A stretch of DNA of 64,000 bases from Streptomyces sp. Edi2. Lineage in GTDB: Bacteria > Actinomycetota > Actinomycetes > Streptomycetales > Streptomycetaceae. The position numbers were made by a program, and so were the translations under genes. Below, one piece after another: positions 1-64,000 of the stretch. Every line of letters begins with the position of its first letter. The first letter of the stretch is position 1. The notes beneath the pieces were generated by a model, which had not been told where the DNA came from, made no database searches, and saw only the letters and a list, made by a program, of their open reading frames with translations. The stretch spans positions 2,418,001 through 2,482,000 of the forward strand of contig NZ_JBEJGX010000003.1 in NCBI RefSeq assembly GCF_040253635.1, written 5' to 3'.

Positions 1-39
1 GCGCGGGGACGGGCACGGGAACAGGAACGGGAGCCTGAG

Positions 40-804
40 ATGCCGAGCGCCGCATCGCGGATGACGCCGCCCCGCGGTCCGATGTCACGTCTGTCGCGTG
101 CCGCAGCGCGCGTTCCGGCGACCGCCCGTCCTCGTGGTCTGCCGACCGCCGTGCCCTGGGCGGCGCCGCTCTACGTCGGTGCCGTACAGCTCGGTGCGTA
201 CGCCACCGCGCGGCTGCCCGGCCGCCGGCGCACGGAACTGCTGCGTGCGCACTCCACCAATGTCGCCAATCTGCGGGCCGGAAAGTGGCAGACGCTGGTC
301 ACCAGTGCGGCGTTCGTCGAGGAGCCGCTGCCGCCGGCCTACGGCGTCGCGCTGCTCGCCGCCCTCGGCACAGCCGAGGCGCGCTGGGGCACCTGGCGTA
401 CGGCAGGGGTGTTCGCGGCCGGTCATGTGGGGGCCAGTCTGCTGGTCTACGCGACCTTGCGCGGCCGGTCGCCGGGCGGTACTCCCCCAACCGGCGCCGG
501 AGTGTGCGCCGTTCACGCCCCCGAGGCCACGGGAGAGGAGCCGCCGGACGCGACCGCGCGGGCCATCGACGTCGGAGCCAGCTACGGCTTCAACGCCACG
601 GTGGGCGCCCTCGCCGCCACCGTCCCGCACCGCGGCGCCCGCGCCGCGGCAACGGCCGGTCTGCTGGCCCTGGGGACCTGGCCCGTGCTGCGCCGCCGGC
701 GGACGTTCACCGACGCCGGGCATCTGGTGGCGCTCGCGCTCGGGGTGGCGATAGGGACGGGGATGCGGGCCGCAAAGGGGAGACGGACGGGAGGAGAGGG
801 CTGA
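40..804 (+). CDS. rhomboid-like integral membrane protein
   Basis: The 254-residue protein has a basic N-terminus, about five or six hydrophobic segments between residues 38 and 240, and ends in a basic tail. It resembles the Streptomyces rhomboid-like family: an N-terminal STNVANL element after the first membrane segment, GASYGFNATVGAL near residue 185, and DAGHLVALALG near residue 230. The last two occupy the places of the serine and histidine regions of rhomboids. The usual GxSG serine motif is not clearly present, so protease activity is doubtful. GGGAG lies 6 nt before ATG 40, but ATG 61 and ATG 82 are also possible starts. The gene stands alone, and the region after its stop is a GC-rich repeat followed by a leader-peptide gene. 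Membrane location is clear; function is inferred from similarity only. Confidence 0.7.
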   Translation: MPSAASRMTPPRGPMSRLSRAAARVPATARPRGLPTAVPWAAPLYVGAVQLGAYATARLPGRRRTELLRAHSTNVANLRAGKWQTLVTSAAFVEEPLPPAYGVALLAALGTAEARWGTWRTAGVFAAGHVGASLLVYATLRGRSPGGTPPTGAGVCAVHAPEATGEEPPDATARAIDVGASYGFNATVGALAATVPHRGARAAATAGLLALGTWPVLRRRRTFTDAGHLVALALGVAIGTGMRAAKGRRTGGEG

Positions 805-829
805 GGCTGGGAGTGAGGCGGAAGCTGAC

Positions 830-895
830 CGAGGCAGAAGCGGACCGACGCGGGTGCGGGCCGAGGCGGGTGCGGGCCGAGGCGGGTGCGGAGCG
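830..895. repeat. short GC-rich direct repeats after the rhomboid-like gene
   Basis: A unit close to CGAGGCGGGTGCGGGC (about 16 bp) occurs in tandem three times with small changes. It lies in the 210-bp gap between the rhomboid-like gene and the leader peptide. No coding function is evident. Confidence 0.5.
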
Positions 896-1014
896 CTCCC
901 GGGCCCGGCACCTGCGCGGCGTGCGTGCGGCGAAGCCCGTCACCGTGCGGCGCATCCCGTCACCGGGCCCGCCACACGAGGGACAGATCACCAGGCGTCT
1001 GGTTCAATAGGCCC

Positions 1015-1119
1015 ATGGCCAGCCTCACCGACACCGCGACAGGTCGCAGCGACCTCGAGCCTTTCTGGCCGTCCCGGCAGGCGCACGCATTCGACCGTCT
1101 GTGTTGCCGCGCGCACTGA
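1015..1119 (+). CDS. putative 34-residue leader peptide ending in Cys-Cys-Arg-Ala-His
   Basis: A short frame from ATG 1015 to TGA 1119 ends DRLCCRAH. Short peptides with a terminal Cys or Cys-Cys-Arg are a known class of putative leader peptides in streptomycetes, often upstream of regulated genes. A small hairpin (CCGCGC 1107-1112 with GCGCGG 1120-1125) encloses the stop codon. A second one, ACGCCG/CGGCGT at 1145-1160, is followed by TTTT and looks like an attenuator. The winged-helix regulator begins 104 nt after the stop. The ribosome-binding site is weak. The frame could be accidental, but the Cys-Cys end, the paired hairpins and the position make a translated leader plausible. Confidence 0.5.
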   Translation: MASLTDTATGRSDLEPFWPSRQAHAFDRLCCRAH

Positions 1120-1144
1120 GCGCGGGCCCGCACACCTCTCATCG

Positions 1145-1163
1145 ACGCCGCTGACGGCGTTTT
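1145..1163 (+). terminator. attenuator-like hairpin with T run
   Basis: ACGCCG, loop CTGA, CGGCGT followed by TTTT (1160-1163). It lies between the Cys-Cys leader peptide and the regulator start at 1224. A T-run after a stem is uncommon in this GC-rich genome. It would suit transcription attenuation coupled to translation of the leader. Confidence 0.45.
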
Positions 1164-1223
1164 ACGCCCTGCCCGCGCGCATGACGTCCCCGACGCCCCT
1201 CTGCGCGAAAGAGCTGACTTCCG

Positions 1224-1871
1224 ATGACGAACCTCCGTACCCTGACCGCCGGTTCCGCCACGGCTCCTCTCCCCTCCCACCCTGTCCGCCCCGCCTCGCA
1301 CCCCCCGCATCCCCCGCGCCACCGGCTGCGCGCCGTGGCGCCGGACGAGGCCCAGGCGTCGCCCGTGACGGCCCCGGGCGAAGGCGCCTCGCCCCACGGC
1401 GTCCCCTCCGTCGCCGAGTTGCTGGACTCCGGCGCCACCTGGATTCCGGCCCCGCAGCACAGCCTGCCCGCACTCCCCGGCCGCCCGCCGATGGTCGGCT
1501 ATCTCGTCCTCGTACCGGCCGAGCAGGTCGCGACCGCCCCGCCGCCGGCCGCCGCCGCTCCCGGGGTGAGCGCGCCGACCGGCGACGAGATCGTGCGGAT
1601 CGACCCCGAACAGCGCACCGCGCAGGTCCAGGGCCAACCGCTGGACCTGACGTACCTCGAATTCGAGCTGCTGGCCCATCTGGTCGCGCATCCGCACCGG
1701 GTGCACACCCGCGACCAGCTGGTGTCCACGGTGTGGGGCTACGGGCACATCGGCGACGGGCGTACGGTCGATGTTCATGTCGCCCGGCTGCGGCGCAAGT
1801 TGGGTGCCGCGCACCGGTCGTCGATCGTGACGGTGCGGCGGGTCGGCTACAAGTACGTGCCGGGCATCTGA
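1224..1871 (+). CDS. winged-helix OmpR/PhoB-type DNA-binding regulator without receiver domain
   Basis: The protein has 215 residues. Residues 1-115 are a Pro/Ala-rich, probably disordered arm. Residues 120-212 form an OmpR/PhoB C-terminal effector domain with the usual landmarks: LTYLEFELLAHLV, the RDQLVSTVWG recognition region, TVDVHVARLRRKLG, and the terminal wing TVRRVGYKYVPG. There is no response-regulator receiver domain, so activity is not set by a phospho-aspartate in the same chain. The Cys-Cys leader peptide and the hairpin at 1145-1163 suggest attenuation control. A strong terminator follows 5 nt after the stop. The target is unknown. Confidence 0.8.
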   Translation: MTNLRTLTAGSATAPLPSHPVRPASHPPHPPRHRLRAVAPDEAQASPVTAPGEGASPHGVPSVAELLDSGATWIPAPQHSLPALPGRPPMVGYLVLVPAEQVATAPPPAAAAPGVSAPTGDEIVRIDPEQRTAQVQGQPLDLTYLEFELLAHLVAHPHRVHTRDQLVSTVWGYGHIGDGRTVDVHVARLRRKLGAAHRSSIVTVRRVGYKYVPGI

Positions 1872-1876
1872 GGCCC

Positions 1877-1913
1877 GGATGCCTTGAGGCCGGGGTCCGG
1901 CTTCAAGGCATCC
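1877..1913 (+). terminator. strong terminator hairpin after the winged-helix gene
   Basis: Arms of 17 nt (GGATGCCTTGAGGCCGG and CCGGCTTCAAGGCATCC) pair with a single G-T wobble across a 3-nt loop. It lies between convergent transcription units (regulator on plus, DedA gene on minus) and probably works in both directions. GGAACCGCTCCCCCGCCC is then repeated twice in 1936-1985. Confidence 0.8.
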
Positions 1914-1988
1914 CCGTGAGGGCGGCCGGGTGGGAGGAACCGCTCCCCCGCCCGGCCCCGGGTGGGGGAACCGCTCCCCCGCCCCGCC

Positions 1989-2666
1989 TCACAGCGCGCG
2001 TATCCGGGGGCCGCAGCGCTTCGGTGTGCCCCGTTGTTCCCCGTCCCCGTCCTCCGGTGCGGACCGGCGGTGCAGAGCGCCGATGCAGCCCGCCACCACC
2101 AGCCCGGTCCCGGAGGCCAGCAGCATCCCCTCGGCCGGGGAATCGGTGAGCGCCGTACCGCCCAGACCGCCGAGCGCCGCGCTGCCCACCGCCCAGATGC
2201 CCGTGCCCACCGCGTCCAGCGCGACGAAGCGGCGCAGCGGGAAGCGGACGCTCCCGGTGGACAGGGCGGCGATCACCCGGCCGCCGGGCAGGAAGCGGCC
2301 GGCGATGATGAGCAGGGCGGCATGCCGTTCGACCCGCGCCCGGGCCCTGGCGTGCCGGGCCCGGCCGCGCTCCCCCCGCAGCAGCCGGGCGACCGCACGC
2401 GGGCCCGCGTACCGTCCCACTGCATAGCCGAGGCAGTCACCGGCCAGTGCTCCGGCCGCCGCCACGCCAGCCAGCAGGGCGAGCAGCGGCAGGTCGGGGC
2501 CGATGACCACGGCGACCAGGACGACGGTGGTCTCGCTCGGCATGAACGGCAGCAGCGCGTCGAGACCGGACACCAACAGGACGACCAGCCACAGCCAGGG
2601 CGAGCCCAGCATGCCCTGCAGGGGCTCGGTGAGCTGGTCCAGCTGCTCAAACACGGGCCGGGGCAT
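1989..2666 (-). CDS. DedA-family membrane protein
   Basis: The protein has 225 residues. The start MPRPVFEQLDQL was chosen because it follows the end of the acyltransferase gene closely (20-bp overlap); the longer upstream frame is arginine-rich noise. DedA landmarks are visible: an N-terminal amphipathic segment, then LPFMPSETTVVLVAVV, a central GDCLGYAVGRYAG, and the RFLPGGRVIAALSTGS element typical of the family. There are about five hydrophobic stretches. DedA proteins are membrane transporters or scramblases tied to lipid and proton-motive homeostasis. Clustering with two acyltransferases of ornithine-lipid type supports a membrane-lipid role. Confidence 0.85.
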   Translation of the reverse strand: MPRPVFEQLDQLTEPLQGMLGSPWLWLVVLLVSGLDALLPFMPSETTVVLVAVVIGPDLPLLALLAGVAAAGALAGDCLGYAVGRYAGPRAVARLLRGERGRARHARARARVERHAALLIIAGRFLPGGRVIAALSTGSVRFPLRRFVALDAVGTGIWAVGSAALGGLGGTALTDSPAEGMLLASGTGLVVAGCIGALHRRSAPEDGDGEQRGTPKRCGPRIRAL

Positions 2667-3678
2667 CCGGTGTGGCGGGCCCCGGTACCAGAACCTCCGG
2701 CACGGGGGCCTGCGGTACGGGGACTTCCGGGACCGCCACCGCGCCCGCCTCCGGCACCGCCACCGCGCCCGGTTCCGGCCGGCCGCCCAGCACCGCGCGC
2801 GCCGCCCGCTCCGCCAGCTCACGCCGGTCCCAGAACCCGTCAGCCGGGTTCAGCACCGGATGTGCCGTGACGCGGACGGTCAGCGCCCGGGCGGCGAGCA
2901 CCCTGCGGAGCGAGGCGGCAAAGGTGTCCTCGCCGCAGAACGCGGCCACCGTGCTGGGCAGGCCCTGCTGGGTGTATTCGAGGGTCACCGGGCGGACCGG
3001 CGCGCCCGCGTCGAGGGCGGCCTGGAAGGTGGCCCGGCGGAAGCTGCCCCGGTCGGCGGTGCACCAGGTGGTGGCCTGCGGGAAGACCGCCACCGACCGC
3101 CCGGCGCCGAGCAGTTCGGACACCTCCCGGACAGTGTGCCGCAGCCGGCGGGGGCTCGTACGGTCGATGAAGTGCGTACCGGCTCTGCGGGCCAGACCGC
3201 CGACGACCGGCCAGGTGCCGACCTCGCGCTTGGCGAGCAGGGTGACCGGTTCGACGGCGAGCAGGGCGAGGATGTCGAGCCAGGAGATGTGGTTGATGAC
3301 GATGAGGGTGCCGGGGCCAGGGCCGGGGCCGTTGGCGGGGCCGGGGCCGGTGCCGAAGTCGAGGCCGTTGGCGGGGCCGAGGCCGGAGCCGGAACCGAAG
3401 CCGATCCCGTAGCCAGGGCCGGTGCCGTCGCCGTCGCGATTGCCCGCGGTGAGCGCGGCCGCGCCCTCGACGCGGACTCCGAGCGCATCGAGCAGCGCCC
3501 CGGCGTGGGCCCGCAGCCGTACCGGGTCGGCCATCCGCTCCCCGTCCGTCAGCGCCCGCCGTACGCAGCGGGCGAACGCGGCGCCGCGCCGGGCGATGCG
3601 GGTCGCCGGTACCCGCGGCAGGGCGTGGGCGGCGCAGTCCGGAGTGCAGTCGGACCAGACGTCCCAGGGGCCGTTCAC
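2647..3678 (-). CDS. 1-acyl-glycerol-3-phosphate acyltransferase family protein, OlsA-like
   Basis: The protein has 343 residues with a PlsC-type domain. The HX4D catalytic motif is NHISWLD (His130, Asp135). The usual FPEGT block reads FPQATT at about residue 199, an atypical variant. The GTG start at 3678 overlaps the upstream GNAT stop by 4 nt (GTGA), which fixes the start. A low-complexity Gly/Pro insert (about residues 80-123) sits directly before the HX4D motif, and the C-terminal 45 residues are a Pro/Val/Glu repeat tail. In ornithine-lipid synthesis OlsB makes lyso-ornithine lipid and OlsA adds the second acyl chain. The tight coupling to an OlsB-like GNAT supports that pairing, though glycerophospholipid acylation cannot be excluded. 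Confidence 0.78.
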   Translation of the reverse strand: MNGPWDVWSDCTPDCAAHALPRVPATRIARRGAAFARCVRRALTDGERMADPVRLRAHAGALLDALGVRVEGAAALTAGNRDGDGTGPGYGIGFGSGSGLGPANGLDFGTGPGPANGPGPGPGTLIVINHISWLDILALLAVEPVTLLAKREVGTWPVVGGLARRAGTHFIDRTSPRRLRHTVREVSELLGAGRSVAVFPQATTWCTADRGSFRRATFQAALDAGAPVRPVTLEYTQQGLPSTVAAFCGEDTFAASLRRVLAARALTVRVTAHPVLNPADGFWDRRELAERAARAVLGGRPEPGAVAVPEAGAVAVPEVPVPQAPVPEVLVPGPATPDAPARV

Positions 3679-4586
3679 CGCTCCCCCAGGAAGTAGCGGC
3701 GGTAGCGGTCGCCGAGCCGTTCCATGTCCAGGACGACGAAGAAGTCGGCGACGTCGAACTCGGGGTCGTGGGCGGGCGCGCCGCAGAGGAAGGCGCCGAT
3801 GCGCAGATAGCCGCGGAGCAGCGGGGGCAGCTGGGCCAGGGTGGGGCGTGCGGGGACGGGGACGGTGGGGTGCCAGGGGTGGTGGGGGGTGACCTGCAGC
3901 TCGGGCGGGGCGGCGTAGCGGGTGCGGCCCAGGCCCCAGGCGTGGGCGGCGGCGGTACCGCCGTCGGCGAGCGGGACGGAGGCGCAGCCGGCGAGGTAGC
4001 GGTGGCCGGAGAGCAGGGTGTAGCGGGCGAGCGCGGCCCACATCTGCGTCATGACGGCGCCGCTGCGGTGGGCGGGGTGGACACAGGAGCGGCCGGCCTC
4101 GATGAGGGAGGGGCGCAGCTCCGCCAGCGCGCCGAGGTCGAACTCGCCGTCGGAGTAGAGCCGCGGGCTGCGGCCGGGCGGCAGCAGCCGGTAGGTGCCG
4201 ACGACGTCGCCGGTGGCGGTGTGGGTGACGATGAGGTGGTCGGCGAGGTCGTCGACGGCGTCGATGTCGTGGCCGGCCAGCGGGGAGTGCAGGGTCGCGC
4301 CCATCTCGCCGGCGAAGACCTGGTGGCGCAGGCGCTGTGCGGCGCGGATCTGCTCGCGGGTGTCGGCGATCTCCGCGGTGTAGCCGGGGTCCGCGGTGTA
4401 GCCGGGGTCGGCGGCGGGAGCGTGGCGGGGACCGGCGGGTGTGGGTGCGGGAGCGGCGGTGGGGACGGCCGCGAGTGTGGGGGCGGGAGCGACTGTGGGG
4501 GCAGCCGTGGGCGTGGGGCCGGGAGCGGCGGTGGGGACGGGTGCGGTGCGGGGAACGGCAGCGGACGCGGTCGAAGCCATGCTCAT
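3675..4586 (-). CDS. GNAT-family N-acyltransferase, OlsB-like (lyso-ornithine lipid synthase)
   Basis: The protein has 303 residues. ATG 4586 has AGGAGG 6 nt upstream. Residues 1-60 are a Pro/Thr/Ala repeat arm. From residue 72 the sequence matches the hemolysin-type/OlsB acyltransferase fold: RAAQRLRHQVFAGEMG, DDLADHLIVTH, VVGTYRLLPPG, then EAGRSCVHPAHRSG and the C-terminal YLRIGAFLCGAPAHDPEFDVADFFVVLD. That last block (GA.LCGEPAhDp.F..ADff) is characteristic of the family. The reaction would be transfer of a 3-hydroxyacyl group from acyl-carrier protein to the alpha-amine of ornithine. It is first in a three-gene operon with an OlsA-like enzyme and DedA. Confidence 0.8.
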   Translation of the reverse strand: MSMASTASAAVPRTAPVPTAAPGPTPTAAPTVAPAPTLAAVPTAAPAPTPAGPRHAPAADPGYTADPGYTAEIADTREQIRAAQRLRHQVFAGEMGATLHSPLAGHDIDAVDDLADHLIVTHTATGDVVGTYRLLPPGRSPRLYSDGEFDLGALAELRPSLIEAGRSCVHPAHRSGAVMTQMWAALARYTLLSGHRYLAGCASVPLADGGTAAAHAWGLGRTRYAAPPELQVTPHHPWHPTVPVPARPTLAQLPPLLRGYLRIGAFLCGAPAHDPEFDVADFFVVLDMERLGDRYRRYFLGER

Positions 4587-5023
4587 GAGAGCCCTCCTGG
4601 GGAAGTGGGGAGGCGGTGCGAGTCGACGGGCGGTGAGACAGCGGGCCGGCGGGCCGGGCGGAGCAGCCGGTGCCTGCTCCGCGGGGTGCCGGGTACGCCC
4701 CTGGGGTGGGGGCGCGCCCGATCGGCAACCTGATGACCTGGCCCTTCTCTACGCTGCAGACTGTTCCCGGGCCCGCCGGCCGGGCGCGTGAAGCCCAGGG
4801 AGCGAATGGGTGAGGGGCCGCGGAACACTGGTCGCCACGCTCCGGGGCAAGGCGCGCGCCGCCCCCGCCGGCCGATGGCCCGGCCGGTGTGTCCGGGTCC
4901 CCGCCCGTATCCCACCGCATCCGGCCGCGTCCCGCCGCACACCGTCTTGGACTGAGGCCGGGCGCCCGTTAGCGTGCCACCCGCACGGAGACTGTTTGTT
5001 ACCACCGAGCAGTGGGAGCACAC
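4587..5023. other. 437-bp divergent promoter region
   Basis: This gap separates the divergent olsB-like and GH89 genes and must hold both promoters. GGGAG lies 6 nt before ATG 5024. I see no convincing palindrome, coding frame or RNA in it. Confidence 0.6.
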
Positions 5024-8000
5024 ATGAGCCGACCGTCACGACGCGCAGTGTTGGGAACCGCCGGAGCGATCGGGGCCGGAGCGGCGCTCGGCGGGGCCGC
5101 TCCCGCCGCCGGCGCCGCGGCCGCAGGGCGATGGGCCCGCCGCCAGGAGCGGGCGCCGGCGGACGACACCGGAGCGACGGAGGACACCGGAACGGCGTAC
5201 GGCACCGGAACGGCGTATGACACGGAACCGGCGCGGGCGGCGCTGATCCGGCTGCTGCCCCGGCACGCCGACCAGTTCCATCTGGTGCCGCTCGCCCCGG
5301 AGGGCGGCGCCGACCGCTTCCGGGTGGACGGCCGGGCGGGCCGGATCACGGTCGCCGGGACCACCCCCGCCGTCCTGCTGACCGGCGTCCACTGGTACCT
5401 CAAGTACACCTGCCGGGCCCACCTGTCCTGGGCGGGCGACCAGGTGGAGCTCCCCGGCCGGCTGCCCGCCCCGGCCTCGCCGGTCGACCGGTCCACCTCG
5501 CTGCGCCACCGCTTCGCCCTCAACGACACCCACGACGGCTACACCGCCCCGTACGCGGGCTGGCCGCACTGGGAGCGGCTGATCGATGTGCTGGCGCTGC
5601 ACGGGGTGAACGAGGTGCTGGTCACCCCGGGCGCCGAGGCCGTCTACCACCGGCTGCTGACCGACTCCGGCTACTCCGACGCCGAGGCCCGCGCCTGGCT
5701 TCCCGCGCCCTCGCACCAGCCGTGGTGGCTGCTGCAGAACATGAGCGGCTACGGCGGCCCGCTCAGCCGCGAACTGATCGACCAGCGCGCCGGGCTGGGC
5801 CGCCGGATCACCGACCGGCTGCGCGAGCTCGGCATGCATCCCGTCCTGCCCGGCTACTTCGGCACCGTCCCGGACGGTTTCGCCGCCCGCAACCCCGGCG
5901 CGCGCACCGTGCCGCAGGGCACCTGGTCCGGCCTCAAGCGCCCCGACTGGCTCGATCCGCGCACCGCCGCCTTCGCCGCGGCCGCCGCCTCCTTCTACCG
6001 CCATCAGCACCAACTCCTCGGCCCCGCCGACCATTTCAAGGTGGATCTGCTGCACGAGGGCGGCGACCCCGGCGACGTTCCCGTGCCGGAGGCCGCCCGC
6101 GCCGTCGAGAAGGCGCTGCGCACCGCCCGCCCCGATGCCACCTGGGTGATCCTCGGCTGGCAGGACAATCCCCGGCGCGATCTGCTGGACGCCGTCGACC
6201 ACGACCGGATGCTGATCGTGGACGGCCTCAGCGACCTGGACACGGTCACCGACCGGGAGCGGGACTGGGGCGGGGTGCCGTACGCCTTCGGCTCGATCCC
6301 CAACTTCGGCGGCCGCACCACCCTCGGCGCCAAGACCCACATCTGGGCCGAGCGCTTCACCACCTGGCGCGACAAACCGGGCAGCAAGCTCGCCGGGACC
6401 GCGTACATGCCGGAGGCCGCCGAACGCGACCCGGCCGCGTTCGAGCTGTTTTGCGAACTGGCCTGGCGGGAGCGCCCGGTGGACCGCGCCGCCTGGTTCG
6501 ACGGCTATGCCGACCTGCGCTACGGCGCCCGCGACGGCGGGGCCCGCGCCGCATACGCCGCGCTGCGCACCAGCGCGTACGAGATCTCCAGCAAGGACGG
6601 CCGGCCGCACGACTCGGTCTTCGCCGCCCGCCCCTCACTGGCCGCCCGCTCCGGCACCGTCTACGCCACCCACACCCCGGCCTTCGACCCGGCGGCGTTC
6701 GACACCGCCTTCGCCGCGCTGCTGACCCTCCGCCCCGCGCTGCGCGGCAGCGACGCCTACCGCCACGATCTGACGGACGCCGCCCGGCAGGCCCTCGCCA
6801 ACCGGTCCTGGCAGCTGATCGGGCAGCTCCAGGAGGCCTACCTGCGCAAGGACCGTACGACGTTCCGTGCGCTGTCGGAGCTGTGGCTGCGGCTGATGCG
6901 GCTTTGCGACGAGGTCACCGGCGCGCACCGGCTGTTCCTGCTCGGGCCCTGGCTGGCTCAGGCCAAGGCCATGGCGACCGGCGCCGATGAGGAGGCGCGG
7001 CTGGAACACAGCGCCCGTGCGCTGATCACCACCTGGGCGGACCGGGCCACGGCCGACGGCGGTTCGCTCGCCAACTACGCCAACCGCGACTGGCACGGCC
7101 TGATCCGCGAGGTCCATCTCCCGCAGTGGCAGGCGTATCTGGACGAACTCGCCGACGCGCTGGCCGCGGACCGGCCGCCGAAGACCTTCGACTGGTACGC
7201 CATGGAAGAGCCCTGGACCCGCGCGCGCACCAGCCATCCGCTGCGCCCGACGACCGATGCGTACCGCACCGCGCGGCGGGTCCACGACACCCTCGCCAAG
7301 GCCCCCTACCAGGGCACCGTCACGGTCACCGCCGACCCGCCCGCGCTGCCGCCGGGCGGCCGGGCCACCGTCACCGCGGCGCTGCGCAACGTCAACGGCC
7401 TGCGGGCGACCGGCCGGGTGGACTTCGCGCTGACCGGCGTCACGGCCACCGCGTCGGGCCCGGCGTCGCTGCCGTCGCTCCCGCCCGGCGGCACCGGCCG
7501 CGCCCGCTGGCAGGTCACCGCCCCCACCGGTCCGCTCGCTTCCCCCTGCACCCGCTCCCCTACGACCTCGCCGTCGACTACGGCCCGAAGGGCGAGCCAC
7601 GGATCCGCGCGGCGCGGCACGGCACCCTGTACGTGGCGGGCCCGCTCGACGACGAGCTGCGGACCGTCACCACCAATGCGGCGGTTTTCGGCCAGTTGGG
7701 CGACCGGCTGGCCGTCAACGGCGGCGGCGCCGACCTGTGGAAGGCCACCGCCGAGTTCGGCGCGGTCTACCGGCCGGGCGCGCTCACCGCGGGCGGCTCG
7801 GTGACCGTCGAGGTGACCTCCCAGGACCCGACCGGCCCCTGGGCCCGCGCCGGCCTCGTCATCCGCAACCGCCTCACCGCGCCAACCTCACCCTCCGCAC
7901 CCTCCGCTCCGGACGCCCCCTCAGCCACACGCGCCGCGGACGCCGCCGACGCCCTCGGCTTCCTCAACCTCTCCCTGACCCCCGCCAACGGCGTCGTGCT

Positions 8001-8283
8001 CTCCTACGACGCGAGCGGCGACGGCACCCTGGACACCTACCGCCGGATCACCGGCATCACCGCGCCCGCCCTGCTCCGCCTCACCCGCGGGAAGGACGCC
8101 GGGGCCGCCGGCACCTACACCGGCTCCTGCTCCACCGACGACGGCACAACCTGGCGCGAGATCGCCACCGTCACCGTCCCCGGAGCCGCCGCCCGCCAGG
8201 ACACCGGTCTGCACCAGTGCGCCGCCAACTCCGCGACGGGGGACCGCGGGACGGCGGAATTCCGCCGCTGGAAGCTCGCCTGA
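5024..8283 (+). pseudogene. alpha-N-acetylglucosaminidase (GH89, NAGLU-type), exported, frameshifted near 7540
   Basis: It begins with a Tat signal (RRAVLG followed by an Ala/Gly-rich stretch); GGGAG precedes ATG 5024. A NAGLU N-terminal domain (about residues 65-150) and the GH89 barrel follow, with NMSGYGGPLS, PVLPGYFGTVPDGF, DLLHEGGDPGDV and WVILGWQDNPR. A helical C-terminal domain ends near FDWYAMEEPWTRARTSHPL. At about 7535-7550 the reading frame must slip by -1 (one base missing, or two extra). The original frame turns into Ser/Thr/Arg noise, while the adjacent frame continues as RFPLHPLPYDLAVDYG and runs to a C-terminal beta-sandwich-like domain ending RRWKLA at 8283. The GH89 catalytic part is complete; only the C-terminal accessory domain is separated. 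It may be a true mutation or a sequencing error. Confidence 0.82.
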
Positions 8284-8336
8284 CCGCCGCGTACCCTGAC
8301 CGGGAACGCACCACGAGCGAGGGGATCGATCACGGT

Positions 8337-8567
8337 ATGAGTGCCGCAGCTGAGAAGGAGTGGCTCTACGCCCTCGACATTTCCGACGCCACCTGGCAGC
8401 GCGCCCCCGGAGACGCCGAGGAGGCCGTGGAGATCGCCTTCCTGGAGCGGGGCGCGGTGGCCATGCGCAACTCCACGGACCCCGATGTGGTACTGCGCTA
8501 CACCGAGGCGGAGTGGCGGGCGTTCGTCCTCGGCGCCCGGGACGGCGAGTTCGACCTGCAGCGCTGA
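8337..8567 (+). CDS. DUF397-related small protein
   Basis: This 76-residue acidic protein contains EEAVEIAFLERGAVAMRNS, TDPDVVLRYTEAEWRAFVLGARDGEF, the C-terminal signature of DUF397-type proteins. The N-terminal WxKSSYS motif of classical DUF397 proteins is replaced by EWLYALDISDATWQRAPGD. Classical members often partner with XRE regulators; none is adjacent here. Gene and family are clear, function unknown. Confidence 0.8.
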   Translation: MSAAAEKEWLYALDISDATWQRAPGDAEEAVEIAFLERGAVAMRNSTDPDVVLRYTEAEWRAFVLGARDGEFDLQR

Positions 8568-8682
8568 AGTGCGACGTTCAGCGCTGGCGTTCGGCGTGCA
8601 GCGCTGACGTTCGGCGTGCGGCGCCGAGGCCCGGCCTGCAGCACTGAAGCCGGCCTGCAGCGCTGAAGCCGGCCCGTCCGGC
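8560..8682. repeat. degenerate direct repeats starting at the DUF397 stop codon
   Basis: The last codons and stop, CTGCAGCGCTGA, recur downstream as variants of CAGCGCTGA followed by GTTCGGCGTG or AGCCGGCCTG, about six times at 18-24 bp spacing. The array fills the gap before the terminator. It looks like local slippage or duplication of the 3' end of the gene. Confidence 0.55.
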
Positions 8683-8689
8683 AGTCATT

Positions 8690-8723
8690 GCGGCCACCGT
8701 GGTCCACCCACCGCGGTGGCCGC
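8690..8723 (+). terminator. hairpin terminator after the DUF397-related gene
   Basis: Perfect 10-bp arms GCGGCCACCG (8690-8699) and CGGTGGCCGC (8714-8723) with a 14-nt loop. It has no T-run, as is common for Streptomyces terminators. Confidence 0.7.
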
Positions 8724-8829
8724 GGCTGTGTGGACGTGTGAGAGTCACCCGTCGGGTCACCGCCAGGTCACCCGTCGGGGCGCCCCGGAGGGCCGGTGAC
8801 CATCACAGGAATCACTCGTTTCACCGAAC

Positions 8830-10800
8830 GTGAAGCAGCAGCAAGCGACACCCCAGCGTCCGGACCGCACCTCCCCCGGCAGCCTTGAGGACATCGGTGA
8901 CGTCATCGACGTCGAGCAGGCCGAGGCGGCGCTGGTCGAGCACTACCCCCGGCTGGTCCGGCTGGCCTATCTGGTCCTGCCGCCGGGCCAGAGCCGCGGC
9001 CGGCGGGTGCTGGCCGCCCACGGGGTGGTGCAGCGGACCCTGCCGCGCCAGCGCAGCTCCACCCGCGGCCTGGGACTGCCCGCCCAGCGCGCCGGCACGG
9101 ACGCGGCGATCGACCCCGGCTACGCCTTCGTACGACTGCGGGTCCTGCGGGCCGCCCTGGCCGCAGGCCGCTCGCGCCGGTGGCTGCCGGTGCCGCCGCC
9201 CCCGTTCCCCCAGGTCTGGGGCCTGCGGCTGTTCCCGCGCTCCGGCGGGGCCGATGAACTCGCGCTGGACCAGGCGCTGTCGGCGCTGTCCGGCCCGGGC
9301 CGGGCCGCGTTCGTACTGCGCGATCTGGAGCGGCTGAGCGCCCCCGAGACGCGCCGGGTGCTGGAGGCCGCCGGGGTGGCACACCCCCGTGCGGCGCTGG
9401 ACGAGGCGGAGCGGGCCACGACGCCGGCCGGCAGCCGGGACCGGTCGCTGCTGGAGTCACCGGAGTTCGACCCGTGCGCGCTGCAGGCCAGGCCGACGGA
9501 TCTGATCCGGCGGCGGCAGCACGGCAGGGCGGTGCTGACCGCCGGTGTGGCGGTACTGGTGTGCGGGGCGCTGCTGGGGATGCCGGGCGACGGCTGGGGC
9601 CCGGACGGCGCCGCCGCACCGGCCTACGCACGCAACGCGGCGTCCGAAGCCGCCCTGGACCCCGGAAAGCTCGTGGTGAGCTCCGCGACGGCCTGGAAGA
9701 ACGCCGCCCGGCAGGACTTCTCGGCCTGGCCCGCCCGCGGCGACCGGATCCACGACAAGGCGCTGCTGCGGCGGGCGCTTGCCGTGTGGGCCAGGCCCGG
9801 TGCCGGGGTGCCGGTCTCGGCGACGCCCGGCACCCCGACAGGACCGGCCGCGGGCCCGGCCCAACTGCTCTTCGCGGGCGTGGTGGACCACGTCGTCGTG
9901 GTGCTGTTGCACGACGGGCTGCGGGTGGTGCGCTACGCGGAGGCGGCGGACGGCGAGGGGCAGAGCGACGGCACCGGCGCGGCGGTGGACTTCGCGCGGA
10001 CCGACGGCGCGGCGGCGGATTCCGCGAGCGCGCTGGTCGTGAGCCGTACGCAGGGCAACGTCCGGTATCTGACCGCGCCGTGGGTGAAGTCCGCGCGGCT
10101 GGTCGATCTGCTCAAGCCGGACGCGCCGGGCAGCCGGTTGCGGATCGGGGCCGACGGCACGACCGATCCGGTGCCCACACCGCGGCCCGCGGCGACGTGC
10201 ACGACCTGGCCGGCACTGCGGATGGGCGGCCGCCTGCTCACCGACCTCGGTGAACTGACCCCCGCCCGGCTGACGTACGGCACTCCCCGCAAGCCGGGCG
10301 AGGTGACCGCCCCCCGCGCCAGGAAGGCCTGGGCGCGCACGGCCTGCCAGCTTGCGGCAGTACGCGGCCAGGGCGTCCGCGCGGTGAACGCCTGGAAGTT
10401 CGCCCACCAGCCGCTGCCCGGGGGCGCGGGCAGCGCGGCCTGGCTGTGCACCCGCGCCGAGACCTGGCGCGGCCCCGGCAGCCGGACGATGGCCCAGATC
10501 CAGACGCCGGCAGCGGGCGGCCGGCCCTACGCACCCGGCTCGGTGGCGGCCCGCGCCGAGGGCGGTACGGCCTGCGGCCCCCGGGCACCGCGCGCCCTGG
10601 CCGGGGTGCTGTGGAAGTCCGCCACCGGCCAGTGGTGGCTACTGGCCGCCGGCAGCAGCCAGATCACCTCGATCACCACCACCGGCGACGTACACGGCCA
10701 GGCCCCCGGCCGCCTGCTGACCCTCCCGGCAAAGTCGGGCGACCGAGCGGAACTGAAGGGCCGCCTGGCGAACGGGAAGACGGTCGGGGCGGTGGGTTAG
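8830..10800 (+). CDS. large membrane protein with sigma-factor-like cytoplasmic region
   Basis: The 656-residue protein starts at GTG 8830. Residues 30-205 resemble a degenerate ECF sigma factor: HYPRLVRLAYLVLP at the start and ALSALSGPGRAAFVLRDLERLSAPETRRVLEAAG like a sigma-4 region. A single membrane segment (AVLTAGVAVLVCGALLG, about residues 236-253) leads to an outer region of about 400 residues with Trp- and Cys-containing blocks and no recognised fold. The residues that bind the -10 element in true sigma factors are not evident. It may be a membrane-tethered sigma-like regulator or a sensor. I do not recognise a characterised homologue. Confidence 0.7.
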   Translation: MKQQQATPQRPDRTSPGSLEDIGDVIDVEQAEAALVEHYPRLVRLAYLVLPPGQSRGRRVLAAHGVVQRTLPRQRSSTRGLGLPAQRAGTDAAIDPGYAFVRLRVLRAALAAGRSRRWLPVPPPPFPQVWGLRLFPRSGGADELALDQALSALSGPGRAAFVLRDLERLSAPETRRVLEAAGVAHPRAALDEAERATTPAGSRDRSLLESPEFDPCALQARPTDLIRRRQHGRAVLTAGVAVLVCGALLGMPGDGWGPDGAAAPAYARNAASEAALDPGKLVVSSATAWKNAARQDFSAWPARGDRIHDKALLRRALAVWARPGAGVPVSATPGTPTGPAAGPAQLLFAGVVDHVVVVLLHDGLRVVRYAEAADGEGQSDGTGAAVDFARTDGAAADSASALVVSRTQGNVRYLTAPWVKSARLVDLLKPDAPGSRLRIGADGTTDPVPTPRPAATCTTWPALRMGGRLLTDLGELTPARLTYGTPRKPGEVTAPRARKAWARTACQLAAVRGQGVRAVNAWKFAHQPLPGGAGSAAWLCTRAETWRGPGSRTMAQIQTPAAGGRPYAPGSVAARAEGGTACGPRAPRALAGVLWKSATGQWWLLAAGSSQITSITTTGDVHGQAPGRLLTLPAKSGDRAELKGRLANGKTVGAVG

Positions 10801-10870
10801 GCGCATTGCCCCCGGACCCCGGACAGACAACAAACCTCGGACAGACACCTGCAGACAGACTCTGCGCAGG

Positions 10871-11632
10871 TCACGGACGAGTCGCCGCCAACAGGTCCAC
10901 CACATAGGCCTCTTCCACCGCGCCGTCGGGGAACATCTCGCGCAGCCGCCTGCGCTCCTCGCAGAGAAAGGCCTGCCTGTCGTCCTCGGCCAGGACCAGG
11001 AACGCCGAGCGGCTGGTGATGTTGGCAAGGTGGGTGTCGAGCGGGACTGTGCGGCTCCACCGGACCTGGCGGCGCGCGACCCGGAGCCTCGACAGGCCCG
11101 CGAGCCGGATGGCGTCGACGTCGTCGGGACGCGCCCGGGAAGGCGGCGTCACTCCGCAGTGGTGCGCGATCCGCTCGTGCTGTTCACGGATCCAGGGCAC
11201 GTCAAAGGCGGTGGTGTTCCACCAGACCGCGAGCGCACCGCCCGGACGCAGGACCCGCAGCGCCTCCGGGACCGAGCGGGCGGTGTCGGTCCACTGCCAG
11301 GACTGCGCATAGGTGACGAGGTCGTGGGAGGCGTCCGCGAGCGGGAGGGCGTTGCCGTCACCCCGCACGACCGTTACGTCCGGGAGCCCGGTGCGGAACC
11401 GGGCAGCCATGGCCTCGCCCGGCTCCACACCGATCACGTCCGCCCCGCGCGCACGCAGCAGAGCGGTGGCGATTCCGGTGCCCGCACCGACGTCGGCCAC
11501 GCGGGCACCCGCCAGGGGCCGGCGCATGACCTGTTCGACGAAATCGAAGAGCGCGGGCGGATACGAAGGCCGGCCGGCGGCGTACCGGTCAGCGGCCGCG
11601 TTGAACGAATGGGCGCGGGAGTCGGCGGACAT
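10871..11632 (-). CDS. class I SAM-dependent methyltransferase
   Basis: About 253 residues from the start MSADSRAHSFN. Landmarks are the SAM-binding motif I VADVGAGTGIATALL, the acidic residue in VIGVEPG (motif II), the DGNALPLADASHDLVTYAQSWQW block, and LRVLRPGGALAVWWN (motif III). The N-terminal SFNAAADRYAAGRPSYPPALFDFV is typical of the UbiE/TAM-type family acting on small molecules. It stands alone, with no pathway genes beside it, so the substrate is unknown. The 20 residues encoded upstream of this start are unlikely to belong. Confidence 0.82.
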   Translation of the reverse strand: MSADSRAHSFNAAADRYAAGRPSYPPALFDFVEQVMRRPLAGARVADVGAGTGIATALLRARGADVIGVEPGEAMAARFRTGLPDVTVVRGDGNALPLADASHDLVTYAQSWQWTDTARSVPEALRVLRPGGALAVWWNTTAFDVPWIREQHERIAHHCGVTPPSRARPDDVDAIRLAGLSRLRVARRQVRWSRTVPLDTHLANITSRSAFLVLAEDDRQAFLCEERRRLREMFPDGAVEEAYVVDLLAATRP

Positions 11633-11706
11633 CCGCACATCATCGTCCCCCGCCGCGTCAACCGCCCAACCGCCCGCCCGGCCCGTGACCATTTCCGGTC
11701 ACAGGG

Positions 11707-12132
11707 CTATGGACGCGCAGGGTCGGCTCGCCGCCGTACCGGGGGCCGGGCCGCGGCCGCCCGCTCGTCGGCGTCCGACAGCCAGAAGTACAGCGGCGGC
11801 AGGGCGAGTTCGAGGACCGTCAGGACGATCTGGAAGCTCTGCGGCGCTCCGTGGACCGCCATCGACAGCAGCCTGCCGATGCCGCCGAGCAGGAAGATGC
11901 CGGCCAGCCACCGCACCGCCGTGGACGGGACCGGCGACTGCCGTGCCGCCCAGATCCAGGCGAGGCCGTAACCGAGGAAGACGGCTCCGTAGTACCGCTC
12001 CCGGCTGTCGACGGTCGCGCCGGCCGAGCCCTCGCCCGGTACCGAGTCGATGCCGAGCGCGAAATGAAAGACCCCGATCGCCGCGCAGGCGACCCCCATT
12101 GCCAGCACCAGCCACTTGAGAAGTCCGGCCAT
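11707..12132 (-). CDS. DUF4345-type small integral membrane protein
   Basis: The 141-residue protein has four predicted membrane helices: residues 5-25, 49-62, 70-91 and 98-116. It shows the YYGAVFLGYGLAWIWAAR core and a basic C-terminus, matching DUF4345 proteins. It is transcribed divergently from a TetR gene, with a long operator between them, so it is the likely regulated target. The role is unknown. Confidence 0.75.
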   Translation of the reverse strand: MAGLLKWLVLAMGVACAAIGVFHFALGIDSVPGEGSAGATVDSRERYYGAVFLGYGLAWIWAARQSPVPSTAVRWLAGIFLLGGIGRLLSMAVHGAPQSFQIVLTVLELALPPLYFWLSDADERAAAARPPVRRRADPARP

Positions 12133-12147
12133 GAGGCGGCCACCTTT

Positions 12148-12179
12148 CCCCGCTAGTAGATGCCTGTCTACCAGCGGGG
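12148..12179. promoter_or_regulatory. TetR operator: 13-bp arms, 6-nt spacer
   Basis: CCCCGCTAGTAGA (12148-12160) and TCTACCAGCGGGG (12167-12179) are inverted with one mismatch. GTAGACAG recurs at 12193-12200, matching the CTGTCTAC half inside the operator. It sits between the divergent DUF4345 and TetR starts, so the TetR protein probably represses both. Confidence 0.8.
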
Positions 12180-12222
12180 AACGTACGGCGGTAGTAGACA
12201 GGTGTCAAGTAACCTGAGGGGT

Positions 12223-12870
12223 GTGACCACGCGCCGCAGACTCGATCCCGCCGAGCGCCGGAGCCAACTGCTCGGCTTCGGCGCCCAGCTCTTCGCGGCG
12301 AAGCCGTACGACGAGGTGTTCATGGAGGAGGTCGCCGAACGGGCCGGCATCTCCCGTGCGCTGCTCTACCGCTACTTCCCGAACAAGCGCGATCTGTTCG
12401 CCGCGGTCTACCAACAGGCCGCCGACCGGCTGCTGGCCCGGACGCAACTCGACCCGGCCCGCCCCGTGCGCGAGCAGCTGTCCGCCGGACTCGATGCGCA
12501 CATCGACTACTTCATCGCGCACCGGAACACCGTCCTCGCGGCGAACCGGGTACTCGCCGGCGACCCGGTGATCCAGGCCGTCATCACCGACGAGCTGTCC
12601 GAGCTACGACGGCGGCTGCTCGACTCCACGATGCTCGGCGAGGGCCCCCGTCAGATGGTGTCGGCGGCACTGATGAGCTGGCTGGTGTTCGTCCGCACCC
12701 TGTGCGTGGACTGGCTGACACACCAGGCGTTCAGCCGCGCCGAACTGCACGACATGTGCGTCGGCGCCCTGCTGGGAGCGCTGCGCCCGGTCATGGACGT
12801 CGACGCGCCGCCGGCCGACGGCGAGCAGCACCCCACGGACCGTAAGCCCGGCGCTGCCGACGCCCGTTGA
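12223..12870 (+). CDS. TetR/AcrR-family transcriptional regulator
   Basis: The 215-residue protein starts at GTG 12223 (VTTRRRLDPAERR) after AACCTGAGGGGT. The alternative upstream ATG lies inside the operator and is rejected. The helix-turn-helix is at residues 30-62: FMEEVAERAGISRALLYRYFPNK, a strong TetR signature. The C-terminal ligand domain is helical. Autoregulation and control of the divergent DUF4345 gene are inferred from the operator. The gene is followed by a REP-like element. Confidence 0.88.
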   Translation: MTTRRRLDPAERRSQLLGFGAQLFAAKPYDEVFMEEVAERAGISRALLYRYFPNKRDLFAAVYQQAADRLLARTQLDPARPVREQLSAGLDAHIDYFIAHRNTVLAANRVLAGDPVIQAVITDELSELRRRLLDSTMLGEGPRQMVSAALMSWLVFVRTLCVDWLTHQAFSRAELHDMCVGALLGALRPVMDVDAPPADGEQHPTDRKPGAADAR

Positions 12871-12899
12871 CCCTTCGTCGCCGCCCAAGGGCACACCAC

Positions 12900-13147
12900 A
12901 CTGGGAAACGCCCACGCCAGCGGCCCGCCCCCACCCACCTTCACTTACTCCACCCACGGGAGGGGACGGGCCGGAGGGGCCGGTGTGTGGGACGTAAAGC
13001 GAAGCAGTCCCACACACCGGCCCCGCAGGCCCGTCACCGCACCCACAGCCCCGCGCAGCGGACCGGCCCGCCGCAGGCGAAACAAGAGAAACCCCCACGG
13101 CGGGCCAGCCGAAAACGTGCCGAGGCAAAGCGCAGCGAACGGCCCCC
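12900..13147. repeat. REP-like intergenic element, copy 1
   Basis: The core hairpin is 12965-13035. The outer stem is GACGGGCC with GGCCCGTC and the internal loop is gga/gca. The 18-bp inner stem is GGGGCCGGTGTGTGGGAC (12976-12993) with 13007-13024, and the loop is GTAAAGCGAAGCA (12994-13006). A tail follows with GCGCAGCGGAC, GCCCGCCGCAGGCG, AACAAGAGAAACCCCCACG and GCAAAGCGCAGCG. It fills the space between the convergent TetR and pullulanase genes and may also terminate both transcripts. Confidence 0.85.
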
Positions 13148-15814
13148 TCACCCGCGCCGGAACACCGCCACCGTGCGGGCCGGCACGGTGAAGGTCCCCG
13201 ACGTCCGCGCGTACGACGCACCAGCGGCGGTGATCCGGTCCGCGCCACGGGCCTGCACGGGATGCAGCGCATAGCGGTCGCCCGCGAGTGCGCGGACGGT
13301 CTGGTCCTGGCGGTGCGGGGTGGCGTTGAAAACGATGACGAGGTGGGCGAGCCGCATGGTGATCACGCCGGGGGTCTCGTCCTTCCCGGAGAGCGGGAAG
13401 GACAGCGCCGACTGGACCCGGGCGGTGGTCGCAAGGCCGAAGGCCGGTTCCGTGGCGTGGATGCGCAGCAGGTCGCGGTAGGCGGCGGAGGCCTGGTGGA
13501 CCGCGGCGCAGCCGGGGCGGAGCGCGGGGTCGGCCAGGAGCGGCCGGGCGTAGGGCCACTTGTCCTTGTTGTCGGCGGCCGGCGGCAGTCCGCGGCCGAA
13601 GCCGTTGCCGTCGGCGCAGTTCCAGTGCAGGGCGTTGAACCAGTCGCCGCTGTCGAAGGAGTTGCGGTCCAGGGACTTGGAACGGAGGAGGTCGGAGCCG
13701 GCCTGGGAGAGCGCCGGGCCCTGCGAGAGGGCGGCGGTGGCGAGGGCGAGCACCTGCATACGGGAGCGGTCGGCGGCGCCGGTGCGCGGCGGGAGTTTGT
13801 AGGCGAGGGCGTCGTAGAGGGTTTCGTTGTCGTGGGCGTCGGCGTAGGCGAGGGCGTCGCCGGGGGCGGCGGCGTAGCCGGCCGGGGCGCCGTTGTAGTC
13901 GATCCGGGAGCCCTTGACGCGGTGGCCGGTGCTGTCGGTGAAGGTGTAGTCGGCGAGGTTGCCGGTGAGCCCGACCTTGATGAGGTCCTGGTAGTGGAGG
14001 AGCCGGGCGCGCTGCTCGGCCGGACTCCCGTTCTCCTTCGATGAATTGGGGTCGGTATAGAGGCCCGAGGCGAAGCCCTGGACGCGGGGGTCGCCGTCGA
14101 ACGGGCTGCCGCCGCGGACCGCGTCCCGGGCCCGGTCGCTGAAGGTCGCGATGCCGGTGCCGGCCATGTTCCGCTGGGTGGCCTGGACGAAGCGGGCGTC
14201 GTTCGCGGCCTCGCCGAAATTCCAGCCCTCGCCGTAGAGGACGATCCTCTTGCCGTCGACGCCATCCTTCTCGGGAGTCAGCGCGTCGAGGGCCTTTCTG
14301 ACGGCCAGGATGTTGGCCTTGGGGTGGTGCCCCATGAGGTCGAAGCGGAAGCCGTCGACCTTGTACTCCTTGGCCCAGGTGACGACGGAGTCGACGACGA
14401 GCTTGCCCATCATGGTGTGTTCGGGAGCGGTGCCCGAGCAGCAGGTGGAGGTGGCGACGCTGCCGTCGTCCATGAGCCGCTGGTAGTAGCCGGGGACGAT
14501 CCGGTCCAGGACGGAGTGCGCGTCCTGGCCGCTCGCTGCGGTGTGGTTGTAGACGACGTCCATGACGGTGCGCAGTCCGGCGCCGTTGAGGCCCTGGACC
14601 ATGCGGCGGAACTCGACGGTGCGGGCCGGGCCGCCCGGGTCGGAGGCGTAGGACCCTTCCGGGACGGTGTAGTGGAGCGGGTCGTAGCCCCAGTTGTAGG
14701 CGTCGCGGCCGGCCGTCTTGCCGATGCAGTCCTGCTGGCGGTCGGAGTCGGGGGCGTACGAGGCCAGGTCGCAGCCGGGGCGGGCCTGGTCGGCGGGCAG
14801 CTCGGGCGTGGTGGCGAAGTCGAAGGCCGGCAGCAGGTGGACGTAGGAGGTGCCGGACCGGGCGAGGGCGGCGAGGTGCCGCATGCCGTCCGAGCGGCGG
14901 TCGGTGAAGGCGAGGTACTGACCCGGGTGGCGGGAGGTGCGGTCCTCGACGGAGAAGTCGCGGATCTGCAGTTCCTGGATGCGGGCACGGCGCAGCGGTA
15001 CCGCGGCGGGCTTCGTCAGCCCCGACCAGCCGGGCGGGGCGAGTTCCGGGTCGTCGAGGTCGGTGACCACGCTGCGGGCCGAGTCGGCGGTCAGCGCGGT
15101 GGAGTAGGGGTCGGTGACCTTGTTGGTGACGGTCTTGCCGACGGTGGGCGCCCAGACCGTGACGAGGTAGCGGTACGGCTTTCCGGTCCAGTCGCGGGTG
15201 CCCGTGGCGCGCCAGATGCCGGTGGCGTCGTCGCGCCGCATCGGGACGGTACGGCCGTCGAGTTCGAGGGCGACCGTGCGGGCGGTGGGCGCCCAGACGG
15301 AGAGGGCGGGACGGCCGTGGCGGAAGACCGGGCCGAGCGCGGCGTGCCGGGCGCGGGCGCCGTAGAGGTCGTCCAGGACGCCGGGTATCTGGACGCCGGT
15401 GGTGGCTCGCCCCCCGTCGGCCGTGCGCTGGGTGGCGAGCAGTTCGCCGCGCAGGGCGGTACGGGCGAGGTGGCGGTCGCGGGGGTCGACGGTGAAAGCC
15501 GGGTAGCCCGTCAGATGCGGATAGGCGAGCCGTTCGGACGGGCTGAGGGTGCCGGGCCTGAGCCGTATCCGCTTGCCGTGCGCCCCGAACTCCAGTTGGG
15601 AGGCGGTGTGTTCCGCGCCCTTCCAGATGACGGTGTCGCGGTCGATCCACTGGGCCCCGGCGTCGGCCGGTCCGGATTCCGGACCGGCCGCCTGCGCAGG
15701 GCGTGGCGGGGACGAGACGAACAGGGCCGCTGCGCCGAGGACAACGGCGAGGGCGGCGGCCAGGCGCCGGCGGGGGCGACGCGCGGCGGGGAACCGGCGT
15801 GGGGTGGAGGACAT
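13148..15814 (-). CDS. pulA: secreted pullulanase-type alpha-1,6-glucosidase (GH13)
   Basis: The protein has 888 residues with a Sec signal: RRPRRRLAAALAVVLGAAALF, ending near AQA. An N-terminal carbohydrate/accessory region and an isoamylase-type N domain (residues 150-240, SVWAPTARTVAL) precede the GH13 barrel. Visible motifs are YNWGYDP, VMDVVYNHT, DGFRFDLMGHH (nucleophile Asp near 491), LYGEGWNFGE (acid/base Glu near 527) and ADAHDNETLYD near 661. The YNWGYDP motif is diagnostic for pullulanases. It would debranch glycogen- or pullulan-like polymers outside the cell and feed the maltodextrin transporter encoded 16 kb away. GCAAG half-sites like those in the mal promoter lie just upstream. 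Confidence 0.92.
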   Translation of the reverse strand: MSSTPRRFPAARRPRRRLAAALAVVLGAAALFVSSPPRPAQAAGPESGPADAGAQWIDRDTVIWKGAEHTASQLEFGAHGKRIRLRPGTLSPSERLAYPHLTGYPAFTVDPRDRHLARTALRGELLATQRTADGGRATTGVQIPGVLDDLYGARARHAALGPVFRHGRPALSVWAPTARTVALELDGRTVPMRRDDATGIWRATGTRDWTGKPYRYLVTVWAPTVGKTVTNKVTDPYSTALTADSARSVVTDLDDPELAPPGWSGLTKPAAVPLRRARIQELQIRDFSVEDRTSRHPGQYLAFTDRRSDGMRHLAALARSGTSYVHLLPAFDFATTPELPADQARPGCDLASYAPDSDRQQDCIGKTAGRDAYNWGYDPLHYTVPEGSYASDPGGPARTVEFRRMVQGLNGAGLRTVMDVVYNHTAASGQDAHSVLDRIVPGYYQRLMDDGSVATSTCCSGTAPEHTMMGKLVVDSVVTWAKEYKVDGFRFDLMGHHPKANILAVRKALDALTPEKDGVDGKRIVLYGEGWNFGEAANDARFVQATQRNMAGTGIATFSDRARDAVRGGSPFDGDPRVQGFASGLYTDPNSSKENGSPAEQRARLLHYQDLIKVGLTGNLADYTFTDSTGHRVKGSRIDYNGAPAGYAAAPGDALAYADAHDNETLYDALAYKLPPRTGAADRSRMQVLALATAALSQGPALSQAGSDLLRSKSLDRNSFDSGDWFNALHWNCADGNGFGRGLPPAADNKDKWPYARPLLADPALRPGCAAVHQASAAYRDLLRIHATEPAFGLATTARVQSALSFPLSGKDETPGVITMRLAHLVIVFNATPHRQDQTVRALAGDRYALHPVQARGADRITAAGASYARTSGTFTVPARTVAVFRRG

Positions 15815-15844
15815 GGGTCATGGTTCTATCCGTGCCGATTCCCC

Positions 15845-15876
15845 ACTGCAAGACCTTACGCAAGACATTGCAAGGG
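15845..15876. promoter_or_regulatory. cluster of GCAAG half-sites upstream of pullulanase
   Basis: GCAAG occurs three times at 11-12-bp spacing (near 15848, 15860 and 15871), and one copy forms CTTACGCAAG. GCAAG/CTTGC is the half-site of the palindrome upstream of malE at 32816-32836, which points to control by the same LacI-type MalR. Confidence 0.55.
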
Positions 15877-16238
15877 TGCTACGTTCCCGCAGGAGCCGCT
15901 CCGGGCGACCGGAGGCCCGCCCTGACGCGGGCCCACGCGCCCGGCCGACCGGAGCGGCGCCGATGGAGAGTGTGCGCACCGCAGCGGTCTGCGGGCGTCA
16001 CGGCGCACAGGGCGCTACGGCGCACGGGGCACTACGGGCAGCGGCCCCCTGCAGAGATCATGGGCGAGGTGGCCAGGTCGACACGGCCGGAGGCGGTGTC
16101 GACCTGACGGCGACCGCTCTCCTCGTCGTCGCGAGGCCGGCAGCTACGAGACGGTCGCGGACTTGGCGGACCGTCGCGGCCGGTGCGGGGCCACCACGAG
16201 CACGGTGGTGACGCGTGACGGGTGACAGGTGACAGGTC
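15877..16238. other. intergenic region with no recognised gene
   Basis: About 360 bp between the pulA promoter side and the 3' end of the DUF6801 gene. It has short GC-rich direct repeats (GGCGCACAGGGCGCTACGG followed by a variant), but no supported frame, RNA or hairpin stood out. Confidence 0.5.
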
Positions 16239-17198
16239 TCAGCCCCGGTCGGCGGCGCGGCGACGGTGCTTCAGCCATGAGCCGAAGGCGACGGCGCCCG
16301 CGAGGAGAGTGCCCACGACCGGCAGGATCAGGCCCCTGGTGTTCTGGTCAGCGGTGGCGACGGCGCCCGTCGCCGACCCGCGGGCCGCGTCTCTCGCCTG
16401 AGCCGGCCTCCCGGCGGCGGAAGTCCCCTCGGGCCCGGCGGCGCCTGCGGCCGTTGAGCCCTTGGCGTGCGTATCCGAGGTGCCGGACGTGGCCGATCCG
16501 GTCGTCGTCCCCGTCCCCGTCCCCGTCCCTGCCCCCGCCCCCGCTCCTGCCCCGGCCCCTGCCCCTGCCCTCGTCCCTTTCCTGGTGATCTCGAACGACC
16601 CCACGACCTCGGCGTGTCCGCTGTCCGGCGTGCACCGCACAGTGGACTCGCCCAACACGTCGCCGCTCGCCTTCTTTGCGATGACGTGCAGGGCGAGGTC
16701 GCCTACGGTGATCCGCGCACGGCCCGGCCGGCGGAACGTGAGAGGGGGCGCGGTGCCGGTCGCCGTGACATCAAAGGAACCGGATGCCGGGATGCTGGTC
16801 TTGGTGATGCCGAGGGGCACCGTGACGCGCCTGTTGTCCCGTGGCGCGGACACCCCGATCTTCGCGGCCACCGTGCCCTCAACGGTCCGCACACCGAGCA
16901 CACGGAGCTTCGGGGTGAAGTCCGCATCCACCGTCGTCCTCGCGCCGATGGCGAATTTCCGGCTGGATTCGCCGACCGGGACCGACTCCGGGATATCCGC
17001 GTCGATCTTCGCCCTGAACGGCAGGTCTTTGTTGATCACCGGAACGTGGCAGGTGTACTTCAGCGAGCGCGGTACCGGTTGTGCGGCCGCGGTTCCGGCT
17101 CCGGAAGCTCCCACGACTCCGATGGCAGCCCCTAATGCCGCCACCACCCCAAGGGCACTGCGCACCCTTGGCCTTTCCGTCCTGCACCGTGCAGTCAT
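16239..17198 (-). CDS. exported DUF6801-domain protein with C-terminal membrane anchor
   Basis: The 319-residue protein has a signal peptide (about 1-40, ending TAAAQ). A beta-rich DUF6801 domain covers residues 45-205: SLKYTCHVPVINKDLPFRAKI, VEGTVAAKIGV and SGDVLGESTVRCTPD. A low-complexity Ala-Gly then Thr-Gly dipeptide run follows (about 212-235), then a Ser/Thr/Gly linker, and finally a membrane helix ILPVVGTLLAGAVAFGSWL with KHRRR after it. The overall plan is that of a cell-surface protein anchored at its C-terminus. The two Cys residues in the domain probably pair. Function is unknown. Confidence 0.8.
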   Translation of the reverse strand: MTARCRTERPRVRSALGVVAALGAAIGVVGASGAGTAAAQPVPRSLKYTCHVPVINKDLPFRAKIDADIPESVPVGESSRKFAIGARTTVDADFTPKLRVLGVRTVEGTVAAKIGVSAPRDNRRVTVPLGITKTSIPASGSFDVTATGTAPPLTFRRPGRARITVGDLALHVIAKKASGDVLGESTVRCTPDSGHAEVVGSFEITRKGTRAGAGAGAGAGAGAGTGTGTGTTTGSATSGTSDTHAKGSTAAGAAGPEGTSAAGRPAQARDAARGSATGAVATADQNTRGLILPVVGTLLAGAVAFGSWLKHRRRAADRG

Positions 17199-17248
17199 AT
17201 GACACCCCCGTGAGTTGTTCCGTTGTGTGCCCCATCGGTCCGCGACGG

Positions 17249-20149
17249 TCAGGTGTTACCGGAATCACGGCACTGTTCTGGTCGCGGACGGAGACGGGTC
17301 TGCTCCGGGTCGGCCTTGCCGGGCGCGCCCGACCGGCGAGTGGCGTGGTGCGCCTGGAAGTTGCGGGTCAGATGGTCTTGGAGTCGAGCGTGGCGGAATT
17401 GGTAGACCGCTCCGGCCTGGCGCAACACACCTCGCCGGTGAGCGTCGTCCAGGAAAGCGATCACTGACCAGGGCAGCCGGCCGGTCAGCGGGGACCACAT
17501 ACGCGCCAGGGCCACCCACTGGCCCCAAGCGGTGAAGGTCAGCCCGTACCCGAGCCCGCCCCCGAACGCCGCCTCGATCCCGAACGCAAGCCCGGCCAGG
17601 AGCCCGCGGACAGGCCCGGGCATCAGCACACCGACAGGCTCGGACATGAGCCCGATGCCGATCCCGGCCGGGAACCCCATCACGAGCATCCACACGAGCA
17701 TATGGAAGACCACGTTCTTGCGGTTCGCGCTCAACAGGTCCGCGGCGCTGACCGCAGAGGTGAGCTCCATGGGAGTTTCCAGCCAGGACATGATGCCGAG
17801 CACCAGCCCGGCGCCGAGCCCGACCTCGAGCGGGAACAGGAACGCGCCCACGAGCCCGCCGTCGAGTCCGTCGCCGAACCCCAGCGACGCGACCACGAAC
17901 CGGTCCACGAGCACCAGTACCAGCGCGACCGAGAGCCCACCACCGAGCCCCAGCAGGAACCTGGGGACGAATGAGGCACGCGTCTGCCGGGCCCCGCCGA
18001 AGAGCTGTATGCGTACGCGCGACGGCTCACGTGGTGCGCCCCCGGACACGAACCCGTAGGCGAGCCCGAAGACCAGCCCGACGACGAGCCCGTGCAGGAG
18101 CCCTACCAGGAGACCCCGCACGATCGCGAACCCGGTCCCGTACTCGGTCGCGACCAAGTCCACGGGCAGGTTCCCGATTCCGGTCGTCACCCCGAAGGCC
18201 AGTGCGGCCAGGAACCCGACCGCGAGCATGCGCGACGAACGCCGCATGGTGGTGCCCAGTTCCCACCAGGCGAGGTCGCGGGTGTCGAGCTCGTGCAGGT
18301 GCGCGGCGAGGTGGCCGAGCCAGCGCTGGGCACGTTCGGGACGCCAGCGAAGGCGACGGTGGGTGCCGCGGCCGGTCGGTGTGGGGTCGTAGACGGCGGG
18401 GAGGAAGGCTGCCAGGAGATGGTCCTGCAGCGCTTCGGGGGATGGGAACTTCTCGGTGTCCAGCAGATCTGCGGGCTTGTGCTTCGTCGCACCGCGATAG
18501 ACAGCGCGGGCCAGGGAGACCATCAGCGGGGTGGCGAACACCTCGGCGACCTGCGCCGCGCCCGGGCTGCGCGGTTCTTTCCGCAGCCGGTCCAGGACGG
18601 GCTTCCACGCGGTACTTTCCTCGCCGCCGTCTCTGACCGGCCGGCCGGCCCAGTGCAGGTAGTCGGCGTAGTCGTCCACGGTGAGGCCCTCCAGCTCCAT
18701 GACGGCGGCTGCGGTGAGCACGCCGTCTTCCTCCACGGCCCGGCTGTATTCCGCGGGGCGGCTGGTGAGCAGCAGCGGCGTGGTGGTGCAGTTGAGCGCT
18801 CGGAGTGCCGCGCCGTGCAGGTCGCCGGCGATCTCGTCAAAACCGTCGAGAACGGGAAGGATCTTCTTCTCGTCGAGCAGGAGGCCGGCCAGGTTCTCTC
18901 CGTGCCCGGCGGGAGCGGCCAGGAAAGGGTAGTCGCGCACCAGTTGGCTGCACAGCCAGTCGTCCAGTGAGGTGGTGACCGGATTCCACGACCCCAGGCC
19001 GAAGACCACCGGTACCCGGTCGCCGGGGGCGCGGGCGTCCAGCAGGTCGAGGACGAAGCGCAGGGTCAGGATCGTCTTGCCCGAACCGGCCTCACCCAGC
19101 ACGACCAGCCGACGGGACGGAAGGGACTCGTACACCTCCACGATCCGGTCGAGTCGGCCCTCCAGCGGAAGGGGCCCCGGGTCCGTCCCGGGCGGGGCCC
19201 CGCGGATATTGGCCCAGTAGTCGAACACGTTCCGGTCGGTGCACCTGAAGCGCACGGCGAGCGGGAACGGGTCGCGAACTCGCCGCCACTGCCCCTCGCG
19301 AAGCCATTGCTCCTCCACATCGTGGGCGAGTTTCCTCGCCGCCTTCTGCACCTCGGGGGCGTCGTCCGGTTCCGGTGTGCCCGGCGGCGGCAGGTGCGAC
19401 GGGAGCGGGAGCGGGGTGAGTTGGCCGGCATCGACCGGCAGGCCCATCAGCTCATGGAGTTCGGTGATCTGGTCCGGAGTGAGACGGTGGTACCAGCGTT
19501 TCACCTGGCTTGCCGCGAGCCCGCCGAGCCCGTCGGAGGGGTGATGCTCGCTGACCACCCCGATCACATACCCCCCGCTCCACACCGCGGCCCCCGACAT
19601 CCCTTCCCAAGGGGAACGGCCCCGCTCGGGGTCCTGCGCGGGAGGAGCCACGGAGATCTCCAGGCTGCCCGCACGCAGATACCCCAACGGTGCGGTCAGA
19701 CCGCACGCATGATGAGAATCCCGGTACCACGGGCGACCCTCACCGCCCGGTGACGCAGCATCGCGGCGCAGCCTGAACCGGGGAAATCCCAACGCTTCGC
19801 ACTCCACGGGCCGCCTGATCCCGGCGAACTGCACCGGCGAGACCTCGGCGGCGCGCAATCCGCCGACGAACGCGTCCTCCGGAATCCTGAGCACCGCGAT
19901 ATCCGAGGCGGAGTCCGCCCAGACCGGCTCGCCGGGCAACTCCGTCGTGCCACCGTCCTCGGTGAAAAAACGCAGTTGCACCGACTCCGCGTCACTCACG
20001 ACATGTGCGGCCGTGAGCACCGCATCCCCCCTCACGCGGTAGCCCGACCCGCGCCGCCCCGCCCCCGCGCGCCGTGTGGTGAGGACCTGGACCACGCGCC
20101 GTGAGTCAAGCCCGTCCGGCTCGGACGCCCTGCCGGCGGTGGGATTCAT
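17249..20149 (-). CDS. trypsin-like protease / NACHT NTPase / multi-TM conflict-system protein
   Basis: The protein has 966 residues. The start MNPTAGRASE at 20149 overlaps the trypco2 stop by ATGA. Residues 15-215 are a trypsin-like serine protease with the full triad in context: His49 (LTAAHVV), Asp83 (SDIAVLRI) and Ser185 (GMSGAAV). Residues 345-600 are a NACHT-type STAND NTPase with Walker A GEAGSGKT (352-359) and Walker B LPVLDGFDE (431-439). From about residue 595 there are six or so Gly-rich hydrophobic helices, then a soluble C-terminus. Such proteases coupled to NACHT modules are described in computational work on NTP-dependent biological conflict systems. It probably senses an invader or stress at the membrane and activates the protease; this role is inferred, not shown. 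Confidence 0.88.
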   Translation of the reverse strand: MNPTAGRASEPDGLDSRRVVQVLTTRRAGAGRRGSGYRVRGDAVLTAAHVVSDAESVQLRFFTEDGGTTELPGEPVWADSASDIAVLRIPEDAFVGGLRAAEVSPVQFAGIRRPVECEALGFPRFRLRRDAASPGGEGRPWYRDSHHACGLTAPLGYLRAGSLEISVAPPAQDPERGRSPWEGMSGAAVWSGGYVIGVVSEHHPSDGLGGLAASQVKRWYHRLTPDQITELHELMGLPVDAGQLTPLPLPSHLPPPGTPEPDDAPEVQKAARKLAHDVEEQWLREGQWRRVRDPFPLAVRFRCTDRNVFDYWANIRGAPPGTDPGPLPLEGRLDRIVEVYESLPSRRLVVLGEAGSGKTILTLRFVLDLLDARAPGDRVPVVFGLGSWNPVTTSLDDWLCSQLVRDYPFLAAPAGHGENLAGLLLDEKKILPVLDGFDEIAGDLHGAALRALNCTTTPLLLTSRPAEYSRAVEEDGVLTAAAVMELEGLTVDDYADYLHWAGRPVRDGGEESTAWKPVLDRLRKEPRSPGAAQVAEVFATPLMVSLARAVYRGATKHKPADLLDTEKFPSPEALQDHLLAAFLPAVYDPTPTGRGTHRRLRWRPERAQRWLGHLAAHLHELDTRDLAWWELGTTMRRSSRMLAVGFLAALAFGVTTGIGNLPVDLVATEYGTGFAIVRGLLVGLLHGLVVGLVFGLAYGFVSGGAPREPSRVRIQLFGGARQTRASFVPRFLLGLGGGLSVALVLVLVDRFVVASLGFGDGLDGGLVGAFLFPLEVGLGAGLVLGIMSWLETPMELTSAVSAADLLSANRKNVVFHMLVWMLVMGFPAGIGIGLMSEPVGVLMPGPVRGLLAGLAFGIEAAFGGGLGYGLTFTAWGQWVALARMWSPLTGRLPWSVIAFLDDAHRRGVLRQAGAVYQFRHARLQDHLTRNFQAHHATRRSGAPGKADPEQTRLRPRPEQCRDSGNT

Positions 20150-20445
20150 TGCTCGTCCGAACCAGCGATTCCGGAGACCAGCGGCCGGTCGCCCGATCCT
20201 GTGAGGACCGGCTGCAAGGCCAGTGTGATGCGCTGGGTCGAGGTGGCACCCAGCGCCGCGTTCGCATTGGACTCCACCACCCAGAAGCGCACCTTCGCCC
20301 CCGCATTCCCGGTCCGCTCCAGAGCGACCGACACCTCCAGCTCGATCGTCCCCAGCTCGAAGCGCAGCGCCGCGCCCTCCGCCGCGACGACTGCCTGCTC
20401 CAACTCCTCCCGCAGATCCCTGATCACACTGGCCAGCTCGATCAC
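20146..20445 (-). CDS. trypco2 (trypsin-co-occurring domain 2) family protein
   Basis: This 99-residue protein reads MIELASVIRDLREELEQAV, LRFELGTIELEVSVAL, KVRFWVVESNANA and TQRITLALQPVL, the signature of the trypco2 domain. That family is named for co-occurrence with trypsin-like proteases in predicted conflict systems. The stop overlaps the start of the trypsin-NACHT gene by ATGA, so the two are translationally coupled. Likely roles are an adaptor or substrate that links recognition to the protease. Confidence 0.85.
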   Translation of the reverse strand: MIELASVIRDLREELEQAVVAAEGAALRFELGTIELEVSVALERTGNAGAKVRFWVVESNANAALGATSTQRITLALQPVLTGSGDRPLVSGIAGSDEQ

Positions 20446-20558
20446 TCCACGCCCCTTCGCCGAGCCTCACCACCGGTCACCGGTCGGTCACCGAGGACTG
20501 TAGCCCCGCGATGCGGGCACTGACCGCCTATCACCACCAATCCCCTGGGAATCCTCCT

Positions 20559-20675
20559 CTACAGGTCGAGTTCGGCACGGACCACCTTGCCGAGCGGGAC
20601 CCGGTCGACGACCTCCCAGCGGTCGGCGAGCGCGGCCACGAGAACCAGCCCGAGACCGCCTTCGGCGTCCGACGG
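20559..20675 (-). pseudogene. 3' fragment of an RsbW-like ATP-binding protein
   Basis: On the minus strand the DNA reads as a C-terminal segment: GGLGLVLVAALADRWEVVDR, then VPLGKVVRAELDL and a TAG stop at 20559-20561. This equals the end of the complete gene at 24413-24892. Over the first 77 nt from the stop only about four bases differ. The N-terminal part is absent; the phosphotransferase remnant abuts it. It is a truncated paralogous copy and marks one edge of the STAND-NTPase island. Confidence 0.8.
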
Positions 20676-21620
20676 CTACGAGGGGCTGGGCCGCGCCGCA
20701 GCACCCACGGATTCCACGAACTTGATCATCTTCAAGTGGTAGGTGCTCCTGCTCGGGTCGGGAAACCGGACGTTGTGCCGGTAGTAGCGATGGAAGGCGA
20801 TAATGCAGGCCGCGTGCTCGATCTCCAGAGGCAGTGCGGCTGCATCCGCCTCTGACAGGGGCGCAAGAGCCTGATATCCCGTCACCAGAGCACTCAGCCG
20901 TTCGGGCACCAGGACGTCATCCTCCGCCGCCAGTCCGACCGCCGCCATGCCGAGATCCAGCAGGGGATCGTCAAGCGAGACCGTTTCCCAGTCCAGTACG
21001 GACAGCGCCCCATCGTCACGCACGATCACGTTGTTGGCGAAGAGGTCCCCGTGTGCGACCTTCCGGGAACGTTCGCTGTCGGCTTCGGCGCTGCGTACCT
21101 GCTTCAGGCGAGCCGCGAGCCATGCCGCAAACTCCTGGTCGGCGAACTGCGGAATGACGTCCAACTGCTCAGCCGAGAGGCGGCGCGTCCCGACGGGGAG
21201 ATCACCGAGCCCTTCCGACTCCGGCGTCAGGGCATGCAGTTGCGCAAGGATGCGCCCTGCCTCGGGCAGCAACGGAACCGGAAGCGGATCGCGTACCTCT
21301 CCCTGGATCCACTTCTTGAGGATGACCGGGCGGCCGTCGTCGAAGGTGGTGATCAGCGCTCCGTCGAGGGCGGGAACAACCTCGGTCGTCGGAACCCCCA
21401 GCCGACACACGGCCTGCGTGTACATCGCGAGGCTCTGGGCGCTGGCGATGTCGTGGTTGTCGAGGATGGTCAGCGTGAAGTCGCCGGATGGACTGGACAC
21501 GTGGAAGCTGGCTGCAGTTCGCTGCCCCGCCCTTCAGAGGTGAAGTTGCGGGTCCTGCAGCCCCTAGCGCGCAGACACAGCAGGCAGGTCGATCTGGTCC
21601 AGCTTGGTGTACGTGGCCAC
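20676..21620 (-). pseudogene. phosphotransferase (APH/choline-kinase fold) pseudogene
   Basis: The C-terminal two-thirds are well preserved: catalytic loop KVAHGDLFANNVIV, then LSVLDWETVSLDDPLLDLGM, as in the aminoglycoside phosphotransferase/choline-kinase family. The natural start is GTG 21620 (VATYTKLDQIDLPAVSAR), a few bases after the upstream NTPase stop. The frame then meets TAG where Tyr-Gly-Leu is expected, near 21566. Next there is a 1-base loss followed by a 1-base gain that scrambles the expected LKGGAANCS glycine loop before SFHVSSPSGDF resumes in frame. One nonsense and two compensating indels argue for decay. The later in-frame GTG at 21500 would give a product without the N-lobe. 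Confidence 0.78.
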
Positions 21621-21625
21621 CCGGC

Positions 21626-24286
21626 TCAGTCTCCTCTGTGTGCGGCGGCCTCTCGGCGCCGGTCATCGACAATCGCGGCCCAGCGTGCCCGGACGCGGCT
21701 CCGCTCGTCCACCCACTCGGCGCGCGGCAGTTCCGTGGGCGGCTCTTCGCCCGCCATCAGGTACGACAGTTCGGCCAGGTAGGCGAACTCCTCGCCCCGT
21801 ACACACCCGTGCAGTTTTTCGCGCGCCTCTTCGAGCGGGGCCGGCTCACCCAGGACCGTGGCATGGAGGCAGACCGCGAAGCGCACGTATGCGACAGACG
21901 ACGTGAGTCCCGCCGCACGCGCCTCCTCGACGACTGCCTCGGCACGGGTCGGCAGGTCGGTACTGACACCCGCGTCCCGCACGAGCGATGCGATCTTCGT
22001 CTGAAGCTCCGCCCACCGGATCGACACCGTGCCCAAGGCGTCCTGTGCCCGCGTGATCTCTTCCCGGGCTCGGGGGCGATCCCGGAACGCGGCGGCGAAG
22101 GCCAGGCATGCCTGTGACAGCGCGGCCTCGCCCGGCTGGCCGAGCCGCAGCGCCTCGTCCCGGTTGACCGCGTACGAGGAGCAGGCGAGCGCCATGTTCC
22201 CCTGGGTCCACCAAAGGTCACCCAGCGCCCGGTCCCGGCGGCCCTCCGCTCCAAGGGCCTCGGCCGCGGCATGCACCTGGGGGAACCGCCCCACGCGGCG
22301 CGCGAGGTGTACCAGGCCACGGGCCGCAGTGGGAGCAAGACGTCCCCCGGCATCGACGACCTGCCGCATCCCCTCCAGTGAGGCGGAGAAGTTCCCGAGA
22401 TCACGGTCGCACTCCGCCAGGAAGTAGCGCGGCAGTTCCAAAAGCGGCTCGGGCAACCGCCCGGATGCCAGCACCTCGCGCAATTGCTCGGCGGTTTCGC
22501 TCCGGTGACGCCGCTGCCGCCGTGCGATCGCGGACAGCGCGAGGGCCAGGGCCTCCGCCGCGCTGCCGATCCGGGCGTTGTGGCTCGCTTGAGCGGCTGG
22601 GGCCGGCAGTTCGATGGGCTCCCACACGAAGTCGTCGACATAGCGGAACGCCGCATCCTGCAGCCATCCGAGCTTCAGGCCGTAGTCGCGGGCGAGCGTC
22701 AGTCCCTGCCGCAGGGCGGCGACCAGACGTCTTCGGTCTCCGTCCGCCTCCCGCTCCAAGGCATCGACCGTGCGTTGAGCAGCCCGTCGCCAGTCCGCAG
22801 GGCTCCACCGGTCCTCGCTCGTCGAATCCGCCTCCCGCATGGCCTCGCGCACGAGATTGTGCAGCCGGTAGGGCCAAGGGGCGCCGGGATCCAGATCCAC
22901 GAAGGGGCGCTCGACCAATTCCAGCGCGGGGGCGTCGTGATCGAGACCGGCACCGGCCGCGGCCAACTCGACAGAGAACGAGTCGAGCAGGCTCACCGCT
23001 CTCAGTACCTGCCGCACGCTCGGTGTGAGGTCCCGGAAGGTCCGTGCCACGAGCGCCGGGAAGTCCAGATTGAATTCGCTCGCCACCGGGGCGTGCCCGT
23101 TCTTGCGGTACATGTCCAAGAACCGCATCACCGCGAGGTCCAGGTACAGCGGCAGCCCGTGCGAGTTGGCGGTGATCAGGTGTCGTGCACTGTCGTCCAT
23201 CAGCGGCCGGCTGCCGACGGTCAGCCGCTCGCAGAGGTACCTCTCGCAGTCCTCCGCGGAGAGGTACCCGACGGTGTGCTGGCGCGGTTCCTCCACCGCA
23301 CCACCGACGAGCAGCGGCCAGAAGTCCGCTCCCGCCCAGTCCAGTTGCCCCTCCAACTCGGCATCGTCCCACTGCAGACGGTTTCGGCCGGTGATGATGA
23401 AGAGGGCGTTCGGCATCAGCCATGCCACCCGCTGGATCAGCCGCTCCAGATCGCGGTGCACGCGGTCCCCGACATCCTCGAACGTGTCCAGCAGGACGAC
23501 GAGCGTTGCCCGGCGTTTGGCCGGGACCCGGCTGAGGTCCCAGGCGAGCAGATGCGAGTAGTAGCTGAGTGCTTCCACGTCCGGTTCGGCTTCCAGCAGG
23601 TCGGCCAGACGACGGCACTCGGCGAGCGAGCGGACCTGGTGGCGCCGGTCCCGCAACGCACGGACAAGCGAGCCGAGCCCCTTTCCGACGAGCGCGCCCG
23701 CAGTCCCGGGCAAGGACGCCGCCTGCGCGACGTCCGACAGCACCGACTGCATCTGCCCGGACAGCGACTGCGTCCCCGGGAACCGGCTGAACCAAGTGCG
23801 GCGCCGCAGATACTCCTCAAGCGGCTCTCCGGGATGGTTGCGCTCCCAGTAACGCTGGAACGCAAGGTCGAAGGCCGGCATCGGCTCCCCCAGCTCGACC
23901 ACCGCGAGCCGCAGGGCAAGCATCAAGGACTCGAAGTCACTGCCGGAGTCACGCGACAGGTCGATGCGTACCGGGGCCACCCTCCCCACCTGGGGGTCCA
24001 GCGGTGGCCAGTCGGCGTGGCGTGGTTCGCTGTCCACCAAGTGTTCGGCAATGCCACGCGACAGCGTGGACTTGCCGATGCCGCCGACCCCGTAGAAGGC
24101 GAGCACATTGCGACGCGGGGTCTCCAGATCCTCGACATCGAACGCAGCCTCGTGCACCCGTCGGGTATGGCGTACGAGGCTGTCCACCACCGTGGCCCAC
24201 TCGTCACGTCGGTCGGCAAAGTAATCAACGGCTTTCAGCTCACGATCGTTCGACCGGAATAACGCGCGAAGATCCGACCTGGACAC
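21626..24286 (-). CDS. STAND-family NTPase with TPR-like C-terminus
   Basis: The protein has 886 residues from GTG 24286, chosen because GGAGG lies 8 nt upstream; TTG 24319 would add 11 residues. Walker A is GVGGIGKST (66-74) and Walker B LVVLLDTFE (262-270); FIITGRNR near 295 resembles a sensor/R motif. A winged-helix-like region follows at about 440-520, and residues 560-860 are Ala/Leu/Arg-rich helical repeats of TPR type. This is the plan of AP-ATPase/SWACOS-like STAND switches: ATP-driven oligomerisation on ligand binding by the repeats. There is no obvious effector domain, so the partner may be the phosphotransferase-like gene that follows directly. Function is unknown; a regulatory or defence role is inferred. 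Confidence 0.85.
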   Translation of the reverse strand: MSRSDLRALFRSNDRELKAVDYFADRRDEWATVVDSLVRHTRRVHEAAFDVEDLETPRRNVLAFYGVGGIGKSTLSRGIAEHLVDSEPRHADWPPLDPQVGRVAPVRIDLSRDSGSDFESLMLALRLAVVELGEPMPAFDLAFQRYWERNHPGEPLEEYLRRRTWFSRFPGTQSLSGQMQSVLSDVAQAASLPGTAGALVGKGLGSLVRALRDRRHQVRSLAECRRLADLLEAEPDVEALSYYSHLLAWDLSRVPAKRRATLVVLLDTFEDVGDRVHRDLERLIQRVAWLMPNALFIITGRNRLQWDDAELEGQLDWAGADFWPLLVGGAVEEPRQHTVGYLSAEDCERYLCERLTVGSRPLMDDSARHLITANSHGLPLYLDLAVMRFLDMYRKNGHAPVASEFNLDFPALVARTFRDLTPSVRQVLRAVSLLDSFSVELAAAGAGLDHDAPALELVERPFVDLDPGAPWPYRLHNLVREAMREADSTSEDRWSPADWRRAAQRTVDALEREADGDRRRLVAALRQGLTLARDYGLKLGWLQDAAFRYVDDFVWEPIELPAPAAQASHNARIGSAAEALALALSAIARRQRRHRSETAEQLREVLASGRLPEPLLELPRYFLAECDRDLGNFSASLEGMRQVVDAGGRLAPTAARGLVHLARRVGRFPQVHAAAEALGAEGRRDRALGDLWWTQGNMALACSSYAVNRDEALRLGQPGEAALSQACLAFAAAFRDRPRAREEITRAQDALGTVSIRWAELQTKIASLVRDAGVSTDLPTRAEAVVEEARAAGLTSSVAYVRFAVCLHATVLGEPAPLEEAREKLHGCVRGEEFAYLAELSYLMAGEEPPTELPRAEWVDERSRVRARWAAIVDDRRREAAAHRGD

Positions 24287-24412
24287 CTGGGCAACCTCCG
24301 ACTGGCTGACGCGAAACAACCAGCCCAGCAGCCGCTTGACGGTCCGTCAAGCACCGGTCACTCTTCGGACAGAGGTAGGAAGAGCCCAGGGTCCATACGG
24401 AGCCGGGCGACG

Positions 24413-24892
24413 CTACAGGTCCAGTTCGGCGCGGACCACCTTGCCCACCGGGACCCGGTCGACGACCTCCCAGCGGTCGGCGAGCGCGGCCACCAGCGGG
24501 AGGCCGCGTCCCGTTTCGCAGTCCGGGGGCGGGAGTGTGAGTGCGTCGGGAGACGGCGGGCGCTTCTCCGTGCGGGTGTCGGCGACCTCGATGCGGAGGG
24601 TGGCGGGGCGTGCGGCGGCGCCGGGGTGGGCACAGGAGAGAGTCGCCAGGCGCAGTTCGAAGTCGCGTCCGTGGACCCGGCCGTGTGTCACGGCGTTCGC
24701 GGCGAGTTCGGCGACGACCGCGGCGGCCGCATCGGACAGCTCGCTGCCGTAGGGGAAGCCCCACTGATCGAGCCGGTGCACGGCGAGGCGGCGGGCGAGA
24801 CGGGCACCGAGGCGGGTCGCGCTGAAGCGCATCGCGAACACACGTACGGTAACGGGGGCTTGGGGTGCCCAGGAGGTTGCTTGGACTGACAT
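24413..24892 (-). CDS. RsbW-like ATP-binding protein (HATPase, anti-sigma type)
   Basis: The 159-residue protein starts at MSVQATSWAPQ. The Bergerat fold is visible: the N box VVAELAANAVTHG with the metal-binding Asn, LRIEVADTRTE (G1 Asp), and GRGLPLVAALADRWEV (G2). Streptomycetes have many such proteins next to XRE regulators and DUF397 proteins, as in the whiJ and abaA clusters; that is the arrangement here. It is divergent from the XRE gene with a palindrome between them. A truncated copy lies at 20559. Kinase/anti-sigma activity is family inference. Confidence 0.85.
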   Translation of the reverse strand: MSVQATSWAPQAPVTVRVFAMRFSATRLGARLARRLAVHRLDQWGFPYGSELSDAAAAVVAELAANAVTHGRVHGRDFELRLATLSCAHPGAAARPATLRIEVADTRTEKRPPSPDALTLPPPDCETGRGLPLVAALADRWEVVDRVPVGKVVRAELDL

Positions 24893-24949
24893 GCGCCCTA
24901 CGGTGGCGCCCGCACGGCAGCCGTGGCCAGGGTTTCCGCCCCTACGGAG

Positions 24950-24974
24950 CTCGTACGCAGCGTCAGCGTACGAG
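24950..24974. promoter_or_regulatory. perfect 9-bp-arm palindrome between the HATPase and XRE genes
   Basis: CTCGTACGC (24950-24958) and GCGTACGAG (24966-24974) with a 7-nt spacer. It is centred in the 168-bp divergent promoter region and is the best candidate operator for the XRE protein encoded 87 bp away. Confidence 0.65.
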
Positions 24975-25060
24975 TGCAAAGGGTAGACATCGGTGATAAC
25001 GGACCGTAACCATGGACGCGTTGTGCGTGGGGCACGACAGACGCATGGGAGGTGGCCGGT

Positions 25061-25894
25061 ATGGCCGGCAAAGCGGGCAACAGTGAACCCGAAACCACCG
25101 ACAGCCTCAGGGCCTTCGGGGCCGTGGTCAAGGCGTTCCGGAAGCGAGCGAAACTGACGCAGGAGGGACTGGCGCGGCGGGTGGGATTCTCCGCCGGGAC
25201 CATCGCCTCGATCGAGCAGGGGCGCAGGCTCCCGCCACCGGAGTTCATCGAGCGGGCCGAGCGGGTGCTGGACGCCTTCGGGGTACTGCGGGCGATGGCG
25301 ACGCAGTTGGCCCGGCAGCCGGGATTAGCCGCGTGGTTCCGGCAGTGGGCCCGGCTGGAGGAGCAGGCGATCAGCCTGTACACGTACGAATGCCGGTTGA
25401 TTCCGGGGCTGTTGCAGACGGAGGCGTACGCGCGGGAGTTGTTCGAGCACCGCATTCCGCTGCTGACCGACGAGGAGACCGAGACGAAAGTGACCGCCCG
25501 ACTGGACCGGCAGAAACTGCTGCGGGACCGGCCGAACACGGCGTTCAGCTTCATCGTCGACGAGCATGTCTTCTTGCGCCGGACCGGCGGTGCGGACGTG
25601 GCCCGGGAGCTCCTTGACCATGTGCTGGAGACCACCCAGCGCCTCCGGAATGTCGAGCTGCAAGTCATGCCGTTGGCGAGGGGAGTTCACGCCGGGATGA
25701 ATGGCCCGATGCAGGTGTTGGAAACTTCGAGCAACCGGTGGTACGGCTACTGCGAGGGGCAGGAGACCGGCCAGCTCATTTCTGACGCGAAGACCATCAG
25801 CACACTGCACATGCGCTATGCGAAACTGCGTTCGCAGGCCCTCACGCCCGAAGACTCCCGGAGCCTGCTGATGCAGATGCGAGGAGTGCTATGA
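25061..25894 (+). CDS. XRE-family regulator, Scr1/WhiJ type
   Basis: The 277-residue protein starts at ATG 25061 (GGAGG 8 nt upstream; the GTG at 25052 overlaps that site). The N-terminal HTH is FRKRAKLTQEGLARRVGFSAGTIASIEQGRR. The rest is the conserved regulatory domain of the Scr1 family: WARLEEQAISLYTYECRLIPGLLQTEAYAR, FIVDEHVFLRR and LQVMPLARGVHAGM. Proteins of this family pair with a DUF397 partner, and their genes overlap as here (ATGA). WhiJ-type members act in developmental control; others are described as toxin-antitoxin-like. Its specific role is unknown. Confidence 0.9.
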   Translation: MAGKAGNSEPETTDSLRAFGAVVKAFRKRAKLTQEGLARRVGFSAGTIASIEQGRRLPPPEFIERAERVLDAFGVLRAMATQLARQPGLAAWFRQWARLEEQAISLYTYECRLIPGLLQTEAYARELFEHRIPLLTDEETETKVTARLDRQKLLRDRPNTAFSFIVDEHVFLRRTGGADVARELLDHVLETTQRLRNVELQVMPLARGVHAGMNGPMQVLETSSNRWYGYCEGQETGQLISDAKTISTLHMRYAKLRSQALTPEDSRSLLMQMRGVL

Positions 25895-26202
25895 ACACCA
25901 CCACCGAACTTGCCTGGTTCAAGAGCAGCTACAGCGGCAGCGACGGCGACAGCTGCGTGGAGGTCGCCCTCTCCTGGTACAAGTCCAGCTACAGCGGCGA
26001 TGCCGGCGACAGCTGCGTGGAAGTCGCTGTCTCCTGGCGCAAGTCCAGCTACAGCGGCGATGCCGGCGACGACTGCGTCGAGATCGCCGCCTGCCCCACC
26101 ACCGTCCACATCCGCGACTCCAAGGACAAGGCCGGACCGCAGCTCGCCGTGCCCGCCCCGGCCTGGGATCGGTTCGTGGCGTACGCCGCTCACGGCGCCT
26201 GA
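25891..26202 (+). CDS. DUF397 protein with three tandem WxKSSYSG modules
   Basis: The 103-residue protein has an ATG that overlaps the XRE stop. A normal DUF397 protein has one W.KSSYS..GG.CVEVA motif. Here it occurs three times in a row: WFKSSYSGSDGDSCVEVA, WYKSSYSGDAGDSCVEVA and WRKSSYSGDAGDDCVEIA, about 20 residues apart. The usual VHIRDSKD and C-terminal WDRFV follow. At DNA level the repeats are about 60 bp and closely similar, so recent tandem duplication is likely. It is the expected partner of the upstream XRE protein. Confidence 0.88.
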   Translation: MNTTTELAWFKSSYSGSDGDSCVEVALSWYKSSYSGDAGDSCVEVAVSWRKSSYSGDAGDDCVEIAACPTTVHIRDSKDKAGPQLAVPAPAWDRFVAYAAHGA

Positions 26203-26275
26203 CCGCCCCCTCGTACAGCACCGTCCGTCGGTCCCCTCGTGGTCCCGGGGGCGGCGCCTGTGAGGATGGGTGGTC

Positions 26276-26914
26276 ATGAGGATATGGATTCTTGCGGTCA
26301 CGCTGGTGAAGATGGCCATCGGACGACCGGCACACAAGCGCTACCCCGCCGCCCTGACCGGCCATCAAAAGTGGATCGTCTCGCTCGACGCGATCCTCGC
26401 GGAGCGCAGTTGGGGCCATCGCCATCTGGCGCTCTATCCGTTGAAGCGGATCAACCCCATGCAATCCCGTGTGAGCCTGAAGTCCAGCTGGGGCGTCACC
26501 TCGCCCGAGAGTTTCCACTCGACCCTGCAGTGGCTGGCCGCCGAGGGCCATCGGATGCAGATGGCCCCGGCGCTCGGGCGCCCGCCGGTGGCGTGGGACT
26601 TCGGCCGCTACGTCTGGATCGTCCGCGCGGGCTTCGCCGCCGGGTACGTCGACGAGCCGGGTGCCTGGCAGTTGCTGGGCAGTGCCGTGGCGCCCGTGGC
26701 CCAGACCTATCGGTCCTGGCAGCAGTTCGCCGACGACTTCGTGGCCGGGCGGGAGCTGTGGATGCGCTCGGCGGGCAGCGAATGGTCCGGATCGCAGGAG
26801 GAGACCGTCAGCGCGGTTCGGAGCCTGCTGGATCCCGCGAACGGTGAAAGCCCCTGGCAGCAGGTGTCGTGGGAGACGATCTACCAGGCCGACCAGCAGA
26901 TCGGCCGACACTGA
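26276..26914 (+). CDS. DUF1266-type protein
   Basis: About 212 residues from ATG 26276; GTG 26270 is an alternative. The C-terminal half reads WDFGRYVWIVRAGFAAGYVD, EPGAWQLLG and YRSWQQFADDFVAGRELWM, the pattern of DUF1266, a family of unknown function often found near toxin-like or contact-dependent systems. The N-terminal 80 residues include KWIVSLDAILAERSWGHRHL. No signal peptide is convincing. It is convergent with the LacI gene 16 bp away. Confidence 0.72.
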   Translation: MRIWILAVTLVKMAIGRPAHKRYPAALTGHQKWIVSLDAILAERSWGHRHLALYPLKRINPMQSRVSLKSSWGVTSPESFHSTLQWLAAEGHRMQMAPALGRPPVAWDFGRYVWIVRAGFAAGYVDEPGAWQLLGSAVAPVAQTYRSWQQFADDFVAGRELWMRSAGSEWSGSQEETVSAVRSLLDPANGESPWQQVSWETIYQADQQIGRH

Positions 26915-26930
26915 CGGAGTGCTCCGGCCC

Positions 26931-27986
26931 TCACCTCCGCACCGCCCCCGTGGACCCTCGCACCACCAGCTCCGGCTGGAAGACGAACTCGGTGCGGCGG
27001 GGTGGTTCCCGGCGGCCCGCCGCCCGTTCGTGGATCTCCTCGATCAGGGCGCCTACCGCTGCCGTCGCCATCGCCTGGACCGGCTGGCGCACGGTGGTCA
27101 GCGGCGGGTCGGTGAAGGCGATGAGCTGGGAGTCGTCGAAGCCGACGACCGAGAGGTCGGCCGGGACGGCCAGGCCGCGCTGGCGGGCCGCGCGGACGAC
27201 GCCGAGTGCCATCAGGTCGCTGCCGCAGACGATGCCGGTACAGCCGTCGTCGAGCAGCGTGGCGGCGGCCGCATGTCCGCCCTCCACGCTGAACAGGGTG
27301 TGCTGGACGCGCCGTTCGGCCTGCCCCCTCGACAGGCCGAACGACTCGCCCAGCGCCGCCGCGAAGCCCTCGGCCTTGCGGCGGGAAGGCACATAGCGGG
27401 CCGGGCCGACGGCCAGCCCGATCCGCTCGTGCCCCAGCTCGGCCAGGTGGCGCACGGCCATCCGGGCCGCCGCGCCGTCGTCAGGTGAGACGAACGGCGC
27501 GTCGATGTGGTCCTGGTAGCCGTTGATGAGGACGAACGGGACGCCGCGTGCGGCCAGCCGGGCGTAGCGGGACGGGTCGGCGCGGGTGTCGGCGTGCAGT
27601 CCGGAGAGGAAGACGATGCCGGTGACGTCACGTTCCTCCAGTTGCTCGACGAGTTCGTCCTCGGTGGCTCCGCCCGGCATCTGGGTGCACAGCACCGGGG
27701 TGTAGCCGTGGCCCGCCAGCGACTGTTCGATGATCTGGGCGAAGGCGGGGAAGATCGGGTTGGTCAGTTCGGGGATGACCAGGCCGACCAACCCGGCGCT
27801 GCGCCGCCGCAGCCGTACGGGGCGCTCGTAGCCGAGGACGTCGAGCGCGGCGAGCACCCGCCGCCGGGTGCCCGCCGCCACGCCCGCCTTGCCGTTCAGG
27901 ACCCGGCTGACGGTGGCCTCGCTGACCTGCGCCTGGGCGGCGATGTCGGACAGCCGGGGGGTGGCGTGGGTGTCGGGCAGGGTCAT
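26931..27986 (-). CDS. LacI-family regulator, MalR paralogue
   Basis: The 351-residue protein begins MTLPDTHATPRLSDIAAQAQ; its ATG overlaps the stop of the upstream alpha-glucosidase (ATGA). The N-terminal HTH LSDIAAQAQVSEATVSRVLNG and hinge are followed by a periplasmic-binding-like sugar domain: GLVIPELTNPIFPAFAQIIE, LINGYQDHIDAPFVSPDDGA, VGFDDSQLIAFTDPPLTTVR. It is the last gene of malE-malF-malG-aglA-lacI and closely resembles the regulator at 34670. Both probably bind maltodextrin-type inducers and CTTGC/GCAAG operators. Confidence 0.88.
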   Translation of the reverse strand: MTLPDTHATPRLSDIAAQAQVSEATVSRVLNGKAGVAAGTRRRVLAALDVLGYERPVRLRRRSAGLVGLVIPELTNPIFPAFAQIIEQSLAGHGYTPVLCTQMPGGATEDELVEQLEERDVTGIVFLSGLHADTRADPSRYARLAARGVPFVLINGYQDHIDAPFVSPDDGAAARMAVRHLAELGHERIGLAVGPARYVPSRRKAEGFAAALGESFGLSRGQAERRVQHTLFSVEGGHAAAATLLDDGCTGIVCGSDLMALGVVRAARQRGLAVPADLSVVGFDDSQLIAFTDPPLTTVRQPVQAMATAAVGALIEEIHERAAGRREPPRRTEFVFQPELVVRGSTGAVRR

Positions 27987-29596
27987 TCCTCCCACCAGGC
28001 GGCGGTGTCGGCGGGCAGTTCGAAAGCCCCCTCGGGCGTGTGCGGTTCGGCGTCCCCCTCGGACGTGTCCAGTGGGCGGGAGGAGAGCAGCAGCCGCCCC
28101 GGGGCCGGCAGACGGGCCGGGGCCTCGGTGGTGTTGACCGTGCAGACCAGGCCGCCGGGGCGGCGGAAGGCCAGGACGCCGTCGGGGGCGTCCAGCCACT
28201 CGACCGCGTCGCCCGCACCGAGGCCGGGGTGGGCGCGGCGCAGGGTCAGGGCGGTGCGGTAGAGCTCCAGGGTGGAGGCGGGGTCGCCGGTCTGGGCCGC
28301 GACGGTGAGCGGTGCCCAGTCGGCGGGCTGGGGCAGCCAGCTGCCGCCGTCGCCGAAGCCGTAGGGGGCCGCGTCACCGCTCCACGGGAGCGGGACCCGG
28401 CAGCCGTCGCGCAGGCCGTCCTGGCCGGTGGCCCGGAAGAAGGAGGGGTCCTGGCGGACGTCGTCGGGCAGGTCGGTGACCTCGGGCAGGCCCAGTTCCT
28501 CGCCTTGGTAGAGGTAGGCGGAGCCGGGCAGTGCCAGCATCAGGAGGGTGGCGGCGCGGGCGCGGGCGAGGCTGCCGCCGAGGCGGGTGGTGTGGCGGAC
28601 GACGTCGTGGTTGGACAGCACCCAGGTGGTGGGGGCCGCCACCGGGCGCATGGCGTCGAGGGAGGAGTCGATCGCCTCGCGGAGGGCGGCCGCGTCCCAT
28701 TCCGCGTTCAAGTAATGGAAGTTGAAGGCCTGGTGGAGTTCGTCGGGTCGGAGGTAGAGGGCGGTGCGGTCGGCGGTGGGGGTCCAGGCCTCGGCGACCG
28801 CGATCCGTTCGCCGGAGTACTCGTCGAGGACGGTGCGCCAGGAGCGGTAGATGTCGTGGACGCCGTCCTGGTCAAAGAACGGCAGGACCTGGTTGCCCAG
28901 CAGTTTCAGCTGTCCGCCGTGGCCCATGTCGGGCAGTCCCGGGGCCTTGACCAGGCCGTGGGCCACGTCGACCCGGAAGCCGTCCACCCCCAGGTCCAGC
29001 CAGAAGCGCAGGATGGAGCGGAACTCGTCCTGGACGGCGGGGTGGTCCCAGTTGAAGTCGGGCTGTTCGGGGGCGAAGAGGTGGAGGTACCACTCACCGT
29101 CGGCGACCCGGGTCCAGGCCGGGCCGCCGAACAGGGACTCCCAGTCGTTGGGCGGCTCCTCGCCGTTCTCGCCGCGTCCCTTGCGGAAGTGGAAGCGCTC
29201 GCGCAGGACCGAGCCCGGGCCCTCCGCCAGTCCGCGGCGGAACCATTCGTGCTGGTCGGAGCAGTGGTTGGGGACGAGGTCGACGATGATGCGCAGGTCC
29301 AGGGCGTGGGCGTCCCGGATGACGGCCTCGGCGTCGGCCAGGGTGCCGAACATCGGGTCGATGGTGCGGTAGTCGGCGACGTCGTAGCCGGCGTCGGCCT
29401 GCGGGGAGGCGTAGAAGGGGCTGAGCCAGACGGCGTCCACGCCCAGGTCGCGCAGGTACGGCAGCCGGCTGCGGATGCCCGGCAGGTCCCCCATGCCGTC
29501 GCCGTTGCCGTCGGCGAAGCTGCGCGGGTAGACCTGGTAGATCACCGCGTGGCGCCACCAGTCGGCGGCAGGGGTGGTGGTGTGCTGTGAAGTCAT
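27983..29596 (-). CDS. aglA: GH13 alpha-glucosidase
   Basis: This 537-residue cytoplasmic enzyme has a complete GH13 set: IIVDLVPNH, DGFRVDVAHG (nucleophile Asp near 209), IAVAEAW (acid/base Glu near 268) and VLSNHDVVRH (near 330). The QPDFNWDHP and LPGSAYLYQGEELGLPEV blocks fit the oligo-1,6-/alpha-glucosidase subfamily. Its ATG follows the malG stop by 1 nt. It would cleave imported maltose or maltodextrins to glucose. The second copy at 32972 shares long, nearly identical DNA blocks. Confidence 0.92.
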   Translation of the reverse strand: MTSQHTTTPAADWWRHAVIYQVYPRSFADGNGDGMGDLPGIRSRLPYLRDLGVDAVWLSPFYASPQADAGYDVADYRTIDPMFGTLADAEAVIRDAHALDLRIIVDLVPNHCSDQHEWFRRGLAEGPGSVLRERFHFRKGRGENGEEPPNDWESLFGGPAWTRVADGEWYLHLFAPEQPDFNWDHPAVQDEFRSILRFWLDLGVDGFRVDVAHGLVKAPGLPDMGHGGQLKLLGNQVLPFFDQDGVHDIYRSWRTVLDEYSGERIAVAEAWTPTADRTALYLRPDELHQAFNFHYLNAEWDAAALREAIDSSLDAMRPVAAPTTWVLSNHDVVRHTTRLGGSLARARAATLLMLALPGSAYLYQGEELGLPEVTDLPDDVRQDPSFFRATGQDGLRDGCRVPLPWSGDAAPYGFGDGGSWLPQPADWAPLTVAAQTGDPASTLELYRTALTLRRAHPGLGAGDAVEWLDAPDGVLAFRRPGGLVCTVNTTEAPARLPAPGRLLLSSRPLDTSEGDAEPHTPEGAFELPADTAAWWEE

Positions 29597-29597
29597 C

Positions 29598-30533
29598 TCA
29601 ACCCTTGGTGGTGCCGGCGGTCAGTCCGGCGACGAGGTGGCGCTGGGCGAAGGCGAAGACGAGCGCGGCCGGCACGGCGATGATCACGGCGGCGGCGGTC
29701 ATCGAGCCCCAGTCGTTGGTGTACTGGTTGACGAAGGTCTGCAGGCCGCCGGCGAGCGTCAGGTTCTCCTCGCCGGTCATGAAGGCGGAGGCGTAGGCGA
29801 CCTCGGCCCAGGCGGTGACGAAGGTGTAGAAGCCGGTGACGGCCAGGCCCGGTCGGGCGAGCGGCAGGACCAGGCGCCAGAAGGTGCCGAAGGGGTTGAG
29901 GCCGTCGACCCGTCCGGACTCGTCGATCTCCACCGGGATGGTGTCGAAGTAGCCCTTCATCATCCAGGCGCAGAAGGGGACGGCGATGGTCAGGTAGGTG
30001 ATGACCAGGCCGGCCGGCTGGTTGAGCAGGCCCAGGCTCGCCAGCAGGTTGTACAGCGGCACGATCAGCACCGCGACCGGGAACATCTGCGTGATCAGCA
30101 GCAGCCACATCAGCGGGCGCATCCCGGGGAAGCGGAAGCGGCTGACGGCGTAGCCGGTGGTGGCGGCGATGAAGACACCCAGGACGGTGGTCAGCCCGAC
30201 GATGATCACGGAGTTCGTGAACCAGGTCAGGAACTCGGTGCCGGCCAGGACATGGGTGTAGTTGGCGAGGGTGAAGTGGGTGACGACGCTGGTGGAGAAG
30301 GCGTCGTTGGTGGGTTTGAAGGAGGTCACCAGCAGCCAGAGCGGCGGGAAGACGGCGACGACCGCGGCGACGGCGAGGGCCGCGTGCAGGCCGACGGACG
30401 CCGGGCGGGACCGTTCGTTGCGCCTGCGGGCCGTGCGCGCCGGAGTCGTACGCGCCGTGCCGGTGGACGTCGTGCCCGTACGTGTCGTGCCCGTACGTGT
30501 CGTACGCGTACGGGTCGTGCTCGTGGGGGTCAT
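29598..30533 (-). CDS. malG: maltose/maltodextrin ABC transporter permease, MalG type
   Basis: The protein has 311 residues from ATG 30533; the GTG at 30539 overlaps the malF stop as GTGA and is an alternative. A Thr/Arg repeat arm (residues 1-30) precedes six membrane helices. The EAA loop reads IPVEIDESGRVDGLNPFGTFWRLVLPLARPG, with the conserved Gly, and NSVIIVGLTTVLGVFIAATTGYA is the MalG-type core. It pairs with MalF and MalE. The ATPase is not encoded here; streptomycetes usually share MsiK. Confidence 0.92.
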   Translation of the reverse strand: MTPTSTTRTRTTRTGTTRTGTTSTGTARTTPARTARRRNERSRPASVGLHAALAVAAVVAVFPPLWLLVTSFKPTNDAFSTSVVTHFTLANYTHVLAGTEFLTWFTNSVIIVGLTTVLGVFIAATTGYAVSRFRFPGMRPLMWLLLITQMFPVAVLIVPLYNLLASLGLLNQPAGLVITYLTIAVPFCAWMMKGYFDTIPVEIDESGRVDGLNPFGTFWRLVLPLARPGLAVTGFYTFVTAWAEVAYASAFMTGEENLTLAGGLQTFVNQYTNDWGSMTAAAVIIAVPAALVFAFAQRHLVAGLTAGTTKG

Positions 30534-30535
30534 GG

Positions 30536-31471
30536 TCACCACACCTCTCCCTGCTTGCGCAGCGCCCGGCGGTAGACCACCGCGACGGCCGAGAGCAGGA
30601 CCAGGATCAGGACGCCCCAGGCCGCGGACTCGGAGAAGTTGCGGGGGCTGTCGAGGAAGGAGAGCCGGTAGGCGTAGGTCACCAGGATCTCGGTGGCGTC
30701 GCCGGGGCCGCCCCGGGTCAGCAGGAAGATCACCGGGAACATGTTGAAGGTCCAGATGGTGGAGAGCAGGATCACCGTGCTGCTGACGGCGCGCAGGCCG
30801 GGGACGGTGATGTTGCGGAACCGCTGCCAGGCGCCCGCGCCGTCCATCTCGGCGGCCTCGTACAGCTCGCCGGGGATGGACTGCAGTCCGCCGAGCAGCG
30901 CGACCAGCATGAAGGGCACGCCCAGCCAGACGTTGACGGCGATGACCGAGAGCTTGGCCCAGGTCGGGTCGTTGAGCCACGGGACCGCGTCGATGCCGCC
31001 GCCGGCCAGCAGCTTGTTGAGGATGCCGTTCTTCTCGTTGTAGAGCATCCGCCAGGTGAAGACCGAGATGAAGGCGGGGATGGCCCACGGCAGGATCAGC
31101 GCGAGGCGGTAGAAGGTGCGGCCGCGCAGCGTGCGGTTGAGCATGTTGGCCAGGGCGAGGCCGATCAGGAAGGTCAGCGAGACACAGCCGACGGTCCATA
31201 CGACGGTCCAGCCGAGGCGGTCCCAGAAGACGCCGTCGCTCAGCACCGCCTTGTAGTTGTCCAGGCCGGTGAACTTGTAGGTGGCGGGGAGGTGGTTGAC
31301 GCCGATGTTCCGCTCGACGTTGGCCTCGTTGGCGTCGGTGAGCGAGAGGAAGACGCCGCGCACCAGCGGATAGCCGATGATCACCCCGATGACGAGTACC
31401 ACCGGGGCGACCATCGTCCATGCGTACCAGTGGGTGCCCAGCGCCCGGCGCACCCGTACAGCGAAGGTCAC
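30536..31471 (-). CDS. malF: maltose/maltodextrin ABC transporter permease, MalF type
   Basis: The 311-residue protein has six hydrophobic helices. The EAA loop reads IPGELYEAAEMDGAGAWQRFRNITVPGL. The ATG overlaps the malE stop by ATGA. YPLVRGVFLSLTDAN after the first helix and the long outer loop with FTGLDNYKAVL are typical of sugar ABC permeases of this class. Confidence 0.92.
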   Translation of the reverse strand: MTFAVRVRRALGTHWYAWTMVAPVVLVIGVIIGYPLVRGVFLSLTDANEANVERNIGVNHLPATYKFTGLDNYKAVLSDGVFWDRLGWTVVWTVGCVSLTFLIGLALANMLNRTLRGRTFYRLALILPWAIPAFISVFTWRMLYNEKNGILNKLLAGGGIDAVPWLNDPTWAKLSVIAVNVWLGVPFMLVALLGGLQSIPGELYEAAEMDGAGAWQRFRNITVPGLRAVSSTVILLSTIWTFNMFPVIFLLTRGGPGDATEILVTYAYRLSFLDSPRNFSESAAWGVLILVLLSAVAVVYRRALRKQGEVW

Positions 31472-32745
31472 TTGTAGTCCTTGAGCAGCTTCCGGTAGGC
31501 GTCGCCGGCCGCCTTGGCGGCCTGCTCGGGCGAGGAGGCGCCGGTGAGCACCTTGTTCATCTGGACCTTGACCGGCTCGAAGAGCGAGTTGCCCTCGGCG
31601 ATCCAGGGGCGCTGGACGGCACCGTCGACGGCGGGCTTGAAGAACTGGACCATCTCGTTGTTCTTGACGGCCGGCACCTCATACACGGACTTACGGGTGG
31701 GCAGCAGGCTCAGCTTCTCGTTGGTCTGCTGCTGGACCGTGGCCGAGCTCATGTACTTGACGAAGGCGTAGGAAGCCTGGAGGTTCTTGCTGCCGGCGTA
31801 GACGGAGAGGTTCCAGCCGCCCTGCGGGGAGCCCTGGGCGGTGCTGCCGCCGGGGACGGGGGCGACGCCGAGGTTCTTCTTGTCCTTGAACGCCTTGCCG
31901 GCGCGGGCGCCCTCGATGTCCCAGGGGCCGTCGACCGCCATCGCGACGGTGCCGTCCTTGAGGGCCTTGAGCTGGTTCTCCTGGCCGTCGGTGGCATCGG
32001 TGACGGCGGCCTTGGAGTCGACCAGGCTCTTGATGGTCTTGAAGGCCTTGACGCCGGCGCCGTCGTCGATCTCCACGACCTTGTCGCGGGCGTTGACCAT
32101 GTCGCCGCCCTCGCCGTAGAGGTAGGGCAGGAACCAGTAAGGGTCGTCACCACGCAGGTAGAGGGCGGTGGCGCCGGTCTTCGCCTTGATCTTCTTGGCG
32201 GCGGTGGCCAGTTCGGCGAAGGACTTGGGCACCTCGACGCCGGCGTCCTTGAGGAGCTTCTTGTTGTAGAAGAGGCCCAGGGTGTCGATGACCTGGGGCG
32301 CGGCGTAGGTCTTGCCCTTGAACTTCGTCGAGCCGACGGCCTGCGGGAGGTAGTCGTCGGTCTTGTCGAGGGCGGGGGTGCCGTCGAGGGGCGCGAGGTA
32401 GCCGAGGTTGGCGAAGTCGGCGGTCCAGGCGACCTCGGTGCGCATCACGTCGGGGGCGCCGGAGTTGCCGCCGGCCGCGTTCTTGAACTTGGCGTTGGCG
32501 TCGCCGAACGGCACGTTCACATACTTGACGTGGACCTTCGGGTGCTCTTTCTGGAAACCTTCGGCAAGCTTGCGGTACGTCGCCTTCTCGGCGTCGTTGG
32601 AGGTGTCCCAGAAGGTAACGGTTCCGGACAGTTCGCCCCCGCTGCTGCCGTCACTGCCGCCGTCACCTCCGCCGCACGCCGTCGCCGCCAGTGCCAGGCC
32701 CGCTACCAGCGCGGTGGCCGTTGCGCCCCGTATGCCACGCCGCAT
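31468..32745 (-). CDS. malE: maltose/maltodextrin-binding lipoprotein
   Basis: The 425-residue protein carries a lipobox LAATAC with Cys24 and a Gly/Ser linker after it, so it is anchored outside the membrane. The family-1 solute-binding fold is shown by VTFWDTSNDAEKATYRKLAE, FKGKTYAAPQVIDTLGLFYN, KDGTVAMAVDGPWDIEGAR and the C-terminal QRPWIAEGNSLFEPVKVQMN. ATG 32745 has AAGGAG 5 nt upstream. It leads the malEFG-aglA-lacI operon. A CTTGC/GCAAG palindrome lies 71 bp upstream. Confidence 0.93.
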   Translation of the reverse strand: MRRGIRGATATALVAGLALAATACGGGDGGSDGSSGGELSGTVTFWDTSNDAEKATYRKLAEGFQKEHPKVHVKYVNVPFGDANAKFKNAAGGNSGAPDVMRTEVAWTADFANLGYLAPLDGTPALDKTDDYLPQAVGSTKFKGKTYAAPQVIDTLGLFYNKKLLKDAGVEVPKSFAELATAAKKIKAKTGATALYLRGDDPYWFLPYLYGEGGDMVNARDKVVEIDDGAGVKAFKTIKSLVDSKAAVTDATDGQENQLKALKDGTVAMAVDGPWDIEGARAGKAFKDKKNLGVAPVPGGSTAQGSPQGGWNLSVYAGSKNLQASYAFVKYMSSATVQQQTNEKLSLLPTRKSVYEVPAVKNNEMVQFFKPAVDGAVQRPWIAEGNSLFEPVKVQMNKVLTGASSPEQAAKAAGDAYRKLLKDYK

Positions 32746-32815
32746 GTGAACTCCTTAGGGAAATGCCTCAGATGGCGGTCAGGAACGTAACAGCGCGGAA
32801 AACAAACCGAAAGAC

Positions 32816-32836
32816 CTTGCGGCAAATTTCTGCAAG
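32816..32836. promoter_or_regulatory. MalR-type operator between malE and aglA2
   Basis: A 21-bp imperfect palindrome begins CTTGC and ends GCAAG, with AAATTT near the centre. LacI proteins bind such even palindromes. It lies in the 226-bp divergent promoter region of malE (minus) and the second alpha-glucosidase gene (plus), so one site could govern both operons. Confidence 0.7.
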
Positions 32837-32971
32837 ACTGCGGGAACGAAGTGCAACGAGTTGGCTGGAAGGGGACCCTCCCGGCGTCCCCGGCACCGTC
32901 ACCCCGCGCCCGCCCGAGCGTTGATTCCTTGAAGGCACACCGACGCCTCTTGACCTCGACAGGGACGGCAG

Positions 32972-34645
32972 ATGACCCAGGAGCTCACTTCCCCCAGCCC
33001 CGCCCCCCAGGCCCCCGGACCGGGCCGAGGTCCTGGATGGTGGCGCGACGCCGTCATCTACCAGGTGTACGTCCGCTCCTTCGCCGACAGCGACGGCGAC
33101 GGCATCGGCGATCTGCGCGGGGTCCGCGAGCGGCTGCCCTACCTCAGGGACCTGGGAGTGGACGCCGTCTGGCTCACCCCCTTCTACGCCTCACCGCAGG
33201 CCGACGGCGGCTACGACGTCGCCGACTACCGCGCCGTCGACCCGCTCTTCGGCACCCTCCAGGACGCCGACGGCCTGATCCGCGCCGCCCACGACCTGGG
33301 CCTGCGGGTGATCGTCGACATCGTCCCCAACCACACCTCCGACCGGCACCCGTGGTTCCGGGACCCGGAGCTGGCCCGGCAGCGCTACCTCTTCCGCCCC
33401 GGCAAGGGCGAGGGCGGCGAACTCCCGCCCAACGACTGGGAGTCGGTCTTCGGCGGCCCGGCCTGGACCCGCACCGGCCGGGGCGACTGGTACCTGCACC
33501 TCTTCGCCCCCGAGCAGCCCGATCTGAACTGGGAGAACCCGGAGGTGCACGCCGAATTCGAGGCCATCATGCGCTTCTGGCTCGACCTCGGGGTGGACGG
33601 CTTCCGGGTCGATGTCGCGCACGGCATGATCAAGGCCCCGGGCCTGCCGGACATCGGCCACGGCGCCCAGGCCCAGCTCATCGGCAGCCAGGTCCTGCCG
33701 TTCTTCGACCAGGACGGCGTGCACGCCATCCACCGCGCCTGGCGCCGGCTGCTGGACGGCTACGGCGACGCCCGCGGCAAGCAGGTCATCGGCGTCGCCG
33801 AGGCCTGGGCCCCCACCCCGGAACGCCTCGCCCTGTACGTACGCCCCGACGAACTCCACCAAGCCTTCAACTTCCAGTTCCTGAACGCCGCTTGGCAGGC
33901 CGACGCGCTGCGCTCGGTGATCGACGCCTCGCTCGCCGCCACCGCCTCGGTCGGCGCCCCCACCACCTGGGTGCTGTCCAACCACGACGTCGTACGCCAC
34001 ACCACCCGCCTCGGCGGCAGCCTCGCCCGCGCCCGCGCCGCCACCCTCCTGATGCTGGCACTGCCCGGCTCCGCCTACCTCTACCAAGGCGAGGAACTGG
34101 GCCTGCCCGAGGTCACCGACCTGCCCGACGACGTCCGCCAGGACCCGGCGTTCTTCCGCGGCGGCCGGGCGACCGGCGCGGCAGGCCCCGGCACCGACAC
34201 CGAATCCGCCCCGGACGGCGTCGCCTCCACCAGCGGCCAGGACGGCTTCCGCGACGGCTGCCGGGTGCCGCTGCCCTGGTCCGGCGAGGCGCCGCCGTAC
34301 GGCTTCGGGCCCGGCGGCAGCTGGCTGCCGCAGCCCGCCGACTGGGGCGGCCTCACCGTCGCGGCCCAGACCGGCGACCCCGCCTCCACCCTGGAGCTCT
34401 ACCGCGCCGCCCTCGGCCTGCGGCGCCGGCTGCCGGGACTGGGCGACGGCCCGATGACCTGGGCGCCGGCCCCCGACGGGGTGCTCGCCTTCACCCGCCC
34501 CGGCGTGCTGTGCACCGTCAACACCCTGGGGCACGACACCGAACTCCCGACGCCCGGAACACCGCTGCTCGCCAGCGCCCCGGTGACCGTCGACGGCGCA
34601 GCCGTACGGCTCCCGGGGGACAGCTGCACCTGGTGGGCAATCTGA
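32972..34645 (+). CDS. second GH13 alpha-glucosidase
   Basis: The protein has 557 residues. Motifs are the same as in the copy at 27983: VIVDIVPNH, DGFRVDVAHG (near 213), IGVAEAW (near 276) and LSNHDVVRH (near 338). It carries an extra segment of about 22 residues after RQDPAFFR, rich in Gly/Ala/Thr. The DNA for HDVVRHTTRLGGSLARARAA through LPDDVRQDP is nearly identical in both genes, which suggests gene conversion. It is followed 24 bp later by malR. The gene probably arose by duplication of an aglA-lacI pair around malEFG. Confidence 0.9.
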   Translation: MTQELTSPSPAPQAPGPGRGPGWWRDAVIYQVYVRSFADSDGDGIGDLRGVRERLPYLRDLGVDAVWLTPFYASPQADGGYDVADYRAVDPLFGTLQDADGLIRAAHDLGLRVIVDIVPNHTSDRHPWFRDPELARQRYLFRPGKGEGGELPPNDWESVFGGPAWTRTGRGDWYLHLFAPEQPDLNWENPEVHAEFEAIMRFWLDLGVDGFRVDVAHGMIKAPGLPDIGHGAQAQLIGSQVLPFFDQDGVHAIHRAWRRLLDGYGDARGKQVIGVAEAWAPTPERLALYVRPDELHQAFNFQFLNAAWQADALRSVIDASLAATASVGAPTTWVLSNHDVVRHTTRLGGSLARARAATLLMLALPGSAYLYQGEELGLPEVTDLPDDVRQDPAFFRGGRATGAAGPGTDTESAPDGVASTSGQDGFRDGCRVPLPWSGEAPPYGFGPGGSWLPQPADWGGLTVAAQTGDPASTLELYRAALGLRRRLPGLGDGPMTWAPAPDGVLAFTRPGVLCTVNTLGHDTELPTPGTPLLASAPVTVDGAAVRLPGDSCTWWAI

Positions 34646-34669
34646 CAGCAGACCGGTACAGTCCCACCC

Positions 34670-35719
34670 ATGACCGCCCGGCTCTCCGATATCGCAGCAC
34701 AGGCGGGTGTCAGCGAGGCCACCGTCAGCCGGGTTCTCAACGGTAAGCCCGGTGTCTCCGCCACCACCCGCCAGTCCGTGCTCGCCGCCCTCGACGTGCT
34801 GGGCTACGAGCGTCCGGTGCGGCTGCGGCAGCGCAGCGCCGGGCTGGTCGGGCTGATCACCCCGGAGCTGGAGAACCCGATCTTCCCGGCCTTCGCGCAG
34901 GTCATCGGGCAGGCCCTGACCCGCCAGGGCTATACGCCGGTCCTGGCGACGCAGACGCCGGGCGGCTCCACGGAGGACGAGCTGACCGAGATGCTGGTCG
35001 ACCGCGGGGTGGCCGGCATCATCTTCGTCTCCGGGCTGCACGCCGACACCTCCGCCGATATGCAGCGCTACGAGCAGCTGCGCGGCCAGGGCGTGCCGTT
35101 CGTCCTCATCAACGGCTTCTCCGACAAGGTGCAGGCGCCCTTCGTCTCCCCCGACGACCGGGCCGCGGTGGATCTTGCGGTCACCCACCTCGGCGCGCTC
35201 GGCCACCGGCGGATCGGGCTGGCGCTCGGCCCCAAGCGCTTCGTGCCCGTGCAGCGCAAGATCGAGGGCTTTGTGCGCGCCATGCAGGAGCGGTTGCAGA
35301 CCGGCCCGGCCGAAGCGGAGCCGTTCATCCAGCACTCCCTCTACACACTGGAGGGCGGCCAGGCCGCGGCGGGCGCGCTGATCGAGCGGGGCGCCACGGC
35401 CCTCGTCTGCGCCAGCGACATGATGGCGCTCGGCGCGATCCGCGCGGCCCGGCAGCGCGGCCTCGACGTCCCGCGCGAGATCTCCGTGGTCGGCTTCGAC
35501 GACTCCCCGCTCATCGCCTTCACCGATCCGCCGCTGACCACGATCCGGCAGCCGGTCACGGCCATGGGGCAGGCGGCCGTGCGCGCGCTGCTGGAGGAGA
35601 TCGGCGGCACCCCGGCCCCACACAGCGAGTTCGTCTTCCTCCCCGAGCTGGTGGTGCGCGGCTCGACCGCCTCGGCCCCGAAACCGGCCAGGATCCCGAA
35701 GCCGCTGCGGACTCCCTGA
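34670..35719 (+). CDS. malR: LacI-family maltose regulator
   Basis: This 349-residue protein has the HTH LSDIAAQAGVSEATVSRVLNG and the sugar-binding core GLITPELENPIFPAFAQVIG, INGFSDKVQAPFVSPDD, VGFDDSPLIAFTDPPLTTIR. The position divergent from malE across one glucosidase gene, together with glnE nearby, agrees with the S. coelicolor malR locus as I remember it. It is therefore the likelier true MalR, with the copy at 26931 a paralogue. The expected role is repression of mal genes and release by maltodextrins. Confidence 0.88.
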   Translation: MTARLSDIAAQAGVSEATVSRVLNGKPGVSATTRQSVLAALDVLGYERPVRLRQRSAGLVGLITPELENPIFPAFAQVIGQALTRQGYTPVLATQTPGGSTEDELTEMLVDRGVAGIIFVSGLHADTSADMQRYEQLRGQGVPFVLINGFSDKVQAPFVSPDDRAAVDLAVTHLGALGHRRIGLALGPKRFVPVQRKIEGFVRAMQERLQTGPAEAEPFIQHSLYTLEGGQAAAGALIERGATALVCASDMMALGAIRAARQRGLDVPREISVVGFDDSPLIAFTDPPLTTIRQPVTAMGQAAVRALLEEIGGTPAPHSEFVFLPELVVRGSTASAPKPARIPKPLRTP

Positions 35720-35820
35720 GGGCCGCTTCCCCCAGAAGTACGGGGTCCGGCGTCCCTCTTGAGACCGATATGCGGCTTCGAATACCCGACCGAAGGATGA
35801 TCGCCGGTACGCCCCTTTCT

Positions 35821-35835
35821 GGCAGACTGTCTGCC
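35821..35835. promoter_or_regulatory. 15-bp palindrome abutting the PAP2 start codon
   Basis: GGCAGAC-T-GTCTGCC is a perfect inverted repeat that ends 1 nt before ATG 35837. CAGACT inside it resembles a -10 box. If it is one, transcription would start close to the ATG, and a bound protein would block both promoter and start codon. Confidence 0.5.
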
Positions 35836-35836
35836 T

Positions 35837-36661
35837 ATGGGTGAAGCGAATACGAGGACGTTGGACGGCCTGCCGACCATCCCGCCACCCCAGGGGGAAC
35901 GCGCGGACCACCCGGTGGCCGAGAGGCGGATGGCCCGTCTGCGTGCTCCTCGCACCCCCCGGCTCTGGTTCGAGATCCTGCTGATCGCGGTCAGTTACTG
36001 GACCTACTCGGTGATCCGCAACGCGGTGCCCGAGCAGAAGGCCAAGGCCCTGAGGAACGCCGACTGGATCTGGCAGGCGGAACACTCCCTCGGCATCGCC
36101 GTCGAACACACCGTCAATCACGCCGTGAACTCCGTGACATGGCTGATCGTCACGATGAACTACTACTACGCGACACTGCACTTCATCGTGACGATCGGGG
36201 TGCTGGTCTGGCTCTACCGCTGGCACCCGGGCCGCTATGCCGCCGCCCGGCTGGCGCTGTTCGCCACCACCGGCATCGCCCTGATCGGCTACTACTTCTA
36301 CCCGTTGGCGCCACCCCGGCTGATGCCGGACGGCGGTTTCATCGACACCCTCGTCCACCACGGGACCTGGGGCTCGATGGCGTCCGGCAACCTCGCCTCG
36401 ATGTCCAACCAGTACGCCGCGATGCCGTCGATGCACATCGGCTGGTCCCTGTGGTGCGGCATCACCATCGCACTCCTCGCCCGCTCGCGGTGGGCCAAGA
36501 CCCTCGGCCTGCTCTACCCCGCCACGACCCTCCTGGTCATCGTCTCCACGGCCAACCACTTCTGGCTGGACGCGATGGGGGGCGTGCTGTGCCTTGCCGT
36601 TGGCTTCACGGTGGCAGGCGTGTGGTTCGGGGCAGCACCCCACCGGCTGGCGCGGGCCTAG
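35837..36661 (+). CDS. PAP2-superfamily phosphatase / inositolphosphotransferase-like membrane protein
   Basis: The 274-residue protein has about six membrane helices. The C2 motif is AMPSMHIGWSLW and the C3 motif ANHFWLDAMGG, giving the two catalytic His. The C1 KxxxxxxRP motif of classical PAP2 enzymes is not evident; that is the pattern of the Aur1/IPC-synthase-like subgroup. The Pro-rich N-terminal 40 residues are cytoplasmic. The probable role is transfer or hydrolysis of a lipid-linked phosphate group at the outer membrane face. It ends at a REP-like repeat region. Confidence 0.82.
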   Translation: MGEANTRTLDGLPTIPPPQGERADHPVAERRMARLRAPRTPRLWFEILLIAVSYWTYSVIRNAVPEQKAKALRNADWIWQAEHSLGIAVEHTVNHAVNSVTWLIVTMNYYYATLHFIVTIGVLVWLYRWHPGRYAAARLALFATTGIALIGYYFYPLAPPRLMPDGGFIDTLVHHGTWGSMASGNLASMSNQYAAMPSMHIGWSLWCGITIALLARSRWAKTLGLLYPATTLLVIVSTANHFWLDAMGGVLCLAVGFTVAGVWFGAAPHRLARA

Positions 36662-36679
36662 CCCCCTCCCCTGCAGGCG

Positions 36680-37014
36680 CCTGCGACGGGCCGGTCCGCT
36701 GCGGGTCCGCTGCGCTTTGTTGCAGGCCCACGTGTTCGGCCGTCCCGCCGTGGGGACTTCTCGCCGTTGCGCCTGCGGCGGGCGGGTCCGCTGCGCTTTG
36801 CCCCTGCCCACGTTGTCGGCTTTCCCTTCGTTGCGCCTGCGGCGGGCGGGTCCGCTGCGCTTTGCCCCTGCCCACGTTGTCGGCTTTCCCTTCGTTGCGC
36901 CTGCGGCGGGCGGGTCCGCTGCGCGGGGCTGTCGGGGTGCGGTGACGGGCCTCCGCGGGTGGGGTGCCGGACTGCTTCGCTTTACGTCCGGCACCCCACC
37001 CGCTCCGGCCCGTC
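36680..37014. repeat. REP-like intergenic element, copy 2 (inverted) with 64-bp tandem tail
   Basis: Tail modules come first. TTGCGCCTGCGGCGGGCGGG begins at 36767 and 36831 and again at 36895, an exact 64-bp period. The core hairpin is 36944-37014: outer GACGGGCC/GGCCCGTC, internal loop tcc/tcc, inner 18-bp stem GCGGGTGGGGTGCCGGAC (36955-36972) with 36986-37003, and loop TGCTTCGCTTTAC, the reverse complement of the loop in copies 1, 3 and 4. The inner stem differs from those copies yet is perfectly paired. Confidence 0.85.
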
Positions 37015-37175
37015 CCCTCCCGTTGGGTGGGTGGGAAGAAGGCCGGTGGGGGTGGCTGTGACTGGTCCGGTGCTCGTCGTGGACGTAGGGGAATGCCCGT
37101 GGGCACAGGCAAATGGCCATGGCGCGGGGAATGGGCTGCGGCACGGGGAAATGTCTGTGATCGACGCCCGCCCCC
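37015..37175. other. spacer between head-to-head REP-like elements
   Basis: About 160 bp between copies 2 and 3, flanked by CCCCTCCCG/CGGGAGGGG. It contains no supported gene, and the middle shows no repeat. Confidence 0.5.
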
Positions 37176-37440
37176 ACCCACCTTCACCATCTCCCCCACG
37201 GGAGGGGACGGGCCGGAGGGGCAGGGGTGTGGGACGTAAAGCGAAGCAGTCCCACACACCGGCCCCGCAGGCCCGTCACCGCACCCACAGCCCCGCGCAG
37301 CGGACCCGGCCCGCCGCAGGCGCAACGGCGGGAAAGCCAAAAACAGGGGCGAGGCAAAGCGCAGCGAACGGGCCCGCCGCAGGCGAAACAAGAGAAACCC
37401 CCACGACGGGAAAGCCGAAAACGTGGGAGACCCCCGGCGC
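37176..37440. repeat. REP-like intergenic element, copy 3 (forward)
   Basis: The core hairpin is 37207-37277, with GGGGCAGGGGTGTGGGAC (37218-37235) facing 37249-37266. Two mismatches separate this arm from a perfect stem. The loop is again GTAAAGCGAAGCA. Two tail modules follow, each with GCGCAGCG, CCCGCCGCAGGCG and GGGAAAGCC. The element ends just before the glnE stop. Confidence 0.85.
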
Positions 37441-37455
37441 AAGCCGGAGAGGCGA

Positions 37456-40400
37456 CTACGCCCCGTAAAAGATCTCCTCCACCACGCCCCGCGCCCGCCG
37501 CGTAACCCGGCGGTAGTCGTCGATCATCTCGCCGATGTGGCCCTCCTCGTAGCCGAGGTAGCGGCCCACGGCCGCCAGTTCGCGGCCGTCGACGGGGAAG
37601 GTGTCTCCGGGGCGGCCGCGGACGATCATGACGGCGTTGCGTACCCGGGCCGCCAGGACCCAGGCCTCGTCGAGGGTCTGGGCGTCCTCGGTGCCGATCA
37701 GGCCGGCGGCGTGGGCGGCGGCCAGTGCCTCGCGGGTGCGGGTGGTGCGCAGGCCGGGGATCTCCCAGCCGTGCTGCATCTGCAGCAGCTGCACCGTCCA
37801 TTCGACGTCGCTGAGGCCGCCGCGGCCGAGCTTGGCGTGGGTGGTGGGGTCGGCGCCGCGGGGCAGCCGCTCGGCCTCCATCCGGGCCTTGAGCTTGCGG
37901 ATCTCGCGGACCGCGTCGTCGCCCAGGCCCTCGGCCGGATAGCGCAGCGGGTCGATCAGCTCGATGAACCGCTCCCCCAGCTCGGCGTCGCCCGCGACCG
38001 GTTCGGCGCGCAGCAGGGCCTGCGACTCCCAGACCAGCGACCAGCGCCGGTAGTAGGCCGCGTACGAGGCGAGGGTCCGGACGAGCGGGCCCGACCTGCC
38101 CTCCGGGCGCAGGTCCGCGTCGATGGGCAACGGCGGGTCGGAGGAGGGGATTTCGAGCAGCCGGCGCATCTCGTTGGCGACGGCGTGGGCGGCCTTGGCG
38201 GCCTCCTGCTCGTCGGCGCCCTCGCGCGGCTCGTGGACGAAGAGGACATCGGCGTCCGAGCCGTAGCTCAGCTCGCGGCCGCCGAAGCGGCCCATGCCGA
38301 TCACCGTGAAGCGGGTGGGCAGGGTGTCGCCCCACTGCTGGCGGACCGCGGCGCGCAGGGCGCCGGCGAGGGTGGCGGCGTTGAGGTCGGAGACCGCGGA
38401 GCCGACGGAGTCGACGGAGTGGCCGTGATTGTTGTCCGCCGGGCTGAACTCCGTGCCGTACGCGCCGATGACATCGGCCGCCGCGGTGCGGAACAGCTCT
38501 CTGCGGCGCACTCCGCGGGCCACCGCGGCCGCCGCCTCCGCGCCGTCCGCGCGGCCGACGGCGGCCAGCACCTCCTGCTCCAGCGCGGCCCGGCTGCGCG
38601 GCTGCAGCCCGTCGGCGGCACCGAGCAGCGCGACCGCCTCGGGGGCGCGCAGCAGCAGATCGGGGGCGAGGCGGCCGGCGGACAGCACCCGGGCGAGGTT
38701 TTCGGCGGCCGCGCCCTCGTCGCGCAGCAGCCGCAGGTACCAGGGCGTCTTGCCGAGTGCGTCGGAGACCTTGCGGAAGTTGAGCAGTCCGGCGTCCGGG
38801 TCGGCGGAGTCCGCGAACCAGGCCAGCAGCACCGGCAGCAGCGTCCGCTGGATGGCGGCCTTGCGGGTCACGCCGGAGGCCAGCGCCTCCAGATGCCGCA
38901 GCGCGGCCACCGGGTCGGCGTAGCCGAGGGCTTCGAGGCGGTGTCCTGCGGCCCGGGCGGAGAGCCGGGTCTCGCCGGGCTCCAGGGTGGCGACGGCATC
39001 GAGCAGCGGACGGTAGAAGAGCTTTTCGTGCAGCCGGCGCACCTCCCTGGCGTGCCACTTCCACTCCTTGCGGAGGGTGTCGACCGGTTCGGTGCGCAGG
39101 CCCAACGAGCGAGCCAGGCGCCGCTGTTCGGTCTCGTCCTCGGGCATCAGGTGGGTGCGGCGCATCCGGAAGAGCTGGATGCGGTGCTCCAGCGTGCGCA
39201 GGAAGCGGTAGGCGGCGTCCAGGGCCGCGGCGTCCTGGCGTCCGACATAGCCACCCGCGGCCAGTGCGGCGAGGGCGTCGAGGGTGGTGGCGCTGCGCAG
39301 CGTGGCATCGCTGCGGCCGTGCACCAACTGCAGGAGCTGGACGGCGAATTCGACATCGCGCAGGCCGCCGGGGCCGAGTTTGAGCTCCCGCTCGACCTGG
39401 GCAGCGGGGATGTTCTCGACGACCCGGCGGCGCATCTGGCGCACATCGGCGACGAAGTTCTCCCGCTCGGCGACCTCCCACACCATCGGCGCCAGCGCGT
39501 CCACGTACTCCTGGCCCAGCTGCAGGTCCCCGGCCATCGGGCGGGCCTTGAGCAGCGCCTGGAACTCCCAGGTCTTGGCCCAGCGCTGGTAGTAGGCGAG
39601 GTGGCTGGAGAGGCTGCGCACCAGCGGCCCGTTGCGGCCCTCGGGGCGCAGGTTGGCGTCCACGGGCCAGATCGTGCCCTCGGCGGTGTTGTCCGAGCAC
39701 AGGCGCATCATGCGGGCGGCGAGCCGGGTCGCGGCCTGCAGCGCCTGGGCCTCGTCCACGCCCTCCTTGGCCTCGGCGACGAAGATGACATCGACGTCCG
39801 AGACGTAGTTCAGCTCCCGGCCGCCGCATTTGCCCATGCCGATGACGGCCAGCCGGCACACCGCGGCGTCGCCGGGGGCTTCTTCGTAGGAGATCTCCAG
39901 GGCGGCCCGGACCGTGGCGGTGGCCAGGTCCGCCAGCTCGGCCGCGGCCTCGGCGACATCGGTCGTGCCGCACACATCGCGGGCGGCGATGCCCAGCAGG
40001 GAGCGGCGATAGGCGGTGCGCAGCGCGTCGGCGCGCGGCCGTTCGGCGTTCGGGCCGCCCCAGATCCCCTCGGCGAGCGACAGCTCGAACTCGGGGGTGG
40101 TGGGGTGCAGGTCGACCGACTCGTAGGTGACCAGCGACTGCCAGTCGCTCGGGTGCCGGACGAGATGGTCGGCAAGCGCCTCGGAGGCGCCCAGCACCCC
40201 CAGCAGCCGGTCGCGCAGCGGTTTCGCCGCGACGATGGTGCTCAGCAGCGTCTGCTGCTCGTCGCCTTCCTGCGCCTCCACCAGCCGGACCAGGCTGTGC
40301 AGTGCCAGGTCCGGGTCGGCGGTGGCACCCAGCGCTTCGAGCAGCACCGAGTCATCGCGTACGGAAGCGAGTTCGGGGGCGTCCAGCAGCTCCCCGGCCG

Positions 40401-40479
40401 CCGAGGGGTCGGTGAAACCGTGCCTCAGCAGCCGGGTGTAAGTGCTGCTCCGCCGGCCCTGCGGAGCGGGAAGTGCCAT
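37456..40479 (-). CDS. glnE: bifunctional glutamine synthetase adenylyltransferase/deadenylase
   Basis: The 1007-residue protein starts at MALPAPQGRRSS. The two nucleotidyltransferase halves are visible: GMGKCGGRELNYVSDVDVIF near residue 215 and GMGRFGGRELSYGSDADVLF near 730. Each is followed by a helical PII-uridylyl/GlnE-associated region (LGPGGLRDVEFAVQLLQL and LGRGGLSDVEWTVQLLQM). The N-terminal half removes AMP from the adenylylated Tyr of GSI, and the C-terminal half adds it. It lies 28 bp behind a glutamine synthetase gene that itself lacks the modifiable Tyr, so its target is presumably a GlnA encoded elsewhere. Confidence 0.95.
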   Translation of the reverse strand: MALPAPQGRRSSTYTRLLRHGFTDPSAAGELLDAPELASVRDDSVLLEALGATADPDLALHSLVRLVEAQEGDEQQTLLSTIVAAKPLRDRLLGVLGASEALADHLVRHPSDWQSLVTYESVDLHPTTPEFELSLAEGIWGGPNAERPRADALRTAYRRSLLGIAARDVCGTTDVAEAAAELADLATATVRAALEISYEEAPGDAAVCRLAVIGMGKCGGRELNYVSDVDVIFVAEAKEGVDEAQALQAATRLAARMMRLCSDNTAEGTIWPVDANLRPEGRNGPLVRSLSSHLAYYQRWAKTWEFQALLKARPMAGDLQLGQEYVDALAPMVWEVAERENFVADVRQMRRRVVENIPAAQVERELKLGPGGLRDVEFAVQLLQLVHGRSDATLRSATTLDALAALAAGGYVGRQDAAALDAAYRFLRTLEHRIQLFRMRRTHLMPEDETEQRRLARSLGLRTEPVDTLRKEWKWHAREVRRLHEKLFYRPLLDAVATLEPGETRLSARAAGHRLEALGYADPVAALRHLEALASGVTRKAAIQRTLLPVLLAWFADSADPDAGLLNFRKVSDALGKTPWYLRLLRDEGAAAENLARVLSAGRLAPDLLLRAPEAVALLGAADGLQPRSRAALEQEVLAAVGRADGAEAAAAVARGVRRRELFRTAAADVIGAYGTEFSPADNNHGHSVDSVGSAVSDLNAATLAGALRAAVRQQWGDTLPTRFTVIGMGRFGGRELSYGSDADVLFVHEPREGADEQEAAKAAHAVANEMRRLLEIPSSDPPLPIDADLRPEGRSGPLVRTLASYAAYYRRWSLVWESQALLRAEPVAGDAELGERFIELIDPLRYPAEGLGDDAVREIRKLKARMEAERLPRGADPTTHAKLGRGGLSDVEWTVQLLQMQHGWEIPGLRTTRTREALAAAHAAGLIGTEDAQTLDEAWVLAARVRNAVMIVRGRPGDTFPVDGRELAAVGRYLGYEEGHIGEMIDDYRRVTRRARGVVEEIFYGA

Positions 40480-40507
40480 GGGTGCAGCCTCTCGGTGGCG
40501 CGGTGGC

Positions 40508-41869
40508 TCAGAGCACGGGCAGCATCTTGCGCAGCTCGAAGGCGGTGACCTCCGACCTGTACTCCTCCCACTCCTGCTTCTTGTTGCGCAGGAAGAAGTC
40601 GAAGACGTGCTCGCCAAGGGTCTCGGCGACCAGCTCGCTGCGCTCCATCAGCTCGATGGCCTCGCCGAGGTTCTGCGGCAGCGGCTCGATGCCCATCGCC
40701 CGGCGCTCGGAGTCGGACAGCGCCCAGACGTCGTCATCGGCGCCGGCCGGCAGCTCGTAGCCCTCCTCGATGCCCTTGAGACCGGCCGCGAGCAGCACCG
40801 CGTAGGTCAGGTACGGGTTGGCGCCGGAGTCGATGGAGCGGACCTCGACCCGTGTGGAGCCCATCTTGCCGGGCTTGTACATCGGGACGCGGATCAGTGC
40901 GGAGCGGTTGTTGTGGCCCCAGCAGATGTACGAGGGGGCCTCGCCGCCGGCGCCCGCGGTGCGGTTGGCGCCGCCCCAGATGCGCTTGTAGGAGTTGACC
41001 CACTGGTTGGTGACGGCGGAGATCTCCCCCGCGTGCCGCAGCAGTCCGGCGATGAAGGAACGCCCCACCTTGGAGAGTTGGTACTCCGAACCCGACTCGT
41101 GGAAGGCGTTGCGGTCGCCCTCGAAGAGGGAGAGGTGGGTGTGCATGCCCGAGCCCGGGTATTCGGAGAACGGCTTGGGCATGAAGGTGGCCTGCACGCC
41201 CTGCTCCAGGGCCACCTGCTTCATGACCAGCCGGAACGTCATGATGTTGTCGGCGGTCGAGAGGGCGTCGGCGTAGCGCAGGTCGATCTCCTGCTGGCCG
41301 GGGGCGCCCTCGTGGTGGCTGAACTCCACCGAGATGCCCATCGACTCCAGCATCGTGATCGCCTGCCGGCGGAAGTCCATGCCGACGTTCTGCGGCGTGT
41401 GGTCGAAGTAGCCCGAGGAGTCGCCGGGGGTCGGCCGCCGGCCGTCCACGGGCTTGTCCTTGAGCAGGAAGAACTCGATCTCCGGGTGGGTGTAGAAGGT
41501 GAACCCGAGGTCGGAGGTCTTGGCCAGGATGCGCTTGAGGACGTAGCGCGGGTCGGCGTAGGAGGGGGAGCCGTCCGGCATCAGGATGTCGCAGAACATC
41601 CGGGCGGTGCCGGGGGCCTCGGCGCGCCAGGGCAGGATCTGGAAGGTTCCGGGGTCCGGCTTGGCGATCATGTCGGACTCGTACACCCGGGCGAACCCCT
41701 CGATGGCCGAGCCGTCGAAGCCGATGCCCTCGTCGAAGGCCTGCTCCAGCTCCGCGGGAGCCACCGCCACGGACTTGAGGAAACCGAGGACATCGGTGAA
41801 CCACAGCCGTACGAAGCGGATGTCGCGCTCCTCGAGCGTTCGGAGCACAAACTCCTGCTGCTTGTCCAT
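40508..41869 (-). CDS. type I glutamine synthetase-like enzyme (possibly gamma-glutamylpolyamine synthetase)
   Basis: The 453-residue protein has GS landmarks: FDGSAIEGFARVYESDM, HPEIEFFLL, EFSHHEGAPGQQEIDLRY, GSGMHTHLSLFEGD, GHNNRSALIRVP and RVEVRSIDSGANPYL. In adenylylated GSI enzymes the Tyr lies in NLYDLP; the corresponding stretch here is DDVWALSDSE, with Trp in that place, so GlnE cannot modify it. By position it corresponds to the GlnA2-type paralogue beside glnE in other streptomycetes. Such paralogues have been linked to gamma-glutamylation of polyamines or related amines. Which activity applies cannot be told from the sequence. Confidence 0.88.
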   Translation of the reverse strand: MDKQQEFVLRTLEERDIRFVRLWFTDVLGFLKSVAVAPAELEQAFDEGIGFDGSAIEGFARVYESDMIAKPDPGTFQILPWRAEAPGTARMFCDILMPDGSPSYADPRYVLKRILAKTSDLGFTFYTHPEIEFFLLKDKPVDGRRPTPGDSSGYFDHTPQNVGMDFRRQAITMLESMGISVEFSHHEGAPGQQEIDLRYADALSTADNIMTFRLVMKQVALEQGVQATFMPKPFSEYPGSGMHTHLSLFEGDRNAFHESGSEYQLSKVGRSFIAGLLRHAGEISAVTNQWVNSYKRIWGGANRTAGAGGEAPSYICWGHNNRSALIRVPMYKPGKMGSTRVEVRSIDSGANPYLTYAVLLAAGLKGIEEGYELPAGADDDVWALSDSERRAMGIEPLPQNLGEAIELMERSELVAETLGEHVFDFFLRNKKQEWEEYRSEVTAFELRKMLPVL

Positions 41870-41951
41870 GGGTCACCAATCCTTGCAGGTCAATCGGCCT
41901 GTCCACACGCGCCGGATCACGCGACGTGGCACACCAGTATCACGTGAGGGG

Positions 41952-41967
41952 GTTACCGTCACATTAC
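41952..41967. promoter_or_regulatory. possible GlnR box upstream of the glutamine synthetase gene
   Basis: On the minus strand the sequence reads GTAAT-N6-GTAAC, close to the GlnR pattern GTnAC-N6-GAAAC, with one deviation in each half. It lies 83-98 bp upstream of the GS start. The match is moderate. Confidence 0.35.
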
Positions 41968-42143
41968 GCACCCTTGGCCTGAATCAGAACCGCCGTCCCG
42001 TAACCCTCACCTGGCATCCTTCCCGCGGCGAGCGGGCTCAGCGCAGCGGACGGGGGCAAACGGGGGGCTTGGCGGAGTCTTGAAACGAGCCTGAGCGGCC
42101 GTTGACCCGGTGTTGAAGGGTCCGTTCCCTGTCCTTTCTACGC

Positions 42144-42187
42144 CCTTCCTCCGTCCTTCCTCCATCCTTCCTCCGCCCTTCCTGCAC
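42144..42187. repeat. 11-bp pyrimidine-rich tandem repeat, four units
   Basis: CCTTCCTCCGT, CCTTCCTCCAT, CCTTCCTCCGC and CCTTCCTGCAC follow each other without gaps. The other strand is an AGGAAGG-rich purine tract. No function is visible. Confidence 0.7.
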
Positions 42188-42423
42188 TGATCCCGGATGA
42201 TGAACGGCCGGGATCAGCGGATCGTCGGGCCGTCGGAACTGTCGGGACTATCGTCCGGCCCGCTGGAGCGGGGGCCCACCACACCCCTCCGAGCGCAGCC
42301 CTCCCCCGCTCGGCAGCCGGCGCCGCCGCGGCCCGCCGGGTCTTCCCCGGCTGCCATCCGGGCTCTCCGGGGTGCGCGAGTGGCGTGGAGTGCCAAGAGT
42401 GGGCGGGTGGAGAGTTCCGAGTG

Positions 42424-42498
42424 TGGGGAATCCGGGCGGGGAGCATCGGGGCAGGGAGCATCCGGGCGTGGAGCAACTGGGTGTGGAGCAACTGGGTG
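42424..42498. repeat. 15-bp tandem repeat, five units
   Basis: The units are TGGGGAATCCGGGCG, GGGAGCATCGGGGCA, GGGAGCATCCGGGCG and TGGAGCAACTGGGTG twice. It lies in the roughly 820-bp gap between the GS gene and the small frame at 42694. Frames crossing it would encode pentapeptide repeats, but none has gene-like codon use over its full length. Confidence 0.75.
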
Positions 42499-42693
42499 TG
42501 GGGAAGGCCGAGCGGCGGTAGCGGCTCCCGGCGTCGCGGGCGATCGGGAGGGGAGGGCTCCGGTCACCCTCCAAACGGCGCAACGGCACTCCGTTCGGCG
42601 GGCCACCACGAGACCCATACCCCTCGGGGGTAGATTGCGTCAAGCGGACCTCCTCCCGCGTCCGCCGGTTCGCCGTCCGTCGAGAGGTCCGCG

Positions 42694-42942
42694 ATGCAGG
42701 AACAGGGCAAGACCGCCGCGTGGTGCGGCCGTCTGCTGCTGTTCACCGCACGGTTCGACGGCCTCGCCACCCTGCAGACGCCCGGACACCCGGTGACCGG
42801 AAACGGCGGAAACGGCGGGCACGGCGGGCACGGCGGACACCGCGGGTGCCGGGAGACCGGCCGACGCCCGGCCGCGCGCACCGGTCTGCCGCGCGGCCGG
42901 TGGGCGATATCCGGGCCGCCGCGCCCCACACTCCCCGCCTGA
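42694..42942 (+). CDS. possible small hypothetical protein
   Basis: An 82-residue frame with GAGAGGT 5 nt before ATG. It begins MQEQGKTAAWCGRLLLFTAR and contains GNGGNGGHGGHGGHRG, then an Arg/Pro-rich tail. The ribosome site favours translation, but there is no domain and the end looks random. It lies 110 bp before the multicopper oxidase gene. Confidence 0.3.
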   Translation: MQEQGKTAAWCGRLLLFTARFDGLATLQTPGHPVTGNGGNGGHGGHGGHRGCRETGRRPAARTGLPRGRWAISGPPRPTLPA

Positions 42943-43051
42943 CCGTCGGTGCCGCGCGTGCAGGAGCGCGCCCCGCAGCCGACGCCCACCGGAGCCCGCG
43001 GCAGTGACCCCGCCCAGATCACCACCGACATCGTCTCGAGGTGTTCCTCCC

Positions 43052-44692
43052 ATGCGTACGCACTCCCGCCGCGCCCTGCTCGGCGCAGGTCTCGCCGCCG
43101 CCGGCAGCGGTCTGCTGTCCGCCTGCGCCACCGGCCGGACCGGCTTCGGCCCGCACTCCGGTATGGACGGCATGAACGGCACGGCCCCTTCCACCGGTCC
43201 GGACGGCCGCCCCCCGTCCGGCTATGTGACCCCCGACGGCCCTGAGGTCGCCGAGGCCGAGCGCGGGCGGGGCAAGGGCCCCGTGCGCCACTTCGCGCTG
43301 ACCGCCGGGGTCGGCCGGTTCGACCTGGGCGGCCGCACCGTCGAGACCTGGGCCTACGGCGATGCGCTGCCCGGCAAGATCATGCGCGTCACAGCGGGCG
43401 ACCGGATCGCGCTGACCCTCACCAACGACCTTCCGCAGTCCACGACGCTGCACTGGCACGGGCTGACGGTGCGCAACGACATGGACGGCGTACCGGGGGT
43501 GACGCAGCGGTCCGTCAGGCCCGGCGGCACGTTCGACTACCACTTCGCGGTCACCACCCCCGGCACCCACTGGGTGCATCCGCACTCCGGTCTCCAGTTG
43601 GACCGCGGGCTGTACGCGCCACTGATCGTCGACGACCCCAGGGAACCGCTCTCCTATGACAAGGAGTGGATCGTCCTGCTGGACGACTGGGTCGACGGGG
43701 TCGACGGCAGCACACCCGAAGACGTGCTCAAGCAGTTGCACGGGGGCGTGGACCGCGGGCCCATGAGCCATGGCGAGACGGAGATGGGCCACCCACGGGA
43801 CGGCAAGCGTGGCGCCCACGCCATGGGCGGAGCGGTCGTCCCCTCCGACGGCCCGTCGCGGATCCTCAAGGGCGCCCGGAGCAGGCTGCTCGGCCATGAC
43901 GCGGGGGATGTGGACCACCCCTACCACCTCGTCAACGGCCGCTCCGTCCATGACCCGCGGACCTTCCGCGCCAGGCCCGGCGACCGCATCCGGATCCGCT
44001 TCATCAACGCGGCCAGCGAGACCGCCTACCGCGTCGCACTCGGCGACCACAGGATGACCGTGACGCACACCGACGGCCTCCCCGTCGAGCACGCCGAGAC
44101 CGATGCGCTGCTCATCGGGATGGCCGAACGCTATGACGTCCTGGTCACGGCCGGGGACGGCGTCTTCCCGCTCACCGTGCTCGCCGAGGGCAAGGGGCGC
44201 TCCGCGCTGGGCCTGCTGCGCACCGGGGGCGGCGAGGCTCCCGGCCCGTCCGCCCGGCCCAAGAGCCTGTACGGCAGGATCATCACGGCGGACCGGCTCA
44301 TGGCCGCCGCGTCGGTACGGTCCGCGTCGCGCCGCCCCGACCGCACCATCGAAATGACCCTCACCGGCACCATGGAGAAGTACGACTGGGCGATCAACGG
44401 GAGCCCCTACACGCCCTCTCAGCGGTATCCCGTCGAGGCCGGTGAGCGGGTCCGGATCATCTTCCGCAACCACACCAGGATGTGGCACCCGATGCACCTG
44501 CACGGCCACACCTTCACGCTGCCCAACGGCGGGCCCCGCAAGGACACCACGATCCTGCTGCCCGGCCGCAGGGTGGACGTCGATTTCCACGCCGACAACC
44601 CCGGGCTGTGGATGGTGCACTGCCACAACATCTACCACTCGGAGTCCGGGATGATGACGATCATCGGCTACCGCAAGAAGTACCGGAAGTAG
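43052..44692 (+). CDS. exported multicopper oxidase
   Basis: The 546-residue protein starts at MRTHSRRALLG. A Tat motif (RRALLG) and a lipobox-like LSAC near residue 25 indicate export, perhaps as a lipoprotein. Three cupredoxin domains carry all copper-ligand motifs: HWHG near 138, HPHSG near 176, HPMHLHGHTF near 484 and HCHNIYHSESGMM at the end. A His/Met-rich stretch (MSHGETEMGHP) around residue 240 may bind copper. Likely role: periplasmic-side copper(I) or phenol oxidation and copper tolerance. No copper chaperone or regulator gene is adjacent. Confidence 0.9.
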   Translation: MRTHSRRALLGAGLAAAGSGLLSACATGRTGFGPHSGMDGMNGTAPSTGPDGRPPSGYVTPDGPEVAEAERGRGKGPVRHFALTAGVGRFDLGGRTVETWAYGDALPGKIMRVTAGDRIALTLTNDLPQSTTLHWHGLTVRNDMDGVPGVTQRSVRPGGTFDYHFAVTTPGTHWVHPHSGLQLDRGLYAPLIVDDPREPLSYDKEWIVLLDDWVDGVDGSTPEDVLKQLHGGVDRGPMSHGETEMGHPRDGKRGAHAMGGAVVPSDGPSRILKGARSRLLGHDAGDVDHPYHLVNGRSVHDPRTFRARPGDRIRIRFINAASETAYRVALGDHRMTVTHTDGLPVEHAETDALLIGMAERYDVLVTAGDGVFPLTVLAEGKGRSALGLLRTGGGEAPGPSARPKSLYGRIITADRLMAAASVRSASRRPDRTIEMTLTGTMEKYDWAINGSPYTPSQRYPVEAGERVRIIFRNHTRMWHPMHLHGHTFTLPNGGPRKDTTILLPGRRVDVDFHADNPGLWMVHCHNIYHSESGMMTIIGYRKKYRK

Positions 44693-44736
44693 AAGAAGAA
44701 GCAGAAGAAGGAGAAGAGGTAGGAGGGATAGGAGCA

Positions 44737-44785
44737 GCGGCCCGGGAGTGCGGCGGACGGGCCCCGCGGGCCTCTCCCGGGCCGC
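44737..44785 (+). terminator. terminator hairpin after the multicopper oxidase gene
   Basis: Perfect 12-bp arms GCGGCCCGGGAG (44737-44748) and CTCCCGGGCCGC (44774-44785), with a further GGGCCCCGCGGGCC inside the loop. A purine-only tract of GAAGAAG type precedes it at 44692-44732. Confidence 0.7.
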
Positions 44786-44859
44786 CCGTCGCACCGCCCC
44801 CGAAGGACCCCCGACACGTCTCCGACCTTCCTCACCCCCCATTGCGTCAGAAAGACGAT

Positions 44860-44874
44860 TAGACTGGCGGCGTG
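44860..44874 (+). promoter_or_regulatory. -10 box placed for a leaderless nadE transcript
   Basis: TAGACT (44860-44865), then GGCGGC, then GTG at 44872. A -10 box ending 6 nt before the start codon puts the transcript start at or next to the GTG, and there is no ribosome-binding site. The ABC exporter gene at 53491 has the same layout, ending GGCGGC-ATG. Confidence 0.6.
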
Positions 44875-46626
44875 CCTCAACTTCGTCTCGCCCTCAACCA
44901 GATCGACAGCTGTGTCGGCGCGCTCGACCGGAACGCCGAGGCGGTCCTGCGCTGGACCCGGCACGCCGCCGACCAGGGCGCGCACCTCGTCGCCTTCCCC
45001 GAGATGGCGCTGACCGGCTATCCCGTCGAGGACCTGGCGCTGCGTCCCTCGTTCGTCGAGGCGAGCCGCGACGCGCTGCGGACGCTGGCCGGCCGGCTGG
45101 CGTCGCAGGGCATGGGCGACCTCCCGGTGATCGTCGGCTATCTCGACCGCGGTGCGCAGGCCAAGCCGCGCTACGGCCGGCCCGCGGGCGCCCCGCAGAA
45201 CGCCGCCGCCGTGCTGTACCGCGGCAAGGTCGCGCTGACCTTCGCCAAGCACCACCTTCCCAACTACGGCGTCTTCGACGAGTTCCGCTACTTCGTTCCC
45301 GGCGACACCCTGCCGGTCGTACGCGTACACGGCGTGGATGTCGCGCTCGCCATCTGCGAGGACCTGTGGCAGGACGGCGGACGGGTGCCGGCCACGCGCA
45401 GCGCGGGCGCCGGGCTCCTGGTGTCGGTCAACGCCTCGCCCTACGAGCGGGACAAGGACGACACCCGGCTGGAGCTGGTCCGCAAGCGGGCGCAGGAGGC
45501 CGGCTGCACCACCGCCTACCTGGCGATGATCGGCGGCCAGGACGAGCTGGTCTTCGACGGCGACTCGATCGTCGTCGACAAGGACGGCACCGTGATCGCG
45601 CGGGCGCCGCAGTTCGCGGAAGGCTGTGTGCTGGTCGACCTGGACCTGCCCGCCGCGGCGCCGGTCCCCCCGTCGGGCGTGCTGAACGACGGGCTGCGCG
45701 TCGACCACCGCGTCCTGTCGCCCGACCCGCTGCCGCCCTACCCCCCCGAGACGCCCGGCGGCGAGGCCGAACGCCTCACGGACCTGGAGGAGATCTACAC
45801 CGCGCTGGTCGTCGGCCTGCGCGCCTATGCCGCCAAGAACGGCTTCGGCAGTGTGGTGCTCGGCCTCTCCGGCGGGATCGACTCGGCGCTGGTCGCCACG
45901 CTCGCCTGCGACGCCCTGGGGGCGGAGCATGTGCACGCCGTGGCGATGCCCTCCCGCTACTCCTCGGAGCACTCCCTCACCGACGCCGCCGAACTCGCCC
46001 GCCGTACGGGCCTGGCCTTCCGTACGGTGCCGATCGGCCCGATGTTCGACGCCTACATGGCGGCGCTGCCGCTGACCGGCCTGGCCGAGGAGAATCTGCA
46101 GTCGCGGCTGCGGGGCACCACCTTGATGGCCCTCTCCAACCAGGAGGGTCACCTGGTCCTGGCCCCGGGCAACAAGTCCGAGCTGGCCTGCGGCTATTCG
46201 ACCCTCTACGGCGACTCGGTGGGCGGTTACGGCCCGATCAAGGACGTCTACAAGTCGGTCGTCTACCAGCTGGCCCGCTGGCGCAACCAGGCCGCCGCCG
46301 ACCGCGGCCGGATCCCGCCGATCCCGGAGAACACCCTCACCAAGCCCCCGAGCGCCGAGCTGCGCCCCGGCCAGGTCGACACCGACTCGCTGCCCGACTA
46401 CGACATCCTGGACCGCATCCTGGAGCTCTACGTCGACCGCGACCGCGGCCGGGAGGAGATCGTCGCCCAGGGCTTCGACGAGGCCCTGGTGACGCGGGTC
46501 CTGCGGATGGTCGACCACGCCGAGTACAAGCGCCGCCAGTACCCGCCCGGCCCCAAGATCTCCGCGAAGGGCTTCGGCAAGGACCGGCGCCTGCCGATCA
46601 CCAACCAGTGGCGGGAAGGGAGCTGA
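44872..46626 (+). CDS. nadE: glutamine-hydrolysing NAD+ synthetase
   Basis: The 584-residue protein has an N-terminal nitrilase-type glutaminase with the triad in place: Glu in FPEMALTGYP near 45, Lys in KHHLPNYGVFDE near 126 and Cys in AICEDLW near 162. The C-terminal synthetase domain has the pyrophosphatase loop LSGGIDSALVATLA near 341, followed by NKSELACGYSTLYGD and the terminal KRRQYPPGPKIS. It makes NAD+ from deamido-NAD+, ATP and glutamine-derived ammonia. The start is GTG 44872, probably on a leaderless mRNA. Confidence 0.95.
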   Translation: MPQLRLALNQIDSCVGALDRNAEAVLRWTRHAADQGAHLVAFPEMALTGYPVEDLALRPSFVEASRDALRTLAGRLASQGMGDLPVIVGYLDRGAQAKPRYGRPAGAPQNAAAVLYRGKVALTFAKHHLPNYGVFDEFRYFVPGDTLPVVRVHGVDVALAICEDLWQDGGRVPATRSAGAGLLVSVNASPYERDKDDTRLELVRKRAQEAGCTTAYLAMIGGQDELVFDGDSIVVDKDGTVIARAPQFAEGCVLVDLDLPAAAPVPPSGVLNDGLRVDHRVLSPDPLPPYPPETPGGEAERLTDLEEIYTALVVGLRAYAAKNGFGSVVLGLSGGIDSALVATLACDALGAEHVHAVAMPSRYSSEHSLTDAAELARRTGLAFRTVPIGPMFDAYMAALPLTGLAEENLQSRLRGTTLMALSNQEGHLVLAPGNKSELACGYSTLYGDSVGGYGPIKDVYKSVVYQLARWRNQAAADRGRIPPIPENTLTKPPSAELRPGQVDTDSLPDYDILDRILELYVDRDRGREEIVAQGFDEALVTRVLRMVDHAEYKRRQYPPGPKISAKGFGKDRRLPITNQWREGS

Positions 46627-46711
46627 CGGGGCGTCGGTTCCTTCCGGGCCTGCCCGGCCTGTGAGCATCCCTGCCGGTGGGCCTGCCCGGCCGACGGGGA
46701 TGCCCGGCCGA

Positions 46712-46787
46712 CGGGGCCGGCCGTGGGCGTCGGGGCCGGCCGTGGGCGTCGGGGCCGGCCGTGGGCGTCGGGGCCGGCTGTGGGCGT
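46712..46787. repeat. 19-bp tandem repeat, four units
   Basis: CGGGGCCGGCCGTGGGCGT is repeated four times (one base differs in the last unit). It ends 3 bp before the stop of the MFS gene and lies between convergent genes. Each unit contains GGCCGGCC, so the array can fold into several hairpins and may terminate both transcripts. Confidence 0.85.
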
Positions 46788-46790
46788 CGG

Positions 46791-48086
46791 TCAGCCGAGG
46801 TGGCCCTCGGCCGCGACCTGCGCACCCGCGGCCGACCCGGCCTCCGTCTGACCGCTGCGGGTCCCACCGCTGCGGGTCTGGTCACTACGCGTCTCGTCAC
46901 CGCGCGTCTCACCGCTGCGGGCCACGATCCGGGAGGAGTCGTGGGCACCGCGGTCCAGGAGGCCGGCCACGACGGCGACGGCCAGGCCCAGGGCGGCCAG
47001 CACCGCGCCGACCAGGGTCGGGGAGGTCCAGCCCCATCCTCCCGCCAGGGCCAGGCCGCCGAGCCAGGCGCCCCCGGCGTTGGCGAGGTTGAAGGCGGAC
47101 TGGTTGGAGGCGGCGGCCAGCGTCGGGGCCTGCTGGGCCTTGTTCATGACCAGCATCTGCAGGGGCGTGGTGGTCAGGAAGCCGACCGCGCCGATGAGGA
47201 CGACCGTCACCAGCGCCGCCCACTTCACCTGGGCGGTGAAGTGGAAGGCCGTCAGGACGAGAGCCAGCGCGGCCAGCGAACCGTAGAGCGTCGGGCGCAG
47301 GGCCCGGTCGGTGAGCGGTCCTGCGGCGAGCGCGCCGAGGGTCATCCCGATGCCGAAGAGGGCGAGGACCAGCGGCACCGAGCCCGCGGCGAAGCCCGTG
47401 ACCTCGGTCATCATCGACGCGAGGTAGCTGTAGACGGCGAAGATCCCGGCGAAGCCGAAGACGGTGGTGAGCAGGCCGAGCAGCACCTGGCGGTTGCCCA
47501 GCGCCCGCAGTTCGCTGACCGGGCCGGTGCGCTCCTCGGCCGGCAGCGGGGGGATCAGCCGGGCCAGGGAGGCCATGGCGGCCAGCCCGATGACGGCCAC
47601 GACGAGGAAGGTGGCGCGCCAGCCGAGCTGCTGGCCCAGCAGGGTCGCGGCGGGGACACCGATGATGTTGGCGACGGTCAGGCCGAGGAACATCGTGGCG
47701 ACGGCACGGGCCTGGCGGCCCTCGCGCACCAGCCGGGCGGCGACCACCGCGCCGACGCCGAAGAACGCACCGTGCGGGAGCCCGGCCAGCAGCCGGCCGG
47801 CGATCAGCAGCCCGAAGGTGGGGGCCAGGGCGGAGGCGAGGTTGCCGACGGTGAAGACCGCCATCAGGCAGACCAGCATCCGCTTGCGCGGGATACGGGC
47901 GCCGAGGGCGGTCAGGAGCGGGGCGCCGATGACGACGCCGAGGGCATAGGCCGAGACGAGGTAGCCGGCGGTGGGCACGGAGGTGCCCAGATCGTCCGCG
48001 ACGTCGGGCAGCAGGCCCATCATCACGAATTCCGTGGTGCCGATACCGAAGGCCGAGATCGCAAGCGCGAGCAGAGCCAAGGGCAT
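46791..48086 (-). CDS. MFS transporter, DHA1 family
   Basis: The 431-residue protein has twelve hydrophobic helices. Helix 1 carries the family signature AISAFGIGTTEFVMMGLLPDVA, and loop 2-3 has the GARIPRKR MFS motif. PHGAFFGVGAVVAARLV in helix 4 is typical of the AraJ/YdhP/PbuE-like subgroup of drug and sugar effluxers. The last 45 residues are a hydrophilic tail of five-residue units of TRSG/TRSD type. A 26-bp palindrome lies 49 bp upstream. Confidence 0.88.
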   Translation of the reverse strand: MPLALLALAISAFGIGTTEFVMMGLLPDVADDLGTSVPTAGYLVSAYALGVVIGAPLLTALGARIPRKRMLVCLMAVFTVGNLASALAPTFGLLIAGRLLAGLPHGAFFGVGAVVAARLVREGRQARAVATMFLGLTVANIIGVPAATLLGQQLGWRATFLVVAVIGLAAMASLARLIPPLPAEERTGPVSELRALGNRQVLLGLLTTVFGFAGIFAVYSYLASMMTEVTGFAAGSVPLVLALFGIGMTLGALAAGPLTDRALRPTLYGSLAALALVLTAFHFTAQVKWAALVTVVLIGAVGFLTTTPLQMLVMNKAQQAPTLAAASNQSAFNLANAGGAWLGGLALAGGWGWTSPTLVGAVLAALGLAVAVVAGLLDRGAHDSSRIVARSGETRGDETRSDQTRSGGTRSGQTEAGSAAGAQVAAEGHLG

Positions 48087-48134
48087 GAAAGACCTTTCAG
48101 GGTTTGCGTGCGGGCGGGCACGCAGCGCACGGAC

Positions 48135-48160
48135 CCGTAAGTACTTAAGTTCTCTTACGG
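48135..48160. promoter_or_regulatory. palindromic operator upstream of the MFS gene
   Basis: CCGTAAG and CTTACGG are separated by 12 nt containing ACTTAAGT, itself a palindrome. The AT-rich symmetric layout suits a MarR- or TetR-family regulator. No regulator gene lies next to it, so the binding protein must be encoded elsewhere. Confidence 0.65.
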
Positions 48161-48249
48161 AACAAAGTCTCTCAGGCGCAGTATTCCGGCGGAGGAACGG
48201 GGCGTGACGATCTCGCGTCAGAGCACCGTCGGCAGGGCGTCGGACCTGG

Positions 48250-49269
48250 TCAGATCTTCACCGTGGCGGCGACCGGAAGGTGGTCGCTGCCGGTCTCGGG
48301 CATCACCCAGGCCTTGACCGGGTCCATCCCCTTCATCATGATCTGGTCGATCCTGGCCATCGGGAACGCGGCCGGCCAGCTGAAGCCGAAGCCGTCGCCC
48401 GCCGCGCCCTGGGCGGAGCGCATCTGGGAGGTGACCGGGGCCAGCGAGCGGTCGTTCATGGTGCCGTTGAGATCGCCGAGCAGCATGACCTTCTTCTCCG
48501 GGTCGGCGGTGATCGCCTCGCCGAGCGCCGCGGCGCTGCCGTCGCGCTGGTTGGCGGTGAAGCCCGCCGCGACCTTGACCCGTACCGACGGCAGATGCGC
48601 GACATAGACGGCGAACTTCTGGCCGTCGGCGGCGGTGACGGTGGCCCGCAGCGCGCGGGTCCAGCCCATCTTGATGTCCACCGGCTTCGTCTCGGACAGC
48701 GGGCGCTTGCTCCACAGCCCGACGGTGCCCTCGACCACGTGGTACGGATACGCCTTCGCCAGCCCCTGCCGGTAGGCGGGCAGGGCGTCGCCGGTCAGCT
48801 CCTCCAGGGCCACCACATCGGCGTCGGAGGCCACGATGTCCCTGGCGGTGGACGCCGGATCGGGGTTGTCGGCGTTGACGTTATGGGTGGCAACCGTGAG
48901 ATTGCCGCCGTTGCCCGCCTTGTCGGTGATCTGCCCGCCGAAGAGGCTGACCCAGGCGAAGACCGGCAGCACCAGCGCCACCAGCACGGTCGCCGAGCGG
49001 CGCAGCACCGCGAGGACGAGCAGCAGCGGGATACCCAGTCCCAGCCACGGCAGGAAGGTCTCCAGCAGACTGCCCAGGTTCCCCACGGTGTTGGGGATCT
49101 GGGAGTGCAGCATCATCAGCAGACCGAGCAGGACCGCGAGCACCGCGAGCACGATGCCGCGCCGCCACATGCCCTCGGGACGCCACCAGTTCCGCAGGCG
49201 TTCGGCCCGGGAACCGGCCTGCCCGGGGTTGTGCCCCTGTCCCGGCTCCGTCATGTATGCCTGCGCCAT
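48250..49269 (-). CDS. membrane-anchored endonuclease/exonuclease/phosphatase-family protein
   Basis: The 339-residue protein starts at ATG 49269 with GAGG 8 nt upstream. Three N-terminal membrane helices (residues 38-58, 66-88, 94-110) are followed by an EEP domain: VATHNVNADN, VVALEELTGDA, VYVAHLPSV, MLLGDLNGTM and the terminal GSDHLPVAATV. The metal- and phosphate-binding Asn, Glu, Asp and His are present. The domain faces outside. Similar proteins act on phospholipid or nucleic-acid phosphodiesters; the substrate here is unknown. Confidence 0.87.
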   Translation of the reverse strand: MAQAYMTEPGQGHNPGQAGSRAERLRNWWRPEGMWRRGIVLAVLAVLLGLLMMLHSQIPNTVGNLGSLLETFLPWLGLGIPLLLVLAVLRRSATVLVALVLPVFAWVSLFGGQITDKAGNGGNLTVATHNVNADNPDPASTARDIVASDADVVALEELTGDALPAYRQGLAKAYPYHVVEGTVGLWSKRPLSETKPVDIKMGWTRALRATVTAADGQKFAVYVAHLPSVRVKVAAGFTANQRDGSAAALGEAITADPEKKVMLLGDLNGTMNDRSLAPVTSQMRSAQGAAGDGFGFSWPAAFPMARIDQIMMKGMDPVKAWVMPETGSDHLPVAATVKI

Positions 49270-49509
49270 GTAGCTGTCCTCACTGCGTTGCTTCGCCGCG
49301 CCTCACCTGTGGTCTCCGACCCTAGGCGATGGTCCGTAATGCGCTTTCTTAGAAGTGAGGACGGCAAGGTGGCGGGTCGGGGTTCCGGTACCGGGGTTCA
49401 TGACAGCGGCTGTGACAGAACGGGCATGCGCCGGTCATACGGGGTCGTCCGCGCACGGAGTTCCGGGACGGGTTTCCCTGCTCCCAAGGCCGCTGCCGTA
49501 CCGAGGAGT

Positions 49510-50253
49510 TCATCCTGTGCAGCCTGCCGCCGAAGCCGATGCCGCAGTATCCGTTGCCGTCGCATCCGGTGTCGCCGTAACCACTGCCGTCACATCCGCT
49601 GGCGCCGCATCCGGTGCCGCCGGCCGTACGCCCTCCAGGACCATGTCGACAATGTCCGCCGGAAGGCTCTCGGGCAGTTCCTTCCACTCGTGGAGGAGGG
49701 CGCGGGCCAGCATCGGCCCGACGAAGAGATCGGCGACGGTCTCCAGGTCCTGGTCGGTGCGGATCTCACCGTTCGCCACCCCGCGCCGGAGCACCCCGAG
49801 CAGCGCCTCGCGGCGGGCCCGTACGACGGTGTCGTGGTACTCCGCCCACAGCTCGGGCTGTGCCCGGATATGGCTGACGAGGGTGCGCAGCAGCGCGGAG
49901 CTGCGCTTGGCCAGGCCGCGGCGGCGCAGGAATTCCAGCAGCGAGACCAGGTCATCGCGTACCGAGGTGCCGTCCAGGAGCGGGCCCGGGACGTCCAGGG
50001 ACCGCATGACATCGAGCATCAGCGCGCTCTTGCCCGGCCAGCGGCGGTAGACCGTGGCCTTGCCGACGCCTGCCTCGCGGGCGATGCGCTCCATGGACAG
50101 CTCACCTATGGAGGCCCCGTCCTCGATCAGGCGCAGCACGGCCTCGATGATGGCCGAGTCGGCCGCGGCGCTGCGCGGCCGGCCGCGGCGCCCGGGGACC
50201 GCCGGGCCCGGCCGCTGCCCGGCCGCCGTCCCGGAGTCCGCCGCCCGGCTCAT
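49510..50253 (-). CDS. TetR-family regulator of the adjacent MFS exporter
   Basis: The 247-residue protein starts with an ATG that overlaps the MFS stop (ATGA). The HTH is [25 protein letters not shown]. The C-terminal 25 residues are an Asp/Ala/Thr/Val repeat, matching a degenerate DNA repeat near 49540-49610. As the second gene of an MFS-tetR operon it most likely binds the palindrome at 51890-51914 and is relieved by the exported compound. Confidence 0.9.
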
Positions 50254-51869
50254 CGCTCCACGCCCGCCTTCCGCTCTTCCTGCGGCTCCGCCGGCTGCGG
50301 CGCCGGTGTCATTTTGCCCGGCAGGAAGGCCGCGGCCACCACGAGCCCCAGCATCGCGACGGCGGCCGAGCCGAGCGCGGTGATGTGCATGGCGTGAATG
50401 AAGGCATCGTCGGCCACGGCGGTCAACGACCGGCCCGCCGGTCCCATCCGGTCCGCGAGCCCGTGGGTCGCCTCGATCGATTCCCCGGCCGCGTGCCGGG
50501 CGGCGGCCGGCACTCCCGGCAGCCGGTCGAGGGTGTCCTGCATACGGTCGCGGTAGCTCGTCGACAGCAGCGAGCCGAGGACGGCGACGCCGAGGGTGCC
50601 GCCGACCTGCCGGAAGACGTTGTTGAGCGCCGAGCCGGAGCCGGCCTTCTCCCGGGGCAGCGCCTGCATGACCGCGACGGTGGCCGGCGGCATGATGTGC
50701 GCCATCCCGGCGCCCTGCAGGAAGAACAGCGCCTCCAGGACCCAGATCGGGGTGTCGGTGTCCAGCAGCAGCATGCCCGACATGGTGGTGGCCACCACGA
50801 ACATGCTGAAGGTGCACACCGCGCGGGCGCCGTACTGGTCGACGGCGAGCCGGGCCCGTGGCGCGAAGATCGTCTGGGCGGCGGCCAGCGGGAGGAACAG
50901 CATCCCGGCCTGCAGCGGGGTGTAGCCGCGCACGCTCTGGATGTAGAAGACGGTGAAGAACGCGACACCCATCAGCGCGAAGAAGACCAGCGCGATGGCG
51001 GCGATGGCCGCCGAGAAGGCGGGGCTGCGGAAGTAGCTGATGTCGATGGACGGGTGGTCGCTGTACTTCTGGTGCAGCACGAAGACGATCAGCACCGCCA
51101 GGCCGCCGCCGATCGTGCCGGCCACCTGCGGGTCGGTGAAGTCTGCGAGCTGGCCGCCCTTGATGATGCCGTAGACCAGCAGGACGAGCCCGACGACGGA
51201 CAGCAGCACCCCGAACGGGTCCAGCCGGCCCGGGCCGGGGTCCTTGGAGTCGGGCACCAGGATCACCATCGCGACCAGCGAGACCACCACGACCGGGGCG
51301 TTGATCATGAAGACCGAGCCCCACCAGAAGTGGGTGAGCAAAAGCCCGCCGGCGATCGGGCCGACCGCGATGGCCAGACCCACCCCGCCGGCCCAGATGC
51401 CGATCGCCCGGGGCTGCTCGTCCCGCTCGAAGACGTTCATCAGGATGGCGAGGGTGGACGGCATCACGAAGGCGCCGCCCAGCCCCATCAGCGCGCGGAA
51501 GGTGATCAGCTCCGCCGGCGATCCGGACACCCCGGCGAGCACCGACCCGGCACCGAAGACGGCCAGGCCGAAGAGCAGCGTCTTCTTACGGCCCAGCCGG
51601 TCGCCGAGCAGGCCCGCGGTGAACAGCAGACCGGCGAAGACCAGCGTGTAGGAGTTGATCGCCCACTCCAGCTCGCTCTGGGTGGCGCCGAGGCCGAGCG
51701 GAGCCGGGGTGGCGATCGTCTTCATGGCGACATTGAGGATCGAGTTGTCCAGCACCACGATCAGCAGGCTGAGCATGAGGGTGGACAGGATCGCCCAGCG
51801 GCGGCGGTGAACGGGGTCCGGGATCTGTGGGGCCGGCGGTGCGCCCGGGGTGCTGGAGGAGGAGGCCAT
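50250..51869 (-). CDS. MFS drug exporter, DHA2 (EmrB/QacA) family, 14 TM
   Basis: The 539-residue protein has about fourteen hydrophobic helices. Helix 1 reads [17 protein letters not shown], motif [18 protein letters not shown], helix 5 motif C-like [22 protein letters not shown], and [21 protein letters not shown] marks the DHA2 family. It probably exports a hydrophobic toxic compound or antibiotic. It is transcribed with its TetR gene from a promoter that carries a perfect palindrome. Confidence 0.92.
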
Positions 51870-51889
51870 GCCGGCACCCTAGGGTTGTT

Positions 51890-51914
51890 CCGATACGGGG
51901 CCGTTCCGTATCGG
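51890..51914. promoter_or_regulatory. TetR operator upstream of the DHA2 exporter
   Basis: CCGATACGG (51890-51898) and CCGTATCGG (51906-51914) form perfect 9-bp arms with a 7-nt spacer, 21 bp upstream of the MFS ATG. GTT precedes both half-sites on the plus strand. Confidence 0.8.
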
Positions 51915-52167
51915 GAAGCCGCGCGGAGGGTCCCTTCTTCCGGGCGAAGCGGGAGCCGTCGTCCGGCGGAAGCGGGAGCGGTCGCCGGGCGAAGCGCGAA
52001 GGACTTCGGCGCGAAGGGCTTCCGGGCGGAGCAACCGTCGGCTTCCGGCCGAAGCGAGAGCGGTCACGCCCGTTCCCCTTTTCCTTTGTGCGCGGGCCGT
52101 GCCAGCATGGAGACGAGTCCGGGGACACCGTCAGGGTGCCTCGAGATGACGAACAGGAGCCGTCACC
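51915..52167. repeat. intergenic region with degenerate CCGGGCGAAGCGGGAGC repeats
   Basis: About five variants of CCGGGCGAAGCGGGAGC(GGTCG) occur between 51940 and 52070 at 22-36 bp spacing. Downstream lie the panB promoter and its ribosome site (AGGAG before ATG 52168). No gene is supported. Confidence 0.55.
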
Positions 52168-53028
52168 ATGACGCAGCCTTCGCCTGCCCAGAAGCCGGTT
52201 GCCAAGTCTCTGTACGGGGGCTCGGGGTCGCGCCGGATCACCGTCCGGGACATCGCCGCCGCCAAGGAGCGCGGCGAGAAGTGGCCGATGCTCACCGCCT
52301 ACGACGCCATGACCGCCTCCGTCTTCGACGAGGCCGGCATCCCCGTTCTGCTCGTCGGTGACTCGATGGGCAACTGCCACCTCGGTTACGAATCCACCGT
52401 GCCGGTCACCATGGACGAGATCACCCTGCTGTCCGCGGCGGTCGTCCGGGGCACGAAACGCGCACTCGTCGTCGGCGATCTGCCGTTCGGCTCGTACCAG
52501 GAAGGCCCGGTGCAGGCGCTGCGCAACGCCACCCGGCTGGTGAAGGAAGCGGGAGTGGGCGCCGTCAAGCTGGAGGGCGGCGAGCGCTCCGCCGACCAGG
52601 TGGAGCTGCTGGTCTCGTCCGGCATCCCGGTGATGGCACATGTCGGCCTGACCCCGCAGTCGGTCCACGCCTACGGCGGCTACCCCGTCCAGGGCCGCGG
52701 CGAGGAGGCGGCCCAGCAGCTGCTGCGGGACGCCAAGGCGGTGCAGGACGCCGGTGCGTTCTCCGTCGTCCTGGAGGCGGTACCCGCCGAGCTGGCGGCC
52801 GAGGTCACCCGTTCGCTCTACATCCCGACCGTCGGCATCGGCGCGGGCCCGGACTGCGACGCCCAGGTCCTGGTGTGGACCGACATGGCCGGCATGACGG
52901 CCGGCCGGGTCCCGAAGTTCGTCAAGCAGTACGTTGCCCTGCGGGAGCTGCTCGGAAGCGCGGCCAAGGAGTTCGCCGAGGACGTCGTCGGCGGCGAGTT
53001 TCCGGCGGAGCCGCATACCTTTCACTGA
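52168..53028 (+). CDS. panB: 3-methyl-2-oxobutanoate hydroxymethyltransferase
   Basis: The 286-residue protein has the PanB core: MLTAYDAMTASVFDEAGIPVLLVGDSMGNCHLGY in short blocks, with the Mg-binding Asp in VGDSMG, MDEITLLSAAVVRG, VKLEGG, MAHVGLTPQSVHAYGG, VLEAVPAELA and TVGIGAGPDCDAQVLVW. It makes ketopantoate from 2-oxoisovalerate and methylene-tetrahydrofolate, the first step of pantothenate synthesis. No other pan genes are nearby. It ends 10 bp before a REP-like element. Confidence 0.95.
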   Translation: MTQPSPAQKPVAKSLYGGSGSRRITVRDIAAAKERGEKWPMLTAYDAMTASVFDEAGIPVLLVGDSMGNCHLGYESTVPVTMDEITLLSAAVVRGTKRALVVGDLPFGSYQEGPVQALRNATRLVKEAGVGAVKLEGGERSADQVELLVSSGIPVMAHVGLTPQSVHAYGGYPVQGRGEEAAQQLLRDAKAVQDAGAFSVVLEAVPAELAAEVTRSLYIPTVGIGAGPDCDAQVLVWTDMAGMTAGRVPKFVKQYVALRELLGSAAKEFAEDVVGGEFPAEPHTFH

Positions 53029-53037
53029 ACCGCCCAG

Positions 53038-53160
53038 GTCGGCTTTCCCGCCGTGGGGGTTTCTCTTAGTTGCGCCTGCGGCGGGCGTGGGTTGTCGGGT
53101 GCGGTGCCGCTCCTCCGGACTTCGTCCTGCGGCGCGGCCCCTCCCGTGAGTGGGTGGAAG
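53038..53160. repeat. REP-like intergenic element, copy 5 (inverted, decayed core)
   Basis: It carries the tail motifs in reverse (GCTTTCCCGCCGTGGGGGT, TTGCGCCTGCGGCGGGC) and a shortened core in which GGAC-TTC-GTCC replaces the long stem and 13-nt loop. CCCCTCCCGTGAGTGGGTGG then leads into the long palindrome at 53161-53210, which joins it head-to-head with copy 4. Confidence 0.7.
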
Positions 53161-53210
53161 AACGTGGGTGGGGGTGCACGTAGTCACTTACGTGCACCCC
53201 CACCCACGTT
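53161..53210. repeat. perfect 22-bp-arm inverted repeat at a REP-element junction
   Basis: The arms are 53161-53182 and 53189-53210, loop GTCACT. The arm begins AACGTGGGTG and ends GTGCACGTA. Pairing continues imperfectly outward through GTGGGTGG/CCACCCAC and CCCCTCCCG/CGGGAGGGG, giving about 45 paired bases per side. It is the strongest cruciform-forming site in the window. Confidence 0.9.
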
Positions 53211-53440
53211 CATCCACCCACGGGAGGGGACGGGCCGGAGGGGCCGGTGTGTGGGACGTAAAGCGAAGCAGTCCCACACACCGGCCCCGGAGGTCCGTCA
53301 CCGCACCCACAGCCCCGCGCAGCGGACCCCGCCCGCCGCCAGGCGCAACGGCGGGCGCACCGCGCAGCGGGCGCAAAACGGCGAGCAACCCCCACGACGG
53401 GAAAGCCAAAAACGTGGGAAACAAGCCAAGCGCAGCGGTT
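53211..53440. repeat. REP-like intergenic element, copy 4 (forward)
   Basis: The core is 53229-53299. The inner stem is identical to copy 1 (53240-53257 with 53271-53288), with loop GTAAAGCGAAGCA (53258-53270). The outer stem is GACGGGCC with GGTCCGTC, where one G-C has become a G-T wobble, so pairing is kept. The tail has GCGCAGCGGAC, CCCGCCGCC and GGGAAAGCC blocks. Confidence 0.85.
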
Positions 53441-53484
53441 TGTCGGAGACATGTCGGCGCCCTGTCGGTAGCGCCTGACACATT
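53441..53484 (+). promoter_or_regulatory. three TGTCGG direct repeats at 11-bp period before the ABC exporter
   Basis: TGTCGG begins at 53441, 53452 and 53463, exactly one helical turn apart, followed by CACATT (53479-53484) as a possible -10 and GGCGGC-ATG. SARP-type activators bind heptamer direct repeats with 11-bp spacing just upstream of the -10. A SARP gene lies immediately after this operon on the other strand. TGTC-N10-GACA (53463-53480) is an alternative inverted reading. Confidence 0.6.
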
Positions 53485-53490
53485 GGCGGC

Positions 53491-54528
53491 ATGACGCGAC
53501 AGACGATAACCACCAAGGGCGGCAACGCCGTGGAGGTGCGCGGTCTGGTCAAGCACTTCGGCGCGGTCAAGGCCGTCGACGGGGTGGACCTGGACGTGAA
53601 GGAAGGCACCGTGCTCGGCGTGCTCGGCCCCAATGGCGCCGGCAAGACGACGCTCGTACGGTGCCTGTCCACCCTCCTTGTGCCGGACGCCGGCAGCGCC
53701 TTCGTGGCGGGCTTCGATGTGGTGCGCCAGCCCCGCGCGCTGCGCCGCACCATCGGCCTGACCGGGCAGTACGCCTCGGTCGACGAAAAGCTCTCCGGCT
53801 GGGAGAACCTCTACATGATCGGGCGACTGCTCGATCTGTCCCGCAAGGACGCCCGCCGCCGTGCGGACGAGATGCTGGAGCGGTTCTCGCTGACCGAGGC
53901 CGCCAAGCGGGCCGCGGCCAAGTACTCCGGCGGTATGCGCCGCCGGCTCGACCTGGCCGCCTCGATGATCGGCCAACCGGCGGTCCTGTACCTGGACGAG
54001 CCGACCACCGGCCTGGACCCCCGCACCCGTAACGAGGTGTGGCAGGAGGTCCAGCGGATGGTGCGCGACGGGGCCACGGTGCTGCTGACCACCCAATACA
54101 TGGAAGAGGCCGAGCAGTTGGCCAACGAGCTGACGGTCATCGACCGCGGCCGGGTGATCGCCGAGGGGCAGGTGGACGAGCTCAAGGCCAAGGTCGGCGG
54201 GCGGACGCTGCAGATCCGGCCGTCGGACCCCGGCGAGCTGGACCGGATGACGGAGGCCGTCACCCGGGCCGGTCTGGACGGCATCGCGGGTGCCACCGCC
54301 GACCACGAGGGGGGTGTGGTCAACGTACCGATCATCAGCGATGAGCAGCTGACCGCGGTGGTCAATGTGCTCGGCCGGGAGGGCATCGCGCTCGCCGGGA
54401 TCAGCACCCATCTGCCCAGCCTGGACGAGGTGTTCCTGGCCATCACCGGTCAGAAGACCTCCGAGGCGGGGTCCGGGGCCGGGTCCGAGGACGCCATGGA
54501 CGAGCAGTACGCGGGGGTGTCGGCATGA
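53491..54528 (+). CDS. ABC exporter ATP-binding subunit, DrrA family
   Basis: The 345-residue protein has Walker A GPNGAGKTT, Q-loop GLTGQYASVDE, signature YSGGMRRRLDLA, Walker B VLYLDEPTTGLDPRTR and the switch His replaced by Gln in LTTQYMEEAEQLA, usual for DrrA-type proteins. The C-terminal domain (DUF4162-like, residues 225-320) is also typical. With the next gene it forms a daunorubicin-resistance-type exporter for a hydrophobic compound. No ribosome site is visible; the mRNA is probably leaderless. Confidence 0.92.
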   Translation: MTRQTITTKGGNAVEVRGLVKHFGAVKAVDGVDLDVKEGTVLGVLGPNGAGKTTLVRCLSTLLVPDAGSAFVAGFDVVRQPRALRRTIGLTGQYASVDEKLSGWENLYMIGRLLDLSRKDARRRADEMLERFSLTEAAKRAAAKYSGGMRRRLDLAASMIGQPAVLYLDEPTTGLDPRTRNEVWQEVQRMVRDGATVLLTTQYMEEAEQLANELTVIDRGRVIAEGQVDELKAKVGGRTLQIRPSDPGELDRMTEAVTRAGLDGIAGATADHEGGVVNVPIISDEQLTAVVNVLGREGIALAGISTHLPSLDEVFLAITGQKTSEAGSGAGSEDAMDEQYAGVSA

Positions 54529-55355
54529 GTACGGCAACGATGACGGCGCCACGGGTGAAGCCCGGCGGCGACGAGGGCCGGATCGGTCTGCGGGCCAATC
54601 TGCGGCACATCGGGGCGCTGGTGCGGCGCAACGCCCTGCAGATCAAGCAGGACCCGGAGTCCATGATGGACGTCCTGCTGATGCCGATCATCTTCATCCT
54701 GCTGTTCACCTATGTCTTCGGCGGTGCGATCGCCGGCAAGGGGAACCAGCACGAATACATCCAGCGCCTGGTGCCCGGCATGATGGCGATGATGGGCATG
54801 AACATCGCCATGGCGGTGGGCACGGGTGTCAACGAGGACTTCCGCAAGGGCGTGATGGACCGCTTCCGGACGATGCCGATCGCCCGGTCCTCGGTCCTGA
54901 TAGCCAAGATCGTCGTCGAGATCGGCCGGATGCTGGTCGCCACCGCGATCCTGCTCGGCATGGGCTTCCTGCTGGGTCTGGAGATCAAGGGCAGCATGCC
55001 CGCGTTCTTCGCGGCGATCGTGCTGTCCACGGCCTTCGGCGCCGCCCTGATGTGGATCTTCATCCTGCTGGGGCTCACCGTGAAGACCCCGCAGGCCGTC
55101 CAGGGCATGGCGATGCTGGTGCTGATGCCGCTGCAGTTCGGCTCGTCGATCTTCGCGCCGACGACGACGATGCCCGGCTGGCTGAAGAGCTTCACCGAGG
55201 TCAACCCGCTCTCCAACCTGGCCGACGCGGCTCGCGCCCTGATCAACGGCGAGGGGGCGGTGGCGCACCCGACGCTGGTCACCCTCGGCTGGGCGGTCGC
55301 CATCACGGCCGTCACCATGCCGCTCGCGGTGGCGAAGTTCCGCAAGAAGACCTGA
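54525..55355 (+). CDS. ABC exporter permease, DrrB/ABC-2 family
   Basis: The 276-residue protein overlaps the ATPase gene by ATGA. It has six helices with IIFILLFTYVFGGAIAG, FRKGVMDRFRTMPIARSSVL (the ABC-2 coupling segment), MLVLMPLQFGSSIFAP and SFTEVNPLSNLADAARAL near the end. The last two motifs are hallmarks of the DrrB group. It forms the membrane channel of the exporter. Confidence 0.92.
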   Translation: MSTATMTAPRVKPGGDEGRIGLRANLRHIGALVRRNALQIKQDPESMMDVLLMPIIFILLFTYVFGGAIAGKGNQHEYIQRLVPGMMAMMGMNIAMAVGTGVNEDFRKGVMDRFRTMPIARSSVLIAKIVVEIGRMLVATAILLGMGFLLGLEIKGSMPAFFAAIVLSTAFGAALMWIFILLGLTVKTPQAVQGMAMLVLMPLQFGSSIFAPTTTMPGWLKSFTEVNPLSNLADAARALINGEGAVAHPTLVTLGWAVAITAVTMPLAVAKFRKKT

Positions 55356-55360
55356 CGCGC

Positions 55361-55387
55361 GTCCCGCAGGGGGCTTCCCTGCGGGAC
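55361..55387. terminator. bidirectional terminator between the ABC permease and SARP genes
   Basis: GTCCCGCAGGG (55361-55371), loop GGCTT, CCCTGCGGGAC (55377-55387). Outside it, CTGACGCG (55352-55359) pairs with CGCGTCAG (55403-55410); these include both stop codons. A third hairpin with 12-bp arms GGCGGTGGCCTC/GAGGCCACCGCC (55416-55448) lies within the last codons of the SARP gene. Confidence 0.85.
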
Positions 55388-55406
55388 CGCCTTCGCCCGG
55401 CTCGCG

Positions 55407-58400
55407 TCAGATGAGGGCGGTGGCCTCTTCGAGGGAGAGGCCACCGCCTTCGGCGTACGCCTGCGCATAGGCCGTATCGCCCACCAGCGCCCGCGCGGCC
55501 GCCTCGGTACGGGCCCGGTCGTCGCGGATGATCCGCGGCGGGACATGGCCGGACGCCCGCAGTGTGTCGTACGCCCCCACCAGGCGCGCCGCGTCCCGGC
55601 CCGCGGACTCGCCCCGTACCGCCATCAACACCCGTGCAGCGGTGAGGAGTTGCACCACAGGGAGGTCCGGCGCGACCATCTGCGTCAGGGAGTCCTGCAG
55701 GCTGTCCATGGCGGTCCGGAACCTCGGCAGCAGACCCTCGTCGCGGTGGCCCTCGTCCAGGTCCAGCGAGATCAGCAACGACTCCAGCATCCCGGTGAAC
55801 AGGTCCGGGGCGCGCGGGGCGAAGAGCTCGCGCACCGTGTGCAGTTCCGTCCGCGCCTCCCGGAGAGCCCCCTTCGCCGTCAGCCACATCGCGAGGGTCA
55901 GCCGGGCGAACGGCTCGGTGTCCCGGCCGCTGTTGCCCTTCACCGCCTCGGCCAGCACCTCACGCAGCATCCGCTCGCCGGTCTCCGCCTGGCCGTCCTC
56001 GATCAGTACGGCACCCAGCCGGCAGCGCAGCAGCAGGGTCTGGCCGTGCGCCCCCAGGTTCTCGGCGTGCACCATCGCCGCCCGGTAGTCGCGCGCCGCC
56101 GACGCGTACGCGCCCCGCTTCTCATGGGTTTCGGCACGTCCCGCCAGCGCCTCGGCCGCGCCCCATACGTCGCCGATCCTCAGGAAGGTGCGCAGCGCCT
56201 CGTCGGCATCGCGGGCCGCCTGCGCCAGCCCCCCGGCGCGGTCGTTGAGGATCTTCGAGCGGAACTGCAGCGTGTAGGCCAGCTCCCATTCGTAGCCGAG
56301 GTCGCGGCAGGCCTGCACCCCGCCGTCGACCAGCTCGGCCAGCTCGTCGAACCGTCCGGTGATCAGCACCGCGTAGTACCACAGCGCGCCGGGGACCTTG
56401 CAGGTCTGCGCCAGACCGGTGCGGTAGACGGTGAGCATCCCGGCCAGCTCTTCCTGCATCTCCGGATCGTGCAGCGCCTCGATATCGCTGTCCCGGCTGG
56501 AGAGCGCGACCAGCCGGACCTCGCGGCGGGCCTCCTGCAGTTGCTCGGGAATCATCGGCGGAGGGCTGTCGATGGGTCTGTCGTGCAGATCGGGGGCCGG
56601 TTCGGCGGGCGGGGTGAAGGGGTTGGGACCGAGCGCGGCGGCCGCCGTCGCCCAGTGGCGGGCGTCGCTGCGGTGGTCGCGCAGCGACCAGAACCACTGC
56701 AGGGACAGCACCAGGCACAGCGCCTCGTGCTCGTCACGTGCGGCGAGGGCACGGCGCAGCGCGGTGCGCAGGTTGTCGTGCTCCAGCTCCAGCCGCTCCA
56801 TGCCCGCCCGCTGGCCGGGGCCGCGCAGCAACGGGTCGGTGGTACGGGCCAGTTCGCGGTAGGCGACGAGGTGGCGGCGCTCGGCACCGGTCCGTTCCCC
56901 GGCCTCGTCCAGCCGCTCGCCGGCGTACTCCCCCACCGTCTCCAGCAGCCGGTAGCGCATCTCTCCCGCACCGGAGCGGCTGCCGCCGAGCGTCTGGCCG
57001 GCCGGGGCCGCGACCACCAGCGATTTGTCGATCAGCGAGCCGAGCAGCCCGGCCACCTCGCGCCGGTCGACGCCGTCGCCCGCGCACACCTCCTCGGCGG
57101 CGGCCAGATCGCAGCCGCCGGCGAAGACGGACAGCCGGCGCAGCACCGCCCGTTCGGGCTCGTCGGTCAGGTCCCAGGACCAGTCGACGACCGCGCGCAG
57201 CGTCTGCTGGCGGGGCAGCACGGTCCGGCTGCCGCTGGTCAGCAGCCGGAAACGGTCGTCGAGCCGGTCGGCGAGCTGCCGGGGCGTCAGCAACCGCAGC
57301 CGGGCCGCGGCGAGTTCGATGGCGAGCGGCAGTCCGTCCAGCCGGCGGCAGATCTCGGTGCAGGCCGCCGCGGTTTCCTCGTCGGCCTCGATGCGGAAGC
57401 CGGGCAGGGCGGCGGCCCCTCGGTCGGCCAGCAGCCGCAGCGCGACGGGGCCCGGCAGCGGCTCGACCGGCCGCAGCACCTCGCCCGGTACGGCCAGCGG
57501 CTCCCGGCTGGTGGCCAGTACCGTCACCCCTGGGCAGTCGGCCAGCAGCCGCTCGGCGAGCTCGGCGGCGGCGCCGATCACATGCTCGCAGTTGTCGAGG
57601 AGGAGCAGCATCCGGCGTCCCGCGCAGTGCTCGGCGAGCCGGCCGAGCGGGTCCAGGGCGGTCGGATCGGCGGCGGCCCGCAGGCCCTCCGCGGTGGTGC
57701 CGCGGACGACCGTCTCACGGGCCCCGAGCGCGGTCAGTACCGCCTCGGGCACGGTCTGCGGATCGTCCACCGGTGCCAGCTCGGCCAGCCATACGCCGTG
57801 CGGCCAGGCGTCCGGCAGGGCGGCCGCGGCGGTCTCGGCGCCCTCCTGCGACAGCCGGGTCTTGCCGGCGCCGCCGGGGCCCAGCAGCGTCACCAGCCGG
57901 TGCTCGGCCAGATCGGCGCGGATCGCGGCCAGATCGGCGTCCCGCCCGACGAAGGAGGTGAGCCGGGCACGGAGGTTACCGGGGCGGGGGTGCGGCGGGG
58001 TGAGGAAGGGGGCGGGGGCGGCACCTGAAACGTGGGTGGTATCCGGGACGTGGGCGGCCCCGGGAGCGTGAGGGTGCGCGGAGGGCGGAACCGTATCCGC
58101 CGGCGGACGGAGCAGTTCCGCGTGCAGGGCGCGCAGCTCCGGGCCCGGGTCCACGCCGAGGCGGTCGGCGAGGCCGGTGCGTATCTCCTCGTAGGCCGCC
58201 AGTGCCTCCGCCGTGCGGCCCGCGGCCCGCAGCGCGCGCAGCCGCAGGGCCTGGAGGGGTTCGTCCAGCGGATGGTCCTGGCACAAGGCGTGGAGGGTGG
58301 GCAGCGCCCGGTCGGCGCGGCCGAGGGCGAGGTCGGCGGCGAGGCGGGTCCGCTGGGCGTCCAGCCGGCGGCGTTCGGCGCGGGAGGCCTCGGCACCCGC

Positions 58401-58820
58401 GTCCGGCAGATCGGCGAGGGCCGGACCGCGCCAGAGCGCCAGGGCGTCGTCGAGCAGGGCGGCGGCGCCGGCCGGGTCCGCGGCGGTCAGCGCCCGGCCG
58501 CCCTCCGCCGCAAGCCGCTCGAACCGGTGCAGGTCGACTGCGTCGGGCTCCGCGCACAGCCGGTAGCCGCCGTCGGCCGAGGCGACCGCGGCATGCCCCA
58601 GGGCACGGCGCAGCCGGCCGACCAGCGCCTGCAGGGCCCCGGCGGCGTCGGCGGGCGGGTCCAGGCCCCAGATGTCGGAGATCAGTACGTCCGGGGAGAG
58701 TGCCCGGCCGGGCCGCAGCGCGAGGGCGGCGAGCAGCGCGCGCAGGCGTGGTCCGCCGATGGCGACGGGGGTGCCGTCGGGCCGGTCGGCCTGGGTGGTG
58801 CCGAGAATTCCGTAGCGCAC
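55407..58820 (-). CDS. AfsR/SARP-family regulator with BTAD, NB-ARC-type ATPase and TPR-like region
   Basis: The protein has 1137 residues from GTG 58820 (VRYGILGTTQADRPDG). Residues 1-95 form an OmpR-like DNA-binding domain (GGPRLRALLAALALRPGRALS, LQALVGRLRRALG). Residues 100-245 form the BTAD, ending LYxEAYE-like EALAAYEEIRTGLADRLGVDPG. The STAND ATPase has Walker A LGPGGAGKT near 315 and Walker B LLLLDNCEHV near 408, then LPLAIELAAARLR. The C-terminal half is helical repeats. Such proteins are pleiotropic or pathway activators of secondary metabolism. It converges on a DrrAB exporter whose promoter carries SARP-like 11-bp repeats, so that operon is a plausible target. Confidence 0.9.
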   Translation of the reverse strand: MRYGILGTTQADRPDGTPVAIGGPRLRALLAALALRPGRALSPDVLISDIWGLDPPADAAGALQALVGRLRRALGHAAVASADGGYRLCAEPDAVDLHRFERLAAEGGRALTAADPAGAAALLDDALALWRGPALADLPDAGAEASRAERRRLDAQRTRLAADLALGRADRALPTLHALCQDHPLDEPLQALRLRALRAAGRTAEALAAYEEIRTGLADRLGVDPGPELRALHAELLRPPADTVPPSAHPHAPGAAHVPDTTHVSGAAPAPFLTPPHPRPGNLRARLTSFVGRDADLAAIRADLAEHRLVTLLGPGGAGKTRLSQEGAETAAAALPDAWPHGVWLAELAPVDDPQTVPEAVLTALGARETVVRGTTAEGLRAAADPTALDPLGRLAEHCAGRRMLLLLDNCEHVIGAAAELAERLLADCPGVTVLATSREPLAVPGEVLRPVEPLPGPVALRLLADRGAAALPGFRIEADEETAAACTEICRRLDGLPLAIELAAARLRLLTPRQLADRLDDRFRLLTSGSRTVLPRQQTLRAVVDWSWDLTDEPERAVLRRLSVFAGGCDLAAAEEVCAGDGVDRREVAGLLGSLIDKSLVVAAPAGQTLGGSRSGAGEMRYRLLETVGEYAGERLDEAGERTGAERRHLVAYRELARTTDPLLRGPGQRAGMERLELEHDNLRTALRRALAARDEHEALCLVLSLQWFWSLRDHRSDARHWATAAAALGPNPFTPPAEPAPDLHDRPIDSPPPMIPEQLQEARREVRLVALSSRDSDIEALHDPEMQEELAGMLTVYRTGLAQTCKVPGALWYYAVLITGRFDELAELVDGGVQACRDLGYEWELAYTLQFRSKILNDRAGGLAQAARDADEALRTFLRIGDVWGAAEALAGRAETHEKRGAYASAARDYRAAMVHAENLGAHGQTLLLRCRLGAVLIEDGQAETGERMLREVLAEAVKGNSGRDTEPFARLTLAMWLTAKGALREARTELHTVRELFAPRAPDLFTGMLESLLISLDLDEGHRDEGLLPRFRTAMDSLQDSLTQMVAPDLPVVQLLTAARVLMAVRGESAGRDAARLVGAYDTLRASGHVPPRIIRDDRARTEAAARALVGDTAYAQAYAEGGGLSLEEATALI

Positions 58821-58995
58821 CGGCCCATTGTCGTCGAAGGCCGGAACTCCCCAGGCACCGAGCGTCGTTTTCGGTGTCACGGGTCCTGGGCAGGGGGTCC
58901 GTGAACGAGCCCGCCGGCACACCGCCGTGCGCCGGCCGCCGTGACGCGGTTACGGTCATGGCTGCCCCTCACCAGACACCCGGGAGCCCCGCACC

Positions 58996-59802
58996 ATGAC
59001 CACAGCAATCCGACGCGCCGACCGCCGCATCAGCCCGGTCTTTCTTGCGCTCGTCGCCGTCATGGCGGTGTCCGGCTGGGCGGTGTGGAGCGAAACGCTG
59101 GCGGCGAACACCGGCTTCGCGGTGTTCTTGTTCGTGGTGTCCGGCTGGGTGGTGTCGCTGTGCCTGCACGAGTACGCGCACGCCAGGACCGCGCTGCACA
59201 GCGGCGATATCTCGGTGGAGGCCAAGGGCTATCTGACGCTGAACCCGCTGAAGTACACCCATGCGCTGCTCAGCATCGTGCTGCCGGTGATCTTCGTGAT
59301 CATGGGCGGGATCGGGCTGCCGGGCGGTGCGGTGTTCATCGAGCGCGGCCGGATCCAGGGGCGCTGGCGGCACAGTCTGATCTCGGCGGCCGGGCCGCTG
59401 ACCAACATCGTGTTCGCGGCGGTGTGCACGGCGCCGTTCTGGCTGCACGGGCTGGCCGGGGTGCCCGCCCCGTTCCGTTTCGCGCTGGCGTTCCTGGCGC
59501 TGCTGCAGGTGACCGCCGCGATCCTGAACTTCGTGCCGGTGCCGGGCCTGGACGGCTACGGGGTGATCGAGCCGTGGCTGTCGTACAAGCTGCGGCGGCA
59601 GGTGGAGCCGTTCGCGCCGTTCGGACTGCTGGCGGTCTTCGGGCTGCTGTGGGTCCCGGAGATCAACCAGGTCTTCTTCGAGCTGGTGAACACGATCCTG
59701 CACGGCCTCGGCGTCTCCTCGCTCGACACCTACCTCGGCCAGGAGTTCTTCCGCTTCTGGCAGGGCGAGCCGCAGCTGCCGCAGAGCGGCGGCCTCTTCT
59801 GA
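58996..59802 (+). CDS. M50-family membrane metalloprotease (site-2 protease type)
   Basis: The 268-residue protein has six membrane helices. The zinc site is LHEYAHA (HExxH, residues 58-62) with NFVPVPGLDGYG, the distal Asp-containing NPxPxxDG-like motif, near 180. SLISAAGPLTNIVFAAV is the conserved family block. GGGAG lies 9 nt before ATG 58996. It lacks a PDZ domain. Site-2 proteases cut membrane-bound anti-sigma factors or signal-peptide remnants. It is divergent from the SARP gene across 175 bp. Confidence 0.9.
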   Translation: MTTAIRRADRRISPVFLALVAVMAVSGWAVWSETLAANTGFAVFLFVVSGWVVSLCLHEYAHARTALHSGDISVEAKGYLTLNPLKYTHALLSIVLPVIFVIMGGIGLPGGAVFIERGRIQGRWRHSLISAAGPLTNIVFAAVCTAPFWLHGLAGVPAPFRFALAFLALLQVTAAILNFVPVPGLDGYGVIEPWLSYKLRRQVEPFAPFGLLAVFGLLWVPEINQVFFELVNTILHGLGVSSLDTYLGQEFFRFWQGEPQLPQSGGLF

Positions 59803-59917
59803 GGTCCGGGGCCCGGCCGGCCGGATGGCGGGGCCGGGCTCCGCAGGAGGGTTCGATGCGCCGGGCTCAGGAGGGCTCGGCGCGTCGGCCTCCGCAGGCC
59901 GGCTCGAGGCGCCGGGC

Positions 59918-60127
59918 TCAGCCGGCCTGCTGCGCCCGCTGGAGCTTCGCCCTGCGCAGGTAGAACCACGCCATGTTGCTGGAGATGCCCGCCAGCAGGA
60001 TCCAGACGATGCCGACGAAGCTGCCCTGGACGAACGCGACCACGGCCGCGGCGACGGAGAGGACGCACACGGCGAGGGCCATGAGAGCGAGCCGGCGGGC
60101 CGGGCCGGACGGGGGCAAGAGGGGCAT
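59918..60127 (-). CDS. small two-helix membrane protein
   Basis: The 69-residue protein starts at MPLLPPSGPARR with AGGAG 8 nt upstream; the longer upstream frame has no ribosome site. Two membrane helices (ALMALAVCVLSVAAAVVAF and IVWILLAGISSNMAWFYLR) end in a basic tail KLQRAQQAG. Such small proteins are common in actinomycetes and have no known role. Confidence 0.75.
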   Translation of the reverse strand: MPLLPPSGPARRLALMALAVCVLSVAAAVVAFVQGSFVGIVWILLAGISSNMAWFYLRRAKLQRAQQAG

Positions 60128-60287
60128 GGAAGCGGCTCCTGTCGGGAGTGGTGCGGTCCTCCCCAGTGTCCCCCATGCCCCGTGTGCCCCGGTCGGCGGT
60201 CCGGCCGCGGCCGCTGCCACCTTGGTGGACGGCCCGGACGCCGTGGACCGCTCAGGCCTCGTGAACCGCCCGGACCTCGTCGACCGC

Positions 60288-61022
60288 TCAGACGTCGGTG
60301 AGGCGCAGCCCCGCGTGTGCCTTGTAGCGCCGGTTGACCGAGATCAGGTTGGCGACCAGCGACTCGACCTGGTGGGCGTTGCGCAGCCGGCCGGCGAAGA
60401 CGCCCCGCATACCGGGGATACGGGCGGCCAGCGCCTGCACCAAGTCGGTATCGGCGGGGGACTCGCCGAGGACCATCACATCGGTGTCGATCCGCTCGGT
60501 CTCCGGGTCCTGCAGCAGCACCGCGGACAGGTGGTGGAAGGCGGCGGTGACCCGCGACTGGGGCAGCAGGGCCGCGGCCTGCTCGGCGGCGCTGCCCTCC
60601 TCCGGCTTGAGCGCGTAGGCGCCCTTCTTGTCGAAGCCGAGCGGGTTGACGCAGTCGATGACGAGCTTGCCGGCCAGCTCCTCGCCCAGCGCCTGCAGGG
60701 TCTTGGCGTGGCCCTCCCACGGCACGGCGACGATCACGACATCGCTGCGCCGGGCGCAGACGGCGTTCTCCGCGCCCTCGATACCCAGGCCGAGTTCGCC
60801 GGCGGCGGTCTCGGCGCGCTCGGCGGCCCGGGAGCCGATGATCACCTTCTGGCCGGCCAGGGCGAGCCGGTAGGCCAGGCCGCGGCCCTGGTCGCCGGTG
60901 CCGCCGAGGACGCCGACCACCAGGCCGGAGACGTCCGGGAGGTCCCAGGGGTCACGCTTGAGGGCGGCCTTCGCGCGCGTCGCGGCGTTCGGGGAGAACC
61001 GGCCATCGTCAGGAGTAGTCAT
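60288..61022 (-). CDS. npdG: NADPH-dependent F420 reductase
   Basis: The 244-residue protein starts at MTTPDDGRFSPN. A Rossmann fold opens with VVGVLGGTGDQGRGLAYRLALAG and VIIGSRAAERAE. AVPWEGHAKTL, VIDCVNPLGFDKKG and SRVTAAFHHLSAVLL follow, as in F420H2:NADP oxidoreductases (Fno/NpdG). It transfers hydride between NADPH and coenzyme F420, supplying F420H2 to F420-dependent enzymes. No F420 biosynthesis gene is in the window. Confidence 0.9.
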   Translation of the reverse strand: MTTPDDGRFSPNAATRAKAALKRDPWDLPDVSGLVVGVLGGTGDQGRGLAYRLALAGQKVIIGSRAAERAETAAGELGLGIEGAENAVCARRSDVVIVAVPWEGHAKTLQALGEELAGKLVIDCVNPLGFDKKGAYALKPEEGSAAEQAAALLPQSRVTAAFHHLSAVLLQDPETERIDTDVMVLGESPADTDLVQALAARIPGMRGVFAGRLRNAHQVESLVANLISVNRRYKAHAGLRLTDV

Positions 61023-61175
61023 GACAGCGATCCTGTCACGCGCCGACCGCGAACCGGCCAGGCCCTCGGGGCGGAAGCTCCTGCCGTCGGGACGGAAGGC
61101 CATGCCCTCGGCACCGCACCGCACCGACCGGCCCGCCACCCGGCACGCCACCCCGCGCCCGCCACCGCACACGCG

Positions 61176-62024
61176 TCACGCCTTCACGCTGCCCTCGGTC
61201 AGGCCCGTGCGCCAGTACCGCTGGAGCACCGTCATCAGCACCATCAGCGGCACCACGGACAGAAACGCCCCGCCCACCGTGTACTGGTAGAGCACCGGTT
61301 GGCGGTCGGCGTAGCCGGTCCAGGAGGTCAGGCCCAGCTGCACGGGGTAGAGGTCGGAGTCCGAGAGCATCACCAGCGGCAGGAAGTAGTTGTTCCAGAT
61401 GTGCACGAACTGGAACAGGAAGACGGTCACCAGCGCCGGGGTCATCAGCCGCAGCCCGAGCCCGGCGAAGATCCTGGCCTCGCCCGCGCCGTCGATCCGG
61501 GCCGCTTCCAGGAGCGAGGCGGGGACCGCGGCGGCCGCGTAGATCCGGCACAGATACACGCCGAACGGGCTGACCGTACTGGGGATCAGCACCGCCCAGT
61601 AGGTGTTGGACAGCCCCATCGCGCTGAAGAGGAAGTAGAGCGGCAGGGCCAGCGCGGTGCCGGGGATCAGCACCCCGGCGAGCACCACGTGGAAGACCGC
61701 CTCCCGGCCGCGGAACCGGAAGACGGCCAGCGCATAGCCGGCCGCGGCGGACAGCAGGGTGGCGCAGACCGCGCCGGCCCCCGCGTAGAAGAGGGAGTTG
61801 GCGAACCAGCGGGCGTAGATGCCGTGGTCGTAGGTGAGGACGTCGACGAGGTGGTCGACGGGGTCCGGATGGTCGGAGAACCAGAAGCCGAAGGTGCCGA
61901 AGAGGTCGGCGCTGTTCTTGGTGGCGGAGACCGCCAGCCAGTAGACGGGCACCAGGAAGTAGAGCGCGGCGACGGTCAGCAGCGAGGCGGTGATGATCCG
62001 GTGGCGGACCGGGGGCGGGGTCAT
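61176..62024 (-). CDS. sugar ABC transporter permease, MalG type
   Basis: The 282-residue protein overlaps the upstream permease stop by ATGA. It has six helices, FGFWFSDHPDPVDHL in the outer loop, and the EAA loop VPASLLEAARIDGAGEARIFAGLGLRLMTPAL. NNYFLPLVMLSDSDLYPVQLGL is typical of CUT1 permeases. It is the third gene of a binding protein-permease-permease operon. Confidence 0.9.
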   Translation of the reverse strand: MTPPPVRHRIITASLLTVAALYFLVPVYWLAVSATKNSADLFGTFGFWFSDHPDPVDHLVDVLTYDHGIYARWFANSLFYAGAGAVCATLLSAAAGYALAVFRFRGREAVFHVVLAGVLIPGTALALPLYFLFSAMGLSNTYWAVLIPSTVSPFGVYLCRIYAAAAVPASLLEAARIDGAGEARIFAGLGLRLMTPALVTVFLFQFVHIWNNYFLPLVMLSDSDLYPVQLGLTSWTGYADRQPVLYQYTVGGAFLSVVPLMVLMTVLQRYWRTGLTEGSVKA

Positions 62025-63019
62025 CCGCGCTCCCCGGCGTGCTCCTCGGCGCGCCCGCCGGTCAGCCGCAGAAAGCCGAAGGACACCGCGCACGCCACCA
62101 GCGCGAGCAGTACCGCCTCGGCCGCCGCCACCTGCTGGTTGTTGCCGACGAACGCCTCGCTGTAGGCATGCAGGTTGGGGGTGAAGCCGGAGTCGATGGA
62201 GGAGGCCAGCGGGCGCAGCACCATCGGTTCGGCGAACAGCTGGAGGGTGCCGATGATGCTGAAGACACCGGTGAGCACGAGCGCGGGGCGGAGCAGCGGG
62301 ATCTTGATGTGCCGGGCGACCTGCCAGGCGCTCGCCCCGTCGATCCGCGCCGCCTCGTACAACTCCCCCGGTACGGCCTTGAGCTGGGCGATCAGCACCA
62401 GCATGTTGTAGCCGGTGAACTGCCAGGTGACGATGTTGGCGAGGGACCACAGGACGGTGCCGCGGGAGAGGAAGTCGACGCTCCAGCCCATGGAGTCGGC
62501 GATCTTCACCAGCGGGCTGATGCCCGGCACGTAGAGGAATCCCCACAGGATCGAGGCGATCACTCCCGGCACGCCGTACGGCAGGAAGAAGGCGCTGCGG
62601 AAGAAGGTGACTCCGCGGGCGCTCGCGCTCTCCAGCAGCAGCGCGAGGGCGGTGGCCAGCGCGATCATCAGCGGGATCTGGACGGCGCCGAAGAGCAGCA
62701 CCCGGCCGAAGCCGGCCAGGAACCGGTCGTCGGCGAGGGCATGGGCGTAGTTGGCGAGGCCGGCGAAGACCTCGTGTTCCCGGCCGCCGAGGCCGAGCGG
62801 GCCGGTGCGTTCGGTCTTCTGCAGGCTCTCGTGGAGGGCGTAGCCGATGGGGGCGAGGAAGCAGAGGCCGAAGAGGGCGAGGAACGGCAGGACGAAGCCG
62901 GCGGCGGCGCGGGCGTTGCGGGCCTCGGTACGGGTGGCGCGGCGCGGGCGGCGGCCGGTGTCCTGGCGGGTCCGCTTCGGGGCGACCGGCCCCGGCCGGC
63001 GCAGCGTGTCCCGGCTCAC
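62021..63019 (-). CDS. sugar ABC transporter permease, MalF type
   Basis: The 332-residue protein starts at GTG 63019, which overlaps the binding-protein stop as GTGA. An Arg/Pro-rich cytoplasmic arm (residues 1-38) precedes six helices. The EAA loop is VPGELYEAARIDGASAWQVARHIKIPLLRP. FLPYGVPGVIASILWGFLY is the CUT1 helix-3 region. No ATPase gene is present, as is usual when MsiK serves many sugar importers. Confidence 0.9.
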   Translation of the reverse strand: MSRDTLRRPGPVAPKRTRQDTGRRPRRATRTEARNARAAAGFVLPFLALFGLCFLAPIGYALHESLQKTERTGPLGLGGREHEVFAGLANYAHALADDRFLAGFGRVLLFGAVQIPLMIALATALALLLESASARGVTFFRSAFFLPYGVPGVIASILWGFLYVPGISPLVKIADSMGWSVDFLSRGTVLWSLANIVTWQFTGYNMLVLIAQLKAVPGELYEAARIDGASAWQVARHIKIPLLRPALVLTGVFSIIGTLQLFAEPMVLRPLASSIDSGFTPNLHAYSEAFVGNNQQVAAAEAVLLALVACAVSFGFLRLTGGRAEEHAGERG

Positions 63020-64000
63020 CCGCCGCTCTCCACCTTCAGCCCCTTGCCCCTGAGGTCGGCGATGGTCTGGGCCTGCACCTTCGTCAGGACCGAGCGGAAG
63101 GAACTGCCGTCCGCGAGCGCATCGGTGAAGGCGTCGCCGAGCCGCTGGTAAAGAGTGTCCACCCCGGGCCCCCACCGCCAGCTGGTGTCCACATGCGCCC
63201 CGGCGGCCGCGAAGACCTTGCTGTACGCCTGGCCGCCGAAGAAGTCCTTGTCGACGTCGAGATCGGTGGTGGCGTAGCCCTTCTTGGCGCTGGGGAAGCC
63301 GTAGCCGCCGTCGATGAGCAGCGCGATCGACTCGGGGTCGGTGTTGAGCCAGACGGCGAAGTCCAGGGCGTCCTTGGGATAGCGGGCCTTGGCGAAGACG
63401 GCGGTGGTCGAGCCGCCCCAGTTGGCGAAGGCCTGCTCGCCCGCCTTCCACTGCGGCAGCGGTGCGGCCCGCCACTTCCCCTTGGTGCCCGGCGCATTGC
63501 CGGCCAGCAGCGCATCGCCCCAACTGGCGCCCACCCAGGCCGGGATGGTGCCGGTCTGCAGATCCTTGTACCAGGCGTTCTGCCGGTCCGGGATGGTCTT
63601 GACGAGCTTCTGCTTGACGAGGGATTCCCAGTAGTCGGCGACCTTGCGGGTGGGGTCGTCGTCGAGGTGCACGGTCCAGGTGTCGCCGTGCGTCCCGTAC
63701 CACTTGGCGCCGGCCTGCCAGGCGAGGCCGGCGAAGCGGTTGCCGTTGGTGGGGGCGAAGGTCTCGATCCAGGCGCCCTTCTTCCGGACGGCCTTGGCTG
63801 CGGCCTCGTACTCGTCCCAGGTCCGCGGGGTCTGCACGTCCCATTTGTCGAAGAGGTCCTGACGGAGGAAGAGCCCCATCGGCCCGGACGCCTGGGGGAT
63901 GGCGTAGATGCCCTTGCCGAAGACGGACTGCTGCCACTGCCAGCCGGAGAACTTGTTCTTGTGGCGGGCGGCGCCGAGCGGGGCGAGGTCGAGCAGCCCG
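63016..64000 (-). CDS. extracellular sugar-binding protein, 5' end beyond the window
   Basis: At least 328 C-terminal residues of a family-1 solute-binding protein: GIYAIPQASGPMGLFLRQDL, TWDEYEAAAKAVRKKGAWIE, WVGASWGDALLAGNAPGTKG, NWGGSTTAVFAKARYPKDAL and ALLIDGGYGFPSAKKG. The signal peptide and lipobox lie past position 64000. It is first in the importer operon. The residue pattern is that of CUT1 (oligosaccharide) systems, and the sugar cannot be predicted. Confidence 0.9.
   Translation of the reverse strand, partial: GLLDLAPLGAARHKNKFSGWQWQQSVFGKGIYAIPQASGPMGLFLRQDLFDKWDVQTPRTWDEYEAAAKAVRKKGAWIETFAPTNGNRFAGLAWQAGAKWYGTHGDTWTVHLDDDPTRKVADYWESLVKQKLVKTIPDRQNAWYKDLQTGTIPAWVGASWGDALLAGNAPGTKGKWRAAPLPQWKAGEQAFANWGGSTTAVFAKARYPKDALDFAVWLNTDPESIALLIDGGYGFPSAKKGYATTDLDVDKDFFGGQAYSKVFAAAGAHVDTSWRWGPGVDTLYQRLGDAFTDALADGSSFRSVLTKVQAQTIADLRGKGLKVESGG

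Follow-up and report, generated by a model that had tools for sequence, protein, structure and literature searches.

Four hairpins with the same 13-nt loop lie between genes in the 64-kb stretch of Streptomyces sp. Edi2 DNA analysed here (the window, G000:C3:2418001-2482000, where G000 is the strain's own 9.8-Mb genome). They raise the question of what kind of element they are and how their stems are kept palindromic.

The hairpins of the window and the full unit

Pattern searches of the 64-kb window placed 71-nt cores at 12965..13035, 36944..37014, 37207..37277 and 53229..53299, in agreement with a sequence-only reading of the same DNA. All four have the 13-nt loop GTAAAGCGAAGCA, and no further copy of this loop was found in the window with up to two mismatches. 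The stem and loop layout described for four "intact" cores is present, but two of them are slightly imperfect: the outer stem of 53229..53299 has one G-T pair, and the inner stem of 37207..37277 has two mismatches. Folded as DNA, the loop strands of the four cores gave −30.7 to −37.2 kcal/mol (z of −7.5 to −10.1), and 0 of 200 shuffles folded as well in each case. The cores also fold far better than shuffles as RNA.

All three core-holding spacers are intergenic, as had been proposed, with gene context taken here and below from our own codon-score gene caller and not from annotation. A plain intrinsic terminator was rejected, no T being present in the 20 bases that follow each window core. A terminator scan of 12700-13300, restricted to loops of 3 to 8 nt and blind to the core, returned one site, in the tail. 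An Rfam RNA family was likewise discarded, with 0 matches at gathering score in the window; nor was a named Streptomyces family found in the parts of the open-licence PMC literature that were covered, in keeping with the earlier statement that none was known.

The simplest spacer (12871..13147) has convergent stop codons, which were checked, on either side of a single-core element that is preceded by about 50 bases of other sequence. Its core (plus strand, allele CCGGTGTGTGGGAC) is followed by two tail hairpins with GNA triloops recognised by sequence reading, CCGC-GCA-GCGG at 13051..13061 and CGCC-GCA-GGCG at 13069..13079 (both plus strand), and by a palindromic end module on the minus strand (13092..13121) found by pattern search, with three mismatches to CCCACGTTTTYGGCTKTCCCGCCGTGGGG. 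The two-core element at 36662..37455, also between convergent stop codons, has end modules found in the same way at its left (36727..36755, plus strand) and right (37399..37427, minus strand). Its left core (36944..37014, minus strand) carries allele CGGGTGGGGTGCCGGAC, while by allele comparison the right core (37207..37277, plus strand) looks like a chimera in which the 5' arm of the CAGGGGTGTGGGAC allele and the 3' arm of the CCGGTGTGTGGGAC allele are joined in the loop. The third spacer (53029..53490) separates tandem genes that we take to be panB and an ABC-transporter gene. It contains a degenerate left end module recognised by eye (53033..53059, plus strand), a reduced core with a GAA loop (GGAC-GAA-GTCC; 53106..53138, minus strand; reduced-core pattern and folding), a central palindrome of two 22-bp arms and a 6-nt loop (53161..53210; sequence reading), the standard core (53229..53299, plus strand) and a right end module (53389..53418, minus strand; pattern search). 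The assignment of the standard cores rests on pattern search, pairing and folding. The GAA-loop reduced core, the end modules and the two-core layout had been missed by the sequence-only reading.

The full unit is composed of two head-to-head cores, smaller flanking hairpins and palindromic end modules, and lies in a spacer downstream of a gene. Two cores with non-identical stems stand head to head at 16 sites of the own genome, and most sites also have smaller palindromes and end modules. The end module CCCACGTTTTYGGCTKTCCCGCCGTGGGG is itself a palindrome with 39 matches at up to three mismatches in the own genome (control, 0), none of them away from known sites; at this threshold it flanks both sides of the element at 12 of the 28 own sites, one side at 9 and neither at 7. 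Inward from the end module follow tail hairpins of the types CCGC-GNA-GCGG and CGCC-GNA-GGCG, the foot, the core, a spacer and the mirrored second half. End modules recur within the tails in variable number.

Among the 80 unique pairs from all loci fetched, the loop-to-loop distance is mostly about 165-330 bp (range, 85 to 711), and in none are the partner stems identical. In the own genome, one of 16 pairs has stems within three mismatches of each other, against 4.5 by random pairing (140 of 5000 shuffles as low). A sub-family of the own genome (L195, L197, L198, L199, L201 and L206) has a foot of another kind and lacks end-module matches at all six of its sites. A second short palindromic repeat (GGGGGTACCTCCCAYGCCCTTCAGGC...GGGGGAG type) was seen in or beside element tails in G390 (L293), G348 (L294) and G090 (L280).

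Genomic placement and distribution

Many intergenic copies had been named as the outcome that would speak for the sequence-only reading, and 45 loops GTAAAGCGMAGCA were found (24 on the plus and 21 on the minus strand) versus 0 for the reversed-pattern control. Copies were counted by exact patterns, judged sufficient because the loop is invariant; copies with changed loops or closing pairs are thereby under-counted. The sequence-only reading had named few copies, or copies mostly inside coding sequence, as the outcome that would speak against it; the 45 copies are intergenic. All lie on contig C3, in the interval from 0.857 to 6.60 Mb of its 9.12 Mb, and the last 2.5 Mb of this contig are free of them. 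The loops group into 28 sites, comprising 16 head-to-head pairs, one same-strand pair and 11 single cores; five copies have a long-loop form with about 50 extra bases between the 5' arm and the loop.

Divergent spacers are avoided. The 28 own sites fall in 14 convergent and 14 tandem spacers, and the 12 sites fetched from the relative G064 in 6 and 6, with no divergent spacer in either genome, versus 15 convergent, 80 tandem and 27 divergent background spacers in the same sequence (n=122). With sites treated as independent, no divergent spacer in 28 would arise with a probability of 9e-4 if weighted by pair share, 3e-5 if only spacers of at least 50 bp are counted and 6e-7 if weighted by spacer length. 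One site (L187) was called inside an open reading frame and is counted as intergenic, the orthologous frame stopping at 3237, just beyond the element. In the spacers read from end to end (the panB-like locus and loci 3 and 6), the element mostly begins only a few bases beyond the upstream stop codon; where the genes converge, a similarly short gap separates its end from the next stop codon.

Copies in other Streptomyces genomes, which the sequence-only reading had suggested searching, were found with a 19-nt loop pattern in 15 of 392 genomes. Carriers among the matches listed are S. lydicus, S. nigrescens, S. albospinus, S. kronopolitis, S. sioyaensis, S. albireticuli and S. eurocidicus, a partial list drawn from 80 of at least 120 matching stretches. 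The reduced core, with a GAA or GGA loop, is present in 6 of 295 genomes. The 19-nt pattern has 39 copies in G000, 49 in G064, 0 in G090 and 1 in G137, and the reduced core 73 in G090, 35 in G137, 9 in G294, 4 each in G000 and G048 and 1 in G036. The dominant core type therefore differs between species, G090 and G137 being rich in reduced and G000 and G064 in standard cores. Another Streptomyces, G725, has 8 loop copies, none as the 19-nt pattern, and all eight are hairpins closed by GGC/GCC.

Outside the genus, the 19-nt pattern gave 2 matches in 354 genomes of the class, and the bare 13-mer gave 6 versus 5 for its reversed control, which is chance level. Two of these six top long GAC/GTC-closed hairpins with unrelated stems; they occur singly in two Actinomycetes of other families (L326 in G446 and L327 in G498), and L326 also has a GGA/GGA 3x3 internal loop. 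One record in the plasmid collection, the 2.8-Mb linear plasmid p1 of Streptomyces sp. BHT-5-2, has the pattern at 6 places. Phage carriage was dismissed, with 0 exact matches for the 19-nt and 17-nt patterns in viral contigs.

Filled sites, empty sites and the replacement of stems

Comparison of orthologous spacers showed units to be present in some genomes and absent from others. Among the best 30 of 294 genomes matching the panB-like gene, a standard or reduced core follows this gene in four (G000, G294, G064 and G137) and in none of the other 26; in G191, G175 and G265 the spacer is short and plain, though cores occur elsewhere in these genomes. A transposase-like sequence follows the panB-like gene in G194 (L230), and we take it to resemble an IS5-type transposase gene.

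Six further loci were compared across as many as 12 genomes. Five of these (G000, G064, G294, G348 and G390) have the element at locus 3, and six are empty there. At locus 5, the 13-kb site of the window, G000 and G390 have the element, G348 retains a remnant of the tail, and G090 has what looks by eye like a decayed reduced core. At locus 6, the 37-kb site, the element is present in G000 and G294; G137 has one reduced core there, G090 has reduced cores, G348 and G390 keep tail remnants, and nothing was seen in G064, G191, G175, G265 and G311. At locus 4, 11 of 12 genomes have a standard or reduced core motif, and G090 has an end-module match only. These filling patterns indicate that some sites are old and shared and that others are patchy by gain or loss. 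Nine of the 12 sites fetched from G064 correspond to G000 loci, with flank identity of about 90%, and a tree from gene ends groups G000 with G348 and G390, followed by G064 (one split with support of 0.65). Such shared sites could be insertions of long standing in a family that has moved little of late. Visual comparison of diverged spacers, filled and empty, at four loci (panB, 3, 5 and 6) showed no recognisable target-site duplication.

The stems themselves are nearly perfect. Of 175 unique 71-mers, 16 pair at less than 15 of the 18 inner positions and were set aside, as were copies with N or cut by contig ends; of the 159 unique cores kept, 113 have a perfect 18-bp inner stem. The 86 distinct inner alleles contain 1462 pairs, of which 1428 are Watson-Crick (97.7%), 14 G-U (1%), 4 A-C and 16 other, versus about 29-81% pairing expected with independent arms at the variable inner positions. 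Foot pairs at a fixed offset gave 33 G-U and 84 other mismatches in 640; this count was replaced by one on the 150 of 159 cores with feet in register, in which 30 of 568 pairs in distinct feet are G-U, versus 12 of 1326 inner-stem pairs. The near-absence of G-U indicates that the palindromy of the inner stems seems to be maintained at the DNA level.

Stems differ species-wide at shared sites. The 3' arms are identical at 1 of 15 positions in sites common to G000 and G064, and class-B stems at shared loci have one allele in all 6 G064 copies and three other alleles in the 7 G000 copies. This is concerted evolution. No trace of locus-wise inheritance of stems was found in these few data, with 1 match in 14 same-class pairs versus 2.1 by random dealing. 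Between species, the A and B stem classes have traded left and right places at loci 4 and 5, as either reinsertion or an inversion between the inverted arms could bring about. At locus 7 (L197), which belongs to the sub-family without an end-module match in the own genome (one match, in G191), stems are nearly alike in several species, and concerted change is therefore not universal.

Chimeric cores such as that at 37207..37277 are present. The loop has its native orientation in the scaffold in 212 of 259 contexts, 7 were flagged as inverted and 40 were undetermined; by our reading of the 7 flagged contexts, at least three cores appear to have the loop inverted. In yeast, homogenisation of arms and inversion of the spacer through template switching have been described in part of PMC8604942, and arm-to-arm switching is reported from yeast as well as other organisms, with a proposal that extends it to RNA hairpins, in portions of PMC8604942 and PMC8794818. 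The stem data fit copy-to-copy exchange combined with arm-to-arm template switching of this kind.

Origin of the repeat and its relation to known systems

The proposed REP/REPIN likeness survives in part: the many intergenic copies, often in inverted pairs and without a T-run, stand, but membership in REP/REPIN does not. True REPINs would be mobilised by a RAYT, an HUH tyrosine transposase that recognises the hairpin, and the head-to-head doublets (16 in the 28 own sites), the placement at 3' ends and the stable single-strand hairpins agree with this. The expected transposase, however, is largely missing, with a Y1-transposase match in 2 of 13 genomes, the own one included, and in none of 11 of the 12 relatives, among them G064 with 49 cores by the 19-nt pattern and G090 with 73 reduced cores. 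The sole match in the own genome is a 157-aa frame; neither the loop nor the foot motif occurs in the 3.4 kb around it. The unpaired GTAG or CGTC tag at one end of a 20-40 bp palindrome, by which REP/REPIN are defined in the relevant part of PMC3733652, is also absent from the 71-nt core, the GACG/CGTC ends of which are base-paired. The repeat is therefore not a REPIN by the defining feature, though built and placed alike, and we consider RAYT mobilisation highly unlikely. That the repeats are MITEs of a DDE insertion sequence now lost or rare, with the end modules as its terminal repeats, is unlikely. End modules on both sides at 12 of the own sites and on one side at 9, and discrete filled and empty sites, speak for it; against it, the end pattern (up to three mismatches) is confined to known sites in the own genome, no target duplication was seen by eye at the four diverged loci, and the modules recur in tails in varying number.

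Host-selected bidirectional 3'-end structures (terminators, mRNA stabilisers or insulators) would account for the lack of divergent spacers among the 28 and 12 sites examined, for a symmetric layout that reads the same from both genes and for the 30 G-U to 3 A-C mismatches in the in-register feet, as expected if the loop strand folds. This is nonetheless a doubtful account, given that the exact pattern is absent from 377 of 392 Streptomyces genomes, that 26 of the 30 fetched panB-like junctions have no core and the spacer is short in close relatives, that the window cores lack a T-run and that inner stems are nearly free of G-U pairs. GNA triloops make up 107 of 182 triloop hairpins in element spacers (stem of at least 4, one strand) versus 137 of 1243 in flanking genes, and shuffles (n=50) gave a mean of 13.5 GNA in 120.8 triloops, with a maximum of 21. 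GAA or GCA is also the tip of 4 of the 7 short-loop hairpins on the 3'-ended strand at the end of the G064 chromosome, and Tap binds telomeric hairpins with GCA loops according to part of PMC4513846. These tips could mark interior telomere-like sites, that is, DNA hairpins bound by Tap/Tpg or a similar single-strand hairpin protein, which we regard as very improbable. The element copies are not independent, so that the GNA excess reflects a few module types. GNA loops with at least two G-C pairs are moreover extra-stable DNA mini-hairpins (GCGAAGC melts at 78 C) in the part of PMC4686876 that covers them, and convergence on such triloops would be easy. The standard 13-nt loop contains GCGAAGC and is left open as DNA by the folding program, with no GC-GAA-GC mini-hairpin, and among 12 contig ends inspected, a telomere-like appearance is limited to the two of G064 and one of G294. 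The resemblance of GNA tips to telomere hairpins may serve as a lead. Both ends of G064:C1 (L330 and L331) have identical 1-kb ends with dense palindromes tipped TGC, TTC or GTT, and this assembly seems to reach its telomeres.

A related conjecture, rather unlikely in our view, is that the loop is a recognised apex of single-stranded DNA or RNA, and that the GCGAAGC tip, the reduced GAA/GGA loops and the CCGC-GNA-GCGG tails all bind one protein, possibly Tap or a paralogue. If so, a single hairpin-binding protein would explain a frozen loop with free stem sequence, as well as the identical loop and GGA/GGA internal loop atop an unrelated hairpin in a distant Actinomycete.

The explanation that we favour, and consider fairly probable, is a lineage-limited, non-autonomous family of modular palindromic repeats, REP/BOX/MITE-like and unnamed. 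The family is probably homogenised by recombination and template switching: copies would exchange sequence by ectopic gene conversion, and template switching during replication would re-perfect the stems. New sites may be seeded by a trans-acting factor acting on the folded single strand, and insertions upstream of promoters may be purged. Any effect on transcription end or mRNA stability would be putative or a by-product. Several observations count against this explanation, namely that no transposase or parent element was found and end modules occur only at known own-genome sites, that no target-site duplication is recognisable by eye at the four loci, that locus-7 stems are similar across species, against concerted change as universal, and that none of the 80 pairs has identical partner arms, contrary to what homogenisation free of constraint would lead one to expect. 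A fixed loop in mostly fixed orientation suggests selection that drift plus conversion leaves unexplained.

Orthologous Streptomyces sites with hairpin stems rewritten in step make the upkeep of perfect palindromes testable, and likewise the spread of non-autonomous repeats without a RAYT. Covarying stems could here be wrongly read as proof of RNA function. The family also supplies candidates for interior DNA hairpins that bear telomere-type tips.

Among known systems, we place the repeat with the REP/BIME/BOX kind as an unnamed variant. BIMEs are mosaics of several palindromic motifs, and the present unit is of the same design; size and host differ, and stem turnover here is species-wide. Gene conversion was reportedly proposed for REP evolution by Higgins in 1988. 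REP/REPIN elements with a RAYT in Pseudomonas and E. coli are, in the portions of PMC3116915 and PMC3733652 concerned, equally palindromic and intergenic, with inverted doublets in mostly tandem or convergent spacers. The repeat described here differs in its 71-nt core, 13-nt loop, paired GACG/CGTC ends and long mosaic scaffold, and its inner stem is almost without G-U, whereas GT pairing is frequent in GTAG REPs (section of PMC3733652). The same part of that source describes CGTC-tagged REPs that are also without a known transposase, with stems of 8-9 bp and loops of 4-5 nt. Streptomyces telomeric palindromes share packed DNA palindromes and GCA-type loops closed by sheared G:A (part of PMC4513846; G064 end). 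The present repeat is in contrast interior, at gene ends, with an 18-bp stem and 13-nt loop, and no homology was seen past short tips and a module of the CCCGC-GAA-GCGGG type. BOX, RUP and SPRITE of Streptococcus pneumoniae are likewise small interspersed repeats, near-single-lineage and rich in secondary structure, and are read as parasitic in part of PMC3049150; the Streptomyces repeat is distinguished from them by its paired, non-identical cores and perfect covarying stems.
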